A stretch of DNA of 64,000 nt from Tunturiibacter gelidiferens (GTDB lineage Bacteria; Acidobacteriota; Terriglobia; Terriglobales; Acidobacteriaceae): contig NZ_JACHEB010000008.1 of NCBI RefSeq assembly GCF_014201335.1, forward strand, positions 62,001 to 126,000, given 5' to 3'. A program made the position numbers and the translations under genes. The notes beneath the pieces were generated by a model. That model searched no databases and was not told the origin of the DNA. It saw only the letters and a list, made by a program, of their open reading frames with translations. This document shows positions 1 to 64,000 of this stretch, piece by piece (the first letter of the stretch is position 1; every line of letters starts with the position of its first letter).

Positions 1-37
1 TTGGAAACAGCGGTTTAACTCCATGACGCGAGGATCG

Positions 38-1390
38 ATGCACGTGCTGAATCGTAGAAGCTTCTTGAAAATAGCAGGAACAGCAACCGCGGAGACCTTA
101 CTGGCGCCAAAGATTTACGCTCTCGCAGCAGGCCAGGCCACACCTGCCGCCCCCATTGCGGCCAACGACCACATACAGTTCGCACTCATTGGTGCCGGCA
201 TTCAAGGCCAAGGTGACACAAAGGTCGCCGTTCAAGTTCCAGGCGTGAAGCTGGTGGCGGTGGCAGACTGCTATGACGGCCGACTCGAACGCAGCAAGGA
301 GCTCTGGGGCAACGACATCTTCACTACGCGCGACTACAAAGAGATCCTGGCTCGCAAGGATATCGACGCTGTCCTCATCGCCACGCCGGACCATTGGCAC
401 AAGCAGGCGGCCATCGACGCAATGAACGCCGGCAAGGACGTCTACTGCGAGAAGCCGATGATCCATCTCTACTCCGACGGCCCTGAGATGATCGAGACCG
501 CCCACAAGACCAATCGCATCATTCAGGTCGGAAGCCAGCGCGTAAGCTCGATGATCTACGCGAAGGCAAAAGAGCTCCTGGCATCCGGCGCCATCGGCCA
601 ACTCAACATGGTCACAGCGCGATGGGATCGCAACTCATCTCTAGGCGCATGGAACTACACCGTCCCTCTGGACGCATCAACTGAAACCTGCGACTGGCCG
701 CGCTTCCAGGGATCTGCGCCCAAAATTCCTTTCGACGCAGATCACTTCTTTCAATGGCGCAAGTGGAAGGCATATGGAAGCGGTGTAGCCGGAGATCTCT
801 TTGTGCACCTCTTCAGTGGCACTCACTTCATCACCGGAACAAATGGCCCGACCCGCGCGATGGCAACTGGAGGCCTCCGATTTTGGAAGGATGGGCGCGA
901 CGTTCCCGACGTAATGCTGGGCCTCTTCGACTACCAGGAAGGATTTAACCTCAGCCTGCGTGTCAACTTTGTCGACGGCGGCGAAGAGAGTGAAGGTCTC
1001 ATCTTTACCGGATCGGAAGGCACCATGGAGATTGGCGGCAACGCAGTCAGCGTAAACCGAGTACCGCTCCAAAAAGATCCGGGCTACATCGTTGGAACAT
1101 TTCCCGAAGCAATGCAAAAGCGCATTATTGAAAGCTACCGGGAGAAGTACCCGACCTCACATCCTTCGGGAACCCCTTCCCCTGGGTATGAAAAATATGT
1201 TGCTCCCGCCGGATATAGCGACAGCTACGACCACTTCAATAACTTCTTTTCATCTGTTCGCACACGGAAGCCCGTTGTCGAAGACGCAGTGTTTGGCTTC
1301 CGGGCAGCGGGAGCCGCCCTGTTGAGCAATCTCAGCATGGAACGCGGCGAAGTAGTGAAGTGGAATCCGGACGCGATGAAGCTCGTGTAG
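38..1390 (+). CDS. Gfo/Idh/MocA family oxidoreductase, Tat-exported
   Basis: A 450-residue NAD(P)-dependent sugar oxidoreductase. The N-terminus carries a twin-arginine signal (NRRSFLK followed by a hydrophobic stretch), so it is probably folded in the cytoplasm and exported. The Rossmann motif GAGIQGQG lies about 45 residues in, and the family's EKP motif (YCEKPM) follows around residue 145. The start at 38 has a GAGG four bases upstream and gives a standard Tat leader; an ATG at 23 is also possible. Exported members of this family oxidise sugars or glycosides, often at C3. The next gene encodes a DUF1080 protein, a domain found in 3-keto-glycoside hydrolases or lyases, so the pair probably processes a disaccharide or plant glycoside. 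The substrate cannot be read from sequence. Family assignment is firm. Confidence 0.9.
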   Translation: MHVLNRRSFLKIAGTATAETLLAPKIYALAAGQATPAAPIAANDHIQFALIGAGIQGQGDTKVAVQVPGVKLVAVADCYDGRLERSKELWGNDIFTTRDYKEILARKDIDAVLIATPDHWHKQAAIDAMNAGKDVYCEKPMIHLYSDGPEMIETAHKTNRIIQVGSQRVSSMIYAKAKELLASGAIGQLNMVTARWDRNSSLGAWNYTVPLDASTETCDWPRFQGSAPKIPFDADHFFQWRKWKAYGSGVAGDLFVHLFSGTHFITGTNGPTRAMATGGLRFWKDGRDVPDVMLGLFDYQEGFNLSLRVNFVDGGEESEGLIFTGSEGTMEIGGNAVSVNRVPLQKDPGYIVGTFPEAMQKRIIESYREKYPTSHPSGTPSPGYEKYVAPAGYSDSYDHFNNFFSSVRTRKPVVEDAVFGFRAAGAALLSNLSMERGEVVKWNPDAMKLV

Positions 1391-1434
1391 GCGCCTCTGA
1401 CGAATTCAATACTGAAAGAAAAGGTATCAGTGCG

Positions 1435-2163
1435 ATGAGAATTCTTGTCTTGTTTCTCGGAGTGACGTTTTCAATGCAGGCGGTGCCGCAAAAGATCCCG
1501 CCGCACAAAGCCGCGATTGTATTGTTTGACGGATCGAATCTGGATAACTTCGATACTTTCCTGAAGACGAAGGGACTCAACTCTGACCCCGACCACGTGT
1601 TCAAGCTCGAGAATGGGATGATTCACATCTCTGGAAAAGATATGGGCTACCTCATCACTAGGCAGAGCTATCACGACTTCTATCTGCGCGCCGAATTCAA
1701 ATGGGGCGAGGGAACCTACGGCGAACGCGAGGGAAAAGCCCGCGACAGTGGCATTTTGTTCAACATTCAAGGCGAGCAGAAGGTATGGCCGCGATCAGTT
1801 GAGTTCCAGATCACCGAGGGAGGCACTGGAGACTTCTGGATGACCGATGGAGCCGCTCTCACAGGGCGCAATGGCGAACGTGTCACCGGACCTCCCGGAT
1901 CTTCTCTGAAGATTGATCACTTCGGCAAAGGGCCTACGCAAAACGTAGTTGGTTTTCGCGATGCAGTCGGCGATCTGGAGAAACCGCACGGCCAGTGGAA
2001 TATTTTAGAACTTGTGACTCGCGGAAACGACGTTAAGCAATATGTAAACGGAAAGCTCGCCAATGAAGGAACAGATCCATCTCCGACTGAAGGAAAGATC
2101 CTGTTTCAATCCGAGGGCGCCGAAGTGTTCTTTCGAGATATCAAGCTGTACCCACTAAAGTAG
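1435..2163 (+). CDS. DUF1080 (3-keto-disaccharide hydrolase-like) secreted protein
   Basis: A 242-residue protein with a short hydrophobic leader (MRILVLFLGVTFSMQAV) followed by a concanavalin-like DUF1080 domain. It begins LFDGSNLDNF, the usual opening of this family (commonly LFDGKSL-xxW), and contains FKWGEGTYGEREGKARDSG and a C-terminal IKLYPLK strand. The reading frame is open from 1360, but the ATG at 1435 is the only start giving a signal peptide and it does not overlap the upstream gene. It lies 44 bases after the Gfo/Idh/MocA gene and is probably co-transcribed. Known family members act on glycosides that a dehydrogenase has oxidised at C3, which fits this neighbour. The catalytic role is inferred. 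Confidence 0.85.
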   Translation: MRILVLFLGVTFSMQAVPQKIPPHKAAIVLFDGSNLDNFDTFLKTKGLNSDPDHVFKLENGMIHISGKDMGYLITRQSYHDFYLRAEFKWGEGTYGEREGKARDSGILFNIQGEQKVWPRSVEFQITEGGTGDFWMTDGAALTGRNGERVTGPPGSSLKIDHFGKGPTQNVVGFRDAVGDLEKPHGQWNILELVTRGNDVKQYVNGKLANEGTDPSPTEGKILFQSEGAEVFFRDIKLYPLK

Positions 2164-2357
2164 CTGGCACCAAGCAATGACTCCAGCGCACTTCCTTGGA
2201 AAGTCAACCTCTAGCCCACGAATCCTTTGTAAAAAAGACGAGAACCTGAAACGTTCTTGTAGGGCGAAAACTGCCAAGGTCCGCGAATTGACAAGTCAAC
2301 GAGCCGCAGCTTATCGTTTCCGGCGCAATCCACCCCACGCGTACCGGAGTTGCAAAC

Positions 2358-4209
2358 GTGAAAAATAAAGCCAACAAATCTCTCTCTGCGAGACCAGCCT
2401 TCGCGCGTCTCGTCGGAACACTTCTCTTAGCAATGGCCGCTCTGAGCGCTTCAGCCGTCGCTCAGAGCCCTGCCGATCTTGCATCGCAACTTGGCCCCAA
2501 CGTTTACATCTTCGATCCCAGCATGTCGACTAGCCAAATCCAGGCAACTGTCGACTCATCGCCAACCAGCAACTAAGCAACCAGTTCGGCACACAGCGAT
2601 ATGCCCTGCTGTTCAAGCCCGGGACCTACGGAACCGCTGCCACCCCCCTCGACTTCCAGGTAGGCTACTACACGGAAGTGGCCGGCCTGGGTGCGTCGCC
2701 AGCCGATGTCACCATCAACGGACACGTCGATGTCTACAACCAGTGCTTCGCCGCCGACAACTGCATCGCGCTCGATAACTTCTGGCGCTCGCTATCGAAT
2801 CTGACGATCAACGTCATGGGTCTGTCCGGTTGTCAGGCCTCAGCCGACTTCTGGGCTGTCTCGCAAGCGGCACCCATGCGCCGTGTAAACATCACCGGCG
2901 CCAACCTCTCCCTCCAGGACTACTGCAGTGCCGGTCCACAGTTCGCAAGCGGAGGCTTCATCGCCGATTCGCAGACCGGCTTCGTCATCAACGGATCTCA
3001 GCAACAGTTTTACGTGCGCAACAGCAGCGTCGGCGGATGGTCCAACGGAGTCTGGAATCAGGTCTTCACCGGCGTTGTCGGTGCGCCTGCAACGAGCTAT
3101 CCGAATCCGACCTACACCACCCTCCCCAGCACGCCGGTAAGTCGCGAGAGACCATTCCTCTATAGCGACGCCAACGGTAACTACAGCGTATTTGTTCCCG
3201 CGCACAGAAAAACTCGTCAGGCGTCAGCTGGGCCAGCGGCAACACTCCCGGTCGTTCGAAATCAATCAACGACTTCTTCATCGCGAAACCGACAACCAAT
3301 GTAGAAGCAATCAACCTCGCGCTGCTCCTGGGCAAGAGCCTCATTCTCACTCCAGGCGTCTACCAACTAAAAGACTCCATCCGCGTCCTCTACCCCAACA
3401 CCATCGTGATGGGCCTCGGCTTCGCGACGCTCGTTCCGCAAACTGGAAGGCCCGCTCTCACAGTCACAGATGTAGATGGAGTGCAGATCACCGGCCTGAT
3501 CGTCGATGCAGGCCCAGTCAACTCTTCGACGCTGGTTCAACTTGGCAACTCGAGGTTGAGAAGCTTCGCTGATCGCTTCGGAATCAACCTCTTTGGTAAT
3601 CACGCCTCGAATCCGTCCTCCCTCAGCGACGTCTTCTTCCGCATCGGCGGTGCCACCGCCGGAAGCGCCACCACCAGCATCGAAATCAACAGCAACGACG
3701 TCCTGCTCGACGACATCTGGGCATGGCGCGCCGACCATGGCGCCGGAGTCGGCTGGATAGTAAATACTGCGGATCACGGCCTAGTCGTCAACGGCGACAA
3801 TGTCACCGCGCTCGGTCTCTTCGTCGAGCACTACCAGAAGGAACAGGTTCTGTGGAACGGCAACGGTGGCGAAACCATCTTCTATCAAAGCGAGCTGCCC
3901 TACGATCCACCGAGCCAGGGCGCCTGGACCGACGGAAAAGCTAATGGCTATCCATCCTACGTAGTGTCTAACTCTGCGTCCGGCCATCAGGCCTATGGCT
4001 TCGGGATCTACTCCTTCTTCAACCAAGGGATCAACATCATCGAAGACAACGCAATGACCGTTCCCACCACCAAGGGAATCCAAATCAACGACGTTGGCAC
4101 GGTCTTCCTCAATGGCAGCGGGCAGATCACACACGTCATAAATGGGCAAGGTACAACAGCAAGCATCGCTAACGGCGGTTCATTGAATCCCGTTGTGATC
4201 TACCCATAG
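2358..4209 (+). pseudogene. Secreted pectate-lyase-like (parallel beta-helix) protein, broken by two frameshifts
   Basis: One protein of about 617 residues can be read only across three frames. Frame one starts at GTG 2358 with a clear signal peptide (ending ASAVAQ) and runs to TAA 2574-2576. The sequence continues one frame over from about 2555 (IANQQLSNQFGTQRYALLFKPG) to about 3200. It then resumes in the third frame from about 3203 (QKNSSGVSWASGNTPG) to the stop at 4209. Each junction is explained by loss of a single base, near 2551-2557 and within GCGCACAG near 3199-3206. The C-terminal part is rich in short beta-strands and Asn/Gly turns, with GLIVDAG and DVLLDDIWAWRADHG, as in right-handed beta-helix proteins related to pectate lyases. 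Codon bias stays normal in all three pieces, so inactivation is recent or these are sequence errors. A strong terminator follows. Confidence 0.75.
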
Positions 4210-4236
4210 ACCTGCATCTTCAACCAACAGCAAACA

Positions 4237-4273
4237 AAGAGGGCAGCGAACCTCGAGCTGCCCTCTTAGTTTT
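4237..4273 (+). terminator. Rho-independent terminator after the beta-helix gene
   Basis: Perfect 11-bp stem: AAGAGGGCAGC at 4237-4247 pairs with GCTGCCCTCTT at 4257-4267, with a 9-base loop and then TAGTTTT. It lies 27 bases after the stop of the broken gene. Confidence 0.85.
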
Positions 4274-4333
4274 GCCTTAACTCTTCTCGACAATTGGAAG
4301 ACGAATCACAACTCCAGCCACTAACATTCTCGA

Positions 4334-5389
4334 TCACGTTCTCACTTCCAATTCGTCGAAGCGGCGCCACCTGTAAAACCAGATCGAGGCGATCCAGCTC
4401 AAGGCAAAGAGTCCAATAATGGCGTAACCTAATGTCCCAAAATTCTCATTGAGAGTTCCAATAAAATCCCAAAAAGTTCCGTGGAAATGGAACTGATCTG
4501 CAATTAGTCCAAGCGCTTCAATCCCTCCGACCATTACCGCGACAACCACCGATATCAGAGTGATTGTCATGTTGTAGTAAATCTTGCGAATCGGTTTCAC
4601 AAAAGCCCACCCATACGCGCCAAGCATCAAAACATTGTCCGTGGTGTCGACCAGAGACATCCCCGCCGCAAACAGCGCCGGAAAAACCAGAACGGACCAA
4701 AGCGACAATCCCCGCGCAGCCTCTGAGGCCGAAAGACCGAGCACCCCAATCTCCGTCGCCGTGTCGAATCCCAGCCCAAACAAAATCCCAAGTGGATACA
4801 TATGCCAGCTTCGACGAATCAACGCGAACATCGGACGAAACAGACGAGAAAGAAATCCCCGGCTTCCCAGCAACAAATCAAAATCTTCTTCAACGTAACG
4901 CTCCCCGCGGCGAACTCGTCGGAACGCAAGATACACCGATCGCAGAACGGTCATATTCACGATGGCGATCCCGAAAAGAAAAAGTGTTGAGACTAACGTC
5001 CCAACCACCCCACCGATGTGTTTCGCCGCATTCAGCCGATGTTGCAGTGACAGTGCTGTAGCAGAGAGGGCAATAGACCCTAACACCACGATCGTCGAAT
5101 GCCCAAGGGAAAACATGAATCCCACTGCAACCGGACGCTTCCCTTCCTGCATCAATTTTCGCGTCACATTGTCGATAGCTGCGATGTGATCGGCATCCAC
5201 CGCATGCCGAAGACCAAAACTATAAGCCAGAAACGCGGTACCCAATAGAACCGGATAATGTCGAAATGCAATAAGCGCCCACACCCAGGCGGACACATTC
5301 ATCATCAGCAAAACCACGTAAATAGCCACGACCCTGCGCCTCGTATTGGCCGCGACATGGTCGAGCGCACTCCTCAGCAGATGTTTCAT
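4334..5389 (-). CDS. Nickel/cobalt transporter, NiCoT (HoxN/NixA) family
   Basis: A 351-residue polytopic inner-membrane permease. All the signature segments of the NiCoT family are visible: HAVDADHI at residues 62-69 (the metal-selecting helix II motif), FSLGHSTIV, LGFDTATEI and GMSLVDTTDNVLMLGAYGW. These transporters import Ni2+ or Co2+ with high affinity for urease, hydrogenase or cobalamin. No nickel enzyme is encoded nearby, so nickel versus cobalt cannot be decided. A methylmalonyl-CoA-mutase-type B12 domain is encoded about 21 kb away, which gives the cell at least one possible use for cobalt. It is a single-gene unit, convergent with the beta-helix gene. Confidence 0.93.
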   Translation of the reverse strand: MKHLLRSALDHVAANTRRRVVAIYVVLLMMNVSAWVWALIAFRHYPVLLGTAFLAYSFGLRHAVDADHIAAIDNVTRKLMQEGKRPVAVGFMFSLGHSTIVVLGSIALSATALSLQHRLNAAKHIGGVVGTLVSTLFLFGIAIVNMTVLRSVYLAFRRVRRGERYVEEDFDLLLGSRGFLSRLFRPMFALIRRSWHMYPLGILFGLGFDTATEIGVLGLSASEAARGLSLWSVLVFPALFAAGMSLVDTTDNVLMLGAYGWAFVKPIRKIYYNMTITLISVVVAVMVGGIEALGLIADQFHFHGTFWDFIGTLNENFGTLGYAIIGLFALSWIASIWFYRWRRFDELEVRT

Positions 5390-5469
5390 CTAATCTTTTG
5401 ACCTAAACTGCACGATCCGTTTTGAATCTCCGTACAACATTCTATAGAGCGCCGTTGATACTTCCGCGT

Positions 5470-5982
5470 TCAGGAATTCTCCCTCGTCAAAGCCCTGATC
5501 TCCGGCGCAAAGTCAGGCCACGCTCCACAAAGCTCTTCCCTCACGCCAGCCTCATAGTCCTCAAACTCAAACCCCGGACTGACCGTGCATCCCAGCAGCG
5601 CCCAACGTCCTCCCTCCACCAAACGCGACCCCTGCCACACATCTCTCTCAACGATCACCTGGGGCCGTTGCCCACGCAAGAGATCGTTCCCAATCACCAC
5701 CATCGCGCCTTTCCCTTTCTCGGTCAACTGCAGCATCTCCACCGCGTCCCCCGCATAAAAATGAAATACCTCATCCGACTTCAGACGGTGCATCTCACTG
5801 AACGTATCTGGCTCCAACAGGTAATAAATCGCAGTCCCCGTCCGCCGTGCCCCTTCATATCTCTTATCCTCAAAAGCCTCGATCCCCAACTTCTCAGCGG
5901 CCTCATACGTCCTCACATACCAACCGCCCTCTCGCGGATGCGGCTGCAACCCGAGTATTTTTTTGACATCCTCTGCCGTCAT
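5470..5982 (-). CDS. DUF985 cupin-fold protein
   Basis: A 170-residue soluble protein of the DUF985 (cupin_5) family. The first cupin motif is HRLKSDEVFHFYAGD and the second part is the usual WQGSRL/EGGRWALLGCTVSPGFEFEDYE. The length matches the family. These are small beta-barrel proteins of uncertain function; sugar-epimerase-like roles have been suggested. The gene is monocistronic and lies head-to-head with the purine permease, about 70 bases apart. No substrate is proposed. Confidence 0.9.
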   Translation of the reverse strand: MTAEDVKKILGLQPHPREGGWYVRTYEAAEKLGIEAFEDKRYEGARRTGTAIYYLLEPDTFSEMHRLKSDEVFHFYAGDAVEMLQLTEKGKGAMVVIGNDLLRGQRPQVIVERDVWQGSRLVEGGRWALLGCTVSPGFEFEDYEAGVREELCGAWPDFAPEIRALTRENS

Positions 5983-6052
5983 CGATGCCCTCTCACGCTA
6001 TTCTGAATTACTCCACCCATTCTAGTTTCCCGCCTCACAGGAGCCTGACCTG

Positions 6053-7366
6053 ATGCCCATCCGCACTCGCCTGGAGCACTACTTCGGCTTCTCCGCCCAC
6101 GCCACGAACTGGCGCACAGAAATCCTCGCAGGTCTCACAACCTTTATCACGATGGCATACATAATCTTCGTGAACCCTTCGCTGCTCAGCAAAACCGGCA
6201 TGCCCCTCGCCGCCATCACCACCGCAACGTGTCTCTGCGCGGCCTTCGGCAGCATCCTCATGGGAGCGCTCGCCAACTACCCCCTCGCCCTCGCACCCGG
6301 GATGGGCCTCAACGCCTACTTCACCTACACCGTCGTCCTCGGAATGGGCATCCCCTGGCAAACGGCACTCGGCGCCGTCTTTCTCTCTGGAATCATCTTT
6401 CTCGCCCTCACCTTCACCGGCATTCGCCAGCGCCTCGTCGCGGCCATCCCTCATCAACTCCATGCCGCAGTCGGCGGAGGCATCGGCCTCTTCATCGCCT
6501 TCATCGGTTTCCGCAACGCAGGCATCATCGTCCCCAGCGTCGCCACCACCGTCACCCTCGGCAACGTCCGCGCACCGCAAACCGCACTCGCCATCTTCGG
6601 CCTCTTACTCATCGCTCTCCTCCAGGTCCTCCGCGTCAGAGCCTCCATGCTCATCGGCGTCCTCACCACCATGTTCGTAGGCGTACTCTGCCACCAGGTC
6701 CATTGGCAACCCGCGACCTACGACCTCACTGCCATCAAGGCAACTGCCTTCCACCTCGACATCCTCGGCGCGCTCCACGTCGGTGCCTTCGAAATCATCT
6801 TTGTCTTCCTCTTTGTCGACCTCTTCGACAACATCGGCACTCTCGTCGCAGTCACCCAGCGCGCCGGCCTCATCGCGCCCGACCACACGATCCCGCGCCT
6901 GAACCGCATCTTCTTCGCCGACGCATCCTCAACCATTCTCGGCTCCCTCGCCGGCACCAGCACCGTCACCAGCTACGTCGAATCCTCCGCCGGAGTCGCC
7001 GCAGGAGGCCGCACAGGCGTCACCGCCATCGTCACCGGAATCCTTTTCTTTCTCTCTCTCTTCATCGTGCCATTCGTCGGAGCAATCCCCACCTTCGCGA
7101 CCGCACCCGCTCTCATCCTCGTCGGTGGTCTTATGCTTACCGGTCTCGGCGAAATCGACTGGGACGACCCGCAGATTGGCATCCCCGCCTTCCTCACCGT
7201 CGCCACCATCCCCCTCACATGGTCCATAGCCGACGGCCTAAGCTTCGGCCTCACCAGTTATGCTCTTCTTCAACTCCTCACAGGCCGCGCCCGCCGTCGT
7301 GACTGGATGCTCTATCTCCTCGCTGCCCTCTTCCTTCTTCGTTTCATCTTCCTCGTTCGCAAATAG
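6053..7366 (+). CDS. NCS2-family (AzgA-type) purine permease
   Basis: A 437-residue protein with about a dozen hydrophobic segments, matching the AzgA branch of the nucleobase-cation symporter-2 family. Recognisable blocks are TEILAGLTTFITMAYIIFVN near the N-terminus, PGMGLNAYFTY, FVDLFDNIGTLVAV (the family's L-F-D-x-x-G-T motif) and STVTSYVESSAGVAAGGRTG. AzgA members import adenine, guanine or hypoxanthine with protons. CAGGAG sits about eight bases before the ATG and supports this start. The gene converges with the sensor kinase gene downstream. No purine riboswitch was seen upstream. Confidence 0.92.
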   Translation: MPIRTRLEHYFGFSAHATNWRTEILAGLTTFITMAYIIFVNPSLLSKTGMPLAAITTATCLCAAFGSILMGALANYPLALAPGMGLNAYFTYTVVLGMGIPWQTALGAVFLSGIIFLALTFTGIRQRLVAAIPHQLHAAVGGGIGLFIAFIGFRNAGIIVPSVATTVTLGNVRAPQTALAIFGLLLIALLQVLRVRASMLIGVLTTMFVGVLCHQVHWQPATYDLTAIKATAFHLDILGALHVGAFEIIFVFLFVDLFDNIGTLVAVTQRAGLIAPDHTIPRLNRIFFADASSTILGSLAGTSTVTSYVESSAGVAAGGRTGVTAIVTGILFFLSLFIVPFVGAIPTFATAPALILVGGLMLTGLGEIDWDDPQIGIPAFLTVATIPLTWSIADGLSFGLTSYALLQLLTGRARRRDWMLYLLAALFLLRFIFLVRK

Positions 7367-7384
7367 CCCGCAGCCAATCCATCA

Positions 7385-10300
7385 CTAGCCCTTATCTCTC
7401 GTTCCGTTCCTCCGGAAGAATCGAAGCAGAAGTTGAGAGGAACCCGATTCGTAAACAAGCGACCCGGGAAGGTTCAGCTCAACCTCGGTTCCCACTCCGG
7501 GCTCGCTCCACACCGCCAGCTGTCCGCTAATCCGTTTGGCGCGCTCCCGCATCCCAGGCAGTCCCCAATGCCCGGCACGCTCTCCTTCCTCAAGAACCTT
7601 TCGGTCAATGCCCTTGCCATCGTCCCGAATTCGCACGCGAAGCAGCCTCTTCCCATACGTAATCTCCGCCTCGATATTCTGCGCTTCACTATGCTTGAAG
7701 GAGTTTCGCAGCGCCTCTCGAACGATGTGATAAACGTCATCTCGAAAGATTGGATCTAGCGGCTTCGCTGTGCCTTCCTCAACAACAGAAAAGTTCGGCG
7801 AATTCCCTCCTACCCGGTTGGCCCCAAGTTCATTCCCGAGAGAGGTGATCGTATGAGCAAGATCGTCATCGACCAGCGTAGACCCTCGTATGTCATAGAT
7901 CGCGTTGCGTCCTTCCACCATCGCCTGGTCCGCGCTCTCCAGAGCGGCGTCGAGATTCTTCCCAGCCTCCAAAGGATCTTTCGGAAGAAGATCCCGCGCC
8001 GTCTGAAAATGCAGAATCAATCCCTGGAAACTTTGCAACAGCGTGTCGTGAAGCTCTCGAGCGATCCTCGTTCGTTCCGAGAGACGCTCAATAAATTGGA
8101 TATCCATCCGCGCCGTCACCTGCCCCACATGCCACTGATAGACAGCCCACGCAAGGGTCCCCACCGCTGCCGCGCACAGCAAAAGAAACCAGCTCGTCTG
8201 GTAGAACGCCGGAACGATTGTCAGATTTAAGGAGGGTCCATCTCGATTCCAAGCTCCATTGCTATTACTGGCGATCACGCGGAACGTGTAGGAACCCGGA
8301 TCGAGATTCGTATACACAGCTTCCTGCGCCGCAACCGCTCCACTCCAGCCTCGATCGAACCCGTCAAGGTGATACTGATACCGCACGCGCTCAGGCATCG
8401 AAAGGCTCACACCCGAAAAGCTGAACGCAACTCGCTGGCGAACAGATGGGATGCGAACAGACTCCGCTAAATCGATCGGAACACCATCCACTGAGACAGC
8501 ATCGATCTTCGCAACCACGAGCGCTCCGTCCTTCGCCGCTCGACTAGGATCCACCACCGACAATCCGTGATTCATCGAAAACCATATGCGCCCAGACGAA
8601 TCTGCAATCACCGATCTCTGTCTCTTGATGCCCTCCACACCATTCAATCCATCGGCCAGCCCATACTCCCGTACATCCTCCTCCTGGACTCTGCCGTTCA
8701 GCAGGCTGTCGCGCTTCACACGCATAACATGATTGGACGTTGCAATCCAAAGCCATCCACTCCTGTCCTCAGCAATGCCGAAGATCTGCTCCTGCAGCGA
8801 ACGGGGTACATCACGGGGAATATGTCCGACATTGGAGGTGAAATATCCAATACCAGATGGCGTTCCGACCCAGAGCACGTGGGCCGAGTCCTCAAACAAG
8901 CAATCTATATCGCGCGACGGCAGCCCCTGTGTCTCGGTATAGTTTTGCCATTGCCCACGCGACAATGAAGTAAGACCAATCGGCGTTCCAAACCACATAG
9001 TACCGTCAGAGCCTGCCGTCATCGCAGTTACGTTATTCGACGGCATCCCATTCGTCGTCGTGTAGGAAGTAAATTTACCGTCTTTCAACTCACCTACGCC
9101 GCCGCTCAGAGTCCCGACCCACACCGATCCGTTGCGATTCAGAGCAACCGCATACACACTGTCCTGAGGCAGTCCCTCCGCATGAGTGTAGGTTCTGGCA
9201 TCCATGCCGCCACTGCGAACACGCAACTGCGTGAGCCCGCCTCTTTGTCGCCCCACCCACACCTCGTCACCGCGTCCTGCGATGGAATAGACCACATCTT
9301 TATCCAAACCCGCAGCACTCACACTCTCGATATGCCCATCCTTCATCCAGCGCAACCCACCATCGAGAGGAGCAAACCACGCACGTCCATCCCCATCGAC
9401 ATACACAGGTCCACCACTCCTTTCGGGTGAACCCTTCGCGATCGCAAAACTCATAAAAGAGCTGTCTCGGAGCCGTTCAATGCCCTGCGTCGTTCCAATC
9501 CAGATATCTCCCTCTCGATCCTCAAAGAGAGAGTTCACTGCATGCCCTGACTGAGTCGTCGTCCCGCCATCATAAGAAACCCCATGGGAGTTGAACCGCA
9601 GTAAACCATGAGTGGTCCCCATCCAGATATTTCCATCCCGATCACGAATCGCTGAAAGAACCTGTGCACTCCCGAGTGCAGACGGCAGGCCTTCACGAGT
9701 AAGTTTCGAACCCGTCCAACGCAGCACACCTCGATCGGTACCAATCCACAGTTCGCCATGCTCCATTGGAAGAAGACAATTGATACTTCCGTCGCCCACT
9801 CCCTGCGGAACGTCATAGACTCTCCCGCCTTTCAAGTAGAAGAGGCCTTTATCCCGTGTCCCTAACCAGACAATCCCGTCTGTTGTCTCCGCTACCGCGA
9901 TCACCTCGGTGCTCGGTTTGGCGAATCGGTGCGTGGCTACACCGGTTGCCCAACTCAATCGACTGGAAAGTTCGTCATTCGTCACCGAGCTTGTGGAAGA
10001 GTCCGATCTCGCATCAGGAGCGATAAGAGTCTGATAGCTTGCCCCGCGATAATTCAGTGGCCCCAACGTCAGCGAGGAGAGCAGAGCTGAACCATCTCTT
10101 CCCCGTCCGAGAGATGTAATTCCAACCTCTGCTTCATTGTGGCCGGGATCAAACTTTCCGTCGTGGTATCGCAGAATCTTCGTGTTCTCCAGAAGAATCC
10201 ATAAATTCGACTGAGAATCGGCAATCAATTCCTGCACCGGGCCAATCGGAATTGACCTTGGACTCTCCTGATAGACGCGAAAGTTTGCTCCATCGAAACG

Positions 10301-10513
10301 AATCAGGCCCTTCGCTGTCCCAATCCAGAGATACCCATCTGCGGTCTGAGCGATCGAGTTCACGGACCCGCCCGTAAAACCTCTCTCTAGCCCCCAACTC
10401 TCCCGAATGTACTGCGAAATAGCCCGATTTGGATCGACAGCATAAACCGTGTGGGCGAAGCACATCACCAACAGCACCGCCACCACCTTGCCGGCAAACC
10501 GAGGAACGTTCAT
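7385..10513 (-). CDS. Orphan sensor histidine kinase with Reg_prop propeller and Y_Y_Y domain
   Basis: A 1042-residue membrane kinase. A signal peptide or first TM (KVVAVLLVMCFAHTVYA) is followed by about 650 residues of two-component-regulator propeller repeats of the type W-I/V-G-T-x-x-G-L (LWIGTAKGLIRFDG, WLGTRDKGLFYL, WMGTTHGLLRF). A Y_Y_Y domain follows (YQYHLDGFDRGW to NSNGAWNRDG, about 715-775), then one TM near 780. Next come a HisKA_3 dimerisation domain with the phospho-acceptor in RIARELHDTLLQSFQG and an HATPase_c domain ending GLPGMRERAKRISGQL. The ATG at 10513 gives the leader and leaves seven bases after the upstream lipoprotein gene, so the two are co-transcribed. There is no receiver domain and no response-regulator gene next to it. 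In related systems such propellers sense extracellular saccharides. Confidence 0.9.
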   Translation of the reverse strand: MNVPRFAGKVVAVLLVMCFAHTVYAVDPNRAISQYIRESWGLERGFTGGSVNSIAQTADGYLWIGTAKGLIRFDGANFRVYQESPRSIPIGPVQELIADSQSNLWILLENTKILRYHDGKFDPGHNEAEVGITSLGRGRDGSALLSSLTLGPLNYRGASYQTLIAPDARSDSSTSSVTNDELSSRLSWATGVATHRFAKPSTEVIAVAETTDGIVWLGTRDKGLFYLKGGRVYDVPQGVGDGSINCLLPMEHGELWIGTDRGVLRWTGSKLTREGLPSALGSAQVLSAIRDRDGNIWMGTTHGLLRFNSHGVSYDGGTTTQSGHAVNSLFEDREGDIWIGTTQGIERLRDSSFMSFAIAKGSPERSGGPVYVDGDGRAWFAPLDGGLRWMKDGHIESVSAAGLDKDVVYSIAGRGDEVWVGRQRGGLTQLRVRSGGMDARTYTHAEGLPQDSVYAVALNRNGSVWVGTLSGGVGELKDGKFTSYTTTNGMPSNNVTAMTAGSDGTMWFGTPIGLTSLSRGQWQNYTETQGLPSRDIDCLFEDSAHVLWVGTPSGIGYFTSNVGHIPRDVPRSLQEQIFGIAEDRSGWLWIATSNHVMRVKRDSLLNGRVQEEDVREYGLADGLNGVEGIKRQRSVIADSSGRIWFSMNHGLSVVDPSRAAKDGALVVAKIDAVSVDGVPIDLAESVRIPSVRQRVAFSFSGVSLSMPERVRYQYHLDGFDRGWSGAVAAQEAVYTNLDPGSYTFRVIASNSNGAWNRDGPSLNLTIVPAFYQTSWFLLLCAAAVGTLAWAVYQWHVGQVTARMDIQFIERLSERTRIARELHDTLLQSFQGLILHFQTARDLLPKDPLEAGKNLDAALESADQAMVEGRNAIYDIRGSTLVDDDLAHTITSLGNELGANRVGGNSPNFSVVEEGTAKPLDPIFRDDVYHIVREALRNSFKHSEAQNIEAEITYGKRLLRVRIRDDGKGIDRKVLEEGERAGHWGLPGMRERAKRISGQLAVWSEPGVGTEVELNLPGSLVYESGSSQLLLRFFRRNGTRDKG

Positions 10514-10520
10514 AACTTCA

Positions 10521-11606
10521 TCACGGAAGATACTCGAACTTCTCCAGAACAACTTCGTCGTCTTTCTGCATTGGATTCTTATCACTCGCAACCACGTAGA
10601 AGAGAAACTGCATCTTTTCGTGGCCAGAGGACGGCACCCCCGACGTAAACAAATGTTCCGACACAACCGGCGCGCCTTGATGCGTTGATTGCCCTCGAAC
10701 GGTGACAAACTTCACGCGTCCCGGCTCCCAATGAAAGGAGTGAGTCAAAACACCAGCCGGAGCCACAAACGGAGCCACATTTCCAGGAACATAGAAGGGC
10801 TGTACCGCGAATTGCGCATTGTTCTTGTTGGTGGCGTCCCCCCAACGGCCCAACTCAACGTCCAACTCGCGATAGTTCTGCTCTCCACCCCAATCGTCGA
10901 ACGTATTCAAACTCAGAATGGCAGCAGGATCCAGTTGAGACGTGTCTCGCACCGTCACAATATAAGTCCCATACCCCAGGCTGCGTGACAGCACCGCTTC
11001 CGCACAGGACCACTTGTTTCCTTTTTTCTTGATGCGGAGGTGGAGCGCCCCGTCCTTATCGACCCATGCATTGTCACCATCATAGAGACTGTTCGTTCCG
11101 CCGCGATCCCCTGCGATCGTCCGTACATCCCAGTCATATCCGCTGAATTTAATCGGCACGGTAGGCGCGATCTGAGGTGTGCCAACGCCGTCCACAATCT
11201 TCAACGCAACAACTGCACCGCCCGGTACGGGCGCTACATCCATCGTGGCCGGCGGATGATACCCAGGGTCAACCAACAAAGCAGCGTATTTAAATCCAAG
11301 ATGGCTCGACGTACTCCAGCTCGAGTCCGGCTGTATGGAAAGGAACGGCTGGTCGGGCCACGGCTGAACCCACCACGGCCCGCTCATCGCATAAATCACA
11401 ACTCGCTGACCCGGCTTGGCTCCCGTGACACGCCCCGAGATCGTATCCACTCGCTCACGACCTCCCTGCGCGGCCGGAGGAATCGTCGTAAATTCAACTA
11501 CCGGACCGGCCGCCCCTTGCTTGGAGTGGCAGCCGGCAAGCAAAAACAGGGATACCGTAAGACAAACCGCAAATCCAATCGAACCCAACGAGGCAGCTTT
11601 CCACAT
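10521..11606 (-). CDS. GH16-like glycan-binding/hydrolase lipoprotein
   Basis: A 361-residue lipoprotein: an N-terminal helix followed by lipobox LLAGC, so it is anchored to a membrane. The second half resembles the jelly-roll of glycoside hydrolase family 16. It contains ELDVELGRWGD, which matches the E-x-D-x-E catalytic signature, and conserved aromatic strands (FHWEPGRVKFVTVRG). The first ~130 residues form an extra beta-rich domain. GH16 enzymes cleave beta-1,3/1,4-glucans, galactans or xyloglucan. The start at 11606 is chosen for its clean signal; ATGs at 11654 or further up are possible. It is the first gene of an operon with the propeller kinase, so it may generate or capture the ligand that kinase senses. 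That link is inference. Confidence 0.72.
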   Translation of the reverse strand: MWKAASLGSIGFAVCLTVSLFLLAGCHSKQGAAGPVVEFTTIPPAAQGGRERVDTISGRVTGAKPGQRVVIYAMSGPWWVQPWPDQPFLSIQPDSSWSTSSHLGFKYAALLVDPGYHPPATMDVAPVPGGAVVALKIVDGVGTPQIAPTVPIKFSGYDWDVRTIAGDRGGTNSLYDGDNAWVDKDGALHLRIKKKGNKWSCAEAVLSRSLGYGTYIVTVRDTSQLDPAAILSLNTFDDWGGEQNYRELDVELGRWGDATNKNNAQFAVQPFYVPGNVAPFVAPAGVLTHSFHWEPGRVKFVTVRGQSTHQGAPVVSEHLFTSGVPSSGHEKMQFLFYVVASDKNPMQKDDEVVLEKFEYLP

Positions 11607-12066
11607 CAGCCGCAATCCACACCCCAGTCGATGATGAAGCCGGAAGCCGTTCATTGAAGCAGTCACGTGATCTTGCACCACAGAAACCCTCCGGAACAAT
11701 TGCAGTCTTCTACGTTGAGATAGCAATCATAGTCCATCCAACCCCCCTCCCATCAACAAGTGCGACCGTCGTTAAGTCCACTTCCAGCAAAAGAAAAACT
11801 CCAGACCTCTGCCTCTCCCAGTATGCGAACTTCATCTGCGGCAACGAATCCGAGTCATCGAAAAGCCATGCTCCTCATGGTGTAAGATATGGTCTTCCGC
11901 CAGCAAAGATGCGGCTGGATCTTGCAACATAGATCTGAAGCAGCGCAGTTTAAGCACCGAAGTCCCCGCGGACGACGTTCCAGGGGGCCCAACCTGAGGC
12001 AGTCCAACCAGCCCACCTTGGGCAGCGACATCACTTTCGTAAAGCAACACCACCGGAGTTCTTCAC
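11607..12066. other. Divergent intergenic region between the GH16 lipoprotein and ssb
   Basis: About 460 bases that should hold the promoters of both flanking transcripts. Open frames here lack ribosome-binding sites and coding character. CGGAG sits eight bases before the ssb ATG. No convincing -35/-10 pair, riboswitch or repeat was found. Confidence 0.5.
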
Positions 12067-12531
12067 ATGGCAAAGGGCGTCAATAAAGTCTTCCTCCTCG
12101 GCAACGTCGGCAAAGACCCCGAGATCCGTTCCACCACCGGCGGCATGACCGTCGCCAGCTTCTCTCTGGCCACCGCCGACCGGCAGAAAGATGCCCAGGG
12201 CAACTGGACAGACAAGACCGAGTGGCACAATATCGTCTGCTTCCAGCGCACCGCTGAGGTCGTCCGCGATTACGTCAAAAAGGGCTCGCAGATCCTCGTC
12301 GAAGGCAAAATTCAGACCCGCTCCTGGGACGACAAGACAAGCGGCGAGAAGAAGTACAAGACCGAGATCCTCGTCAACGAGCTCACCCTCCTCGGCGGAA
12401 AACCGGCTGGCGAAGGTGCCTCCAGCGGCGGCTACTCCAAATCCAACACCGCCAGCTACGACCAGCGCCCCCCCTCCAGCCAACCCGACTACGCCGACGT
12501 AGGCATCACCGACGACGACATCCCCTTCTAG
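12067..12531 (+). CDS. ssb: Single-stranded DNA-binding protein
   Basis: A 154-residue SSB. The N-terminal OB-fold (about 1-110) opens MAKGVNKVFLLGNVGKDPE and contains the conserved GNWTDKTEWHNIVCF and YVKKGSQILVEGKIQTRSWDD. A Gly/Ser/Pro-rich linker follows, and the protein ends in the acidic tip DDDIPF, which docks SSB partners such as RecQ, PriA and exonuclease I. Length and architecture are typical. It protects and organises ssDNA during replication and repair. It is not next to rpsF/rpsR as in many bacteria, so here it is a separate transcription unit. Two small ORFs with strong ribosome-binding sites follow on the same strand. Confidence 0.98.
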   Translation: MAKGVNKVFLLGNVGKDPEIRSTTGGMTVASFSLATADRQKDAQGNWTDKTEWHNIVCFQRTAEVVRDYVKKGSQILVEGKIQTRSWDDKTSGEKKYKTEILVNELTLLGGKPAGEGASSGGYSKSNTASYDQRPPSSQPDYADVGITDDDIPF

Positions 12532-12580
12532 AAATCTCTCATCCGTCGTGTCTCTTAACTCCCCGAGAGAGGAGACAAGT

Positions 12581-12613
12581 GTGGAGGAGGTGAATCAATG
12601 TTCTCTCCTCCAC
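12581..12613 (+). promoter_or_regulatory. Hairpin enclosing the ribosome-binding site and start of a small ORF
   Basis: GTGGAGGAG (12581-12589) can pair perfectly with CTCCTCCAC (12605-12613). The left arm is the Shine-Dalgarno of the 40-residue ORF, and its ATG (12598) lies in the 15-base loop. The structure could hide the ribosome site, or simply be an intergenic hairpin after ssb. There is no T-tract, so it is a weak terminator candidate. Confidence 0.45.
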
Positions 12614-12720
12614 GCGATGAAGTTGAAAACTCGGATTTCACTTCTACTGCCAACGAACTCTCACAACTTCTTCCTCTGCTCAGATACCCCTCAAAAGGAG
12701 TCTTTAATCCGACTCGATAG
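12598..12720 (+). CDS. Small protein candidate, 40 residues
   Basis: A short frame starting MFSPPRDEVENSDF and ending KGVFNPTR. GGAGGAGGTGA sits just upstream of the ATG, a nearly perfect match to the anti-Shine-Dalgarno sequence, with about six bases of spacing. This is one of the strongest sites in the window and the main evidence. The product is soluble, acidic at first and then Leu-rich (NELSQLLPLLRY), with no signal peptide or TM and no family I recognise. It lies 66 bases after ssb and 52 bases before a second small ORF with a similarly strong site. It could also be a fortuitous frame. Function unknown. Confidence 0.4.
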   Translation: MFSPPRDEVENSDFTSTANELSQLLPLLRYPSKGVFNPTR

Positions 12721-12772
12721 GGCGTAGACGAGCTCGGTGCCTCCGTGTACTTTTCAGTGCAGGGAGGAGATT

Positions 12773-12949
12773 ATGCACAGCGGATACTCGATTCTTCAAG
12801 AAGATACGTCGACAGGGGACATGCTCTCCCAAGCGAAGTGGTACAGCCTTTGCCAACTAATCAATGAGCTACTGATTAAAAATCAGATCTTGAGAACACG
12901 CTTGCAGCGCTATGACTCATCCGTGTCGCTCACGACACAGTCTTACTGA
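12773..12949 (+). CDS. Small helical protein candidate, 58 residues
   Basis: A 58-residue frame starting MHSGYSILQEDTSTGD. AGGGAGGAG at 12761-12769 lies just upstream of the ATG at 12773, which is excellent spacing and fixes the start. The central part (WYSLCQLINELLIKNQILRTRLQRY) is predicted by eye to be one amphipathic helix with Leu/Ile heptad spacing, like a dimerising coiled coil. No TM and no recognised family. It is followed by a terminator-like hairpin at 12983, so it and the preceding 40-residue ORF could form a small transcript of their own or a tail of the ssb transcript. Function unknown. Confidence 0.5.
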   Translation: MHSGYSILQEDTSTGDMLSQAKWYSLCQLINELLIKNQILRTRLQRYDSSVSLTTQSY

Positions 12950-12982
12950 GGGCGGTATCTCCGCGCATGTCCTCTCGCGAGC

Positions 12983-13010
12983 TCTCGCCTTTTGGGGCGA
13001 GACTTCTTTT
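12983..13010 (+). terminator. Terminator-like hairpin after the small ORFs
   Basis: TCTCGCC (12983-12989) pairs with GGCGAGA (12996-13002), loop of six, followed by CTTCTTTT. It lies between the small ORFs on the + strand and the convergent response-regulator gene. Confidence 0.6.
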
Positions 13011-13120
13011 CAGACAAGGTTCGTGCAACCTCTACAGACTATGCAACCAAATGGGTGTTTCCAAAGCCAGCGCGATCACATGAGCCCTGCGTCGACTGTG
13101 ACCAACGGAAATCCAAACGG

Positions 13121-13819
13121 CTAGGGCTCGCGAAAGCGATATCCAATGTAGCTGTCTGTCAGGATATAAGTTGGATTCGCGGGATCGTCTTCGAGTTTCT
13201 TGCGAAGCTGGCCAATGAGGACGCGTAGGTACGCACGATCATTTCCGTTATCAGGACCACGTAGTGCCGCAAGTATTCGAGCATGCATAACCGGCCGACC
13301 AGCATGCGCCATCAGAAGCTGAAGAGCATCGAATTCACGTGGCGTCAAATGGACCTCAATCCCGGATCGCTCGACGCGCCGTCGAACCGGATCAAGCGTT
13401 ATGGCTCCATATCGGATGGGCATCTCGGCCGGAGTTTCGGGTGCCCGAAATCTACGAATAGCGGCACGTATCCTGGCTACTAGCTCGCGCGTCTGAAATG
13501 GCTTAGTCACATAGTCGTCCGCGCCCGCCTCCAACGCCTCGACTTTATCATCTTCACTGTCACGAACCGTCAGCATAAGAATCGGCAATTTCGTATACGC
13601 ACGCCTGATGCGTCGACAGGTTTCTATCCCTCCAATACCAGGCATATTAATATCCAGCAGCACTGCCTCATAATCCACCATGCGCAGACGGGTGAGGCCA
13701 TCTTCTCCATTGCCGGCCTCGCCTATGTCGAAGCCTATGACGTCAAGAGTGGTGCGCAGGCTGCGTCGCAGCGCGGTGTCGTCTTCTACAATCAGTACTC
13801 TTCCTTGTGAGTCGTCCAT
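13121..13819 (-). CDS. OmpR/KdpE-like response regulator
   Basis: A 232-residue response regulator. The receiver domain (about 6-120) shows the acidic pair in IVEDD, the phospho-acceptor Asp in AVLLDINMPG and the conserved Lys in DDYVTKPF. A winged-helix OmpR-type DNA-binding domain follows (LTPREFDALQLLMAHAGRPV to YLRVLIGQLRKKLEDD), ending GYRF, as in KdpE. Its ATG lies one base after the kinase stop codon, with GGGAGG inside the kinase's last codons as ribosome site, so translation is probably coupled. No kdpFABC pump is encoded in the window, so its regulon is unknown; the divergent TonB-dependent receptor gene is one candidate. Confidence 0.93.
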   Translation of the reverse strand: MDDSQGRVLIVEDDTALRRSLRTTLDVIGFDIGEAGNGEDGLTRLRMVDYEAVLLDINMPGIGGIETCRRIRRAYTKLPILMLTVRDSEDDKVEALEAGADDYVTKPFQTRELVARIRAAIRRFRAPETPAEMPIRYGAITLDPVRRRVERSGIEVHLTPREFDALQLLMAHAGRPVMHARILAALRGPDNGNDRAYLRVLIGQLRKKLEDDPANPTYILTDSYIGYRFREP

Positions 13820-13820
13820 A

Positions 13821-15275
13821 TCAGGCCTCCCTGTGAATGAGAGGTAGCGCGAACGAGAACGTAGTGTTTACCTCAGACTCGCATTCAACCCACACTCTGC
13901 CGGTGTGCGCCTCAGCAATACGTTTCGTGACAGAAAGTCCGATGCCAGTCCCTGGCGCCTTATGTTGAGACCCGGGGGACCGGTAAAAGCGCTGAAAAAT
14001 GCGAAGCCTCTCTTCAGGGGCGATAAAAGATCCTTCGTTCTGCACGTTGAACACTACCTCCGTGTCGGTCGACCTCACACGGAGCGTGATTGGCGAACCG
14101 GGACTCCCATATTTCGAAGCGTTGTCGAGCATTTGCAAAAGCGCCATTTCAAGCAAACGTCCGTCCGCCCACACACAGCTTCCCCGTGTTTCGTCGATGG
14201 TCCGTAGAGGATGATCCATCAAGCTATGGGCGACTTGTGCTCTACAATCGCGGAACAATTGATCCAGAGAGAGCCTCTCGCGTTCCACCTTTAATTGCCC
14301 CTCATCTAACTCAGCGGTTCGCAGCACCTGATCAGTCAGCTTAGCTAAACGTGTCGCCTGTTCATCGATGAGAGACACGAGTTCTCTCTCCGGATATTCA
14401 AGGCGGCTAATCTCCAGCAGTCCCGAACTTGCGCTCTGGATCGTGGCCAGCGGCGTCTTGAATGCGTGAGCCAAACCGTCGAGAACGGTCGACCTCAACT
14501 GTTCGCTCCGCTTTGCAGCTTCAGCATTACTCTCCGCGGCAAAGCAATACGCCCTCTCCAGAGCAATCGCCGAGAGAGAAGCAATCGCATCCACGGATCG
14601 AGGATCCAGGCAGCTCTCACCAGAAGAGCCTGCGATGTAGATTGCGCCGACAGGCCTGGTCCCCAGTCTCAACACGCGCTTGAATTTGCAAGATACTAGG
14701 TCATTCTCACAAAGCTCGTGAAAATACGTTGCGCGAACTTCATCGTCCGGAATTGTATCTTTCCCTGCCCTGTCCATTCGCACTTCGCGCGCGTCCCACA
14801 GGGCCACCGCATCAGCATGAAACGTATCAGCAATCAGTCTTGTTAGCTGTGCGCCCACTTCATCACGACGGTCCAACATCAAAATGTCCCTGCTCGTCAG
14901 ATAGAGCTTCTCCAGCCTTGTCCGTTCACTCTCAGTTTGTAAGGCCTTCCCCGTAATCCGGTCTGCAAAGTGACCAGCCGTCAAAGCTACAGTGACAAAT
15001 ATTGCCGATGAGATCCAGTCCTGAGGGTCATGTTCAAGGAGTGAAAAGATGGGTGGCATGTAGAAGTAGTCAAGGCATGCGACCGACAATACTGAGGCGA
15101 CTGCCGCTTCAGGAAATCCCCATCGGAACGCGATCAACATCACAAGAACTAATTCGATAAGACCCGCGGTCAATGCCTTGCCGTGAATCAGATAGATAGC
15201 GCCTGTAAGCAATGAAATAACCGGAATCATCGCAACGGTATGCAGCAGGCGCTTGGTGACTTGCGTGTACTTCAT
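13821..15275 (-). CDS. KdpD-like sensor histidine kinase lacking the N-terminal KdpD/Usp domains
   Basis: A 484-residue membrane kinase. Residues ~10-110 hold four closely spaced TM segments of the DUF4118 type (PVISLLTGAIYLIHGK, IELVLVMLIAFRWGFPEA). A GAF-like region (~150-255) follows. HisKA carries the phospho-acceptor His in GLAHAFKTPLATI, and an HATPase domain ends in the G-boxes (KAPGTGIGLSVTKRIAEAH). Classical KdpD is about 900 residues because of an N-terminal KdpD plus universal-stress domain, which is absent here. It therefore resembles the truncated KdpD-like kinases that work apart from the Kdp pump. It is transcribed divergently from the TonB-dependent receptor, with about 175 bases between them. 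Confidence 0.9.
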   Translation of the reverse strand: MKYTQVTKRLLHTVAMIPVISLLTGAIYLIHGKALTAGLIELVLVMLIAFRWGFPEAAVASVLSVACLDYFYMPPIFSLLEHDPQDWISSAIFVTVALTAGHFADRITGKALQTESERTRLEKLYLTSRDILMLDRRDEVGAQLTRLIADTFHADAVALWDAREVRMDRAGKDTIPDDEVRATYFHELCENDLVSCKFKRVLRLGTRPVGAIYIAGSSGESCLDPRSVDAIASLSAIALERAYCFAAESNAEAAKRSEQLRSTVLDGLAHAFKTPLATIQSASSGLLEISRLEYPERELVSLIDEQATRLAKLTDQVLRTAELDEGQLKVERERLSLDQLFRDCRAQVAHSLMDHPLRTIDETRGSCVWADGRLLEMALLQMLDNASKYGSPGSPITLRVRSTDTEVVFNVQNEGSFIAPEERLRIFQRFYRSPGSQHKAPGTGIGLSVTKRIAEAHTGRVWVECESEVNTTFSFALPLIHREA

Positions 15276-15451
15276 CTCTTACTTATTAGAATACTGCCGA
15301 TTTACTCGCAATTCTCGCGCTCCTCTGCGTGGAGATGAAGAAAGTTATAAGCAAACCATAAATGTTCCTATCTCACTTAGGTCCTAGTCATGGGATGTCG
15401 TCTTTGATAAGGCATGGCAGCCGATTTGTGCTGACAGACTGGAGAAAAACC

Positions 15452-18400
15452 ATGGCCTCTTACAGAGGAACCATACGTCCCGTTTCACCCTCTACTTCTT
15501 ATTCTTTGATGTCTTTGGAGGCAATCCCCTCGCTCGCCCAGCAGGCAACAAAATCGCGAATCGCTCAAAAGCACTATCTAACAACCTTGTTGACTATCCT
15601 TGTCGTGCTGCTCTGCATCAGCAACTCTCGCTTGGAGGCGCAATCTACATTTGGCAGTATTCGCGGAATTGTTCAGGACAGCACTGGCGCCGCAATCCCA
15701 GATGCGCAGATCACCCTACACAGCATCGATGAAAATACTGACCGCACGACGACGGCGGATGCTTCCGGTAGTTATGAATTTGATAACGTCCTTGCGAACA
15801 GATACAGCATCCGTGCGAAGCACGATGGATTCGCCGACACAATCGTCTCCGGCGCCACTCTGGCCGCTCGACAGGACCTTCGGTACACGCTCGTGATGAC
15901 GATTGCCCAACAGGCCACCACCGTGGAGGTCACCTCTTCGGCAACCCAGGTCAATACAGAGAACGGTGTGATCGGAGACTCCAAGGGAAATGGCGAAATA
16001 GGCCAATTGCCATTGAATTTCCGCGCTTCAACCACCAGCCCATTGAGTGCACTAACTACTTCTTCGAACGTGCAACAGGATAGTCAGGGAAATATTGCCA
16101 TTGGTGGCGCAACCTCCAACATGATCGGCTTCTCTGTCGACGGAATCTCAACGACAAACGTCTTCAACAGCGCCGCCGGTGCAAATCCGTATCCTTCGGC
16201 CGAGGGAATCGCGGAACTGAAAGTAACAGCATTCAACAACAATGCTGAGTTTGCGCAGGTAGGTGATGTCACATTCACGACCAGAGGCGGAACGAACAAC
16301 CTTCATGGAAGCCTCTTCGAATATCTTCAGAACGATGCACTCGATGCTCGCGTGTTGAACTTCGCGGAGAAGGCCCCAAAACAGTTCAATACATTTGGCG
16401 GCAGTATTGGTGGTCCGGTAGTTATTCCGCATCTCTATAACGGCCACGACAAAACATTCTTCTTCGTTGACTACGAGGGTAATAGGAGACGGACGTCGCA
16501 AGCAGAGCAGTACACAGTACCGACTGCACTCGAAAGAACAGGAAACTTAAGTGAGCTTGCATCCACTCTTCCTAACGGAGTCTTGACTAACCCGTCCACT
16601 GGACAACCGTACCCGAACTTTACCATTCCAAATATCAGCCCCTTCGCAACGGCGCTGCTCAACAAGTACTACCCGCTTCCGAACCTGCCTTCCACCGTCG
16701 GTGGCGTCAACTACCAGACACTGGTTCCGATTCCATCGAATACAGATGGGTTCGACGCTCGTCTTGATCAGGTCCTTACGTCGAAGCAGCAGGTATATGC
16801 GCGCTTCAACCGAAAAAATCTTACTGTCAACGTTGTCAATCCGCTATTGCCAAACGACGTGGATAGCGAACACGATCGTAGCTTCCTCATCTCCCACAAC
16901 TACGTAATCAGCAGTCGATTTCTGAATGAGTTTCGCTATGGCTTCACCGACACGATTCTATCCCCGAACTTCGGAATTGAAGGTGCGGCAGCTCTTCAAG
17001 GCCTGAATCTTCAAGTAGGTGGTGCCCAGGGCGTAAACGTTTCCAACCATCCAACAGATCAGGGATTCCCCAGCATCGTCTTCTCCGACGGAACCAATTT
17101 CACTCCAATCGGCAGAGACCACGTCGGACCGACTCAGTCCACAACCAAACAGATTGCGGACAATTTCACTTACAGCCGTGGCAGGCACACCATTCGTGCC
17201 GGTGTCGATGTTCGTTGGGTGCGCTTCGCTGTGCCGGAGATCGAGACGCCCTCGGATGACTATGGTCTATTCACCTTCAATCAAAACACGTTTACCGGAA
17301 GCTCCTTTGGCGATCTTCTGCTTGGCGCTCCCAACACCACCTACTTCGCAGTAACTGGGCCGAGAGATGATGCAGGCGGCGCTCAGACGGGCATCTATGG
17401 ACAGGATCAGTGGCAGATAAATGATCGCCTGACGCTCAACTTCGGTCTGCGCTGGGAACTCCTTCCTCCGTTCGTCGACAAGAACGGAATTCAGGCGAAC
17501 TTCGATCCTAACTACAACGGACCGGGTGCGAACGGACAGGGCGCGGTTCTCGTAAACAACATCCTGCTGAATGGCCTCAAGCCGGCTCCCGACTTTCTGG
17601 CCTCGTTTGACGCCTGTGGTTTAGCCGGTGTCAACCCGAACTACAACCCTGCTACATGTACTCCTGTGGTTACAAATAGTCAGGATGGCGTGTCGACTGG
17701 TCTCCGGCAGACGTATCTTCGTAACTTTGACCCACGCGTCAGCTTCGCTTACAGGCCTGACAATAAGACGGTAGTTCGCGCCGGCTTCGGGATATTCACG
17801 GTGACCGCACTGGGGCAACTACAAAACAACAATGAGAGCAACCCCCAAGCCGCCGTCAACACCTGGCAGAACAACAACAACGGTGTGCCAATTTTTGCCT
17901 TCCCACAGGTCACGCCACCTGGCGCAGGATTCCAGTTTGGTGGAGGAGAGCTGGAGCAGGCTACAAATCCGCGATACCGTGATGCGCAATCGGCACAGTG
18001 GAACCTGACGGTTGAACGAGAGCTCACCAACAGCACCTCGGTGCGCGTCAGCTACGTGGGCATGAACTCCTACCGGCTCAACGTCACGGAGAACCTGAAT
18101 CAGACCAGACCCAGCGCCACACCCTATAACTTCGCCAACGCTCCATTCCAGAATTGGGGAGTCATCTTCTCGACGAATAACCTTGGTGGCCAGAACTACC
18201 AGGGGCTTGAGTTGGAAGCTACTCACCGAACGGGAAGGGGGCTGTCCTATCAGGCCAACTATTCCTGGACCCACAATATTAGCGACGCTCAGGGCGATGC
18301 TCCTACCGCGTTCCAGGGCGAGACTCGCTATGGTCTTGCGGATCTCAATCGCTTCGACGTCAGTGAAAACCGCGGCAATGTTGTCGGGACGCGGCGTCAG

Positions 18401-18964
18401 CGTCTTCTTGTAGTAGGGACGTACGAGCTGCCATTCGGCAAGGGACGGCAATGGTTGAACTCTTCACCCGTTGTCGGCGGCATACTTGGCGGTTGGAATG
18501 TCAACACAATCACGCTGCTGCAAACGGGGCCGTACCTGACTCCAACCGACAGCATTACCGCTGACCAGACCAACACCGATCCGGCAGGAGATGGATCGAT
18601 TGTCCGCCCTGATAGGGTCGGCAATCCAATTCCCGCTAATCGGTCTGCGAGCAATTATTTCAACTTCAATGCGTTTGCCCACACGCCGCTCAATGCGGGA
18701 CGGGTTGGCAACGCTGGGGTCGGTACTCTCGAGGCGCCCGGCACGATCGCAGTCAGCGCTGGCCTGGCCAAGATGATCGCTGTCAGAGAAAACTGGCGCC
18801 TGCGCTTCGAATCGACGTTTACCAACGTCCTCAACCGCACTAACTATGCACCGCCACCGACGAACATAAGCAGTCAGTCCTCGTTTGGCGTGCTTACCGC
18901 CGCCCAGACGGCAGAAAACGCTGGGAACCGTACAGGTCAGATCGCCTTACGAGTTGAATTCTAG
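15452..18964 (+). CDS. Oar-like TonB-dependent receptor with carboxypeptidase-regulatory domain
   Basis: A 1170-residue outer-membrane protein. After an unusually long basic N-terminal extension comes a hydrophobic export segment (TTLLTILVVLLCISNS, ending RLEAQ). A CarboxypepD_reg beta-sandwich follows (GSIRGIVQDSTGAAIPDAQIT to LRYTLVM), then a plug-like region with TTRGGTNNLHGSLFEYLQND, and a long beta-barrel ending in an aromatic residue (IALRVEF). This is the Oar/TonB architecture greatly expanded in Acidobacteria, usually linked to uptake of large or complex substrates. GGAG just upstream supports the ATG at 15452; ATG 15509 would also keep the signal. It has its own promoter region, divergent from the KdpD-like kinase. 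No neighbouring glycan-binding partner identifies the substrate. Confidence 0.92.
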   Translation: MASYRGTIRPVSPSTSYSLMSLEAIPSLAQQATKSRIAQKHYLTTLLTILVVLLCISNSRLEAQSTFGSIRGIVQDSTGAAIPDAQITLHSIDENTDRTTTADASGSYEFDNVLANRYSIRAKHDGFADTIVSGATLAARQDLRYTLVMTIAQQATTVEVTSSATQVNTENGVIGDSKGNGEIGQLPLNFRASTTSPLSALTTSSNVQQDSQGNIAIGGATSNMIGFSVDGISTTNVFNSAAGANPYPSAEGIAELKVTAFNNNAEFAQVGDVTFTTRGGTNNLHGSLFEYLQNDALDARVLNFAEKAPKQFNTFGGSIGGPVVIPHLYNGHDKTFFFVDYEGNRRRTSQAEQYTVPTALERTGNLSELASTLPNGVLTNPSTGQPYPNFTIPNISPFATALLNKYYPLPNLPSTVGGVNYQTLVPIPSNTDGFDARLDQVLTSKQQVYARFNRKNLTVNVVNPLLPNDVDSEHDRSFLISHNYVISSRFLNEFRYGFTDTILSPNFGIEGAAALQGLNLQVGGAQGVNVSNHPTDQGFPSIVFSDGTNFTPIGRDHVGPTQSTTKQIADNFTYSRGRHTIRAGVDVRWVRFAVPEIETPSDDYGLFTFNQNTFTGSSFGDLLLGAPNTTYFAVTGPRDDAGGAQTGIYGQDQWQINDRLTLNFGLRWELLPPFVDKNGIQANFDPNYNGPGANGQGAVLVNNILLNGLKPAPDFLASFDACGLAGVNPNYNPATCTPVVTNSQDGVSTGLRQTYLRNFDPRVSFAYRPDNKTVVRAGFGIFTVTALGQLQNNNESNPQAAVNTWQNNNNGVPIFAFPQVTPPGAGFQFGGGELEQATNPRYRDAQSAQWNLTVERELTNSTSVRVSYVGMNSYRLNVTENLNQTRPSATPYNFANAPFQNWGVIFSTNNLGGQNYQGLELEATHRTGRGLSYQANYSWTHNISDAQGDAPTAFQGETRYGLADLNRFDVSENRGNVVGTRRQRLLVVGTYELPFGKGRQWLNSSPVVGGILGGWNVNTITLLQTGPYLTPTDSITADQTNTDPAGDGSIVRPDRVGNPIPANRSASNYFNFNAFAHTPLNAGRVGNAGVGTLEAPGTIAVSAGLAKMIAVRENWRLRFESTFTNVLNRTNYAPPPTNISSQSSFGVLTAAQTAENAGNRTGQIALRVEF

Positions 18965-18997
18965 ATCAAGTGGAGGCAAAGCCAGTGGCGTTGGGCC

Positions 18998-19025
18998 GGG
19001 GCGGAGTATCAAGATACTTCGCCCC
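18998..19025 (+). terminator. Strong hairpin after the TonB-dependent receptor
   Basis: GGGGCGGAGTATC (18998-19010) pairs with GATACTTCGCCCC (19013-19025) through one G-U pair; the innermost bases form a short loop. It lies 33 bases after the stop. No clear T-tract follows, so it may be a Rho-independent-like terminator or a 3'-end stabiliser. Confidence 0.55.
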
Positions 19026-19215
19026 GCCTGAGGCCGGTACGCCAAGGGTAGTGTCCCTCCGCGTACAACAACTTAAGATAGTGCAATGAAATGACTCGCG
19101 TCTGACTACCTCCTGACAAATCCCCTCTCTTCTCTCTCTACTCTTCAACTTGACCGGACCTGTGTCTTTCATCCGGCAAGCAATCTGCATCATCCGCAGA
19201 GAAAAAAGAGAGATC

Positions 19216-21081
19216 ATGTTAAACAATTCTTGTTCTTCGGCCCCTGCAGCAAATAAGCTCACCTCGCGTCGCGGTCCCCGCACTTTCATTCAATCCAACG
19301 CAAAAAATCTCCTCACTCTTCTCCTCGCAGCCTCCTCTCTCACGGTTGCAGCCCGTGCTCAAACTGCCGGCTCCTACCAGGCAACCAACATTCTCTCCGA
19401 CGGATCAGTAACCGCCGCCGTTACAGATCCCCAGTTCATCAATCCGTGGGGTGTCTCCGTCGGCCCTGCCTTCTGGATCAACACCCAGGCGACCGGCCTC
19501 GACTACGTCGCCACAGCGACAGGAACCATCCCCTTCAAGGTAACCATCCCCACCGCCGCCGGCGCCGGTACAGGCACTCCCACCGGCACCATTTTCAACT
19601 CCTCCACAACGAACTTCAAGCTGCCTAATGGCTCCGCTGCAACCTTCCTCTTCTCCACGCTCGACGGCACCATCAGCGGTTGGAACGCAGCTCTGGGCAC
19701 CACCAACAGCATCGCTCAAATCGCCCTCAACAACAGCGCCGCCAACGCCGACTACACCGACATCGCACAGCTCACCAACTCCACCGGCACCTTCCTCCTC
19801 GCCGCAAACTTCGGCGCCGGCACCGACATCGAGGTCTACGACACCAACTTCAAGCCCGCAAAACTCGCCGGCGCATTCACCGACACCAACCTTCCCGCCA
19901 ACTACGCGCCCTTCGCCGTACACGTCATCGGCAATCAGGTCTTCATCACCTACGCCCTGCGCGCCACCAACACCGCTTCACCCGCCGCACCAACGCCGAC
20001 TCCGACCCCAGCGCCCACACCAACTCCAGCGCCAACCCCCACACCTTCGCCAATCGTGGGACCCTATGCCATCTCCTCATCGGGACCTCGCGCCGCAGCC
20101 ATCGGCTACGCCCAGACCGTAGGCGCGGGTAACGGCATCGTCGACGTATTCGATCTCAACGGCAACTTCGTCTCACGCGCTATCACCGGCGGCAACCTCA
20201 ACGCGCCCTGGGGAGTAGCCATCGCCCCCACGGGCTTCGGCATCTTCGGCGGCGACCTCCTCGTCGGCAACTTCGGCGACGGCCTCATCAACGTCTACAA
20301 CCCCACCACCTTCGCCTTCCTCGGACAGCTCACCGACGCAACTGGCAAGCCTCTCGCCTTCGCATCTCTCTGGGAGATCGTCTTCGGCCAAAGCAACGCG
20401 ACCCCCGCAGGCGCAGGGGATCCCAACACCCTCTACATCGCCGCTGGCCTCACCAACGAAGCCCACGGCCTCTTCGCCGGAATCGCCAACACCACGGCCT
20501 CCACCGCCCCTGCAGCCTTCGGCTTCAGCGCATCAACCTCCGCTGCCACTGTCACTGCAGGCAACTCCACCACAGCAACCATCAGCGTCGCACCCACCAA
20601 CAGCTTCAGCGGCAACGTAGCCTTGTCCTGCAGCGGTCCGGTCGGTGTCACCTGCACCTTCTCGCCCAGCACGCTCTCGGTCACACCCACAGCAGCAGTC
20701 ACCAGCACCGTAACCATCCAGACTGCGGCCGGCATGGCCCACCTCCAAAAGAACAATCCCTGGACCAAAGGCCCAGCCGCCATCACTGTTGCATTCCTTC
20801 TGCCCTTCGGTTCTCTCCTTGTCTTCACCCGCAGACGCGCCATCGGCAAGTCAACCCCCTTGCAGTTGCTGAGTCTCTTCGCTCTTCTCGTCATCTCCAC
20901 CGGCGTAGTAGTCGGCTGCTCCGGCTCTTCAACCCCGGCACCAGTCGCCTCTACCCCAGCTCCCACCGCGCCCACCACACCGGCAACCCCCGGCACCCCG
21001 GCTGGCTTACAGATGGTGACCATCACGGCCACCTCCGGAAGCCTCACCCAGAACACGACCATTGCACTCACAGTGCAGTAG
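19216..21081 (+). CDS. TIGR03118-family surface protein with Pro/Thr spacer and C-terminal anchor
   Basis: A 621-residue exported protein. A long signal sequence (LLTLLLAASSLTVAARA) precedes a TIGR03118-type propeller (about 55-415), recognisable from VTDPQFINPWGVS and ITGGNLNAPWGVAIAPTGFGIFGGDLLVGNFGDG. This domain is interrupted by a low-complexity Pro/Thr/Ala linker (TPTPTPAPTPTPAP) near residue 265. Then follow an Ig-like stretch (GNVALSCSGPVGVTCTFSPSTLSV), a short TM (AAITVAFLLPFGSLLVF), a lipobox-like VVVGCSGSS and another Pro/Thr tail, repeating the layout of acidobacterial cell-surface proteins. The ATG at 19216 is chosen because GAGA precedes it and it gives the shortest leader; 19150 is an upstream alternative. 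Function is unknown; cell-surface display is inferred. Confidence 0.8.
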   Translation: MLNNSCSSAPAANKLTSRRGPRTFIQSNAKNLLTLLLAASSLTVAARAQTAGSYQATNILSDGSVTAAVTDPQFINPWGVSVGPAFWINTQATGLDYVATATGTIPFKVTIPTAAGAGTGTPTGTIFNSSTTNFKLPNGSAATFLFSTLDGTISGWNAALGTTNSIAQIALNNSAANADYTDIAQLTNSTGTFLLAANFGAGTDIEVYDTNFKPAKLAGAFTDTNLPANYAPFAVHVIGNQVFITYALRATNTASPAAPTPTPTPAPTPTPAPTPTPSPIVGPYAISSSGPRAAAIGYAQTVGAGNGIVDVFDLNGNFVSRAITGGNLNAPWGVAIAPTGFGIFGGDLLVGNFGDGLINVYNPTTFAFLGQLTDATGKPLAFASLWEIVFGQSNATPAGAGDPNTLYIAAGLTNEAHGLFAGIANTTASTAPAAFGFSASTSAATVTAGNSTTATISVAPTNSFSGNVALSCSGPVGVTCTFSPSTLSVTPTAAVTSTVTIQTAAGMAHLQKNNPWTKGPAAITVAFLLPFGSLLVFTRRRAIGKSTPLQLLSLFALLVISTGVVVGCSGSSTPAPVASTPAPTAPTTPATPGTPAGLQMVTITATSGSLTQNTTIALTVQ

Positions 21082-21101
21082 TCAACAGACGTCCTTCCTC
21101 A

Positions 21102-21134
21102 CGGCCGCCCGCAACATGGGGCGGCCGCTTTTTC
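21102..21134 (+). terminator. Rho-independent terminator after the TIGR03118 gene
   Basis: CGGCCGCCC (21102-21110) pairs with GGGCGGCCG (21119-21127), followed by CTTTTT. It separates the surface-protein transcript from the fluoride riboswitch. Confidence 0.9.
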
Positions 21135-21184
21135 GTATCGGAGCAAATAAAAACACCGCAGCAATACTGGTACGATAAGTGGAT

Positions 21185-21234
21185 GGGAATGAGGTCTCCC
21201 AAAACCGCCGTACAGATCCGGCTGATGACCTCTG
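21185..21234 (+). promoter_or_regulatory. Fluoride riboswitch (crcB motif)
   Basis: The aptamer fold is fully recognisable. P1 is GAGGTC (21191-21196) with GACCTC (21227-21232). P2 is GCCG (21207-21210) with CGGC (21219-21222). The pseudoknot is GGGA (21185-21188) with TCCC (21197-21200). The conserved GATGA-like segment before the 3' P1 strand (GGCTGATGACCTC) is present, and the AAAA linker lies before P2. It sits 42 bases before crcB, the classic target. Fluoride binding normally turns on expression of the exporter. CTTCTTAATCTGAGGAACAACGAGG, the expression platform (positions 21248-21272), contains the ribosome site, so control is probably translational. Confidence 0.88.
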
Positions 21235-21275
21235 CCAATTCGATCTTCTTAATCTGAGGAACAACGAGGCAGACG

Positions 21276-21698
21276 ATGTCATATCTCTGGGTCACAATCG
21301 GCAGTGCGTTAGGCGGACTTCTGCGTTACGCCATCACGCGTCTCACTATCACCTACAGCATCGGCTTTCCCTTCGGCACAGTCCTTATCAACGTGCTCGG
21401 CTCCTTCGTCATTGGATACTTCGGCACACTCACTCTACAAAACGGCCGCTTCCCTGCCTCCGACAACCTTCGCCTCTTTGTCATGGTCGGCATCTGCGGA
21501 GGCTTCACCACCTTCTCCTCCTTCAGCCTTCAGACCTTCGACCTCATGCGCTCCGGCGCCTGGGGCAGAGCGTTGGCAAACGTTCTTCTCTCTGTCGTCT
21601 TATGCGTCGCCGCAGTCGCCGCCGGCCACATGCTCGCTCACCGTTCCACCCCAGCGCAGGCCATCGCCGAAACGGCTCAAGAGGAATATACCGGGTAA
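21276..21698 (+). CDS. crcB: Fluoride efflux transporter CrcB
   Basis: A 140-residue, four-TM protein of the CrcB/Fluc family. Conserved segments are GGLLRYAITRL near the N-terminus, TVLINVLGSFVIGYFGTL and GICGGFTTFSSFSLQTFDL, which holds the Phe/Thr residues lining the fluoride pores. CrcB forms dual-topology dimers that export F- passively. The gene follows a fluoride riboswitch by 42 bases, which independently confirms function. cyaY begins nine bases downstream and is probably co-transcribed. Confidence 0.97.
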   Translation: MSYLWVTIGSALGGLLRYAITRLTITYSIGFPFGTVLINVLGSFVIGYFGTLTLQNGRFPASDNLRLFVMVGICGGFTTFSSFSLQTFDLMRSGAWGRALANVLLSVVLCVAAVAAGHMLAHRSTPAQAIAETAQEEYTG

Positions 21699-21707
21699 AC
21701 TAACCAC

Positions 21708-22046
21708 ATGATCGACGAAGCCACCTTCCGCCGCGTGTCCGACAAAGCCCTCGAGTCCCTCAAGCAATCTCTCATCTCCGCCGAGGACGACGACGCAGGC
21801 TTCGAATTCGAAGACAACAACGGCGTCATGAACATCATCTTCGAGAACGGCTCCAGCAAGTTCGTCATCACCCCCAACACTCCAATCCGTCAGGTTTGGA
21901 TCTCCGCTCAATCCACCAGCTACAAACTGGAGTGGGCTGAAGCCACCAACGCCTTCACACTCACGAAGACCGGAGAAGACCTCAAAACCCTCACCCAGCG
22001 CCTGCTCCGCGAGCACCTCAACGACCCCAGCATCACCCTCCCCTAG
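21708..22046 (+). CDS. cyaY: Frataxin-like iron-sulfur cluster protein CyaY
   Basis: A 112-residue protein of the frataxin/CyaY family. It opens with an acidic helix (DEATFRRVSDKALESLKQSL, then AEDDDAGFEFED) followed by the beta-sheet with NGVMNIIFENGSSKFVITPN and RQVWISAQSTSYKLEW. The C-terminal helix is LKTLTQRLLREHL. CyaY binds Fe2+ and modulates the cysteine desulfurase IscS during Fe-S assembly. It lies nine bases after crcB, so it should be fluoride-inducible if that transcript is. This pairing is not explained by known biology, although fluoride is known to inhibit metal-dependent enzymes. Confidence 0.93.
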   Translation: MIDEATFRRVSDKALESLKQSLISAEDDDAGFEFEDNNGVMNIIFENGSSKFVITPNTPIRQVWISAQSTSYKLEWAEATNAFTLTKTGEDLKTLTQRLLREHLNDPSITLP

Positions 22047-22187
22047 CGCCGATCCAAACAAATCCAGCGCCACTTCGAGCAAAGCAAGTTAGAATTGCCC
22101 AACCACCCCAGCCAATCCGCCCCGGGGTAGAAAACACACAATCTCCTACGACTCCGCTCCCGTAGCTGGGAAGATGAGATAGCCATC

Positions 22188-22973
22188 ATGACGCCGAAGC
22201 TGTCCGTAGCCATCATCACGCTCAACGAAGAGGCCAATCTGGCCCGGACCCTCGCCAGCGTCCAATTCGCCGACGAGATCATCGTCGTCGACTCCGGCTC
22301 CACCGACCGCACCCTCGAGATCGCCGCCTCCTTCAAAGCCAAACTCTTCCTCGAACCCTGGCAAGGTTTCGCCCGTCAGAAGAATTTCGCGATCGAGCAA
22401 TGCACCGGAACTTGGATCCTCTCCCTCGACGCCGACGAAGCCCTCACCCCCGAACTCCAGACCGAGATCGGCGCCGTGCTCTCCGGCAACCCGACCGCCG
22501 ATGCCTACCTCCTCCGCCGTCGCAACCTCTTCCTCGGTCGCTGGATTCGCCACGGTGGCTTCTACCCCGACCCGCATCTCCGTCTCTTCCGCCGCCACTC
22601 TGCCAACTTCGCTCCTCCCGCCCGCTTCACCGACCGGCCCGTCCACGAGACCATCGCCCTCGACGGCGTCACCGAAACCCTCAAGCATGACATCGTCCAC
22701 CACGCCTACCCCACCATCGAGAGCTACATTGAAAGCCTCAACCGCTACAGCACCCTCGGTGCACAAACCATCATCGACAAAGGCCACACCAGCCACAGCC
22801 GTCTCGCTCTCCTTCACAACGTCCTAATCCGTCCCATCCTTACCTTCTTCCGAAACTATCTCCTCCGCCTCGGCTTCCTCGACGGCCGCGAAGGCCTCCT
22901 GCTTCACCTCTATCACTCCACCTATACCAGCTGGCAACACGCCAAAGCCTGGCAGACCGTCCGCAACCGCTGA
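22188..22973 (+). CDS. Family 2 glycosyltransferase, LPS-core type (WaaE/KdtX-like)
   Basis: A 261-residue GT-A fold enzyme. It begins LSVAIITLNEEANLARTL and carries VDSGSTDRTLEIA and WILSLDADEALTPEL (the DxD-type metal/nucleotide-sugar site). The central FARQKNFAI and the C-terminal helix-rich part with LIRPILTFFRNYLLRLGFLDG are characteristic of the WaaE/KdtX group, which adds a glucose to the inner lipopolysaccharide core. No waaA or other LPS gene is adjacent, so the acceptor is uncertain. Monocistronic by spacing: about 140 bases from cyaY and 112 to the next gene. Confidence 0.9.
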   Translation: MTPKLSVAIITLNEEANLARTLASVQFADEIIVVDSGSTDRTLEIAASFKAKLFLEPWQGFARQKNFAIEQCTGTWILSLDADEALTPELQTEIGAVLSGNPTADAYLLRRRNLFLGRWIRHGGFYPDPHLRLFRRHSANFAPPARFTDRPVHETIALDGVTETLKHDIVHHAYPTIESYIESLNRYSTLGAQTIIDKGHTSHSRLALLHNVLIRPILTFFRNYLLRLGFLDGREGLLLHLYHSTYTSWQHAKAWQTVRNR

Positions 22974-23085
22974 AACACCTTCGCGGAAAACTTGTAATTC
23001 CGAAGACGCATTCAACCGCGATACGTCCGTTACCGAATTTGCGGAATGGACGAAAAGCTTTTTTCTTGAATATATTCAACTGACC

Positions 23086-24642
23086 ATGAATGTTTCGCCA
23101 CGCGCCGTCCTGTATCTGCTCCTTTTCTCCCTCTTCTTCTCTTCAAAGAGTCCCGCCCAATCATCTCCGGCAGCCAGTAACGCCACCTGCAAGATCGACA
23201 AAACATCCCCTACCGACGCCGAACTCGCCTTCTACCGCCAGGACTACAAAAAAGCAGCCGACCTCGCCGCAGCCGGATACAAAGCCGACCCTAAAAACAG
23301 TCGCAGCCGTCAGCTCGAAATCGACAGTCTCATCGGCATGGGTAGACTCGACGAAGCCCGCAAGGCGACCGACGCATGGACCCTCGCTGAGCCGACCAAC
23401 GCTGTCGCCATCGTCACCGCCGGCGAGCTACGCCACGCGGAAGGAGACTGGATCGAGTCTTACGCGCTCATGCTCAAGGCTCTTAAGGCCGACCCCTGTC
23501 TCCCCAGCGCCTTCCAGGGTCTCGCGGAATACGAATCCCTCAGCGGCTATCACGCCACCGCGCAGAAGCACCTCAATATCGCGCATCAGCTGAGCCCCAA
23601 CAACGACGACATCCGCCTGGCATGGATCAACTCGCTGAGCGACGCACAGTCTGTTGCCGAACTCGGCAAATTTATCCAAGACTCCAAAACCCTCGACGAC
23701 AAGCGGCGCACCATTCTCACGACCCGACTCAACCAGGAGACCTCCGCCCTCAAAAATCGCTGCGAGCTCTCCTCCGCCACCAGCCCCGTTCGAATCCCGA
23801 TGGCGCCCGTCTACGGCACCGTCGGTATCGACCACTACGGTCTCGAAGTCGCCTTCAACGGACACAAGCGCACCCTCCAGATCGACACCCGCGCCAGTGG
23901 CCTTCTCCTCACCCACAACTCATATTCTGGAATGGGTCTGCAAAAAGTGAACTCCTCCCACGTATATGACCCAGGCACTCAGGAAGCCATCGTCGCCGAT
24001 CTGTTCACCGCCGCATCAGTTCGCATCGGAAACGTCGAATTCAAAAACTGCAACGTCACAGCTCTGGACAACACGAGCGCCATGAGCGGCGAAGCCGACG
24101 CCGGACAGCGTGTCGATCAAGGAGACGGACTCATCGGCACCGACATCTTCTCCCGCTATCTCGTCACCCTCGACTACGCAAAACACGAAGTTCAGCTTGA
24201 GCCCCTGCCGCAACCGCCGTCACCCCCTGCCGGACCGCTCGACGCGCTCGGTGGCGATCCGGCAAACGACCACAGCAGCTTCGACCGCTTCAAAGCGCCA
24301 CTGATGCAGAAATGGACCAGCATCTACCTCCAAGGTCCTGAGATCATCATGCCCACTGTGATCGACGGTAAGAAGCCCACACTCTTCACCGTCGACACCG
24401 GCGCGTCCGCCACCGTGATCGACACCAGTTTCGCCAGCCAGATGAAGCACAGCAAAGGAAGCACATCCGTCACTGACTTCGCGGGCCTGCGACTCCCTGC
24501 CACAGCGATGGACCCGGTTGACCTCGCCCGATTCGACGGAGTTCACGGCATCCTCGGCTACCCCACCCTCCAGCAACTCATCATTCACATCGACTATCGC
24601 GACAACCTCGTTCTCTTCGAAGCCCCCGCCGCCCACAAGTAA
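23086..24642 (+). CDS. Exported TPR protein with two retropepsin-like aspartic protease lobes
   Basis: A 518-residue exported protein. A signal peptide (AVLYLLLFSLFFSS to SPAQ) is followed by TPR-like helical repeats over about 35-225 (AELAFYRQDYKKAADLAAAGYKADPKN; YHATAQKHLNIAHQLSPNN). Two consecutive aspartyl-protease lobes follow. The first has LQIDTRASGLLL with Asp267, where the usual DTG is DTR, and ends at GLIGTDIFSRYLVTLDY. The second has LFTVDTGASATVI with Asp437 and ends ILGYPTLQQLIIHIDYRDN. Each lobe shows the hydrophobic-hydrophobic-Gly motif of retropepsins. Bacterial members usually have one lobe and dimerise. Here both are in one chain, and the first has an altered active-site triad. 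Secreted or periplasmic proteolysis is inferred; substrates are unknown. Confidence 0.82.
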   Translation: MNVSPRAVLYLLLFSLFFSSKSPAQSSPAASNATCKIDKTSPTDAELAFYRQDYKKAADLAAAGYKADPKNSRSRQLEIDSLIGMGRLDEARKATDAWTLAEPTNAVAIVTAGELRHAEGDWIESYALMLKALKADPCLPSAFQGLAEYESLSGYHATAQKHLNIAHQLSPNNDDIRLAWINSLSDAQSVAELGKFIQDSKTLDDKRRTILTTRLNQETSALKNRCELSSATSPVRIPMAPVYGTVGIDHYGLEVAFNGHKRTLQIDTRASGLLLTHNSYSGMGLQKVNSSHVYDPGTQEAIVADLFTAASVRIGNVEFKNCNVTALDNTSAMSGEADAGQRVDQGDGLIGTDIFSRYLVTLDYAKHEVQLEPLPQPPSPPAGPLDALGGDPANDHSSFDRFKAPLMQKWTSIYLQGPEIIMPTVIDGKKPTLFTVDTGASATVIDTSFASQMKHSKGSTSVTDFAGLRLPATAMDPVDLARFDGVHGILGYPTLQQLIIHIDYRDNLVLFEAPAAHK

Positions 24643-24660
24643 AGAAAGCTGAGCCGACGC

Positions 24661-24776
24661 GTGGTGAAAGGAGATCGAACTCTTCTCACCACAACTCACA
24701 CCATCGAAACACCACGTTCCCACCACAAACCACCATCAAAACACCAGGCCACGACACCAGCCCAAACACCCTACCG
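24661..24776 (-). repeat. Intergenic cluster of GTGGTG-type short repeats
   Basis: On the minus strand this 115-base gap between convergent genes carries at least four GTGGTG-like units, including AACGTGGTG (complement of 24710-24718). The same nine-mer occurs twice, 21 bases apart, in the gap after rseP. The clusters are AC/GT-biased and contain no ORF. Role unknown. Confidence 0.5.
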
Positions 24777-24779
24777 TGA

Positions 24780-25985
24780 TCAGAGAATTCGATCCAGCTT
24801 GGGAAGTCGAAGAGCAGCCTGCACCGTCACCCAGCTCAACAAAACCGTGGCAAAAAACACAAACAGAAACTTGAAGCCGGCCGCTACAGGCCGATTCAAA
24901 ACTATCCGTTGCAGCCACAACACAAACACGTAGTGCACCAGGTACATCCCATAGGCGCACCGGCTCATCGAGTTCATCCACCACCGCGGCTTCATCTCAA
25001 CCCCACGAAACAAAGCCGGAAAACCAAAGCAACTAGCCACGCAGCTCAGCACCCATAGCAACGCCCACACTCCTCCCTGTCCTGGAGCCGAAAGCCGGTG
25101 CACCACCATCAGCTGCGGAACAAACCAGAGCGCGTTGTACGCCAACACACATCCCGCCATCCACAGCGGCCATCGCCGCGCCAACCCATCGTCACGCGCT
25201 AAAAGCCCTTCAGAAAAACCGGGTGCCCCAATCAGAAAGCCCAGCGCAAACCACAGGGCATATAGCCCGCCCCGCGAAGATTGCACCCAAACCGGAAACC
25301 CCAGCCAAGCCGACGGCCCGAAACGTGCCAGCAAAGGCACAAACACAATCGCCGACAAGAAAAAGCAAACCACGAAGCTCGCGAGGGACCTGCACCTCAA
25401 CCGCAACACGAAGCGTTCGGCTCGCGGCATCCACCGCCGCAACGGAATCACCGCCAACGCTGCTACAACGTCGAACCAAAGTAGAACCCAGATAAACCAC
25501 GGTGGCCCCGGATAAAATCCCCTCCTCGCCAGCACCCCGTAAAAATCCATGAATCCATGATTGTTCGCCGACAGCTGCCACGACGCATAGCAAGCAATCG
25601 GCATCAGGACCACCAGCGCGAAAATAAAGGGCAGCCCCAACCGCCGCAACCGGTCGCGAATAAAACCCGCCGTGCCATGCCTGCGTAGAGCCGGATAAAC
25701 AAACAGACCCGAGACAAAAAACATCAACGACATAAAAAACACATCGTTGAAGTTCTCCGCATAGTCGAAAAACGCCCACCGCGTTACATCCACCACAGGA
25801 GCCGTCGAAGCCCAAAAAGCCTGTTGCGGATCAAAGTGTGCCCAGCTCGTATAAGCAAGGCAACTATGATGCGCCAGCACCATCAGGGTCAATGTAGTCC
25901 GCAGATAATCGATGGAAAGATCACGCTGAGGCGCCACCTCCCGGATGCCTCCCCGATCGCCGCTCAAGGCCGCCGGAGCGCCCAT
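24780..25985 (-). CDS. Acyltransferase family 3 / OpgC-like membrane protein
   Basis: A 401-residue membrane protein with about ten TM segments. The N-terminal DYLRTTLTLMVLAHHSCLAY holds the catalytic-type His of acyltransferase-3 enzymes (R-x(10)-H spacing). FFMSLMFFVSGLFVYPALRRHG and RRLGLPFIFALVVLMPI are the following conserved loops, and GMYLVHYVFVLWLQRIVL is the terminal block. Such proteins O-acylate extracytoplasmic glycans, peptidoglycan, LPS or glucans. The ATG at 25985 follows GAGGTGG and is preferred over a GTG twelve bases earlier. No linked polysaccharide locus tells the acceptor. Confidence 0.88.
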   Translation of the reverse strand: MGAPAALSGDRGGIREVAPQRDLSIDYLRTTLTLMVLAHHSCLAYTSWAHFDPQQAFWASTAPVVDVTRWAFFDYAENFNDVFFMSLMFFVSGLFVYPALRRHGTAGFIRDRLRRLGLPFIFALVVLMPIACYASWQLSANNHGFMDFYGVLARRGFYPGPPWFIWVLLWFDVVAALAVIPLRRWMPRAERFVLRLRCRSLASFVVCFFLSAIVFVPLLARFGPSAWLGFPVWVQSSRGGLYALWFALGFLIGAPGFSEGLLARDDGLARRWPLWMAGCVLAYNALWFVPQLMVVHRLSAPGQGGVWALLWVLSCVASCFGFPALFRGVEMKPRWWMNSMSRCAYGMYLVHYVFVLWLQRIVLNRPVAAGFKFLFVFFATVLLSWVTVQAALRLPKLDRIL

Positions 25986-26247
25986 CGACCACCTCACCTG
26001 ACACCTATCTCTGTAGTCCGAAGCTACGCGCAGACAGCAACGCTTGTTCCACCTGAGCGCCCGCTACCCCGAGGGCAAAGCTTCAAAAATCTTGTCAAGC
26101 CCCTTCCTCGCGAAAACCCGCGCCAACACAGGAGATTCGCGTGGCGTATTTACGCGGCCAACTCTCTATAATTAAAAGTAGGAGAATTGCAGGCGGCTTT
26201 CCTTCGCTTGAGCGGTCTAGCTTTTGCAAGCCTATGAGTGCGGTAGC

Positions 26248-26370
26248 ATGGCTGGCATGAGATGGAAACTTCCAATAACTCTGCTCTTGGTCGCGCTAGT
26301 CGTCTGCGCGATTTCAGCGGTCATTCTCGGTAGCTTGGGAATAGACATCAATTGGCGCTGGTTCCGCTAA
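26248..26370 (+). CDS. Small single-TM protein candidate, 40 residues
   Basis: A 40-residue frame (MAGMRWKLPITLLLVALVV to INWRWFR) that is almost entirely one hydrophobic helix capped by basic and aromatic residues, the layout of known small membrane proteins. ATG 26257, three codons in, is an alternative start. The ribosome site is poor. The surrounding DNA is AT-richer than the window average. No homologue is recognised. It lies alone, divergent from the acyltransferase gene. Confidence 0.4.
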   Translation: MAGMRWKLPITLLLVALVVCAISAVILGSLGIDINWRWFR

Positions 26371-26509
26371 AAGGCTGGTTAGCCAAGTATATTATGCTTA
26401 GGTAAACCATTCATTTCAAGTATTTTAGGCGCAACCTGTTTGGAATGAATATATTTTACAGACACACACCCGCTGCAACTAACAGAAACCAGGATACTTC
26501 CCTGCAAGA

Positions 26510-26530
26510 TACCCCCAGGGGGAGGGGGTA
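26510..26530. other. G/C-tract hairpin upstream of the B12-domain gene
   Basis: TACCCCC (26510-26516) pairs with GGGGGTA (26524-26530) around a G-rich loop, 36 bases before the B12-domain start. It could be an attenuator-like or protein-binding site, or a dispersed intergenic element. No T-tract. Confidence 0.35.
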
Positions 26531-26566
26531 CCCTATCAACGCACGCCCAGATATACTCGCTCCTCG

Positions 26567-26986
26567 ATGACTAATAAGCATCCAATCCGCGTCCTCGTCG
26601 CAAAACCCGGCCTCGACGGCCACGACCGCGGCGCAAAAATCATCGCCCGCGCCCTCCGCGACGCCGGAATGGAAGTCATCTACACCGGCCTCCGCCAAAC
26701 CCCGGAGATGATCGTCTCCGCCGCCATCCAGGAGGACGTCGATTGCATCGGCCTCTCCATCCTCTCCGGAGCCCACAACGTCATCGTCCCCCGCATCACC
26801 GCCCTCCTCCGCGAACAGAAGGCCGAAGACATCCTCCTCGTCCTGGGGGGCACCATCCCCGACGAAGATCAGCCAAAATTAAAAGAAAACGGCGTCTCGG
26901 CCATCTTCGGACCGGGAACGCCGCTTGAAACCACCATCACCTTCATCCGCGAGAACGTAAAACCTCGCGGCCTGCTCATCCGCTAA
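26567..26986 (+). CDS. Stand-alone cobalamin-binding domain protein (methylmalonyl-CoA mutase C-terminal type)
   Basis: A 139-residue protein that consists only of the B12-binding Rossmann-like domain of acyl-CoA mutases. The base-off/His-on motif is [12 protein letters not shown] (D-x-H-x-x-G), followed by the conserved [10 protein letters not shown] and [11 protein letters not shown], and the C-terminal IFGPGTP. In organisms with split mutases this subunit pairs with a separate catalytic subunit to isomerise methylmalonyl-CoA or isobutyryl-CoA. No catalytic subunit is encoded in the window. It converges with an acyl-CoA/leucine-degradation operon, which fits a role in branched-chain or propionate metabolism. 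Confidence 0.93.
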
Positions 26987-26993
26987 CGCATCA

Positions 26994-27731
26994 CTACCAA
27001 GGCAGCGGCTTACCAAGGTGAATGAACTCACCATTGGGTCCGCTATCCTGCAACGTCGCCATCTCTACCGAGGTCTTCGCGCCCGTCTCGATATCGAGCT
27101 GCGCGCCCTCGCCACCCATATCCGTCTTCACCCACCCCGGATGGGCCGAGTTCACCTTGATCTTCGTATCCTTCAACTCATGCGCAAGATGAATCGTGAA
27201 TGAGTTGAGAGCCGCTTTCGAAGCGTCATACGCAAACGTCTTCGCATCGTAGATAAAAGACCCGGGCGTAGCGTGCAGCGTATTCGAACCCAGAATGCTC
27301 GACAGATTCACGATCCGCCCACCCAAACTCTTCTTCAACAAAGGAAGCAGAGTCTGCGTCAGCCCCACCACCGCGAAAAAGTTCGTATTGAACGTCTTCT
27401 GCAAAATATCCTTCGAGGTCTTAGAGGTCTCATTTCCCTTCCGACCGTCCAGAAAGATACCCGCATTGTTGACCAGAATATCCAGCCGTCCGTAGTCCTT
27501 CTCGATCAACTTCGCCACAGCCGCATAGTCCGTCGAATTATCCACATCCAGCTTCACCGCCCGCGCCTCGACGCCATCCTTCTTCAACTCCGCAACAGCG
27601 GCTTCGCCCTTAGCCTCATCGCGAACCCCAATCAACACCGTGATTCCAAGCTTCCCCAGCTGTCGAGCCGTCTCGAGACCAATCCCCTTGTTACCACCCG
27701 TAATCAGTGCAACCTTCTTATCAGTACTCAT
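26994..27731 (-). CDS. Short-chain dehydrogenase/reductase
   Basis: A 245-residue classical SDR. Cofactor motif TGGNKGIG at residues 12-19, structural NNAG at about 88-91, catalytic Ser in NLSSILG and the active-site Tyr/Lys in YDASKAAL. HPGWVKTDMGG follows, as in the carbonyl-reductase-like group. It is the last gene of the minus-strand operon, 14 bases after the thioesterase, and converges with the B12-domain gene only seven bases away. Its NAD(P)H specificity and substrate are not evident; a hydroxyacyl intermediate is possible from context but unproven. Confidence 0.92.
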   Translation of the reverse strand: MSTDKKVALITGGNKGIGLETARQLGKLGITVLIGVRDEAKGEAAVAELKKDGVEARAVKLDVDNSTDYAAVAKLIEKDYGRLDILVNNAGIFLDGRKGNETSKTSKDILQKTFNTNFFAVVGLTQTLLPLLKKSLGGRIVNLSSILGSNTLHATPGSFIYDAKTFAYDASKAALNSFTIHLAHELKDTKIKVNSAHPGWVKTDMGGEGAQLDIETGAKTSVEMATLQDSGPNGEFIHLGKPLPW

Positions 27732-27745
27732 CCAAACTCACCTCA

Positions 27746-28222
27746 TCACAGATCTGACTGCAAGCTATCTACACCATCAGATGACCGAGGACTCAAATAC
27801 GCCGCAAAACGTGCCGCATATTTCGGCGGTAGCGACCGCTTCTTCATATCCTTACCCACCACAACATGCACAGTCTCCCCCTCGCACAGCAACGCGCCAT
27901 CTTCCACCCGCAGCACCTTATAGCCGAACTTGATCACCGCACCACGTGCAGCCAACAGCCTCGTCTCGACGACCAACTCATCGTCATATCGAGCCGGCGC
28001 ACGGTACCGCACATGCACATCTACCACCGCGATCCCACACCCTTCTTCCACTTCCATCCGCTTGTAGTCCAGCCCCATGCTGCGGATCAACTCCACCCGC
28101 CCCACCTCAAACCAGATCAGGTAGTTCGAGTGATATACCACGCCCATCTGGTCGGTCTCGGCATACCGCACCCGCACCCCCGCCACCCCTACACGCCTTT
28201 CCTCGACAACTTCAATCATCAA
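27746..28222 (-). CDS. 4HBT-family acyl-CoA thioesterase (YbgC/FadM type)
   Basis: A 158-residue single hot-dog domain. The YbgC-type motif is RYAETDQMGVVYHSNYLIWFEVGR, with the catalytic Asp in ETDQMG, followed by VDVHVRYRAPARYDDELVVETRL and FGYKVLRVEDGALLCEGETVHV. Enzymes of this kind hydrolyse short- to long-chain acyl-CoA esters. The gene follows the enoyl-CoA hydratase by 51 bases and precedes the SDR by 14 in the acyl-CoA operon. It may release CoA from dead-end intermediates of branched-chain degradation; that is inference. Confidence 0.92.
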   Translation of the reverse strand: MMIEVVEERRVGVAGVRVRYAETDQMGVVYHSNYLIWFEVGRVELIRSMGLDYKRMEVEEGCGIAVVDVHVRYRAPARYDDELVVETRLLAARGAVIKFGYKVLRVEDGALLCEGETVHVVVGKDMKKRSLPPKYAARFAAYLSPRSSDGVDSLQSDL

Positions 28223-28273
28223 GACAGTCTATCCAATCGTGAACCGCGATTGATATCTTCTCCGCAATTGTCG

Positions 28274-29056
28274 TTATCCCTTTCCCCAAACCGGTTTCCT
28301 CTTCTCAAGAAATGCGGCCACACCTTCGCGAAAGTCATGAGTCTCCCGTGCTTTCGCGTTTGCCGCCAGCGCTTCCGCAATCGCCGTATCCAGCCACACC
28401 TTGTTCTGCGTCCTCAGCAGCCGTTTTGTGGCCGCCAATGCTTCAGGACTATTCGCCTTCAACAGCGCCACCAACTCCAGAGTCCGCGCCGCAAGCTGCT
28501 CCGCCGGTACAACTTCGTTTACAAGACCCAAACGCTGAGCCTCTTCGCTTGTAAAGAGTCGCCCAGTCAGCAACAGATCGCGCGCCGCCTTTTCCCCGAT
28601 CTGCAACACGAGAAATGCCGAGACAACTGCAGGCACGAACCCGATCTTTACCTCTGTATACCCGAACTTGGCCCCCGGCACCGCCAGCGTAAAGTCGCAC
28701 ATGGTCGCCAGCCCTGTCCCGCCCGCAACCGCGGCTCCATGGACCGCCGCAATCGTGGGCTTCGGGAGTTCGTAGAGTGTTCGAAACAGCTTTGCAATTC
28801 GTTCAGCATCCGCGGTAAATTCCGCAGCGGACTTATCATTCATTCCCTGCAGCGAGCTCAAATCCAACCCAGCACAAAACGCTTCGCCCGCGCCTGCAAA
28901 CACAACCACGCTACAATCGCTAGCAGCAGCCTCTTCCATCGCGACAATCAACTCCTGCTGCATCTCAGGGGTCATCGCATTGCGCCGCTCCGGACGATTC
29001 AGAGTAATCATCCGGATTTGGTCTACGTCCGTAACCAAAATTGTTACATAACCCAC
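28274..29056 (-). CDS. Enoyl-CoA hydratase/isomerase family protein (methylglutaconyl-CoA hydratase candidate)
   Basis: A 260-residue crotonase-fold enzyme. It has TLNRPERRNAM, the oxyanion-hole segment GEAFCAGLDLSSL, and HGAAVAGGTGLATMCDF with the second oxyanion glycine. The C-terminal trimerisation region (FREGVAAFLEKRKPVW) is complete. The frame is open further upstream into the HMG-CoA lyase gene, but GTG 29056 is preceded at four bases by GGAGG, which fixes this start and the usual length. Beside a HMG-CoA lyase and an acyl-CoA carboxylase, it fits 3-methylglutaconyl-CoA hydratase of leucine degradation. The catalytic Glu pair cannot be confirmed without alignment. Confidence 0.9.
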   Translation of the reverse strand: MGYVTILVTDVDQIRMITLNRPERRNAMTPEMQQELIVAMEEAAASDCSVVVFAGAGEAFCAGLDLSSLQGMNDKSAAEFTADAERIAKLFRTLYELPKPTIAAVHGAAVAGGTGLATMCDFTLAVPGAKFGYTEVKIGFVPAVVSAFLVLQIGEKAARDLLLTGRLFTSEEAQRLGLVNEVVPAEQLAARTLELVALLKANSPEALAATKRLLRTQNKVWLDTAIAEALAANAKARETHDFREGVAAFLEKRKPVWGKG

Positions 29057-29087
29057 AAAACCTCCAAACCAGGCTTCAAATCTTGTT

Positions 29088-29957
29088 CTACTGCACCCTC
29101 TCCCCATATTTCCGAGAGATCTCCCCGCTGGCGGCAAGCAGCCCATCAAGCGGCCTCAATGGCTCCAACTCCGCACCTAAACCCTTCAACTCCGCCAGTA
29201 ATACCTCCGTCGCCACATTCCCCACCAGCGCATCCTGGGCAAAAGGGCATCCACCTAAACCACCAATCGCCGCATCAAACCGCCGGCACCCCGCTTCAAA
29301 CGCCGCACGAATCTTCGCAGCCGCCTGGTCCGGTCTCGCATGCAGGTGCGCCCCAATCTCGATCCCGTCATGCACAGCCAGAACATCGGCAATGACATCA
29401 CCCACCTGTTTCGGCGCCGCCAGCCCCACCGTATCGGATAGCGAGATCTGCGTCACCCCGTTGTCCGCCAGCAGGTCGCACGCCGCGACAACCTCATCAA
29501 TGTCCCACGCTTCGCCATAAGGATTTCCAAATGCCATCGAGATATAAGCCACAACATCCAACCCCGCCTTGTACGCCAACGTACCAATCTTCTCCAACTC
29601 CTCGAGCGACTCCTCCGGCGTCTGGTTCTGATTCCGTTGCAAAAACGTCGGCGACACCGAATAAGGAAACCCCAGCGTCTGCACACTTCCAGTCTTCACC
29701 GCTCGTTCGGCACCTTTCGCATTCACGACGATTCCGATAATCTCCACATCGTCTGGTGGATCCAGATACTCCAGGACCAACTCCGAATCCGCCATCTGCG
29801 GCACCGCCGTTCGCGAAACAAAGCTCACGGCATCGATGTGCTTGAACCCCGCCGCTATCAAAACCCGCAGGTAGTCCGCCTTCACTTCCGCCGGCATATT
29901 CTTCGGCAATCCCTGCCATGCATCCCGCGGACATTCAATAATCTTCACGCTATTCAT
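29088..29957 (-). CDS. Hydroxymethylglutaryl-CoA lyase family protein
   Basis: A 289-residue TIM-barrel lyase of the HMGL-like family. It begins VKIIECPRDAWQGLP, a variant of the usual E-x-GPRDG-x-Q, and continues FKHIDAVSFVSRTAVPQMADS. It contains VAYISMAFGNPYGEAW, the metal-site His pair in IGAHLHARPDQA, and the signature GCRRFDAAIGGLGGCPFA with the catalytic Cys in the G-G-C loop. It splits HMG-CoA into acetoacetate and acetyl-CoA, the last step of leucine breakdown. The altered first motif is shared by a branch of these enzymes, so specificity is likely but not certain. It is followed by the enoyl-CoA hydratase after 31 bases. Confidence 0.88.
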   Translation of the reverse strand: MNSVKIIECPRDAWQGLPKNMPAEVKADYLRVLIAAGFKHIDAVSFVSRTAVPQMADSELVLEYLDPPDDVEIIGIVVNAKGAERAVKTGSVQTLGFPYSVSPTFLQRNQNQTPEESLEELEKIGTLAYKAGLDVVAYISMAFGNPYGEAWDIDEVVAACDLLADNGVTQISLSDTVGLAAPKQVGDVIADVLAVHDGIEIGAHLHARPDQAAAKIRAAFEAGCRRFDAAIGGLGGCPFAQDALVGNVATEVLLAELKGLGAELEPLRPLDGLLAASGEISRKYGERVQ

Positions 29958-30017
29958 TATCACTTTCAATTCAATCCTATTGGCGTTTAGGTCGTGGGGT
30001 CGAAGCGTAGAGCAGTG

Positions 30018-30332
30018 TCAGCTTGCTTCACCTGAGTTAGGTTTTCTAAGTCGCCAAATTGCAACAACTCTTCGGAATAAGCTTCTAACGAGGGAATAGA
30101 GTAATCCCAACAAGCAAACCCAACTTCCAACAGCAAAAATCTTTACCAAGATCGTAAGGGGGGCTTGCGACCATGAATTACAAGGGTTGACAGGATTATG
30201 ATGGCTGACACCACTTGGATGGGCAGACATATAGGCTATACACGGCTGTATCCACGAAGGCTGATTTGCGGAGAATGCCCAAGTAAATCCAACCAAGAGA
30301 ACGAACCAAATGATGATTGACCGTGAAATCAC
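30018..30332 (-). CDS. Two-TM hypothetical protein inside the acyl-CoA operon
   Basis: A 104-residue protein of unknown family: an N-terminal helix (SIIIWFVLLVGFTWAF), a loop rich in Pro, His, Cys and Ser, a second TM (FAVGSWVCLLGLLYSLV) and a basic tail (FRRVVAIWRLRK). GTG is the start and overlaps the carboxylase stop by three bases (GTGA), so translation is probably coupled. The DNA is visibly AT-richer than the flanking genes and lacks their codon bias, which suggests a later insertion between the carboxylase and HMG-CoA lyase genes. Whether it has any link to the pathway is unknown. Confidence 0.6.
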   Translation of the reverse strand: MISRSIIIWFVLLVGFTWAFSANQPSWIQPCIAYMSAHPSGVSHHNPVNPCNSWSQAPLTILVKIFAVGSWVCLLGLLYSLVRSLFRRVVAIWRLRKPNSGEAS

Positions 30333-32053
30333 GTCTGCAACACCCCCGGATTAAACTTCGGCACATCCGGATTCAAACTGGTCGCCTCCAACGCCGTCAT
30401 CAGCACCTCCCGCGTCTTCACCGGATCAATAATCGCGTCGATCCAAAGTCTTGCCGCCCCATACCTCGGATCGGCCTGCGCGTCATACGAAGACTTGATT
30501 TCGTCATACAGAGCTTTCTTGTCCTCCTCCGTCAGTACCTTTCCTCCGCGCTCAACCTGCTTCGCCCTCACCTCAGCAAGAGTCGTAGCCGCCGAAGCCC
30601 CACTCATCACCGCATACCGCGCCGTGGGCCATGCAAACAGAAACCGCGGATCATAAGCCTTTCCGCACATCGCGTAGTGCCCTGCCCCAAAACTCCCACC
30701 CACAATAACCGTAATCTTCGGCACCACTGATGTGGACACGGCCGAAACCATCTTTGCCCCAGCGCGAATGATCCCGCTCCACTCCGCATCCTTCCCCACC
30801 ATGAACCCATTCACATCATGCAAGAAAATCAGCGGAATCAGACTCTGATTGCAATCCATGATGAAACGCGCCGCCTTCTGCGCACTTTCCGTGTAGATCA
30901 CTCCGCCAAACTCTGTCCGCTTCTCCCCTGCCTGGGGTCCCACAGCCACGGTCTGCGACTGATGCATCTTCTGATTCGCCACGATTCCCACCGCCCGGCC
31001 ACCAATCCGGGCATACCCGCACAATACAGTTCGCCCAAACTCCGCCTTGTATTCATCGAACTCACTGCGGTCCACAATCCGCGCGATCACCTCCCGCATA
31101 TCGTAAACATTGCTGGCAGCCTTCGCAGGATCGGGATCGATCAGTCCATACAGATCCTCCACAGCATACTTCGGAGCATCCTTCGCAGAATCGTAATCGA
31201 CCACGCTGAACGGGGCCTTCGCGGGTGAGCCAATCTTCCCCACCAGAGAGCGCAACCTCGCAAGACAGAGATGATCGTTCGGCTCCTTGAAGTCCACAGT
31301 TCCCGAGATCTCCGCATGCATCGAAGCCCCACCGAGTTCCTCCGCCTCTGTCTTCTGCCCGATCGCCGCCTGCACCAACGAAGGGCCCGCCAAAAATAGC
31401 CCACTACCCTCCGTCATCAACACGGTATCGGTCATCACCGGCAGGTACGCGCCTCCCGCGACGCACATCCCCATGATCGCCGTAATCTGCGGAACTCCGA
31501 GAGAGCTCATCACTGCGTTGTTACGAAACACCCGGCCAAAATCGTCCGTATCCGGAAACACATCCTCCTGAAGCGGCAGAAACACGCCTGCCGAGTCGAC
31601 CAGATACAGCGTCGGAATCCGGTTCTCCAGCGCAATCGTCTGCGCTCGCAGCACTTTCTTCGCTGTCATCGGAAAGAATGCACCTGCTTTCACCGTCGCG
31701 TCATTCGCCACGATCATGCATAACCGGCCACTCACTCTGCCCAGACCCGTCACCACCCCCGCTGCCGGCGCACCGCCATACTCGCCATACATCCCATGCG
31801 CCGCCCACAACCCCAACTCCAAAAACTGGCTGCCCTGATCCAACAGCAACGCCAATCGCTCCCGCACGGTCAATCGCCCCTTGGCCTTCTGAGCCTCAGC
31901 AGCCTTAGCTCCTCCACCCAGCCGAATCTCGTCCTCTTCCGCCCGCAACGCTGCCATCAATACCTGCAGTGCCGCCCGATTCGCACCAAACCGAGGCGCC
32001 TTCACATCCAACTTCGACACCAACGCACTCTCCAACTTCAAATCCTCCGCCAT
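30329..32053 (-). CDS. Acyl-CoA carboxylase, carboxyltransferase (beta) subunit; methylcrotonyl/propionyl-CoA type
   Basis: A 574-residue carboxyltransferase with the two crotonase-like halves of the family. The N-terminal half has KGRLTVRERLALLLDQGSQF and ITAIMGMCVAGGAYLPVMTD. The C-terminal half has GGVIYTESAQKAARFI, IPLIFLHDVNGFMVGKDAEW and IVGGSFGAGHYAMCGKAYDPRF, ending in WPTARYAVMSG. These features match MccB/PccB-type beta subunits, which carboxylate a branched or short acyl-CoA from biotin carried on the alpha subunit. The following HMG-CoA lyase and enoyl-CoA hydratase favour methylcrotonyl-CoA. The biotinylated alpha subunit is not in the window, so it must be encoded elsewhere. It is the first gene of the operon. 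Confidence 0.92.
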   Translation of the reverse strand: MAEDLKLESALVSKLDVKAPRFGANRAALQVLMAALRAEEDEIRLGGGAKAAEAQKAKGRLTVRERLALLLDQGSQFLELGLWAAHGMYGEYGGAPAAGVVTGLGRVSGRLCMIVANDATVKAGAFFPMTAKKVLRAQTIALENRIPTLYLVDSAGVFLPLQEDVFPDTDDFGRVFRNNAVMSSLGVPQITAIMGMCVAGGAYLPVMTDTVLMTEGSGLFLAGPSLVQAAIGQKTEAEELGGASMHAEISGTVDFKEPNDHLCLARLRSLVGKIGSPAKAPFSVVDYDSAKDAPKYAVEDLYGLIDPDPAKAASNVYDMREVIARIVDRSEFDEYKAEFGRTVLCGYARIGGRAVGIVANQKMHQSQTVAVGPQAGEKRTEFGGVIYTESAQKAARFIMDCNQSLIPLIFLHDVNGFMVGKDAEWSGIIRAGAKMVSAVSTSVVPKITVIVGGSFGAGHYAMCGKAYDPRFLFAWPTARYAVMSGASAATTLAEVRAKQVERGGKVLTEEDKKALYDEIKSSYDAQADPRYGAARLWIDAIIDPVKTREVLMTALEATSLNPDVPKFNPGVLQT

Positions 32054-32165
32054 TCACAAAACTTGTCTGCATAGCATCTTAGTCACACATTACGTTCATC
32101 GTCTTGCCCGAACCCGTGTAGGCTATCTTCGAACTGAATCCTGACTTTTTCCATGGAGAGACGGA

Positions 32166-32639
32166 ATGACCATCCTGACTCGACTCGCATCTCTGATCCT
32201 GATCTCCAGCTCACTCATCTCGACTGTCCATGTCGCCGCGCAAACCACCCCGACCGACCTAGACAAATCCATCGATCTCTCCGTTGGAAGTCACGTCAAG
32301 GTCGAACATCTCCTCACCGACCTTCAGCGATCCGTCGCCCAGCACAATCCCGCCGCCGTCGCCACCCTCGTCCATTACCCCATCAAGGTCAATCCCGGCA
32401 AACACCCAATCACCATTAAAACCCCAAAGGCTTTCATCAAGGACTACGACAGCATCATCACACACGACATCTCTGACGTGATCCTTAAGCAGAAATATGA
32501 AGCTCTCTTCGTCAACTCTCAGGGCGTTATGCTCGGTGACGGTGAAGTCTGGATCACCGGATTTTGCCTCGACAAAAATTGCAAAAACTCTGACATAAAA
32601 ATCGGCACCATCCAGGACACAAAAAACCTCAAACCATAG
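32166..32639 (+). CDS. Exported protein of unknown function, NTF2-like by appearance
   Basis: A 157-residue protein with a signal peptide (LASLILISSSLIS to VHVAAQ). The mature part begins with an acidic helix and LLTDLQRSVAQHNPAAVATLVHYPIKV, then KAFIKDYDSIITHDISDVILKQKYEALF and GVMLGDGEVWITGFC. This resembles small exported proteins built on an NTF2-like cone, a fold shared by many hypothetical acidobacterial and proteobacterial proteins. GGAGAG about eight bases upstream supports the ATG. It is followed 22 bases later by the nicotinamidase gene; whether they share a transcript is unclear. Function unknown. Confidence 0.75.
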   Translation: MTILTRLASLILISSSLISTVHVAAQTTPTDLDKSIDLSVGSHVKVEHLLTDLQRSVAQHNPAAVATLVHYPIKVNPGKHPITIKTPKAFIKDYDSIITHDISDVILKQKYEALFVNSQGVMLGDGEVWITGFCLDKNCKNSDIKIGTIQDTKNLKP

Positions 32640-32661
32640 CGGCACCTGCTAAAAAAGAAAC

Positions 32662-33297
32662 ATGCCCATCACCCCAGGCCCCGAAGATGCACTCTTGGTC
32701 ATCGACGTCCAGAACGATTTCATGCCAGGTGGCGCATTACCGATCACAGACGGCGACGCCGTAGTCCCCATCATCAACGCCCTCGCAAAAAAGTTCGACC
32801 ACGTCATCCTCACTCAGGACTGGCACCCACACCAACACATATCCTTCTCCACCACCCACGATAAGCAGCCCTACGAGATCATCAACGCCCCATACGGCTC
32901 TCAGACTCTCTGGCCCGAACACGTCCTGCAACACACCGAAGGCGCAGCCTTCCACCCAGCCCTCCACATCCCCCACGCCGAGCTCGTTCTCCGAAAAGGC
33001 TTCCGCCGCCATATCGACAGCTACTCCGCGTTCCTCGAAAACGACCACACGACTACAACAGGACTCGCCGGCTACCTTCGCGAACGCAATCTCTCCCGCC
33101 TGTTTCTCTGCGGCCTTGCTTATGACTTCTGCGTCCGCTACTCCGCCCTTGATGGCAAGACCCTGGGCTTCGAGACCATCGTGATCGAAGACGCCACTCG
33201 CTCCGTCGATTTACCTGGCTCGGTCAGCGCAACAAACGCAGTCTTCGCACAAGAGAATATTTCGCGCATTCAATCCATAGAACTACTGGTCCGCTAA
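32662..33297 (+). CDS. pncA: Nicotinamidase
   Basis: A 211-residue isochorismatase-fold amidase. The triad is visible: Asp15 in VIDVQNDF, Lys in LVLRKGF and Cys157 in LAYDFCV. The metal site is the DWHPHQHISF segment, and the terminal part (FETIVIEDATRSVD) is standard. The enzyme converts nicotinamide to nicotinate for NAD salvage. Length and motifs match bacterial PncA closely. The 3' end overlaps the convergent HD-hydrolase gene by 15 bases. Confidence 0.95.
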   Translation: MPITPGPEDALLVIDVQNDFMPGGALPITDGDAVVPIINALAKKFDHVILTQDWHPHQHISFSTTHDKQPYEIINAPYGSQTLWPEHVLQHTEGAAFHPALHIPHAELVLRKGFRRHIDSYSAFLENDHTTTTGLAGYLRERNLSRLFLCGLAYDFCVRYSALDGKTLGFETIVIEDATRSVDLPGSVSATNAVFAQENISRIQSIELLVR

Positions 33298-33912
33298 ATC
33301 AGTTGGTTTAATCCCCTGAAGCCCCAACTCCTCGGCCCGCGCCTGCATAGCCCTCAGGCAATTTCCCAGGTGCTCATCCACGCTTAGCCCCAGCAACTCC
33401 GCCCCGCCTATGATGTCCTCTCGCAACACCGCTCGCGCGAACGCCTTATCCTTCATCTTCTTCTTCACTCCCGCAACCTCTACGTCGTGAATCGACTTGG
33501 AAGGCTTCACCAGCGCACAGGCCGTCAGAAAGCCCGCAAGCTCATCGCAAGCAAACAGGGCCTTATCGAGATGCGACTCCCGTGGCGTTCCTGAGTAATC
33601 CGCATGTGCCAAAATCGCATGCAGCACATCCTCAGGCCATCCCAACTCGCGCAAATGATTCACACCAACAAACGGATGCTCCGCCAAAGTCGGATGCCGT
33701 TCATAGTCCATATCGTGCAATAGTCCCGCACTCGCATATCTTTCTACAAACGCAGACGCGTCTTCACCCGCCAGCCCCAGCCGCGAGGCCTCCATCACTC
33801 CATACGCCTCGGTACATACCGATACCGACAACCCATGCTTCCGCAGGCTCTCTCCCTTGGTCCATTCCTCAAGTAACGCCACCGCGTGCGTCCTTCTAAA
33901 GCCATCGCTCAT
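33283..33912 (-). CDS. HD-domain hydrolase
   Basis: A 209-residue protein of the HD superfamily. Metal-binding elements are visible: LLHDMDYERHP (the HD doublet), LAEHPFVGVNHL and ILAHADYSG, followed by KALFACDELAGFLTACALVKPSKSI. This layout is typical of stand-alone hydrolases acting on phosphate esters or nucleotides, including the YfbR/uncharacterised groups. The frame is open for another 23 residues upstream, but the ATG at 33912 (MSDGFRRTHAVALLEEW) gives the family's usual N-terminus. The gene is convergent with pncA and overlaps its end. Substrate unknown. Confidence 0.88.
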   Translation of the reverse strand: MSDGFRRTHAVALLEEWTKGESLRKHGLSVSVCTEAYGVMEASRLGLAGEDASAFVERYASAGLLHDMDYERHPTLAEHPFVGVNHLRELGWPEDVLHAILAHADYSGTPRESHLDKALFACDELAGFLTACALVKPSKSIHDVEVAGVKKKMKDKAFARAVLREDIIGGAELLGLSVDEHLGNCLRAMQARAEELGLQGIKPTDLADQ

Positions 33913-34138
33913 TCTGAAAACTCCTCTTCCCAATCTAACGCCGACGCCTATCCGCTCCCGGGTGAGGAAGCAAGTTACCACTTTGGTTCCTTTCCGGTTT
34001 TTTTAGGTTTTTGTGGATTTGTCTGCGGTTTTTTTGTTGACTCACCCGAGTCCCAGTGTCAATCTAGGCACATCATATGTTCCGTTATCGGACATGTGCT
34101 GGGTCCTTGCTCTGGGTCCCTTCGCAACAACAAAACTT

Positions 34139-34672
34139 ATGGCAACCATGATGGCACCTGTCGAACAGCGTGAGGTACTGCGTTGCGACCACTGTAGTTT
34201 GGTGCAGTTTAGGACAGCGAATGCGCTGTGCCGCCGCTGCCACAAATGCTTAGAGGTCGAAGAGCCCGAACCGGCTCCGGCACCATTGGCGCTGGTTCCC
34301 CCACCCACAACCCAAGAAGGCGGCCTGCAAGTAGCCCACGCTGTTCGCGACCTGCGCCATGTGCGCAATCTCTCGCAGCGCCAGCTCGCAGCTCGTATGG
34401 GAGTGCCACGCACCTACATCTCAAAGATCGAGAACGGAAAGGCAATGCCGACCCTGTCTTCTCTGGATCGTCTCGCACGTGCCCTTCAGGTTGACATCTC
34501 CGCTCTGCTGCGCGACTCCAACACTCGCCATCGCGACGAGACGGCGGTCCTCATGACCGATCCCTTCCTCGCCGAGATCGCGATGTACACCTCGCAGCTC
34601 GATGATCTACAACGTTCCATCTTCCTCAATCACGTTCGCGAACTAGCTGCCGGACGTCGTCGTACGGCCTAA
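34139..34672 (+). CDS. XRE-family transcriptional regulator with an N-terminal zinc ribbon
   Basis: A 177-residue regulator. An N-terminal ribbon carries Cys16-x2-Cys19 and Cys31-x2-Cys34-x2-Cys37 (CDHC and CRRCHKC), likely to bind zinc. A Pro/Ala-rich linker leads to a Cro/CI-type helix-turn-helix at about 70-125 (LRHVRNLSQRQLAARMGVPR TYISKIENGK in two parts). A C-terminal helical region follows, LAEIAMYTSQLDDLQRSIFLNHVREL. The ATG at 34139 is preferred because all domains start after it; the frame upstream looks non-coding. It is monocistronic and ends in a strong hairpin. Zinc or redox sensing is possible but not shown. Confidence 0.85.
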   Translation: MATMMAPVEQREVLRCDHCSLVQFRTANALCRRCHKCLEVEEPEPAPAPLALVPPPTTQEGGLQVAHAVRDLRHVRNLSQRQLAARMGVPRTYISKIENGKAMPTLSSLDRLARALQVDISALLRDSNTRHRDETAVLMTDPFLAEIAMYTSQLDDLQRSIFLNHVRELAAGRRRTA

Positions 34673-34699
34673 CTCCGGTTGGCTCGTAACAACCTCCAG

Positions 34700-34730
34700 G
34701 GAGAGTAGCACTGCCATGGTGCTGCTCTCC
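34700..34730 (+). terminator. Terminator-like hairpin after the XRE regulator
   Basis: GGAGAGTAGCAC (34700-34711) pairs with GTGCTGCTCTCC (34719-34730) over 12 bp including one U-G pair, loop TGCCATG. CTCTCCGCTCG follows, without a long T-tract. It lies 27 bases after the stop codon. Confidence 0.7.
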
Positions 34731-35018
34731 TCTCCGCTCGATCTTCTTTCTCAGTCGATCCGTGAGTTGTCTGCGTCGGCATCACTTTTATCCAGGCGTC
34801 AGTAAGAATACCGCCTCGCCTTGCGGACGTTCTACTCCGTCTTCAATTCAGAAGGCCGCTAAACCCTCTGCAATCGATAGATGCACTGGTTCACAACCCC
34901 GCGAAAAACTTCCTGTAGGGATTCACATAATCGGCTTCGCTTTTCCAACTCTCCAAAACCGGGGCGGTGATTGCGCGCCCACCAACGGTGTGCTAGCGTC
35001 AATATCTGCGAGGTCGCT
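34731..35018. other. Gap between the XRE regulator and uppS
   Basis: Nearly 290 bases with no supported gene. A + strand frame from 34762 lacks a ribosome site and has no coding bias. The uppS promoter should lie here; no clear promoter boxes were identified. Confidence 0.5.
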
Positions 35019-36005
35019 TTGCGTGCACCAACTCCCCTATCGGACTCCAGCCGCGTTCCCAACCGCAGCCATGAACTCTCTGCCGACGAGCTGAGCATCT
35101 ACCGACAGCTGGATCAAGCGAAAATTCCTCAGCACGTGGCCATTATCATGGACGGCAACGGGCGCTGGGCCGGCAAACGAGCCCTCAAACGCTTTCTCGG
35201 TCACCAAAAAGGCGCTGAATCCGTCCAGTTCGTCGTGGAAACTGCCTCACGTATCAACCTGCCGTGGCTGACCCTATACGCCTTCTCGCTTGAAAACAAC
35301 CTGCGCCGCCCCAAGTCCGAGGTCAGCTTCCTCATGAAGCTGCTTAGGAGCTATCTCGTCGGTAACGTCAAGCGAATGAACGATAACAACGTCCGCATGG
35401 CGTACATCGGTCGTACCCACGACTTGCCCCAAGAGGTTCAGGACACCATGCAGTGGGCCTCGGAATCCACCGCAAAAAACACCGGCACCACCCTCACCCT
35501 GGCCCTCAACTACGGTGCTCGCTCCGAGATCGTAGACGCCGTCCGCTCCCTCCTCACCGACCTCACCACCGAAGCTCACACCCGCGGTTGCTCCGTCGAC
35601 GACCTTCTCGGTGCCGGCGCCCTCGAATCCCTCGACGAGTCAAGCATCGCCCGCGCACTCTACACTGCGCACATGCCCGACCCCGACCTCGTCATTCGCA
35701 CCTCCGGCGAACAGCGCATCTCCAACTTCCTCCTCTGGCAGATCGCCTACTCCGAGATCTTCGTCACCGACCGTCTCTGGCCCGACTTCAACGGGCTGCA
35801 TCTGCTCGAGGCCATCAACGCCTACCAGCATCGCGAACGTCGCTTTGGCGGTCTCGGCGAAAGCTTTACAGACGAAGACCTCAACAACCTGGAGCCCGCT
35901 GAAGAAGTAGCCGCCGAAATCAAGGACCACCTCATTCCGAAGCCCGACCCAAAATCCGAACTCAAGACTGAAGCAAAGGCCGACGCACTATTAACTCGCC
36001 GCTAA
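35019..36005 (+). CDS. uppS: Isoprenyl transferase (undecaprenyl diphosphate synthase)
   Basis: A 328-residue cis-prenyltransferase. Conserved blocks in order are VAIIMDGNGRWA (catalytic Asp and the PPi-binding loop), LTLYAFSLENNLRRP, LALNYGARSEI and RTSGEQRISNFLLWQIAYSE with LWPDF. It elongates farnesyl diphosphate to the C55 carrier used for peptidoglycan and other glycans. The N-terminus is long (about 37 residues before the family core), and a C-terminal Lys/Asp/Glu tail extends beyond it. No ATG lies in frame before the core. TTG 35019 is chosen since GAGG lies five bases before it. It begins the uppS-cdsA-dxr-rseP cluster. Confidence 0.93.
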   Translation: MRAPTPLSDSSRVPNRSHELSADELSIYRQLDQAKIPQHVAIIMDGNGRWAGKRALKRFLGHQKGAESVQFVVETASRINLPWLTLYAFSLENNLRRPKSEVSFLMKLLRSYLVGNVKRMNDNNVRMAYIGRTHDLPQEVQDTMQWASESTAKNTGTTLTLALNYGARSEIVDAVRSLLTDLTTEAHTRGCSVDDLLGAGALESLDESSIARALYTAHMPDPDLVIRTSGEQRISNFLLWQIAYSEIFVTDRLWPDFNGLHLLEAINAYQHRERRFGGLGESFTDEDLNNLEPAEEVAAEIKDHLIPKPDPKSELKTEAKADALLTRR

Positions 36006-36025
36006 GATTCTGCCATCAACTTCTG

Positions 36026-36349
36026 TTACAGCAAGCCGCCTAGACTCGCAGGAGGCTCAGCAGCGGATTTCTGCTTCAGTGCGCGCACAAACTCTCCCAG
36101 CGCCGGGCGAATCATCTCAAACATGGGATCATTGCGCTGAATCAGCGCCACCTCGGAGAACAGCTTTAGACCAATCCCTAGCGACGCCACCGTATCGCCA
36201 TCGAACGGCAGACGAGCCCTCATTCGCTCCACAATCCCCAGAATATCGTCATGGTTTGCGGCTTCAAAGGAGAGAATCTGTCCTTCAACTGGCTCTCCCT
36301 TAGCTCCCGTCAGTGCTTCAACCGTAATCTTGTAACGGTAAGAATTCAT
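36026..36349 (-). CDS. DUF3861 domain protein
   Basis: A 107-residue protein beginning MNSYRYKITVEALTGAKGEP, the typical DUF3861 opening, with FEAANHDDILGIVERMRARLPFD and a C-terminal helix (FEMIRPALGEFVRALKQK). The family is small and of unknown function. The ATG at 36349 lies one base after the padR stop region, so it is tightly coupled to padR. The pair is transcribed against the flanking uppS and cdsA genes. A role in the PadR response is inferred from this arrangement only. Confidence 0.82.
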   Translation of the reverse strand: MNSYRYKITVEALTGAKGEPVEGQILSFEAANHDDILGIVERMRARLPFDGDTVASLGIGLKLFSEVALIQRNDPMFEMIRPALGEFVRALKQKSAAEPPASLGGLL

Positions 36350-36350
36350 C

Positions 36351-36947
36351 TCAAGACCTCTCAATCTGTTTAGCCGCAGCATCGATGATGTCGGTAATCG
36401 CGTGTATCTGTTCCGTCGTCAGTGGACCTTTCTTCATCCGCAGCGCCATACGAAAGTTCTCCACCGCGCGTTCGATCTGAGGTGAACGATCACTCCCCTG
36501 CTCGCTGCGAGCCCGGTCCATCTTTGCGAAGATCGCCTCCACGGCTGTCTTGTTTTCCGCCAGTGACTTCGATCCCCCTTCTGTGATCGTATAAAGCTTT
36601 CGTGCACCGTCAGAGACCACGGTCGCATGTCCCATCTCCTCGAGCATCGTCAGCATCGGATACACCACACCCGGGCTCGGAGCATACATTCCGCCCAGTT
36701 GTTCCTGGATCGACTTGATGATCTCGTATCCATGGCTTGGCTTATCCGCAATCTGCTGCAAAATCACGTAGCGAAGGTCTCCGGCCCCGAAGAACCGCAT
36801 CGGCCCTCCACGTCCGCGGCGAAAGCCATGCCTCCCTCCGTCAAAGTCTCCGAATCCGCCCCGCTGTTGATCGTCCCTATGTCTCTCACTGCGGCCTTCT
36901 TCTCTGCCGCAGCGACCTCTGTTGTAGCGTTCAAATGGTTTTCTCAT
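36351..36947 (-). CDS. PadR-family transcriptional regulator with an Arg/Gly-rich N-terminal extension
   Basis: A 198-residue regulator. The first ~50 residues are highly charged and Gly/Arg-rich (RGRCGREEGRSERHRDDQQR and GGRHGFRRGRGG). The PadR winged helix follows: LRYVILQQIADKPSHGYEII, GMYAPSPGVVYPMLTMLEEMG and YTITEGGSKSLAE, then a C-terminal dimerisation helix. Extensions of this kind are known in the acidobacterial and actinobacterial PadR group. The ATG at 36947 is used; a start at 36983 would overlap the palindrome upstream. A perfect 22-bp palindrome (36967-36988) lies just before it and is the likely autoregulatory operator. DUF3861 is co-transcribed. Confidence 0.9.
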   Translation of the reverse strand: MRKPFERYNRGRCGREEGRSERHRDDQQRGGFGDFDGGRHGFRRGRGGPMRFFGAGDLRYVILQQIADKPSHGYEIIKSIQEQLGGMYAPSPGVVYPMLTMLEEMGHATVVSDGARKLYTITEGGSKSLAENKTAVEAIFAKMDRARSEQGSDRSPQIERAVENFRMALRMKKGPLTTEQIHAITDIIDAAAKQIERS

Positions 36948-36966
36948 ATCGAAATAGTACAAAGAT

Positions 36967-36988
36967 ATATCTTGATAAGTCAAGATAT
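36967..36988. promoter_or_regulatory. Palindromic operator, probable PadR site
   Basis: ATATCTTGA (36967-36975), centre TAAG, and TCAAGATAT (36980-36988) form a perfect inverted repeat of nine bases per arm. It lies 20 bases before padR and 49 before the divergent cdsA start, so it could control both. ATAT-flanked palindromes of this kind are typical of PadR regulators. Confidence 0.75.
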
Positions 36989-37036
36989 TAATTAAAACAG
37001 TCTATCTCGGCCTCGATATATTCTGTTCAAGACTTC

Positions 37037-37900
37037 ATGAAACGCATTCTGACCGCCGTAGTCCTTATCCTCGCTGTCTTTGCCTTGATCTTCTTTGGCC
37101 AGCTCTGGATGATCACGCTATTTGCCGCCATCGTCGCCGAACTGGCCGCCTATGAGTACCTCAAGCTGGCCGCAGTCGGCGCCGAGGCTCACGGAGCAAC
37201 CCTCCGCATCCCCATCTGGTGGATGGCCCTCGGCACCGCCCTCGCCTTCATCGTCACCCTGCCCAACTTCCCAGTCGAAGATCAGCTTCCAGTTCTAAGC
37301 GCCCTGACCCTTGCACTCTTCGCTTGGAACGGCTTCCGCGCACCCCTCCGCCAGGTCCTTCCCGACACAGCGCAGGGACTCTTCGGGCTCATCTACATCG
37401 CCTACCCTCTCACCCTCATTCCTCTCCTTTGGAAGCAGGAAGACGGCCCTGCCCTTGTCCTCTTTTTGATGGTCTGCGTCTGGGCCGGTGACATCGCTGC
37501 CCTCTACATCGGTCGCGCCTTTGGCAAACGCAAGCTCGCTCCTCGTCTAAGTCCCGGTAAAACCTGGGTAGGTTCGATCGCCTCGATCGTTGGAAGCATG
37601 GTCGCCGCCGGCATCGTCATCGCCATCGCCGACACGCTTACTGCCCGCGGCAACACCATCCTTCACATCTCTGAACCTCTCTGGCAATCTTTCCTCCTCG
37701 CCGCAGTCCTCAACGTAGCCGCCCAGCTCGGTGACCTTCTCGAGTCCGCGATCAAGCGTGGCGCAGGCGTCAAGGACTCTGGAACCATGCTTCCGGGCCA
37801 CGGCGGCATTCTCGACCGCATCGACGCCCTCCTTCTCGCCGCGCCGGTTCTCTGGTACATCCTTCTCCTCAAGGACTACTTCGGTCTGGGCCGCTTCTAG
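37037..37900 (+). CDS. cdsA: Phosphatidate cytidylyltransferase
   Basis: A 287-residue enzyme with about eight TM segments. The C-terminal signature is ESAIKRGAGVKDSGTMLPGHGGILDRIDAL, preceded by LSPGKTWVGSIASIVGS, both standard for CdsA. It makes CDP-diacylglycerol from phosphatidate and CTP, the branch point of phospholipid synthesis. It belongs with uppS upstream and dxr/rseP downstream in the conserved lipid cluster, but a padR-DUF3861 pair is inserted between uppS and cdsA. It thus sits close to a palindromic operator and may be affected by PadR. Confidence 0.95.
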   Translation: MKRILTAVVLILAVFALIFFGQLWMITLFAAIVAELAAYEYLKLAAVGAEAHGATLRIPIWWMALGTALAFIVTLPNFPVEDQLPVLSALTLALFAWNGFRAPLRQVLPDTAQGLFGLIYIAYPLTLIPLLWKQEDGPALVLFLMVCVWAGDIAALYIGRAFGKRKLAPRLSPGKTWVGSIASIVGSMVAAGIVIAIADTLTARGNTILHISEPLWQSFLLAAVLNVAAQLGDLLESAIKRGAGVKDSGTMLPGHGGILDRIDALLLAAPVLWYILLLKDYFGLGRF

Positions 37901-38161
37901 TCCCCGCCCTCAATCTGCCAGCTTCACCCCGCGAGGACGCAGGACCAGGGTCTGTTGCCTGCGCCTCAAAAGATTTTCTAGCATCGCTGCTGTGATCCTG
38001 GTTCCGTCCGGCACCTAAGGCTGCATCGCAAATATTGCTCAGCTCTTGATATCTTTTGCGCCTGTTTTGCCCTATGATTCTCGCCTCTCCACCTCTTACC
38101 TTTTTCTTAGTCGCAAACCGGCCCCTCAGACTCTTCGATCGAAATGTTAGCGAGGCATAAA

Positions 38162-39052
38162 ATGATCCCTCTTGAAAAACCCCCCGCTTCTTGGAATCAC
38201 TCCTCTTCCAAATCGAACCTCATCGAATCCGAGAGGTCTCGAACATCTTTGAAGTATTTAGCTCGGTTTGGGGCGATCCTCCTGGGGATAGCAGCGATCC
38301 TTTGTAATCCAGTCGATACTCGAGTACTGGCAAAGACAGGACAGGCAGCCGATGCAAAACAAGCGCCTGAAATCGACCCAGACGCCATGGACGCCCTCAA
38401 CAAGATGGGAACGTATCTGCGCTCCCTCAAAGCGTTTCAGGTCGACTCGGAGTCTTCAAACGATGATGTTCTCGACGATGGAGAGATCATCACAGATACC
38501 AGATCGAGCACTTTGCTGGCTGTGAGTCCAAATCTTCTCCGCGCCGAGCTGAAGGGTGACGACAGAAACACCTTCCTCTTCTACGACGGAAAAAACTTTA
38601 CCGTCTACGGCAAGCTCCTCAACTATTACGCCACCGTTCCAGCGCCGCCCACAACGGCCAAGTTGATTGATCAAATCTATAACGAGTACGGCATCGAAAT
38701 TCCTCTGGTCGATCTATTCAAGTGGGGAAATGACGAAGCTGCCATCAAAAAGATCACCTCCGCCATAGACGTCGGCCCCAGTTCGGTCGGAGGCATCACC
38801 TGCGAACACTACGCCTTTCGTCAAGAGGGCCTCGACTGGCAGATCTGGATCCAGTTGGGAGACTTCCCGCTTCCCAAAAAGTTCGTTATCCGGACCCTTA
38901 CCGACGATGCCAGGCCACAGCATACCTCTACACTCACCTGGAACCTAACCCCCTCTTATAACGACGCGACCTTCACCTTCGATCCGCCGCAAGGTGCCGA
39001 ACGCATCCCACTCAAGGACCTCAACGCCGATACCACCAAGAATGCCCAGTAA
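38162..39052 (+). CDS. DUF2092 domain exported protein
   Basis: A 296-residue protein with a basic N-terminus, a TM or signal segment (LARFGAILLGIAAILC) and the DUF2092 region. It opens DPDAMDALNKMGTYLRSLKAFQVDSESSNDDVLDDGE and continues LRAELKGDDRNTFLFYDGKNFTVYGKLLNYYATV and HYAFRQEGLDWQIWIQLGDFPLPKKFVI. DUF2092 resembles outer-membrane lipoprotein-like (LolA/LolB-type) half-barrels, so a periplasmic role is plausible. GAGG six bases before the ATG fixes the start. It is followed nine bases later by an Asn-rich repeat protein, and the pair separates cdsA from dxr. Confidence 0.87.
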   Translation: MIPLEKPPASWNHSSSKSNLIESERSRTSLKYLARFGAILLGIAAILCNPVDTRVLAKTGQAADAKQAPEIDPDAMDALNKMGTYLRSLKAFQVDSESSNDDVLDDGEIITDTRSSTLLAVSPNLLRAELKGDDRNTFLFYDGKNFTVYGKLLNYYATVPAPPTTAKLIDQIYNEYGIEIPLVDLFKWGNDEAAIKKITSAIDVGPSSVGGITCEHYAFRQEGLDWQIWIQLGDFPLPKKFVIRTLTDDARPQHTSTLTWNLTPSYNDATFTFDPPQGAERIPLKDLNADTTKNAQ

Positions 39053-39061
39053 AGGAGACCT

Positions 39062-39595
39062 ATGAAGCGATCCAGTATTTTCCTCACTCTTTTCTTCGTG
39101 GCCGCTCTCGTCTTCAGCACCCATCTATCAGCGCAAAGGCGGGGTGGCGGTGGTGGAGGCTACCACGGCGGCGGTGGTGGTCATGCGACCCGCAGCACAG
39201 CCAACAGCAGCGTCAACCGCAACTACAACAACAACACCAACGTCAATCGCAACGTCAACAACAACACCAACGTCAATCGCAACTACAACAACAACGTCAA
39301 CGTTAATCGCAACGTCAACGTTAACGTCAATAACAGCTACCACGGCGGTGGCTATTATGGAGGCGGCTACTACGGTGGTGGCTGCTGTTACCACCCCGTT
39401 GCTGTAGCTGCGGCCGTTACAGCCACAGCCGTTGTCACGGCTGCCGTCGTCGGTTCGATAGTTAACAGTCCACCATCAGGGTGCGTCACGACCATCGTCA
39501 ACGGACTCGCTTACCAACAATGCGGCAGCACTTGGTATCAACCGCAAATGGCCGGCACCACGACAACCTACGTCGTCGTCAGCGCACCAAGATGA
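39062..39595 (+). CDS. Exported Asn/Gly/Tyr-rich repeat protein
   Basis: A 177-residue exported protein. Signal peptide (SIFLTLFFVAALVFSTHLSA), a Gly/His-rich stretch, then three and a half 10-residue repeats of N-(Y/V)-NNN-(T/V)-NVNR spanning about residues 54-90, then YHGGGYYGGGYYGGG and a Cys-containing TM-like segment (AVAAAVTATAVVTAAVVGSIV). The tail is Val/Thr-rich (TTTYVVVSAP). GGAG sits at a good distance before ATG. It follows the DUF2092 gene by nine bases, so the two probably act together at the cell envelope. No family is recognised; the layout resembles small surface-exposed proteins of other Gram-negatives. Confidence 0.75.
   Translation: MKRSSIFLTLFFVAALVFSTHLSAQRRGGGGGGYHGGGGGHATRSTANSSVNRNYNNNTNVNRNVNNNTNVNRNYNNNVNVNRNVNVNVNNSYHGGGYYGGGYYGGGCCYHPVAVAAAVTATAVVTAAVVGSIVNSPPSGCVTTIVNGLAYQQCGSTWYQPQMAGTTTTYVVVSAPR
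39221..39330 (+). repeat. 30-bp tandem repeat encoding an Asn-rich decapeptide
   Basis: Units at 39221-39250, 39251-39280 and 39281-39310 plus a partial fourth copy encode N-(Y/V)-NNN-(T/V)-NVNR. Copies differ at a few positions, so the array is old enough to have diverged but could still change length. Confidence 0.8.
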
Positions 39596-39635
39596 CCAAA
39601 CCAAATCTTCAAACCTGAACAGAATGATCACACTT

Positions 39636-39673
39636 GAAGCAAAGGGTCTCTAATGAAGAGGCCCTTTTGCTTC
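39636..39673 (+). terminator. Hairpin after the Asn-rich gene
   Basis: GAAGCAAAGGGTCTC (39636-39650) pairs imperfectly with GAGGCCCTTTTGCTTC (39658-39673), with a small bulge and a loop of about seven bases. It precedes dxr by 40 bases. Confidence 0.65.
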
Positions 39674-39713
39674 AGACCATCTTTCGAATCTCGCCGCTCG
39701 AACCCGCCGCACA

Positions 39714-40949
39714 ATGACCTCGCAACATCTCCCCTCAAACTCTGCGAAAATAAAGCTTGTGAAAAAGTTAGCGATCCTAGGTTCGACCGGCTCGATCGGC
39801 AACAGCACTCTCTCTATCTGCGAATCGTTTCCTGACCGCTACCAGGTCATCTCCCTCGCCGCCGGCAACAATATCGACGCCGCATTCGCCCAATGCCTCC
39901 GCTGGCGCCCAAAGGTCATCTCCCTCGCGACAGAATCATTAGCCGAAAGCCTGATATCCCGTCTCAAAGCCGAGGGCATCACTAACATCGAAGTAGTTCA
40001 CGGCACCGCGGGAAGCATCCGCGTCGCAACCCTGCCAGAGGTCAACTTCGTAGTGTCGGCAATCGTCGGTGTGGCCGGTCTCGAAGCCACCTACGCCGCT
40101 GTCTGCGCTGGAAAAACCATCGGCCTCGCCAACAAGGAGTGCCTAGTAGCCGCAGGCGAACTCATCATCGCCGCCGCGAAGCAACACAAGGTCGCTCTCC
40201 TCCCCATCGACTCAGAACACAACGCCGTCCATCAGTGTATGCGCGGAGGCGCCCCAGCCGAGGTCAAACAAATCTGGCTCACTGCCTCGGGAGGCCCTTT
40301 CCGCAACACCCCCATCGCCGAATTCGAGCACATTACTCCCCAACAAGCTCTCAAACACCCCACCTGGGTCATGGGCCAGCGCATCACCATTGACTCCGCC
40401 ACCATGATGAATAAGGGCTTCGAGGTCATCGAAGCTTGCCGCCTCTTCAATCTTCCTGCCAAACAGGTCCGAACTACTATTCATCCTCAATCCACGGTCC
40501 ACTCCCTGGTCGAGTTCGTCGACGGCAGCATCCTCGCCCAGATCTCCGTCACCGACATGCGGCTCCCGATCCTCTACGCGCTCGCCTACCCAGAACGCGT
40601 AGCGGTCACCGAAAAAGAATCCCTCACCTTCGACCTCACAACGCTCTCCCAATTGGACTTCTCCCCACCCGACCTCACCCGCTTCCCCTGTCTTCGCCTC
40701 GCCTACGAAGCAGTCGAAGCCGGAGGAAAAGCCTGCATAGCACTCAATGCCGCAGACGAAATCGCCGTCGCCGCCTTCCTCGAAGGACGTATCCCCTTCC
40801 TAGGCATCCCGCGTACAATAGAGACTGTGCTGCAGCTAACTTCCGGCCAATCTCCGGCGTCTATCCTCGATGTGCTTGATGCAGATCTTGTCGCGCGTGC
40901 TTGTGCGCGCGAAGTGATTGCCCGCCAGTTCACTGTCGCCCGACGGTAG
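39714..40949 (+). CDS. dxr: 1-deoxy-D-xylulose-5-phosphate reductoisomerase
   Basis: A 411-residue enzyme of the MEP isoprenoid pathway. NADPH-binding LAILGSTGSIGNSTLSI, LANKECLVAAGELI, the metal/substrate segment LLPIDSEHNAVHQ, LTASGGPFRNTP and WVMGQRITIDSATMMNKGFEVIEA are all present, in order. It converts DXP to MEP and thus feeds the isoprenoid supply used by UppS upstream. The frame is open from ATG 39714; a GTG 45 bases later would give a tighter N-terminus, and neither has a strong ribosome site. rseP follows after 36 bases. Confidence 0.96.
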   Translation: MTSQHLPSNSAKIKLVKKLAILGSTGSIGNSTLSICESFPDRYQVISLAAGNNIDAAFAQCLRWRPKVISLATESLAESLISRLKAEGITNIEVVHGTAGSIRVATLPEVNFVVSAIVGVAGLEATYAAVCAGKTIGLANKECLVAAGELIIAAAKQHKVALLPIDSEHNAVHQCMRGGAPAEVKQIWLTASGGPFRNTPIAEFEHITPQQALKHPTWVMGQRITIDSATMMNKGFEVIEACRLFNLPAKQVRTTIHPQSTVHSLVEFVDGSILAQISVTDMRLPILYALAYPERVAVTEKESLTFDLTTLSQLDFSPPDLTRFPCLRLAYEAVEAGGKACIALNAADEIAVAAFLEGRIPFLGIPRTIETVLQLTSGQSPASILDVLDADLVARACAREVIARQFTVARR

Positions 40950-40985
40950 CAAAACCGAAACAGCAATGAGGTCCTGACTCTCTCC

Positions 40986-42380
40986 ATGTCGACAATCATC
41001 CAGCTTGCCATCGTCCTTGGCATCATGGTCCTAGTCCACGAATTCGGCCATTTCGCCGTCGCCAAGCTCTGCGGCATCCGCGTTGAAGTGTTCTCCATCG
41101 GCTTCGGAAAACGCCTCTTCGGCTTCCGCCGCGGCGACACCGAGTATCAGATCGCCGCCGTCCCCCTTGGCGGATACGTGAAGATGGCGGGCGAGATGGG
41201 TTTTTCCGGAAACGAACTCAGCCCCGGCAGTGTGGCACCCACCGATCCGGGCGACTTCAACGCCCATCCTCGCTGGCAGCGCATCCTCGTTGCTCTCGCC
41301 GGCCCCTTCGCCAACTTCATTCTCGCGCTCGGCCTCATGACCGGCGTCTCCATGCTCCACAATGAAGTGCAGGAGTTCATCGACGGTCCCGCACACTCCG
41401 ATTACATCACCTTGAACACACCCGCGAGCCGGACCGGAATCCACAGCGGCGACACCATCGTCCATTACGACACCATCGAGAATCCCACCTGGGATCAGGT
41501 CGGCATTCGTTCTCTGCTGAATCTCAACCAGACCATCCCCTTCTCTTTCATTCACGACGGCCAACGTACGGATACCAAACTCTTCGTTGAAAACAAGGGT
41601 GCTCCCGACGATTTCTCACTCGACAACCTCGGCATCATTCCGAAGATGCAGACCACACCTGTCCAGGTCGACTCGCTTGAGCCCAGCATGCCTGCAGCCC
41701 GCGCCGGCCTCAAACCGCACGACAAGATCGTAAGCATTGACGGTCTTCAGCTGCACTCCGTTCCCGCTCTCTTGTCCTACCTTCAGGATCAGGCAGGCAA
41801 GCCCGCGTCCCTCGTCATTCAGCGCACTGCAGCGGATGGCACAGCGCAGACCCTCCCGATTCAAGTCACTCCCGAACTCGCAGAAACACCCGGCGGGCCT
41901 AAGGAAAAGGACTATCGGCTTGGTTTCGTTGCGGTGCAGCCGCCAGTCAAAGTAGAGCGATTGCCCTTTGATAAAGCCGTGGTTGCGTCGTGGCAGTTCA
42001 ACAAGAAGGGATCTTTGCTGATTGTTGAGGTGCTGAAGCGGCTCTTTACGCGGCAGGTTTCGGTCAAGAGTTTGCAGAGTCCGATTGGGATTGGGCAGCA
42101 GATTCATCAGGCCGCGCAGATGCCGGGGTGGATGCCGCTGATTGGGTTGATGAGCTATATCTCGTTGAATCTGGGAATCTTTAATCTTCTGCCGATTCCG
42201 ATTCTCGATGGTGGCATGATCTTATTTTTGTTGATTGAAACCATCATGCGGCGGGATGTGAACCAGCAGATCAAGGAACGGGTCTATCAGGTTGCGTTCG
42301 TCTGTTTGTTGGCGTTCTTTGCGTTCGTCATCTTCAACGATCTGACGAAACTCAATCTCTTCACGAAGCTCAAACCTTAA
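40986..42380 (+). CDS. rseP: Site-2 zinc metalloprotease RseP
   Basis: A 464-residue intramembrane protease. The zinc motif HEFGHF starts at His18, followed by FGKRLFGFRRGDTEYQIAAVPLGGYVKMAGE. Two periplasmic PDZ domains (about 130-215 and 225-300) lie between TM segments, and the C-terminal LPIPILDGGMILFLLIETIM supplies the third zinc ligand. RseP cleaves anti-sigma factors and signal-peptide remnants. It is the last gene of the uppS-cdsA-dxr cluster. From about 41950 onward the codon choice changes from C-ending to T/G-ending codons (many TTG, CGG, GTT), although the frame stays open and the motifs are intact. Confidence 0.95.
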   Translation: MSTIIQLAIVLGIMVLVHEFGHFAVAKLCGIRVEVFSIGFGKRLFGFRRGDTEYQIAAVPLGGYVKMAGEMGFSGNELSPGSVAPTDPGDFNAHPRWQRILVALAGPFANFILALGLMTGVSMLHNEVQEFIDGPAHSDYITLNTPASRTGIHSGDTIVHYDTIENPTWDQVGIRSLLNLNQTIPFSFIHDGQRTDTKLFVENKGAPDDFSLDNLGIIPKMQTTPVQVDSLEPSMPAARAGLKPHDKIVSIDGLQLHSVPALLSYLQDQAGKPASLVIQRTAADGTAQTLPIQVTPELAETPGGPKEKDYRLGFVAVQPPVKVERLPFDKAVVASWQFNKKGSLLIVEVLKRLFTRQVSVKSLQSPIGIGQQIHQAAQMPGWMPLIGLMSYISLNLGIFNLLPIPILDGGMILFLLIETIMRRDVNQQIKERVYQVAFVCLLAFFAFVIFNDLTKLNLFTKLKP

Positions 42381-42400
42381 AAATTTCGGAAAAAAATAAG

Positions 42401-42440
42401 ACCCCGGAGCAAGCTGAACCGTTCCGGGGTTTTATTGTTT
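42401..42440 (+). terminator. Rho-independent terminator after rseP
   Basis: ACCCCGGA (42401-42408) pairs with TCCGGGGT (42423-42430), loop of 14 bases, followed by TTTATTGTTTTT. Confidence 0.88.
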
Positions 42441-42480
42441 TTGCCGGTGTTTTTTGAGGGGTGTTTTAGAAAAAGTACGT

Positions 42481-42560
42481 TTTCGGTGTGGCGTCTTGCT
42501 GGTGAGAACGTGGTGGAATGCGTGGTCAACGTGGTGGGAAAACCGTCATTTTTCCGGCCA
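42481..42560 (+). repeat. GTGGTG-type repeat cluster after rseP
   Basis: AACGTGGTG occurs at 42507-42515 and 42528-42536, exactly 21 bases apart, with GCTGGTGAG and GCGTGGTC between and around. The same nine-mer is found inverted at 24710-24718. Found in a G-rich gap with no gene; role unknown. Confidence 0.5.
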
Positions 42561-42584
42561 CGAAAAATGCGCCACAGTTCTCAA

Positions 42585-43589
42585 CTATTTTTTGCCACCA
42601 CTGGAAGCTGATCGCAGTTCTGTCACGATCTCGCTCACAGCTTTTCGCGCTTCGTCTTCTCTGTCGGGGGGGAAGCTGATCGCGCCTACGCGCGCGTGGC
42701 CACCGCCGCCATAGCGCTCGCAGATCGCAGCGAGATTCACCAGCTCTGAAGGCATCAACTTCGTCCAGGGATTCGTTCCCACCGACACCTTGGTCCGAAA
42801 GCTCGACTTGCTCAGGCCCACGTTGTAGGTCGCATCAGGGTGCAGGTAGTACGGGATGAACTTGTTGTAGCCCTCGGTCGGCTGATCTGTAATGTCGAAG
42901 GTGATCACGCCCTGATCCACTGTCGATCGCTGCTTGATCAGCTCGAGTGCCGCCCAATGCCGGTCCATTAGGGGACCGAGCAGCTCCTGCACGAATCCCT
43001 GATCCAACACATGCTGCAGGCTCATCTCAGTCAGGATCGGAATCAGTCTCTGGACCAGCGTCGGGTCCGAAGAGCTTTCGATCACCATCGTCAGCTTCAT
43101 CGCTGGCTCAGCCATCTCGACTGCGGCCTTGGCGCTCTCGTATCGCGCACCGTCCACAATGTCGGCCCACTTGATCAATTCCAGCACTGGTGCAGTATCA
43201 AAACCGAAGTTGACCTGCGCGATATCTGCGATCAGGCTCGTGCACGAGATGTAGTTCGGGTTGAAGAACTTTCGCATGCGCTCAGACCCGTCGGCCTGTC
43301 CAGCCTCGAAGTGCTTCTGATCCTCGGGTGTTAAAAATGCGCTCTGGTGGTGGTCAAACCACCACGTAACCTTTGGCGAAGCAGAGTATTTGAAGTCCAC
43401 AATTGCGTTCTCGCCGCTGGTGAACTCCGCCTCGTCAAAGAGCGCTCCAGCTCGATGTACGAGCCCATGATAGGAGTACGAGTCTGCCGTCTTCACGCGT
43501 TCCCGGTGAAACCGCGTAAATAACGAAGCCGAACAAGCTCCATCGAAACACTTATCGTGATAAAAGATCTTACAGTCCAAATCGGCCAT
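42585..43589 (-). CDS. DHH-family phosphoesterase
   Basis: A 334-residue soluble protein. It opens CKIFYHDKCFDGACSA (the H-x-D-x-D/F-D-G-type first motif), has the acidic-Asp block AIVDFKYS, the name motif WWFDHHQSA, and the DHHA1-type ending RYGGGGHARVGAISFP. This combination marks the DHH superfamily, which includes RecJ, NrnA oligoribonucleases and c-di-AMP phosphodiesterases. It is probably manganese-dependent. No membrane or GGDEF part is present. It is monocistronic and divergent from the CPBP protease gene. The nucleotide substrate is not evident. Confidence 0.9.
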   Translation of the reverse strand: MADLDCKIFYHDKCFDGACSASLFTRFHRERVKTADSYSYHGLVHRAGALFDEAEFTSGENAIVDFKYSASPKVTWWFDHHQSAFLTPEDQKHFEAGQADGSERMRKFFNPNYISCTSLIADIAQVNFGFDTAPVLELIKWADIVDGARYESAKAAVEMAEPAMKLTMVIESSSDPTLVQRLIPILTEMSLQHVLDQGFVQELLGPLMDRHWAALELIKQRSTVDQGVITFDITDQPTEGYNKFIPYYLHPDATYNVGLSKSSFRTKVSVGTNPWTKLMPSELVNLAAICERYGGGGHARVGAISFPPDREDEARKAVSEIVTELRSASSGGKK

Positions 43590-43723
43590 CTCCCGCGCTC
43601 AACACCTTTCTCGAAGGTGTGAAGAGTCCAGCATAGCGCACCCCGCGTCTCTGGCGATTCCTGTGATTTCATGGAACTTACTCCTGGCCGGCTTCGTATA
43701 CCGTCCTTACCAAGAGGATTCCT

Positions 43724-44758
43724 TTGCAGACCCAAACGACAGATCTACTCCCAGACCCGCCGCTCCCTCCGACCGATCAATCGCCCATTGAACATCCCTC
43801 TACGCTGCGCAACATCTTCTTTGGCGACGAAGGACTCCGCGCCGGTTGGAGCATCCTGCTCTTCGTTGCTCTCCTCGCCGCCTTTCTCTTCACGGCCAAC
43901 TTCATCACGCACAAGATTCATCCTCCGAGCCACACCACTTCGCCGGATAAAACCATCCCATACTTCTTCATGTTCCTGAACGAGTCGATTCCGTTTCTGG
44001 GAGTCTGCCTCGTTACCTGGATCATGTCGAAGATCGAACGCCGCCCGATCGGGATTTACGGACTTGGAGGCTCGAGCAAGGTCCCTCACTTTATCGCTGG
44101 TCTGGCCTGGGGAATTATCTGCCTGTCGCCATTCATCTTCATCCTCTGGAAGGCCGGCTTTCTTGTCTTTGATCAGCGTCTCCTCTTCGGTACAGATATC
44201 TTTCGTTATGGCGCACAGTGGCTCGTGATGTTCTTCGTTGTTGGTTTGTTAGAGGAGTACCTCACTCGCGGCTATCTCCAATACACGCTCACTCGCGGCC
44301 TCGCTGGTCTTTTTCACTGGGTATTCAAAACACCTCACAGCAGGGCTCTAGGCTTCTGGACTTCGGCCGTCATCTTTTCGCTGCTCTTCGGATTCGCCCA
44401 TGGCAGCAACCCCGGCGAGTCGCCCATCGGGCTACTCACTGCCGGCCTTGCCTCCATGATGTTCTGCCTTGTTCTGTGGCGCACTGGCTCTCTCTGGTGG
44501 GCTATCGGCTTCCACACCACGTGGGACTGGGGCCAATCCTACCTTTATGGAGTAGCTGACAGCGGCATCATGGTCCAGCACCATCTCCTTGCCACGCATC
44601 CCGTCGGCAAGCCGCTGCTGAGTGGAGGCACGACCGGCCCGGAAGGCAGCATCATCATCCTGCCAATCATTATTTTGATTGTCCTGGTGATTATCTTTAC
44701 CTTACCCCGCACGCACGCAGGCTATACGCGCCTCATGGAGCGTCCCATCGAGTCCTGA
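43724..44758 (+). CDS. CPBP-family intramembrane glutamic protease
   Basis: A 344-residue membrane protein with about eight TM segments. The CPBP/Abi motifs are all visible: motif 1 EEYLTRG (Glu-Glu-x3-Arg), motif 2 FGFAHGSNPGES and the terminal GFHTTWDWGQSYLYG. The enzymes cleave within membranes, as in CAAX-type prenyl processing and some bacteriocin-immunity proteins. The start is TTG 43724 with an AGAGGA site six bases before it. A 60-residue cytosolic N-terminus (PDPPLPPTDQSPIEHP) precedes the first TM. No substrate is suggested by neighbours. Confidence 0.93.
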   Translation: MQTQTTDLLPDPPLPPTDQSPIEHPSTLRNIFFGDEGLRAGWSILLFVALLAAFLFTANFITHKIHPPSHTTSPDKTIPYFFMFLNESIPFLGVCLVTWIMSKIERRPIGIYGLGGSSKVPHFIAGLAWGIICLSPFIFILWKAGFLVFDQRLLFGTDIFRYGAQWLVMFFVVGLLEEYLTRGYLQYTLTRGLAGLFHWVFKTPHSRALGFWTSAVIFSLLFGFAHGSNPGESPIGLLTAGLASMMFCLVLWRTGSLWWAIGFHTTWDWGQSYLYGVADSGIMVQHHLLATHPVGKPLLSGGTTGPEGSIIILPIIILIVLVIIFTLPRTHAGYTRLMERPIES

Positions 44759-44782
44759 GACGTCAGATATTACAAGATCGAA

Positions 44783-46405
44783 CTAGACGATCGGCGTTCC
44801 CTGATACCGCGTCTCCGCAAGGTCTAGTTCTCGCTCCATGGTTCGGAGCACATCGTCTCCGATGCGCCCGCTGTCGCGCAGGGAGATGAGAGTGCGTCGT
44901 TCGGTCTGCAGCGCGTCTTCGAGAATGCTTCGCGATCGCGTCATGGTCTCGGTGTCGATGGTTTCGAGATCTCCATCGGCGCCTCCGCCAACGGCTGCGA
45001 GCTTATGCCTGTAGCGATGAATCAGATCATCGTACAGATGCTCGTCGCCATTTCTATCCCGCTTGCGCGCTTCTTCAAGATGATGAACAGCCGCGCGGAG
45101 TACGATTCGCCTCGCCTCTCTTTCCTCGGGGTCCATTCCTGTGTTGCCCGCCAGGCCCAGCATACGAATCAGCACGGGCAGTGTGAGGCCCTGCAGCACC
45201 AGAGTGACGAGGATTACGCAGAAGGCTAGAAACACGATCAGGTTTCTTGTTTCAGACCTTCCCGCCCCAACTATCTCCGGAACCGAAATGGCGGCTGCGA
45301 GCGCGAGCACGCCGCGCATCCCCGTCCAGCCCACGACAAAGACCTCGCGTGGCTGCATCTCCTCTACGTTATGTTTCATCCAGTGCCGCTCGACATACGC
45401 CGAAATCTTGAAGACAGGAATGACCCAGACGATTCGCAGCACGATCAACACAACGCTGAAGACGATTCCATAACAGATCAGCGTACCTCTGCCAAACTTG
45501 CCATGGATGCCATTGAGCACGTAGGGCAGTTGCAAGCCGATCAGCACAAAGACCAGGCCGTTCAGCATGAAGGTCAAGGCATCCCACGCCGCATTCACTT
45601 GCAGGCGCACTGCGGGCGAGAAGAACTCTGTGCTCTTGCGGCTCATGTAGATTCCACTCGCCACTACTGCCAGGACTCCAGATGCTTTCGCATGTTCTCC
45701 TGCGAGGTAAGCTGCGTACGGAACGACAAGACTCACCACGAGCTCGACGGGACCGTCGTCGATGAACTTTTCCAGCCAGCCGATGACAATTCCGATCAGC
45801 AGCCCGATCAGAATTCCTCCGAAGACCAGATAAAGCAGCCTCATAAAGCCGCCACCGAGGGTTGGAGTGTGGCTGCCCTGAATGATTCCGATCCCTATCT
45901 CGAGCGCGAGCAGACCGGTCGCATCGTTGAGAAGACTCTCTCCTTCGAGGATGTCGACGATGCGCCTGGGAAGGCCGATCGACTTTGCGATCGAGGTCGC
46001 GGCGATCGCATCGGTTGTCGCCACCACGGCGCCGAGCAGAAAGCCCGCCTTCCAGTCGAGCGCAGTGATGAAGTGGTCGGAGAAGAAAGCGACTCCCCAC
46101 ACCGTAAATCCGACCAGCCCAAATGCCAGCAGGCCAATCACGATTGCGTTGCGGCGAAACTCACGCCAGGACATTGCCCACGCGGATGCGTACAACAGCG
46201 GTGGAAGAAAGACGACGAAGACGACGTCGGGATCAAGAGGCACGCGCGGCATACGAGGCAGAAAGCTGATGATGAGCCCCGCCAGCACGAGCACGATGGG
46301 ATACGGCACCTTGATCCGGCGCGCCATCGCAGCAAACCCCGCGACCAGCACAAGCAGCAGAAGGATGACCGTCTCGACGGCATGCAGACTCGATCCAACT
46401 TCCAT
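44783..46405 (-). CDS. Na+/H+ antiporter, CPA1 (NhaP-type)
   Basis: A 540-residue protein with 12 or so TM segments and a long cytosolic tail. Family blocks: PYPIVLVLAGLIISFLP, FLPPLLYASAW, VVATTDAIAATSIAKSIGLP with the ion-binding Asp, and LEGESLLNDATGLLALEIG. The tail carries charged helices (LEEARKRDRNGDEHLYDDLIHRYRHKL), probably regulatory. It exchanges cytoplasmic Na+ (or K+) for protons. The ATG at 46405 has GGAGG in the right place and is preferred to a start at 46453. It is divergent from the acylase gene. Confidence 0.93.
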   Translation of the reverse strand: MEVGSSLHAVETVILLLLVLVAGFAAMARRIKVPYPIVLVLAGLIISFLPRMPRVPLDPDVVFVVFLPPLLYASAWAMSWREFRRNAIVIGLLAFGLVGFTVWGVAFFSDHFITALDWKAGFLLGAVVATTDAIAATSIAKSIGLPRRIVDILEGESLLNDATGLLALEIGIGIIQGSHTPTLGGGFMRLLYLVFGGILIGLLIGIVIGWLEKFIDDGPVELVVSLVVPYAAYLAGEHAKASGVLAVVASGIYMSRKSTEFFSPAVRLQVNAAWDALTFMLNGLVFVLIGLQLPYVLNGIHGKFGRGTLICYGIVFSVVLIVLRIVWVIPVFKISAYVERHWMKHNVEEMQPREVFVVGWTGMRGVLALAAAISVPEIVGAGRSETRNLIVFLAFCVILVTLVLQGLTLPVLIRMLGLAGNTGMDPEEREARRIVLRAAVHHLEEARKRDRNGDEHLYDDLIHRYRHKLAAVGGGADGDLETIDTETMTRSRSILEDALQTERRTLISLRDSGRIGDDVLRTMERELDLAETRYQGTPIV

Positions 46406-46557
46406 AACACCTCCGTTTCGGGCCGGCACCGCGGTTCGACCTACATTACACACAGTGTCTCTAAAATGATGCTAAGTAAACCAAATTAATTGAGGTGCGC
46501 GGTGGTGGTTCCAGTTGCGCGCCAATCGCCGCTCACCATTTACACTTCGATCAAGCC

Positions 46558-49197
46558 ATGAATCCGTACGAATCCATCGCCGCTGCCTCCCCGGAAGAAG
46601 CCCGGACCGCTCTAAAGGTTCGACGCAGACGGATCTTTTATCGACTTGTCGTTATTTTCACCGCGCTTGTTGTTCTTTGCGTTACAGTTGGGTTCTTTTA
46701 CGGGCGTCATTGGACAAGGCAGGCCATGCGCGATGCCCTCCCCCAGATCGACGGCTCGATCTCGGTGTCCGGCATTTCGGCGCAGGTTACTGTCCAGCGT
46801 GATGCACATGGCGTTCCGCATCTTCGGGCGAGTTCGCTCGACGACCTGGTGATGGCACAGGGATACGTAACTGCACAGGATCGGCTGTGGCAGATGGACG
46901 CGCTACGCCGCCATGCTGCCGGGAACCTTGCCGAGATTCTCGGTGCACCGTTGATTCCGCACGATCGGGCACAACGCACCCTGCAGATTCGAGCCGCTGC
47001 CGACCGCGCTCTCGCGATTCTTCCTCCTGACCAACTGCATCTGCTTGAGCGCTACGCCGCCGGCGTCAATGCGTCCATTGCCACACAGAGCGCTCATCTG
47101 CCACTCGAGTTTCGGCTGCTGCGATACGAACCGGCGCCGTGGACTCCTCGGGACTCGCTTCTCATTGGCCTGGTGATGTTTCAGGACCTGACCAACAGCT
47201 TTCCGACGCAGCTGAATCGTGAGGCCCTGACTGCGCTTCTGCCTTCTCATCTTGTCGGCGACCTCTACCCCGTGGACTCGTGGCGCGATCATCCGCCTGC
47301 TCAACCTACCATCGATCTGACCGCGCCGCAGCAGGATATTCCAGATGTTCCGCTGGATGAATCGCAGACGAAGCTTCGCAAGCCGTCACTTCCGACAGCG
47401 AATCTTGACGATCTTCTTGCGCTGCACGAGACTCTCAAGAATCCGGTCTGCGAGGGCTGCTTCGCGGGCTCGAACGACTGGGTCGTCTCGGGCGCCCACA
47501 CGGTCACCGGCAAGCCGCTGCTCTCGAACGACATGCACCTCGCGCACAATGTACCGGGCATCTGGTACCAGGCGGATCTTGAAGCGCCTACAGCAAATGG
47601 CGAGCTTCACGTCTCGGGAGTCTCTCTGCCTGGAGTGCCGTTTATTATCGTCGGCCACAACGCCCATGTTGCATGGGGCTTTACCAACCTTGGCGCCGAG
47701 GTGCAGGACGTTTACATCGAACACACACGCGGCAGCGGCGACACGATGGAATATCAATCTTCCGACAACGCATGGCATCCCGTGATTCATCAGCGGGAGG
47801 TGATCCACGTCAAAGGCGCGAAGGATGTTCTGCTCGACGTCCCTGCGACTCAGCACGGCGGCGTGACGACCCCTATCGTTTCGGGCATGTTTCCGAGCGA
47901 GAAGCGTAGCCTCTCTCTTCGCTGGACGATCTACGATCCGCAAAACATCACGCCGTCCTTCTACGCCGTGAACACCGCGACTGATGGCGCCAGCCTCGTC
48001 TCGGCATTCTCCACCTTCGGAGGCCCTGCACAGAACGTCGTTTACGCCGACGATCAGGGCCACATAGGCTACCACGCGGTGGGAAAGATTCCGATTCGCG
48101 GCAACATCGCCACGCCGAGCCCGATCAGCCCGGTTCCCAGCGACGCGCTCGACGGCACCGCGGAGTGGGTGGGAACCATCCCGTACGATCAGCTTCCGCG
48201 TGCGAGCGACCCGCCCAACGGCATCCTCGCCACCGCCAACTCGCGCGTGACCGGCGACGACTACCCGTACCCCATCACGCTCAACTGGGCAGCGCCCTAC
48301 CGCAACGAGCGTATCTGGAAGGTCCTCACCGCACGCGCCATCGAGACCAAAGATAAACTCACCGCAGACGACATGCTCGCCCTCCAGACCGACGTCTACT
48401 CCGACGTCGATCACGTCATCGCGCAGCGCCTTGCCTACGCCATCGATCACACAAGCAAATCCGAGTTCACCACAGACAAGGTCGCGGCAAAGCGGCTCCA
48501 TCAGGCTGCCGACCTGCTCCGTGACTGGAACGGCAACGTCGACGCAGATGCCGCGGCTCCCGCCATCGTCGTCGCGACTCGGGCCGCGCTGTGGCCGCTT
48601 CTGCTCGATCCCCAACTGAAGTCCCAGCCCGAAATTAAATCGGATCTCCAGCCCGGAGCCCATCGCACCGGAGCGGCTCTTTACACCTGGGGCAACAAAG
48701 CCTACGCCGAAGAGTGGCTCATCATGCACACGCCCAGTCGTTGGCTCCCCCCCGCATACCCCACCTGGGACGATCTGCTCACAGCCGCCGTTTCAAAGGC
48801 CCTCACCGACAACAATGCTCCAATCGATCTCGCCAAGTGGCGCTACGGCCAGTTCCGGCCCAGCGACATCGAGCACCCCATCTACAGCCAGTCTCACCTT
48901 CTTCAGCGCGTCCTCGGCGTGCCCACCAGCCCCGGGCTGCAACCTCAAAGTGGCGATGACGTCACGGTCAAGCAAGTAGGCCGGAGCTTTGGCCCCTCCG
49001 AGCGCTTCAGCGCCGACCTCTCCGATCTCGACCACAGCACCTTGAACCTTGTCCTCGGCGAATCGTCCAACCCTTTGAGTGCCTGGTTCATGGACCAGTG
49101 GCCCGCCTGGTATCACGGCACCACCTTCCCGCTGCCCTTCAGCCATACCGCAGTCGAGACGGCCACCACCCACACACTGACTCTCACTCCCAGATAG
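46558..49197 (+). CDS. Penicillin acylase family protein (N-terminal nucleophile hydrolase)
   Basis: An 879-residue membrane-anchored enzyme. One TM near residues 25-45 (LVVIFTALVVLCVTVGFFYG) is followed by the alpha-domain, which starts VQRDAHGVPHLRASSLDDL and QGYVTAQDRLWQMDALRR. The autoproteolytic site is CFAGSNDWVVSG, with nucleophile Ser305 at the new beta-chain N-terminus, then DMHLAHNVPGIWYQ and NSRVTGDDYPYPITLNWAAPYR. Such enzymes deacylate beta-lactams, cyclic lipopeptides or acyl-homoserine lactones (quorum quenching). ATG 46558 is chosen; a frame upstream is non-coding. Its last ~400 bases overlap, antisense, an open frame from the next gene. Confidence 0.93.
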   Translation: MNPYESIAAASPEEARTALKVRRRRIFYRLVVIFTALVVLCVTVGFFYGRHWTRQAMRDALPQIDGSISVSGISAQVTVQRDAHGVPHLRASSLDDLVMAQGYVTAQDRLWQMDALRRHAAGNLAEILGAPLIPHDRAQRTLQIRAAADRALAILPPDQLHLLERYAAGVNASIATQSAHLPLEFRLLRYEPAPWTPRDSLLIGLVMFQDLTNSFPTQLNREALTALLPSHLVGDLYPVDSWRDHPPAQPTIDLTAPQQDIPDVPLDESQTKLRKPSLPTANLDDLLALHETLKNPVCEGCFAGSNDWVVSGAHTVTGKPLLSNDMHLAHNVPGIWYQADLEAPTANGELHVSGVSLPGVPFIIVGHNAHVAWGFTNLGAEVQDVYIEHTRGSGDTMEYQSSDNAWHPVIHQREVIHVKGAKDVLLDVPATQHGGVTTPIVSGMFPSEKRSLSLRWTIYDPQNITPSFYAVNTATDGASLVSAFSTFGGPAQNVVYADDQGHIGYHAVGKIPIRGNIATPSPISPVPSDALDGTAEWVGTIPYDQLPRASDPPNGILATANSRVTGDDYPYPITLNWAAPYRNERIWKVLTARAIETKDKLTADDMLALQTDVYSDVDHVIAQRLAYAIDHTSKSEFTTDKVAAKRLHQAADLLRDWNGNVDADAAAPAIVVATRAALWPLLLDPQLKSQPEIKSDLQPGAHRTGAALYTWGNKAYAEEWLIMHTPSRWLPPAYPTWDDLLTAAVSKALTDNNAPIDLAKWRYGQFRPSDIEHPIYSQSHLLQRVLGVPTSPGLQPQSGDDVTVKQVGRSFGPSERFSADLSDLDHSTLNLVLGESSNPLSAWFMDQWPAWYHGTTFPLPFSHTAVETATTHTLTLTPR

Positions 49198-49827
49198 CGC
49201 TTCCTCGCGTCCGAAGGGGACCGGAATACCATGCTGCAGCCGGAGATGTCCCGGCAGAGTTAATTTCTTGAGCTTTCGTTCGAGGACATCCACCTCCGCC
49301 ACCGCAATTTTCCCGGTCCACTCGCACTCTCCAAGCTCAATCGACACGATCTCTCCCTTCTTCAACCCGAGTACCAGCCCGCGGATCGTCGTCACCAGCC
49401 CAACGTCGAATGCAATCTCGTGAACAGTCTTGCCCCCGAGCCGCACATCCACATGCGGGTGCAGGGTGGAGTGAATCGAGTGGTCTGCAAGCACAGAGAC
49501 GATCTCTGTCTCCGGGCTACCACGGCTCCGCTTCACGTCTTCCATGAACTTTGAATAGTGCTTCCAACCATTCGCCAGCAACGACAACACACTCACGTGC
49601 ATTGTCTCCTCGAGCGAATCGGTGACACCCTCCTGAATACTGCTCCACGAGATCATCTTGGGCACCTTCTTGCGCAGTTCGGTCAGCTCCTCCGCGCCAA
49701 GTGCTACCTTGAGCTCTGTCTCCGCCTCCCCGCCTGTGACCAGCGAAAATAGATCACCCAGGCTGAGATCCTCAGTGAGGACCGCTGTGTCCTTCTTTTC
49801 GCTCTGCTCTTCAGGCTTTGTCATCAT
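48793..49827 (-). CDS. Hypothetical protein whose 3' half runs antisense through the acylase gene
   Basis: The first ~210 residues (49827 to about 49198) look like a genuine protein: acidic at the N-terminus, helical LRKKVPKMISWSSIQEGVTDSLEETMHVSVLSLLANGWKHY, then beta-rich LADHSIHSTLHPHVDVRLGGKTVHEIAFDVGLV and GKIAVAEVDVLERKLKKLTLPGHLRL. No known family. No stop is met until 48793, so the remaining ~134 codons run against the end of the penicillin acylase and read as unnatural, Gly/Val-rich sequence. Either the natural stop has been lost or the gene ends with a genuine long overlap. It lies five bases after the proline-rich PKD gene and shares its transcript. Confidence 0.6.
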   Translation of the reverse strand: MMTKPEEQSEKKDTAVLTEDLSLGDLFSLVTGGEAETELKVALGAEELTELRKKVPKMISWSSIQEGVTDSLEETMHVSVLSLLANGWKHYSKFMEDVKRSRGSPETEIVSVLADHSIHSTLHPHVDVRLGGKTVHEIAFDVGLVTTIRGLVLGLKKGEIVSIELGECEWTGKIAVAEVDVLERKLKKLTLPGHLRLQHGIPVPFGREEALSGSESQCVGGGRLDCGMAEGQREGGAVIPGGPLVHEPGTQRVGRFAEDKVQGAVVEIGEVGAEALGGAKAPAYLLDRDVIATLRLQPGAGGHAEDALKKVRLAVDGVLDVAGPELAVAPLGEIDWSIVVGEGL

Positions 49828-49832
49828 TGCTC

Positions 49833-51290
49833 CTATCCGGATCTGCGCTTCGTTTTTAAGAACGTGATGCGCTCTTCCGCGGGCCCCACATCAGGTACGA
49901 AACTCAACGACACATAGGGCTGCTTGTCCACAAAAGTCATCTTTGGCGTGTCCCACCGGCAGCCTGTAGTCACGTTCACCAGCATGGGCAAACTCAGCAA
50001 TCCCAACCCAGCCATCGATGCGAGCAGCACGGTAACCCGGGGCCAGATCACAGGCTGAACGTGCAACACAATCTCATGATTCAGTTGCAGTTTGTCTACG
50101 GTTGTTGTTCTCGCCAACACCGTATACGTCTTCGCCTTGGCATAGCGATGCGTGGCCGAATCGCTCACCGTCTCCACGGCCGAACCGTCTCCCCAGTTCA
50201 ACTGATAGCTCGTCCCTGCGTGTGAGGGATTCAACGCTGCCGTCACGACTACCCGCTTACCTACCGCGGGCCGAGACGACGATGCGGTCAAGTTCAAAAC
50301 GGGCGGCGGAAGAGGAGGAGGATCCGGTGTGGGCTGGTGAACCTGCACAAAGTTTCCTCCATCCAGACTTTTTGGCGGCCCTGACTGGTCGGGCTTCGAC
50401 GCATCTTGAGGCGTAGGTTGAGGCGGTGGCGGCGCTGGTTGACCGTCTTCTGTCGAGGTATCCCCTTGCGGTCTAACTGGCACTGCGGCTGCGATACCTG
50501 CCGGCGGCTGGCTTGGCGTGTGCTGCGAATACGGTGCAGCAGGCAATGGCTGCTGATCACCCCTCGTCGGAATCCCCCGCTGCAACGGAACCCCTTGCTG
50601 CAAAGGGAACAGCGGTGATGGTATAGGTTGTGGCCAGTCTGGCGGACGGTTTCGCCCCTTGATCGGCAAAGGTGGTCCGGCGGGCGGCGGCATCGGCTTC
50701 TGCCTTGGTGGCTTCCGGTTCTGAATATTCGTTGACTGCGTTGGCGTCGGTTGATCTTTCGACGGCTTCTGGTTCGAGGTATCTGACTCCGGCGGTTGCT
50801 GCGTTTGATCTCCCGATGGCGGAACACTGGCCGGTGTCTGGTTCGATTGATTCATCATCAGCGTTCCGGTCGTTGTACCGGCCGATGGCGGGGGGACCAC
50901 GCCATACGCTGTCGGCCCAGCAGGCTGCTGCACGGCGTGAATATTCGGTTCAACGAGCGAATTTGACGAGGCTGGCTGAGGTTGTGGGCTAGCGGAACTC
51001 TGCGCCGGTACAGCACCGGAAGGATGCGCTTGTACGGTCCCTGCTGGTGGCAATAGTGCGGCGCTAGAGGATCGCCTTTGTGCTGCCAGAGCCGCCTGCT
51101 GACCCCTGTTCGTCGTCGCGGCCTTCGGCGGAGTGGCAGAATTGCGCGCAGGTGATTGCTGCCCATGAGCCGTCCCGGAATTCGAGCCTGTCCGATGGGT
51201 TGACCCATTCTGCGCCTCAATCACCGGCCCAGCGCTCACCCCAGCGCATACCAGACTGAGAACTCCGATCCATCCAAGGCGCTTCGTCAT
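49833..51290 (-). CDS. Proline-rich exported protein with a PKD domain and C-terminal TM
   Basis: A 485-residue protein. Signal peptide (IGVLSLVCAGVSAGPVI), then about 300 residues of Pro/Gln/Ser/Ala-rich low complexity (QPPESDTSNQKPSKDQPTPT; PPPPQPTPQDASKPDQSGPP). A PKD/Ig-like domain follows (PAVGKRVVVTAALNPSHAGTSYQLNWGDGSAVETV, with the W-G-D-G hallmark), then one TM (VTVLLASMAGLGLLSLPMLV) and a basic C-terminus. The layout suggests a rod that crosses the periplasm or wall and presents the PKD fold outward or to a partner. Function unknown. The next gene begins five bases later. Confidence 0.8.
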   Translation of the reverse strand: MTKRLGWIGVLSLVCAGVSAGPVIEAQNGSTHRTGSNSGTAHGQQSPARNSATPPKAATTNRGQQAALAAQRRSSSAALLPPAGTVQAHPSGAVPAQSSASPQPQPASSNSLVEPNIHAVQQPAGPTAYGVVPPPSAGTTTGTLMMNQSNQTPASVPPSGDQTQQPPESDTSNQKPSKDQPTPTQSTNIQNRKPPRQKPMPPPAGPPLPIKGRNRPPDWPQPIPSPLFPLQQGVPLQRGIPTRGDQQPLPAAPYSQHTPSQPPAGIAAAVPVRPQGDTSTEDGQPAPPPPQPTPQDASKPDQSGPPKSLDGGNFVQVHQPTPDPPPLPPPVLNLTASSSRPAVGKRVVVTAALNPSHAGTSYQLNWGDGSAVETVSDSATHRYAKAKTYTVLARTTTVDKLQLNHEIVLHVQPVIWPRVTVLLASMAGLGLLSLPMLVNVTTGCRWDTPKMTFVDKQPYVSLSFVPDVGPAEERITFLKTKRRSG

Positions 51291-51424
51291 GGAAATCCCC
51301 CAGGCAACCGCAGGTTTCCACCTTAGAAGAATGGTGACTTAACTCCTGTCATCGTTTCCAAGTAAAATCCCTCCGTGCACGCGGGGCCGCGAAGTATCAA
51401 TTCAAAATCCAAAGGACAAAAACC

Positions 51425-51796
51425 ATGGCACATCCCTTCTGTCATATGGAACTAGGCAGCACCGACGTCGCGAAGTCAAAAACCTTCTACACAACCATGT
51501 TCGGCTGGAACATCACGGACATGGACATGGGCGGCGGCATGACGTACTCGATGTTCAAACCCGAAGGCGGCGGCCCAGGCGGCGGCATGATGAAACATCC
51601 CGTACCCGGAGCACCTTCGTCATGGCTCCCCTATGTCGCGGTCGATGACATCCACGCAGCCACAAAGCAAGCCGCGAGCCTCGGCGCAAAGGTGATGAAA
51701 GACGTGCAGGAGGTTCCGCACACGGGCTGGTTCAGCATCATCCTCGACCCTACCGGCGCTGCGCTCGGCCTCTGGCAAGAGGCAAACAAGTCTTAA
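51425..51796 (+). CDS. VOC-family (glyoxalase/bleomycin-resistance) protein
   Basis: A 123-residue single VOC unit: PFCHMELGSTDVAKSKTFYTTMFGW, YSMFKPEGGGPGGGMM, then the second beta-alpha-beta-beta-beta half from LPYVAVDDIHAATKQAASLGAKVMKDVQEVP to the closing FSIILDPTGAALGLWQ with a metal-type Glu/Gln region. These proteins dimerise and act on many small molecules. Neither metal residue set nor neighbours points to a substrate. GGACAAAAACC precedes the ATG. It is monocistronic and ends at a strong terminator. Confidence 0.92.
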   Translation: MAHPFCHMELGSTDVAKSKTFYTTMFGWNITDMDMGGGMTYSMFKPEGGGPGGGMMKHPVPGAPSSWLPYVAVDDIHAATKQAASLGAKVMKDVQEVPHTGWFSIILDPTGAALGLWQEANKS

Positions 51797-51822
51797 ACTC
51801 AAGTAACGACGTAGAACGAAAC

Positions 51823-51876
51823 GGCCGGGAATCCAGTTGCTGTCTCACCGCACACTGGGCCCGGCCAGCTTTTTTG
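51823..51876 (+). terminator. Rho-independent terminator after the VOC gene
   Basis: GGCCGGG (51823-51829) pairs with CCCGGCC (51860-51866); inside it CCAGT (51833-51837) pairs with ACTGG (51854-51858). AGCTTTTTTG follows. Confidence 0.85.
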
Positions 51877-51966
51877 TTTAGCGCGCAGCGGTCTTCGAAC
51901 GATTCTCCATTGCGTCCAATCTCGAACCCACGTCGCAGCAGATGGCCGTCATACACTAGTCAGCAG

Positions 51967-53100
51967 ATGCGATCCGTTCTTCTCCTCCTGTCCCTCGTTT
52001 TGGCGGCAACACACGCCACAAACCGCGCCTATGCTCAATGGGATATCGAAGAGTCCCACACTACCGCCAGCCTGCGCGGCATTCACAACGTCGGCGGTGG
52101 AGTTGCGTGGGCCAGCGGCACCGACGGCACCGTGCTCCGCACCGAAGACGGCGGCTATCTCTGGCAAACCTGCTCGATTCCACCCGGAGCGGAGAAGCTA
52201 GACTTCCGCGGTGTCCAGGCGTTCGACGAAAACACCGCCATCGTCGTGTCCAGCGGCCCCGGCGACCAGTCCCGCCTCTACAAAACCACCGACGGCTGCC
52301 AGACGTGGAAGCTGATGCTCACAAATCCTGATAAAGATGGTTTCTGGGACTCTTATAAACTCGATCAACGTGGACATGCTGGCATCCTGCTGGGAGATCC
52401 CGTCGCAGATCATTTCCCCTTGTGGCAAATTGATCGAGATGAATCCGCATTTCAGATTAAGCGCTTCCACAAAACACCCGAATCGCGAAATGGGGAAGCA
52501 GCGTTCGCCGCAAGCAACTCCGCCTTATTCGTCGAAGATGTTTTCTTCGACGTTTGGATTGCCACCGGAGGAGTTGGGGGAAGTCGCGTCATCAAGCGAA
52601 TTAATCATGACTTCGACTCTTTGGGGTTTGACACGTTTCCTTCACGCTTAGTCCCCATCGGGCACCATTCGGAATCTTCTGGAATCTTCAGCCTGGCGTT
52701 CCGCAGCAATCCCCAAAGTTTTGCTCACGATACCGCTTTTATTACCGGCGTTGCGGTCGGAGGCGACTACAAAAAGCCCGATGACGCTACCAACATCGCG
52801 GCCTTCACCGGAAACGGTGGAAAGACTTGGACAGCCTCCACAAAACAACCCCACGGCTACCGCTCTTCCGTGGCGTACGACGTAGGACAGAAACTCTGGA
52901 TCACCGTTGGCCCGAACGGCACTGACATCTCGACCGACGACGGGAAAAACTGGCGTCCACTTACGCCTTCATCCACTGATCCTGCCGACGCGGACAAGAA
53001 CTGGAACGCGCTATCGCTTCCTTTTGTTGTGGGTCCTCACGGACGTATCGGCCGTCTTCGCACCATCTATCAAAAGTCAACGGCAAAGAACAAGCCCTGA
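51967..53100 (+). CDS. Exported BNR/YCF48-like beta-propeller protein
   Basis: A 377-residue protein with signal peptide (LLLLSLVLAATHATNRAYAQ) and a propeller of BNR-type blades such as GIHNVGGGVAWASGTDGTVLRTEDGGYLWQTC and LYKTTDGCQTWKLML. Blades show S/T-x-D-G-G-x-x-W asp-boxes and match the HCF136/YCF48-like and sialidase-type exported propellers common in Acidobacteria. The start at ATG 51967 gives the signal peptide. In the middle third (about 52330-52800) the codon choice is noticeably less C-biased than at the ends. Function is unknown; a structural or binding role at the cell surface is likely. Confidence 0.85.
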   Translation: MRSVLLLLSLVLAATHATNRAYAQWDIEESHTTASLRGIHNVGGGVAWASGTDGTVLRTEDGGYLWQTCSIPPGAEKLDFRGVQAFDENTAIVVSSGPGDQSRLYKTTDGCQTWKLMLTNPDKDGFWDSYKLDQRGHAGILLGDPVADHFPLWQIDRDESAFQIKRFHKTPESRNGEAAFAASNSALFVEDVFFDVWIATGGVGGSRVIKRINHDFDSLGFDTFPSRLVPIGHHSESSGIFSLAFRSNPQSFAHDTAFITGVAVGGDYKKPDDATNIAAFTGNGGKTWTASTKQPHGYRSSVAYDVGQKLWITVGPNGTDISTDDGKNWRPLTPSSTDPADADKNWNALSLPFVVGPHGRIGRLRTIYQKSTAKNKP

Positions 53101-53160
53101 TCCCGCATAACCCTTGGGAATCAAGCCAGTCGCAGTAAAACCTCACGTAATTTTTAACGT

Positions 53161-54327
53161 TTATTGCTGCTGCGGAGTTGTTGGTGTCGTGCCGGTCCCC
53201 TGTGTGCCAGAGCTCGGAGAGGATCCATTTCCTGAACTTGGCGACGATCCAAAACTTGACCCTGACGAGGAACCGAAACTCGACCCCGACGAAGATCCAA
53301 ATCCTGAAGTACCTGAAGCTCCATATCCTGACGTGCCACCCGCGCCTCCCACGCCCGAGCTCATTCCGCCTGCGGAACCCAACCCCTGGTTTCCCCCGCC
53401 CATCAGACCCGCCGCCTGCTTCAGCTGCTCAATCCGAGGATCGTAGATAAATTCCCAGGTGTTGTACGACGTCTGCTCGTTCAGCACGACGATCGACGTT
53501 CCCTCCTTCGGAATTCCCACACCGACAAACGGCGCGCCGCCGACCCCAAAGCCCGAACCGGATTGACTCGCGTTTCCAGCGGCAGACCCCAGTGTGCTGT
53601 ATGAACCCGTCGTTGAGCCAGTCCCCGAGCTGTCTGTTCCGGTGGTCGCCCCACCCGCCCCGGGCGTTCCTGCACTGGGAGCTCCCGTGCCGCCGCCCGT
53701 GTTGCTGTAACCAGGCCCGGAGGAGGAGCTCGTTCCTCCTGATCCAGACGAACCTCCCAGGGTGGGAGACCCAGACCCTGACGATCCACCGAACGCACTT
53801 CCGCTCGACCCTCCAAACGCCGACCCCGAACCCGAACCCGCTGCTCCTGCGCCGATCGCTCCCGAGGAGGCCGATCCGGAAGCCGAGCCCAGCCCCGGCG
53901 CCAGGCCCGTCAGCGGCTGGCCGAATAGTCCCTTCACAGTCGTCTTCGCCTCGCCTACGTGGATCAGTCGCCAATCCGACTTCCCGGTAAATGGGTCGAC
54001 ATACTGCTGGCGCAGAAATTTCACCGGAGTGCCCTTGGCCAGAGCATCCATCGTACCGGGGTAGCTGCCCGACTTCCGGTAGTAGAGCTGGATCGCCCGA
54101 ACGTACTGATTGCCGCGATGCACCGCCTCCACCTCGCGGTCGCGCTTCAGTTCCTGAGCCATCTTCGGCGCGGCGATACCCAGCACCAGCAGAACGATGA
54201 AGATCGCAACGATCAACCCCACCAACATGAATCCCTGCTCATCATGCCGCTCCGTGCGCAGATCAGCCACCACGCCGTCAGACCAGCGGTGGCCATCAAG
54301 CCAGTATCGGAAGTCAAATCTCTTCAT
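53161..54327 (-). CDS. Atypical pseudopilin with long Gly/Ser-rich tail
   Basis: A 388-residue protein. A 30-residue basic leader ends at EQGFMLVGLIVAIFIVLLVLGIAAPKM, a class III prepilin site, but position 5 of the mature helix is Gly rather than the normal Glu. A short GspG-like globular part follows (EAVHRGNQYVRAIQLYYRKSGSYPGTMDAL, YVDPFTGKSDWRLIHVG). Then come two Gly/Ser/Thr low-complexity tracts either side of a conserved-looking segment (VGVGIPKEGTSIVVLNEQTSYNTWEFIYDPRIEQLKQAAG). ATG 54327 has GAGGTAG at the right distance, so it is favoured over a TTG overlapping the upstream gene. It closes the pilMNOP-like operon. Surface or periplasmic role likely; the tail is unique. Confidence 0.82.
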   Translation of the reverse strand: MKRFDFRYWLDGHRWSDGVVADLRTERHDEQGFMLVGLIVAIFIVLLVLGIAAPKMAQELKRDREVEAVHRGNQYVRAIQLYYRKSGSYPGTMDALAKGTPVKFLRQQYVDPFTGKSDWRLIHVGEAKTTVKGLFGQPLTGLAPGLGSASGSASSGAIGAGAAGSGSGSAFGGSSGSAFGGSSGSGSPTLGGSSGSGGTSSSSGPGYSNTGGGTGAPSAGTPGAGGATTGTDSSGTGSTTGSYSTLGSAAGNASQSGSGFGVGGAPFVGVGIPKEGTSIVVLNEQTSYNTWEFIYDPRIEQLKQAAGLMGGGNQGLGSAGGMSSGVGGAGGTSGYGASGTSGFGSSSGSSFGSSSGSSFGSSPSSGNGSSPSSGTQGTGTTPTTPQQQ

Positions 54328-54353
54328 CGCGTCTACCTCAAGCGCCGACCGTC

Positions 54354-54986
54354 TCAATGCGACAGCAGCGGCAGGGTCTGCTTATTATTATTCGCCATAT
54401 CCTCCACCAGCACTGAGTTGGCCGACACCGTCACAACCCTATACTTCCGTTGGACAATATCGCCATCGGAGGCGAGGAAGACGTCCTCCCCGTGCAACAG
54501 AAACGCTCTGCGTTTTCCATCCGCTCCGGTCGCCGTCCCAAAAAACTTCAGGTCGATCGGTGGCGGCGGTGGTGGACCCGGCGGTGGCGGTGGGGGCCCC
54601 GGCGGCGGAGCCTTCTCCTTCCGCACCGGCACAATTGGCTTCGGAATATCGACCGGCTCCGAGCTCGCGGAAAAGATATTCCGTCCGCCACCCGAGTAGA
54701 CCAGTGACTCCGTCACCAGCATCGCGTCCATCCGCAGCGTCGGATCAAGCTGCGCTGAAGTTGTTCCAAGCTTTTTGGCCGCGGCGCCAGCGATATTGCC
54801 TGAGGGAATCGCAACGACGGCTCCCGCAGCAGGAGCAGACCTCGCAGGAGCGGTCACCACGACGGGCGGCGCTACCGGCGCAGGGCTGTCGTCGCGCAGC
54901 TCGTAGTACAAAACTCCAGCCGCAACCAGCACGAACGCAGCAACCGCGCCGCCTTTCTTCTGTTGATCCGCAGTCAGCCGTATCAT
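54354..54986 (-). CDS. PilP/GspC-like secretion-complex protein with polyproline linker
   Basis: A 210-residue bitopic protein: short cytosolic start, TM (GGAVAAFVLVAAGVLYYEL), an Ala/Pro-rich linker, a segment ending YSGGGRNIFSASSEP, a hexaproline-type linker (GPPPPPPGPPPPPP), and a compact C-terminal beta-domain (LKFFGTATGADGKRRAFLLHGEDVFLASDGDIVQRKYRVV) like the HR domain of PilP/GspC. In such systems it links the inner-membrane assembly complex to the secretin. Its position in the series, ATGA-type overlapping ends with both neighbours, supports this. Sequence identity to PilP is weak, so the role rests on layout. Confidence 0.65.
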   Translation of the reverse strand: MIRLTADQQKKGGAVAAFVLVAAGVLYYELRDDSPAPVAPPVVVTAPARSAPAAGAVVAIPSGNIAGAAAKKLGTTSAQLDPTLRMDAMLVTESLVYSGGGRNIFSASSEPVDIPKPIVPVRKEKAPPPGPPPPPPGPPPPPPIDLKFFGTATGADGKRRAFLLHGEDVFLASDGDIVQRKYRVVTVSANSVLVEDMANNNKQTLPLLSH

Positions 54987-55684
54987 CGCTGGCCTCCAGC
55001 CTCTGGATTTTCAGAAGAGCTGTCGGCAGCCTTCTTTTCCTCCGCACCCGCCACAATCTTGTCCGAGCTTTCCGTCCCCACCGGCGATCGCAGATACGTC
55101 GTCAGCCGAAGCCGCAGCCCCACTGTCCCGCTTTGCTGGCCAGTCAACGTAAGCCCGCTGATCAGGAAAAACATCTTGTCCCGCTCGAGCGAGTTGATAA
55201 AGACCACTAGCGGCCGATAGTCTCCGCTAAGGCTCGCATCCATCCGCGCTTCGGTCAGCGCCCCCGCGGTTCCATCCATCACGGGCGAGTACGCGTACTG
55301 CACCCGCGTCAGCTTCACACCCTGCTTTTTCGCCAACGCGCCCAACTCTCCGGCTACCTCAGAGTTCGCAAACGGCAATCGCTCCTTATAAAACTTGTCG
55401 GCATCTTTGGTAGCCTGCGCGAGCTTCTCATCAAGTCCCTCGAGTGGCTGTCTCGCAATCTCCGCCGTCTTCATCTGCACCGTCTGGTCCGCCAACGCAG
55501 CAGCGTTCTGGTTGTTCGCCGCGCGCCACGCAAACGCCATATGCGCCAGCAGGTAGAGATTCACGAGCCCGAACGCCACCGCTCCGGCGATATGAAAGTT
55601 CTTCAGCGTACCCAGCCGGCTCGCCTTCTCGGCCCATTGCTTCGCCGCCACTGCAGTCCGCTTCTTCTCGGCTACTGTCGTCAT
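54983..55684 (-). CDS. PilO/GspM-like inner-membrane protein
   Basis: A 233-residue bitopic protein. The single TM near residue 35-50 (FGLVNLYLLAHMAFAW) follows a basic start, then a coiled coil (LADQTVQMKTAEIARQPLEGLDEKLAQATKDADKFY) and a ferredoxin-like beta-alpha-beta domain (VAGELGALAKKQGVKLTRVQYAY; YRPLVVFINSLERDKMFFLI). This is the PilO layout. With PilN it forms the cytoplasmic-membrane alignment complex. Start and stop codons overlap with both neighbours. Confidence 0.8.
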   Translation of the reverse strand: MTTVAEKKRTAVAAKQWAEKASRLGTLKNFHIAGAVAFGLVNLYLLAHMAFAWRAANNQNAAALADQTVQMKTAEIARQPLEGLDEKLAQATKDADKFYKERLPFANSEVAGELGALAKKQGVKLTRVQYAYSPVMDGTAGALTEARMDASLSGDYRPLVVFINSLERDKMFFLISGLTLTGQQSGTVGLRLRLTTYLRSPVGTESSDKIVAGAEEKKAADSSSENPEAGGQR

Positions 55685-56442
55685 CGCGCCGCTCCCTTCT
55701 GCGCCGGAGCTTTCACCGCACCAGCTCCGGGGAGCGCACTCTTCGGTGTCGTCCTCTTCTTCTTCACCGCGCCCGTATCACCCTCCGTCGCATCGCCCTT
55801 GTCCTTCTTGTCCTTCTTGTCCTTCGCGGCGACAGCTTTCACAGGCTTTTCCGGCAGCGGATTATACCCACTCAGTACATCGAACTGAACCGCCCCAGGA
55901 GCCGTCAGCTGCGCAGCATTTCGGTTTCCCTCCTGCGTCTGCGCCTGCTCCGACGCCAACCGTGGCGAAAGGAATCGCTGCGATGTCTCAAGATTCCTCA
56001 CCAGTTGCACAGCCTTCTCGCGATCCCCGCTCACGCGCAGCCGAATATTTACGTCGCCTTCCTTCGAAATCACCGGATCGATGCTCGTCACCTGAACACC
56101 TGCGGGCAGCACCTTCTCAAGGTCCATCATCACAGCTGTCCAGCTGAAGCTCTTCTCCGCAAACGCAGCATTCAGAAAACGCGATCGCTCAAGCACCGCC
56201 ATATTCTGCGGTTGCCGCATCCTTGCCTCATTCGCCATGCGCTCCTGCTGATACCGCTGCGTCTTCGCCTTCAGCGCAGCCATCTGCGCCTGCGCTACCC
56301 TGGCCTTCGCATTCAGCGAGTGCAGCGCAAACCACAGTCCCACCGCCAGCAACGCCAGCACCACCATCGCCAGCCGCAGCTTTGCAAACAGCGGCCTCAG
56401 TTCAATAAACGGTCTATTCGCGAGATTGACAGAGATCCGCAT
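55681..56442 (-). CDS. PilN/GspL-C-like inner-membrane protein
   Basis: A 253-residue bitopic protein. It starts MRISVNLANRPF, which is the PilN motif that docks into PilM, then a TM (LRLAMVVLALLAVGLWFAL), a coiled-coil (AQAQMAALKAKTQRYQQERMANEA) and a beta-rich domain (FSWTAVMMDLEKVLPAGVQVTSIDPVISKEGDVNIRLRV). The C-terminal ~70 residues are Lys/Ala/Pro-rich (KDKKDKKDKGD), an extension not usual in PilN. The start overlaps the last base of pilM, so translation is coupled. Confidence 0.82.
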   Translation of the reverse strand: MRISVNLANRPFIELRPLFAKLRLAMVVLALLAVGLWFALHSLNAKARVAQAQMAALKAKTQRYQQERMANEARMRQPQNMAVLERSRFLNAAFAEKSFSWTAVMMDLEKVLPAGVQVTSIDPVISKEGDVNIRLRVSGDREKAVQLVRNLETSQRFLSPRLASEQAQTQEGNRNAAQLTAPGAVQFDVLSGYNPLPEKPVKAVAAKDKKDKKDKGDATEGDTGAVKKKRTTPKSALPGAGAVKAPAQKGAAR

Positions 56443-57572
56443 CAGTTCTTCAGAGCTCCCCGGACGCCGGCCAGCCAGCCTCGCGGCACACTCGCCGTCA
56501 CTGCTCCCGCTTCCATCATTCCTGCGTCCACCAACTCGCGCACCCGCAGACCCTCCAGCCCGTACTCCCCCGCCTCCGCCAGCGTGTCTGCACCGAGCGT
56601 GCCCGCAACCAGCAGCTGTTCGGGAGCGGTCTGAAGCGAGTCTTCAAAATACGCCGCCGCCACACTCACCGCCTGCGCCACCTCGCGTGCTGCCGCCTGA
56701 GCCTCAATGTGCCGCACCAATGCGGTCCCCAACATCGAGGGTGGCATCTCACTGTGCGCATCGAAGCGATCCCATCCGCCCGGCCCCAAGGGCTCCTGCT
56801 GTGCCCACTCCTGCGCCGAACTCTCCCGATCCACCAAAGGAATCGAGGTCTCGACAAGTTCAATCGGCGCAACTGCGTTCGGCCCCGCGCCCATATCGAC
56901 CGAGCGATGCAGCAGCAGAACTCCCGCCTGCACAATCGCCGTCGTCACTGAACCCAATCCCGCATTGACCACCAGCACTGGCGATGTGGTTTCATCAAGC
57001 CCCGCCAGCGCCGCCAACGTACTCGGAAGCACCGCGCCTGGCAGATATCCCGCCGCAAGCACCATGGCCTCATACTCCTCAAGCACAGCCTTCGGGATCG
57101 CAACTGCAAGCAGCTTGATGGTTCCCTTCTCGTTCGACATCACCTGATAGCTCACCATCGCATCATCCGCGTCGAACGGCAGCAGCTTCTTCAAGCGAAA
57201 ACGCACCAGAGGCAACGCCTCAACTGTCTTGGTCGGCAGTTGATCGAAATCGAGAAAAAGCACCCGCACCGCGGAGTCCGGCACCACCAGCGTCACATCC
57301 CGCAGACGACCCGCACCACGCTCGGCGCGATCCGACGATCCACGCCCCGAAACTGCATCGAGTGCCTTGCGCACCGCCAACGACACGCACGTCTTATCGA
57401 CGACGTTGCCGGGCTTCAATCCAGGCGCCAGCGCACCACTAGCTAAATCCACCCGCGCCACCGACGTCAACAGAGCAGCCGCATCCTCGGCCCGCGCCGC
57501 CACTACGCCCTCTGCGCGAACCTCAACCGCCAGCCGCGGCCGCGTGCCCAATGTCTTCGGTAAAATTTCCAT
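56442..57572 (-). CDS. PilM-like actin-fold assembly protein
   Basis: A 376-residue cytosolic protein with an actin/FtsA-like fold. Recognisable blocks are the N-terminal RLAVEVRAEGVVAARAE (phosphate-1-like), LVVPDSAVRVLFLDFDQLP, FRLKKLLPFDADDAMVSYQVM (the subdomain 1C region of PilM), and the nucleotide-2 strand SPVLVVNAGLGSVTTAIVQAG. PilM binds the N-terminal peptide of PilN, which is encoded immediately downstream and has that peptide. In this genome the PilB-type ATPase gene is 87 bases upstream. The set lacks secretin (pilQ) in the window. Confidence 0.8.
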   Translation of the reverse strand: MEILPKTLGTRPRLAVEVRAEGVVAARAEDAAALLTSVARVDLASGALAPGLKPGNVVDKTCVSLAVRKALDAVSGRGSSDRAERGAGRLRDVTLVVPDSAVRVLFLDFDQLPTKTVEALPLVRFRLKKLLPFDADDAMVSYQVMSNEKGTIKLLAVAIPKAVLEEYEAMVLAAGYLPGAVLPSTLAALAGLDETTSPVLVVNAGLGSVTTAIVQAGVLLLHRSVDMGAGPNAVAPIELVETSIPLVDRESSAQEWAQQEPLGPGGWDRFDAHSEMPPSMLGTALVRHIEAQAAAREVAQAVSVAAAYFEDSLQTAPEQLLVAGTLGADTLAEAGEYGLEGLRVRELVDAGMMEAGAVTASVPRGWLAGVRGALKN

Positions 57573-57659
57573 TCCGTCCTAGACTACCTTGCTCTATCGA
57601 TTGACACTACGTCACCATCATGGTGCGCGCAGCGGCAAATCGTGTTCTCCCGGCCCGCT

Positions 57660-59294
57660 CTACCGTCCCGCCTCAATAAACGTAACCTTATTGATCTCGC
57701 GCAACGTAGTAATGCCGTCCCGCACACGCTCCAACGCCGAATCGCGCAGGAACGCCATGCCCTTCTCTTTGGCCTTCTTACGAATCTCGCTTCCCGGCTT
57801 CTTCGCCAGCAACATCTCGCGGATCTCGTCATCCAGCTCCAGCAGTTCGTGAATCGCCGACCGACCGCGAAATCCCGTTCCCCCGCACTCGATACATCCA
57901 GGTCCTTCGCGGAAGTTGAACCCACGCCACTCATGCAGATCCAATCCGCTTGCCAGCAACTCCGCGTCACTGTAGTGCACATCTCTCACGCAAAATTCAC
58001 ACACCTGCCGCACCAACCGCTGCGCCAGAATACAGTTCAACGCCGAAACAAAGTTGTAGGGCTCAACACCCATGTTCAAGAACCGTCCCAAAACGTCGAC
58101 CACGTTGTTCGCGTGCACCGTTGTAAACACAAGGTGTCCCGTCAGCGCCGAGTTGATCGCAATCTGCGCGGTCTCCGCATCGCGGATCTCACCGACCAGA
58201 ATCTTGTCCGGGTCATGACGCAGAATAGAACGCAATCCACGCGCAAACGTCAGCCCCTTCTTCTCGTTCACCGGAATCTGCGTGATGCCGCGAATCTGAT
58301 ACTCCACCGGGTCTTCGATCGTGATGATCTTATCTTCTTCAGATTTGATCTCGTTCAACGCCGCATAAAGAGTCGTCGTCTTACCCGACCCCGTCGGTCC
58401 TGTCACCAGCACCATGCCGTACGGCTCTTTGATGTAACGCCTGAACCGCTCAAGGTCTTTCGCCGCGAAGCCCACGACATCCAATGAAAGTTTCGTGAAC
58501 TTTTCAGACATCGATTCTTTATCAAGCACACGTAACACAGCGTTCTCGCCATGCACCGTCGGCATAATCGACACACGAAAATCGATCAGCCTGCCCTTGT
58601 ACCGAACGCGAAAACGTCCGTCCTGCGGCACGCGGCGCTCGGCAATATCCAGCTCGCTCATAACCTTGATACGCGACAGAATCGTCTGATGATGCTCGCG
58701 TGCAATCGGTGCCATCGCCTGCTGCAGCACACCGTCAATGCGGTACTTCACCAGCAGCGAATCATCGAATGTCTCAAGGTGAATATCCGAGGCGCGCCGC
58801 TCCAGCGCAGTAAATATAGTGGTATCAACAAGTCTTATGATCGGCGAGATATCATCTTCGCTCGTCAGCCGCTCGATCGAGATATTCGAGTCCTGGTTGT
58901 CGTCTCCTGACAACACATCGAACGCAAGCCCTTCGCTTGCCTCGTCGAGCACACGCTGGCTCTGCTCGGTCTTCTTCAGTAGCTCCGTGATCTGGCTCAG
59001 TGTCGCCACCCGCGTCACCAGCCTCTGGCCCAGCAGCCCCGAAATTTCGTCCAGCACCATCAACTTCGAGGGATCGGACACCGCAATCGCGAGCTTGCCC
59101 TCCATCTGCTCCAGCGGCACGAAGTTATACCGGAACATCATGTCCACGGGCACGCTCTTGAACAGCTCATGCGAGATCTTGAAGTTCTTCAGGTCCACAA
59201 AATCAGCGCGATAGCGACGTGCCAGCAGCTGCGCCCGCTCCGTCTCGCCCATTCCCGCTTCATTGATCGGTATTGCCAACGGTGCCATTGCCAT
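57660..59294 (-). CDS. Type II secretion/type IV pilus assembly ATPase (GspE/PilB)
   Basis: A 544-residue hexameric ATPase. An MshEN-like N-terminal domain (about 1-140) is followed by the GspE core: RYRIDGVLQQAMAP, MPTVHGENAVLRVLD, Walker A GPTGSGKTTTLYAALN at about 298, the Asp-box ITIEDPVEYQI, Walker-B-type ILVGEIRDAETAQIA and His-box TGHLVFTTVHANN. A Cys4 zinc site (CEFCVRDVHYS and CIECGGTGFRGR) precedes the C-terminal helices. It powers pseudopilus or pilus assembly. The start at 59294 begins MAMAPLAIP, and GGGAG lies upstream; a further ATG at 59327 is possible. It heads the pilM-pilN-pilO operon. Confidence 0.95.
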   Translation of the reverse strand: MAMAPLAIPINEAGMGETERAQLLARRYRADFVDLKNFKISHELFKSVPVDMMFRYNFVPLEQMEGKLAIAVSDPSKLMVLDEISGLLGQRLVTRVATLSQITELLKKTEQSQRVLDEASEGLAFDVLSGDDNQDSNISIERLTSEDDISPIIRLVDTTIFTALERRASDIHLETFDDSLLVKYRIDGVLQQAMAPIAREHHQTILSRIKVMSELDIAERRVPQDGRFRVRYKGRLIDFRVSIMPTVHGENAVLRVLDKESMSEKFTKLSLDVVGFAAKDLERFRRYIKEPYGMVLVTGPTGSGKTTTLYAALNEIKSEEDKIITIEDPVEYQIRGITQIPVNEKKGLTFARGLRSILRHDPDKILVGEIRDAETAQIAINSALTGHLVFTTVHANNVVDVLGRFLNMGVEPYNFVSALNCILAQRLVRQVCEFCVRDVHYSDAELLASGLDLHEWRGFNFREGPGCIECGGTGFRGRSAIHELLELDDEIREMLLAKKPGSEIRKKAKEKGMAFLRDSALERVRDGITTLREINKVTFIEAGR

Positions 59295-59523
59295 ATTCGT
59301 AAGACTCCCTTTGCATCCAACCGTCACTCACACCTTCGCGTCATTCACGGTGCGTTCAAACGATCTTCTTTAGTGCTAATCCCGCCACTACCTGGGCCGG
59401 AATCCGCCGAAGACGAAAACATCCGTCCAATCTTCTATTATTCAGCAAAATCACCTCTTATGGTATTCTCCGCGCAACCGCCTTTGGCCTCACATATGTA
59501 CGTCTTTTGGAGGACCCAGCAGA

Positions 59524-60087
59524 ATGAGCACTTACCCACCGACCCTGTCCGCTCTCGCCCCCAAGGCCATCAACTGGTCCATCGCCCTCAGCATTCTGCT
59601 CATTCTTGCTGGTCTCGTCGCCGTCATGATTCCACCGTTCTCCGGCTTGGCCGTAACGCTCATCTTTGCCTGGGCCATGATCGTCAGTGGAATCACCCAC
59701 TTCGTCTTCGCCTTCAAGACCCACACCACAGGCGGCGTGCTCTGGGAACTGCTGGTCGGCGCGATCTATCTCTTTACTGGCGTCTATCTGCTCCTGCACC
59801 CGCTCGACGCCCTCATCGTCCTTACCCTGATTCTCGCCGTCTACCTGGTTTTTGAAGGAATCGTTGAGATCATCCAGTCTTTCCAGCTTCGCCCCCGCCA
59901 TGGCGCCGGCTGGCTTCTCTTCGACGGTGTCATCACCCTGATCCTCGCGATTATGATTTGGCGCTCCTGGCCTGCGAGCACTGTCTGGGTCATCGGAACG
60001 CTGGTCGGCATTAGCATGATCTTCAGCGGCTTCTCCCGCCTCATGCTGTCGCTCGCCGCAAAACGCGCTCTCAATCAGTCACTCTGA
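59524..60087 (+). CDS. HdeD-family membrane protein
   Basis: A 187-residue protein with six TM segments in three helical hairpins, matching the HdeD/DUF308 family: NWSIALSILLILAGLVAVMIPPFSGLAVTL, then WAMIVSGITHFVFAFKTH and LLVGAIYLFTGVYLLLHPL. HdeD aids acid resistance in E. coli at high cell density; the general role in other bacteria is not known. It lies in the 2.4-kb insertion between the GspE and GspF genes, against their direction. A nested inverted repeat follows its stop. Confidence 0.9.
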   Translation: MSTYPPTLSALAPKAINWSIALSILLILAGLVAVMIPPFSGLAVTLIFAWAMIVSGITHFVFAFKTHTTGGVLWELLVGAIYLFTGVYLLLHPLDALIVLTLILAVYLVFEGIVEIIQSFQLRPRHGAGWLLFDGVITLILAIMIWRSWPASTVWVIGTLVGISMIFSGFSRLMLSLAAKRALNQSL

Positions 60088-60106
60088 AAGACCTCCTGCG
60101 CGGAGG

Positions 60107-60237
60107 GCGGTCACTTCGTGACGCGTATACCGGGGGCATCCCATGCGACTAGAGCCCTCCCGCTGGTCGGGATCAAATCCAGTTGCCGACCAACGGGAGG
60201 CCAAGTCGAAGCGGTATATAAGTCACGAAGTGACCGC
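60107..60237. repeat. Nested long inverted repeat (cruciform/foldback element)
   Basis: Three successive arms nest in one 131-base foldback. Outer: GCGGTCACTTCGTGAC (60107-60122) with GTCACGAAGTGACCGC (60222-60237), a perfect 16-bp match. Middle: TATACCG (60126-60132) with CGGTATA (60212-60218). Inner: CCTCCCGCTGGTCGG (60156-60170) with CCGACCAACGGGAGG (60186-60200), one mismatch. The outer arm is itself palindromic. It could be a bidirectional terminator, a REP-type mobile element or a structured RNA. Confidence 0.85.
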
Positions 60238-60263
60238 CGCACGCGCAGTGCGCCTTTATTCTT

Positions 60264-60935
60264 CTAAGGCTGATCCGCATTCAACGAATTGATCAAAGCA
60301 TCCGCCTGCGCCATCGACCCATCGAGGCTCACCATCAACACATCCACATCGGTCGACATCTTCGCCGAAGTCCCCTTCAACGATCCAATTGCCCGCGCAT
60401 TCAGATTGTGTTTCAAAAAAGTCACCTGATCATGAAACGCCGTAATCACAGGCGTCATCCGAGCCTCAGTCTGCCGCATCGACTTGATGTAGTTCGCCTC
60501 ACTCAACCGCGACTGCCGCAGCATCACCGCCGACTGCGCCTTCAGTTTCTTGTTCTCCATCCCATCGATCTCTTTCTGCCACTCCTTGAAGAGATCGTTC
60601 GACACCTGATCGATCGAGTCGATCCGGTTATGCAACTTCTGCGCGCTATCCGCGGCCTTTTCGTATTCGCTATTCAACTTCTTATAATTCTTCTCAAGCG
60701 CTCCCCCCTGAAACCCCGTCAGCGCCTGAAACGACTCCATCGTCGTCTTGATCTGTTCCTTCGCCTGTTGCTGGTCCTTCTTCGAGTCCTTCACCCGCGA
60801 CACAAGGATGTCCCGCTTCTCTTTTCCAAACGTCTTCATCGCCTTGTAGTAGGAGCTGGTACACCCAACCAGCACAATCAGCGGAGCCACCGCCGCCACG
60901 TATCGCAACACCCAACGTCGAGAGATCACAGTCAA
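60264..60935 (-). CDS. DUF2959 lipoprotein
   Basis: A 223-residue predicted lipoprotein: hydrophobic leader and lipobox-like APLIVLVGCTSS, then an all-helical, Lys/Gln-rich body (KRDILVSRVKDSKKDQQQAKEQIKTTMESFQALTGF and YEKAADSAQKLHNRIDSIDQVSNDLFKEWQKEI) typical of DUF2959. The rest is coiled-coil-like and ends with a short helix. The family is uncharacterised. It is separated from the HdeD gene by the foldback element and converges with it. Role unknown. Confidence 0.88.
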   Translation of the reverse strand: MTVISRRWVLRYVAAVAPLIVLVGCTSSYYKAMKTFGKEKRDILVSRVKDSKKDQQQAKEQIKTTMESFQALTGFQGGALEKNYKKLNSEYEKAADSAQKLHNRIDSIDQVSNDLFKEWQKEIDGMENKKLKAQSAVMLRQSRLSEANYIKSMRQTEARMTPVITAFHDQVTFLKHNLNARAIGSLKGTSAKMSTDVDVLMVSLDGSMAQADALINSLNADQP

Positions 60936-61004
60936 CTCATTCCCCCCTGTCAGAGCTTGACGAATTGTAACCTCTCCGCCGAAGATCGAGGCCCAACCGC
61001 GTCG

Positions 61005-61676
61005 CTAACCCACGACGGGAAGCCGATCTCCCCTCGAACGCAGCCAGAGTTCCATGGCAATCGTGTTGATCGAAAAACCAATCCAGAACGCGATGCCAAA
61101 GAACTGCCCCGGCTCAAGGTGAGTCAACCGGCTCGTGGCAAAGAACACCCCCATCACCGGCCGCGTGGTTGCGATACCAAGCAGAATCGCAACCGCACGC
61201 AACATCCAACGCGTCTTCGCAATCACGTCCCCCCGCCATGCAGCGAAAAACGTTCGTGCAAGCGAAAACAAAAAGAGGCTATTGAAGAAGAGAACCGCAG
61301 ATCGCTCCACCCACCCTCCAACCGGATGTGTGCTCATGGCATAAGCAGTGACTCCCACCCAGGCCCCCAGCGGAAAGAACAGACGTTCCGTCCACGCCCC
61401 ACCGGTTCGCCGCAACAAAACAAACGGAGTCAACAGAACAAACGCCATCGCCGGAAGAATATGAGCAAGCGTCAAGGTCTCGTGCGAAGCAAACACCGCA
61501 TCAAGCGCCGCCGTCGGTGAAGTTCCAGCAACCCCGCCTCGTGTCGGATGCACAAGCACCGCAACCCTGCGCAGCACCACTGCAACCGCGATCACGACGC
61601 AGATCCAAAACACGACCTTCAGCCACCTGGGATAGACACTCGCCTCGATTCCCCGCACCGGAGCCTTCGTCTCCAT
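61005..61676 (-). CDS. DUF2306-like membrane protein
   Basis: A 223-residue protein with about seven TM segments. HETLTLAHILPAMAFVLLTPFVLL and AYAMSTHPVGGWVERSAVLFFNSLFLFSL fit the DUF2306-type group of integral membrane proteins with conserved His in TM regions. METKAPV at 61676 is chosen; six upstream codons are also open. It lies 69 bases upstream of the DUF2959 gene on the same strand and may share its transcript. Function unknown. Assignment to the family is by general resemblance. Confidence 0.65.
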   Translation of the reverse strand: METKAPVRGIEASVYPRWLKVVFWICVVIAVAVVLRRVAVLVHPTRGGVAGTSPTAALDAVFASHETLTLAHILPAMAFVLLTPFVLLRRTGGAWTERLFFPLGAWVGVTAYAMSTHPVGGWVERSAVLFFNSLFLFSLARTFFAAWRGDVIAKTRWMLRAVAILLGIATTRPVMGVFFATSRLTHLEPGQFFGIAFWIGFSINTIAMELWLRSRGDRLPVVG

Positions 61677-61763
61677 ACGCCCTCCCAGCCACATGACCAG
61701 GCCGCACCGAGCCTAAACACATGACGACAAGCAGGCATACGCAGCGAGGAATCCCGCCGTTCC

Positions 61764-62963
61764 CTACTGCCCTCCCGAACCACCCGCGCTCAGGCTGAAG
61801 ATCGGAAGATACAGCGCAATCAGAATCGTCGTCACCACCAACCCCATCATGATCAGGATCAGCGGCTCAATCAAACTCATCGCCGCTGTCAGATTCGTCT
61901 GCACATCCTCTTCAAAGAACTCCGCCACCGAATTCAGCATCTGCGGCAGCGCGCCGGTAGACTCACCGACCTCGATCATTTCGATCGCCAGCTCAGGGAA
62001 AACCTTCGTCGCCTGCAAGCTGACCGACAAGCCTTTCCCTTCGCGCACCGTCTCGACCGATCTATAGACCGCGCTCGCAATCTCCCGCGAATCGATAGAC
62101 TTCGCCGCTGTTTCAAGCGAGGGTACCAGCGGCAACCCGCCAGTCAGCAGCGTCGACAGCGTCCTAGAAAACAGCCCCACCTGGTACTTCAGCCACACAC
62201 TGCCAAACACCGGCAGCTTGATGCGAATCTTGTCAATCAGGCTCGCGCCCGCATCCGTCTTCGACCAGCGATAAAGCAGAAACCCAACCACTCCCGCCAC
62301 AACGGCCACATAGATTCCGTAAGACTGCGCCTCTTTCCCCAAATCAAGCAGAAACGTAGTCAAAGCAGGCAGCTTCGTCCCCAGCTGGTCATACAGCTGC
62401 GCAAACCGCGGCACCACAAACGTGATCAAAAAGATAAACAGCCCGATCACCATCACCACCAGCAGCGCCGGATAGATCAAGCTCGCCTTCAGCTTCTTGC
62501 GAAACGTTAGTGACACGCGCTGAAAGTCCAGAAACCGCTGCAGCACCTCTTCAAGATTTCCCGACCGCTCCCCCGCAAGCAGCGTCGTCGTATACACAAT
62601 AGGAAATCCACCCTGCGCCTCGAACGCCTGCGAGATCGACTCACCCGTCTTCACCCGCGACGCCACATCCTCTAGCTGCGCACGAAAGTGCGGAATCTTC
62701 TGCCTCTTTCCCAGCAGTTCGAGCGACCCCAAAATCGGCAACCCAGCCTTGATCAACGTCAAAAATTGCTGATTGAAGACGAGAAAAGTCTCCAGCTTCA
62801 CCTTCTTCTTGCTCGCCCCCAGCGCGCTCTTCGCCTTCACCGAATAGACGTAGTAGCCAGCCTGCGTAAACCGCGCCTTCAGCTCCTCCGCCGTAGCCGC
62901 CGCGTGGTTCTGCTCCATTACTCGTCCACGCTCATCCGCCAGCTTGATAACAAACTCAGTCAT
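61764..62963 (-). CDS. Type II secretion/type IV pilus platform protein (GspF/PilC)
   Basis: A 399-residue inner-membrane protein with two T2SSF domains. The first contains FLVFNQQFLTLIKAGLPILGSLELL and IGFPIVYTTTLLAGERSGNLEEVL-type blocks; the second has LSTLLTGGLPLVPSLETAAKSI and FPELAIEMIEVGESTGALPQML. Three TM segments sit where expected (LLVVMVIGLFIFLITFVV, IYVAVVAGVVGFLLY, LILIMMGLVVTTILIALYLPIF). It is the membrane platform on which GspE/PilB acts. In this genome it is separated from the ATPase gene by 2.5 kb of unrelated genes, but shares its strand, so the locus was probably once continuous. Confidence 0.93.
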   Translation of the reverse strand: MTEFVIKLADERGRVMEQNHAAATAEELKARFTQAGYYVYSVKAKSALGASKKKVKLETFLVFNQQFLTLIKAGLPILGSLELLGKRQKIPHFRAQLEDVASRVKTGESISQAFEAQGGFPIVYTTTLLAGERSGNLEEVLQRFLDFQRVSLTFRKKLKASLIYPALLVVMVIGLFIFLITFVVPRFAQLYDQLGTKLPALTTFLLDLGKEAQSYGIYVAVVAGVVGFLLYRWSKTDAGASLIDKIRIKLPVFGSVWLKYQVGLFSRTLSTLLTGGLPLVPSLETAAKSIDSREIASAVYRSVETVREGKGLSVSLQATKVFPELAIEMIEVGESTGALPQMLNSVAEFFEEDVQTNLTAAMSLIEPLILIMMGLVVTTILIALYLPIFSLSAGGSGGQ

Positions 62964-63241
62964 AGACCTCTAATACGCACTAGCCAATTCAAGTAGCTCA
63001 ATCCATCTTAGACGTTCCAATAACAAAACCGCCCCTTACGCGCTTCAATCAGTGCCCACGTTACCATCCCCCGAATTGGTCACAGAATAGCTAAGGCAAA
63101 GACATAGCCTCCGTGTATCATCGCTTTGGCTTTTGCTACCGTTCGACAATGTCGCAGGCAGACGCAAACAATTACCCTGCAAATCGGACGACACTGCATC
63201 AAACCCGTTTCCGCTGAGCAACTTTTGAAGGACATGCCACA

Positions 63242-64000
63242 ATGACTGCGACCCCTTGGTGCAAGACCCCCTCCGGAGCCCGATCGCTCCTCGCCTTCCT
63301 GATCACCCTTCTCCTCACTGTCCCCACCTTCTCTCAAACACCAATCTTTCCAGTACTTCCATACGATTTCGCGCTCTTCCCATCGAGCAGCTATGCCTAC
63401 GCGGACTTCAATGGCGACGGTCAAGTGGACCAGGCCGCCCCAAACGGCATTAACGCGATAGGCATATCGTTCAACAATGGCGCGAATCACTCGCCAACCT
63501 TCGGCACCATTCAATTGGCATGCCAGCCACAGTTCGTTGTGGCAGCAGATCTAAATAATGACTCTAAGAGCGATCTCGCCTTCTCTTGCCAGACTCCCAA
63601 CCAGCCGGCGTACGTCGGGGTGGTGCTTGGCAACGGCGACGGGACCTTTCAGGCGGCGTCCTACTATGCAGTCCCAGGCGCGGCCAGCGTTCCGCAACTT
63701 ATTACCGTCGATCTGAACGGAGACGGTTATCTCGATGTCGCCGTCCTCACAGGATCTTCGCAGGTCGGTGTCCTGCTCAATCAGGGCAGCAGCAAACCAG
63801 GATCGCTCCTTACCGCTTCCCTCTACGCCGCGCCAACAGGTGTGTCTTTCCTCTATATAGGCGCCGGTGACTTCAACGGCGATGGCAAGCAAGACATCGT
63901 CGCAGGAAACACGCAAATTGCGGTCTACTACGGCAAGGGCGATGGAACGTTGAACACCCCGCAGCTCACAACTGCGACCATCTCAGGAAGCCAGCCCTTT
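63242..64000 (+). CDS. FG-GAP/VCBS repeat surface protein, 5' part
   Basis: A frame open from ATG 63242 to the end of the window (253 residues, incomplete). Signal peptide (SLLAFLITLLLTVPTFS), then FG-GAP-like calcium-binding repeats: YADFNGDGQVDQAA, VAADLNNDSKSDLAF, TVDLNGDGYLDVAVL and GAGDFNGDGKQDIVAG, each with a D-x-N/D-x-D-G loop. Such integrin-like propellers are common and very large in Acidobacteria and often continue into Ig-like modules. GAAGGA lies ten bases before the start. The gene begins about 280 bases upstream of gspF and diverges from it. Cell-surface adhesion or binding is inferred. Confidence 0.9.
   Translation, partial: MTATPWCKTPSGARSLLAFLITLLLTVPTFSQTPIFPVLPYDFALFPSSSYAYADFNGDGQVDQAAPNGINAIGISFNNGANHSPTFGTIQLACQPQFVVAADLNNDSKSDLAFSCQTPNQPAYVGVVLGNGDGTFQAASYYAVPGAASVPQLITVDLNGDGYLDVAVLTGSSQVGVLLNQGSSKPGSLLTASLYAAPTGVSFLYIGAGDFNGDGKQDIVAGNTQIAVYYGKGDGTLNTPQLTTATISGSQPF

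Follow-up and report, generated by a model that had tools for sequence, protein, structure and literature searches.

The window, a 64,000-nt stretch of contig NZ_JACHEB010000008.1 from Tunturiibacter gelidiferens, carries an HdeD-type gene (DUF308; 59524 to 60087, + strand) and a convergent DUF2959 gene (60264 to 60935, − strand), both located between the genes for T2SSE (GspE) and T2SSF (GspF). Nearly all of the 176-nt spacer between the HdeD-type and DUF2959 genes is taken up by a foldback element that adjoins the stop codon of the HdeD-type gene. Gene calls and domain matches, including Pfam DUF308, bore out the location given in an earlier sequence-only reading of this DNA, which had placed the element between these two genes and inside the GspE/GspF interval.

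That reading had described a 131-base segment (60107 to 60237) with three nested complementary pairs of 16, 7 and 15 bp and palindromic outer arms. All three pairs were present where described. The outer pair (GCGGTCACTTCGTGAC at 60107 to 60122 with GTCACGAAGTGACCGC at 60222 to 60237) was complementary at 16/16 positions and the second pair (TATACCG at 60126 to 60132 with CGGTATA at 60212 to 60218) at 7/7, but the inner pair (CCTCCCGCTGGTCGG at 60156 to 60170 with CCGACCAACGGGAGG at 60186 to 60200) matched at 14 of 15 positions rather than at all 15. As had been noticed, the outer arm can also fold on its own, into the hairpin GTCAC-GAA-GTGAC. The foldback is far from chance, the RNA fold of the window element having a free energy of −101.2 kcal/mol (z −8.87) and its DNA fold a z of −8.54, with 0/200 shuffles equally stable in either case; its symmetric part is, however, larger than 131 bases and consists of 46-nt arms (60087 to 60132 and 60212 to 60257) with 78% complementarity, which brings the whole element to about 60087 to 60257.

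The arms, the fold and the homologous copies identify this element as two half-units arranged head to head, an inverted dimer. The left half-unit (60087 to 60170, − strand) reads towards lower coordinates and the right half-unit occupies 60186 to 60257 on the + strand; both were delimited by the alignment of full copies, and profile matches at C8:122178-122084 and C8:122178-122257 correspond to 60178-60084 and 60178-60257 of the window. The inner arm of the right half is its first module and was also seen in the core matches, and the alignment places the TATACCG box of the left half (− strand) in a conserved GTATAC region and supports the CGGTATA box of the right half (+ strand). Hairpin H3, with the sequence GTCAC-GAA-GTGAC, lies on the − strand at 60110 to 60122 in the left half and on the + strand at 60222 to 60234 in the right half, as indicated by sequence, pairing and covariation. 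Hairpin H2, for which family covariation is available, lies in the left half at 60092 to 60106, 4 nt past the HdeD stop codon (− strand; CCTCC-TGCGC-GGAGG as read on the + strand), and in the right half at 60238 to 60252 (+ strand; CGCAC-GCGCA-GTGCG). The outer-end hairpin GTCCGGCAGGAC is missing from the window copy. A terminator scan detected a single terminator-like site at the window copy, on the + strand and formed by the right H2 followed by CCTTTATTCT, compared with 0.4 in shuffles; none was found on the minus strand. The bidirectional terminator proposed earlier thus has support here on one of the two strands.

The GspE-HdeD order was compared in related genomes, using the 30 best loci from the 36 genomes that gave a match in a sample of 60. 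HdeD followed GspE in 30/30 fetched loci, and 22 of the 30 were without the element. As the order was retained in 22/22 element-free loci, the element did not bring the HdeD and DUF2959 genes into the GspE-GspF interval, and the earlier suggestion that the insertion had arrived by way of the element is ruled out. The same spacer past HdeD holds an orthologue of the window copy in six genomes (G071, G065, G024, G013, G031 and G018), and the distant G027 (HdeD identity 58%) also has an element there. Absence of the arms in relatives sharing the gene order had been named as a point against the element; the element occupies the same spacer in five species at 94–98% HdeD identity, and is missing in G078, G076 and G077 (74–86%). 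Given its absence in these three, the window copy is not essential.

Half-units and their hairpins

In the genome carrying the window (own genome, 6.18 Mb), a BLAST search with the element gave at least 78 matches in approximately 40 separate places, among 40 scored of 110 first-look candidates. When 2 mismatches were allowed, the 16-nt outer arm occurred at 124 sites against 2 for a reversed control, in line with the REP-like unit envisaged earlier, and the 12-nt hairpin GTCCGGCAGGAC, with which many copies end on the outside, occurred at 64 sites against 1, usually starting 34 nt from the arm start. About a hundred copies were thus present, and no near-identical ones were found, the best pair of full copies in the own genome reaching an identity of 0.91 (20 copies, median 0.73).

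The unit was defined from 19 aligned full copies, 24 partial copies and 122 core matches, among the matches listed. From inside to outside, a half-unit consists of CCGACCAACGGGAGG, a GAA hairpin with GTATACA, H3 (GTCAC-GAA-GTGAC), H2 (with the five-base loop GCGYA) and often H1 (GTCC-GGCA-GGAC). This half-element, in which short local hairpins follow one another in a fixed order, is the real unit of the repeat. Counted by the H3 core, after 4 of the 122 core matches without neighbouring modules were dropped, the own genome holds 22 dimers and 74 single halves, single halves being the commoner form; strictly single halves, with any trace of a second half excluded, number 57, because the H3-core count misses a second half that carries another module. 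Only 3/96 elements fell within called genes, and 3 more lay at locus edges.

The modules of the half-unit are exchangeable between copies. H3' (loop GCGA) stands in place of H3 in one half of the window-copy orthologues of G024 and G013, and H2' (a ten-base stem with a loop close to AGGTCTTC) in place of H2 in 17 units. The CGGGGTCCCC...GGGGTG hairpin was considered as a foreign insertion and rejected, since 17/17 of its matches in the fetched loci fell inside a unit (14 by script, 3 by eye); as a test of exclusiveness this is weak, because most loci were fetched for carrying a unit and a similar hairpin occurs in G080, a genome with no R1 match. The latter, a long H2'-like hairpin (CCGGGACCCCCAGCGAC...GTCGCTGGGGTGG), lies in the spacer past the terminase gene (L404) and possibly belongs to a related repeat family. 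The loops of the family are fixed. Four of them, GAA, GCGA, GCGYA and GGCA, we take to be of the GNA or GNRA-like classes; the fifth is longer and of the AGGTCTTC type.

A plain bidirectional intrinsic terminator that arose locally would suit the convergent genes and the H2-CCTTTATTCT site on the + strand. However, the window copy has about a hundred relatives in the genome and therefore did not arise at this place, the minus strand has no terminator-like site, and a T tract is not general in the family, T making up 29–46% at positions 5 to 9 past H1, where pyrimidines make up 63–75% (n = 292). This explanation is highly improbable, and as an account of the origin it is largely refuted.

In 69 aligned units, 94.1% of cells were paired compared with 84.6% in shuffles, and 88 cells were changed on both sides compared with 22; with the partners slid by 1–3 columns, no more than 54.7% were paired. 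Of the five measures of covariation, two were weaker, namely pairs changed on both sides (7 vs 5.1, reached by 20/500 shuffles) and further pair types (24 vs 18.7, reached by 2/500), and the shuffles ignore the relatedness of the copies. The 69-unit figures include all rows of alignment A1; alignment A2 omits nine of them (two chance-like, one shifted duplicate, six off-register or gapped). Among 173 units from own and related genomes, 5/5 pairs of H3, 4/5 of H2 and 1/4 of H1 beat all 200 shuffles. Stems thus carry compensated changes and loops are constant. Six single half-units folded alone gave z values from +0.31 to −2.09, with no clear gain over shuffles; the evidence for the hairpins is their covariation. 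The left and right halves of one element were as similar (0.703) as halves of different elements (0.706) among 20 elements of the own genome, and so they were among 54 elements of relatives (0.701 vs 0.704). Same-element halves being no more alike than others, an origin of the full element as an in-place inverted copy of one half was rejected, and it is the local hairpins that are conserved, not the long foldback pairing. A structured RNA, another of the earlier proposals, is possible; the compensatory stem changes and strong covariation speak for it, but window positions 59500 to 61000 gave no Rfam match at gathering scores.

The exchangeable modules and fixed loops could also belong to a regulatory RNA module peculiar to the genus. 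Such a module would be a mobile cassette of 3'-UTRs, with hairpin loops that are read by a host RNA-binding protein and modules that are swapped between copies. We regard this as a speculative and rather doubtful proposal; if it is true, about a hundred unrelated mRNAs would be under one 3'-end control.

Genomic position and distribution

Gene neighbourhoods were taken from a simple home-made gene caller, on which the position tests depend. Elements were enriched in convergent spacers both in the own genome (30/92 element sites vs 20/191 element-free spacers of at least 30 nt, p = 1.1e-5) and in relatives (42/143 vs 100/716, p = 2.1e-5), and the enrichment was robust to spacer thresholds from −40 to 60 nt (p ≤ 6.3e-5 throughout). 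In tandem spacers of the own genome, strict single units were oriented with the upstream gene in 30 cases and against it in 4 (p = 6e-6); in relatives the figures were 15 and 9, which is not significant (p = 0.31). A looser definition of single units gave 33 vs 7 and 24 vs 19, respectively. The unit starts a median of 8 nt (n = 46, own genome) or 9 nt (n = 36, relatives) past the co-directional stop codon.

The distribution was searched with a covariance model of H3-H2-H1. The hairpin family was present in 36/60 sampled genomes of the genus, with copy numbers from 0 to at least 103 matches (13 genomes with at least 50, 24 with none). In a class sample of 151 genomes, the last 119 of them given as a summed count, 12/15 inside the genus matched and 0/136 outside it, and in an earlier sample 24/37 inside and 0/24 outside. 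Named among the matches listed were Edaphobacter lichenicola, Granulicella aggregans, Granulicella sp., an Acidobacteriaceae isolate and MAGs. Among the sampled genomes, the family was found only in one genus. The repeat had no match in viral contigs (exact pattern) or in phage and plasmid collections, and spread via phages or plasmids was rejected on these grounds. One genome with only six matches (G081) has three same-direction units within 2.2 kb (C6:402366-404562).

A conserved phage-like cluster was encountered during the survey, at about 128.9–149.8 kb of C2 in the own genome (L376, L377) and at 58–79 kb of C1 in G022 (L368, L369), and was collinear in the five genomes compared. It encodes a terminase large subunit (phrog_2, 2e-25), a portal protein (PF04860, 4e-51) and a head-tail adaptor (phrog_442), and gives a weak sigma-region-4 match; the terminase and portal genes are separated by genes for a HipA-like kinase and a DUF3037 protein. 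The terminase matched in 49/60 genomes of the genus, one per genome except in three and mostly at 61–85% identity, as well as in 11/14 genomes of other genera of the family and two of another family. The cluster is possibly a domesticated prophage or a gene-transfer-agent-like cluster; terminase and portal genes in such genomes are counted as prophages in the excerpt of PMC5900883 consulted. The search placed one stop codon inside the terminase match in L384 (G068), L385 (G001), L390 (G078) and also in G004.

Four genomes in which hardly any other copies occur (G001, G022, G068 and G072; L340, L341, L342 and L343) have a strong element in the spacer past the terminase gene. This spacer was considered as the founder locus and rejected; an element was present there in 12/30 fetched loci and missing in the high-copy G027, and in nine further low-copy genomes the copies lie at different places, so that it is only a shared old position. 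In G077 (L386), a GTCCTG remnant, perhaps a deletion scar, stands where relatives carry the full element, and L405 (G006) and L398 (G014) show apparent tandem duplications of the C-terminal coding end of the terminase in the same spacer.

Inheritance and movement

Further element positions were common to relatives, with flanks mostly about 80–90% identical; as the relatives were chosen for carrying the element, these shared positions do not measure a retention rate. In 400 kb of G013, ten elements were found, one of them the window-copy orthologue. Four of the ten have a collinear element-free site in the own genome and/or in G071, and five are without two matching flanks in the fetched stretches. 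The best identity among 54 full copies of relatives was 0.92. Together with the corresponding value of 0.91 in the own genome, the element-free collinear sites indicate that movement happened and does not look recent.

The earlier likening to a MITE was not supported. If the element were a MITE, a non-autonomous DNA transposon that has terminal inverted repeats and depends on a DDE transposase, this would account for the matching palindromic ends of full elements (62 rows, 154–237 nt) and for the collinear element-free sites, and one of the 62 elements is directly flanked by a 6-nt match. However, there was no general excess of 2–9 nt flanking duplications in the 62 elements and no evident target duplication at the four diverged element-free sites, leaving a MITE with target duplication unsupported. 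Many copies consist of one half and so lack a second end, no near-identical copies were found, and no transposase-like gene shared between loci was recognised in the ORFs of 36 loci, where, repeat-overlapping ones aside, two ORF pairs were 26–28% identical. A MITE is therefore very unlikely.

The main rival of a hairpin array active at mRNA 3' ends is a selfish, non-functional mobile DNA of REP/REPIN type, whose hairpins would be kept because a HUH transposase, now lost or unrecognised, read them as single-stranded DNA, and whose location would reflect tolerance. That REPs are found past genes may mean no more than that insertions do little harm there. For HUH elements, missing target duplication is no argument against them. 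The patchy copy number within one genus, the head-to-head dimers and the collinear element-free sites fit such an element, and TnpA-REP has been proposed to mobilise REP sequences (PMC6006769, in the portion consulted). Against it, PF01797, the Y1 transposase domain of RAYTs, was not found in the own genome; it was present in 49/60 genomes of the genus and missing in 4/13 high-copy genomes (at least 50 matches) and in 4/24 zero-copy genomes. Y1_Tnp genes of the genus were fetched with their surroundings in 32 stretches, none of which carries a unit, so that a RAYT-driven family is unsupported; the best full-copy identities stay at the values given above, and tolerance alone leaves the 30 vs 4 orientation in tandem spacers of the own genome unexplained. 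We consider a purely selfish repeat possible, though on the unlikely side.

Interpretation and comparison with known repeat systems

Taken together, the observations suggest a genus-restricted, REP/BIME-like mosaic repeat lacking a known transposase, which is probably transcribed, forms an array of hairpins at 3' ends and causes some termination. We infer this function with reasonable but restrained confidence, and it is the most likely activity because of the position, direction and covariation of the units. The upstream gene would be transcribed into the unit, which would then give the mRNA a 3' end folded into several consecutive hairpins; these may block 3' exonucleases and cause weak to moderate termination, and a dimer between convergent genes would serve both strands. 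Past spread within the genus may have depended on an enzyme supplied in trans and no longer recognisable, and copies would now mostly be inherited at fixed positions and diverge. With more than a hundred units in the own genome, no recognisable transposase and a preferred direction past genes, the family offers a test case for repeats as mobile junk or as shared 3'-end control elements.

The literature on repeats in Acidobacteria, Edaphobacter and Granulicella yielded no description of this hairpin family in titles and abstracts. RepRanger palindromes of Granulicella aggregans (PMC12306157) provide palindrome counts for a genome of the group; the part of that source consulted holds totals and no matching family. 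The closest likeness is to the REP, BIME and REPIN sequences of the GTAG and CGTC super-families, which, in the excerpts of PMC3733652 used here, lie past coding regions, in spacers of unidirectional and of convergent genes, are often dimers and plausibly act as RNA. The present family shares with them the high copy number, the extragenic palindromic hairpin units, the head-to-head dimers and the location past or between unidirectional or convergent genes. The same excerpts define REPs by an unpaired GTAG or CGTC at the foot of one stem of 5–13 or 8–9 bp. By eye, 60 aligned units had no unpaired tag of either kind, since GTAG was confined to H2 and CGTC to the foot of H1, where it is paired, and their stems were of 4–5 bp. 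Each half here is thus a row of several hairpins with 4–5 bp stems, not one palindrome of 20–40 bp, with exchangeable modules and fixed loops and without the CGTC-type stem of 8–9 bp (cf. PMC3733652, as excerpted). A cognate RAYT gene flanked by the repeats was found neither in the own genome nor in the 32 Y1_Tnp stretches of the genus; CGTC-class REPs also occur without a dedicated transposase (PMC3733652, same excerpts).

The TIRYT-associated TIR repeats of Acidobacteria, as described in the excerpts of PMC3733652, are from the same phylum and are likewise inverted repeats, some of them dimers; they differ in that the stretches around Y1_Tnp genes of the genus hold none of the present units. 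TIRYT-related TnpA proteins are assigned to Y1 subclass 2.1 and class 3 in the consulted portion of PMC6006769.

BIMEs of E. coli are mosaics of palindromic units in alternating orientation, and E. coli has a cognate TnpA-REP. The present family is likened to these BIMEs, which are named in the consulted portion of PMC6006769, by description and not by sequence; it shares the mosaic of palindromic units and differs in the cognate TnpA-REP. To REP-like repeats it adds a family in soil Acidobacteriota that belongs to one genus among the sampled genomes and has exchangeable hairpins with covarying stems. As two features that define REPs proper, the tag and the cognate RAYT, were not seen, it is called a REP/BIME-like mosaic repeat, not a REP.
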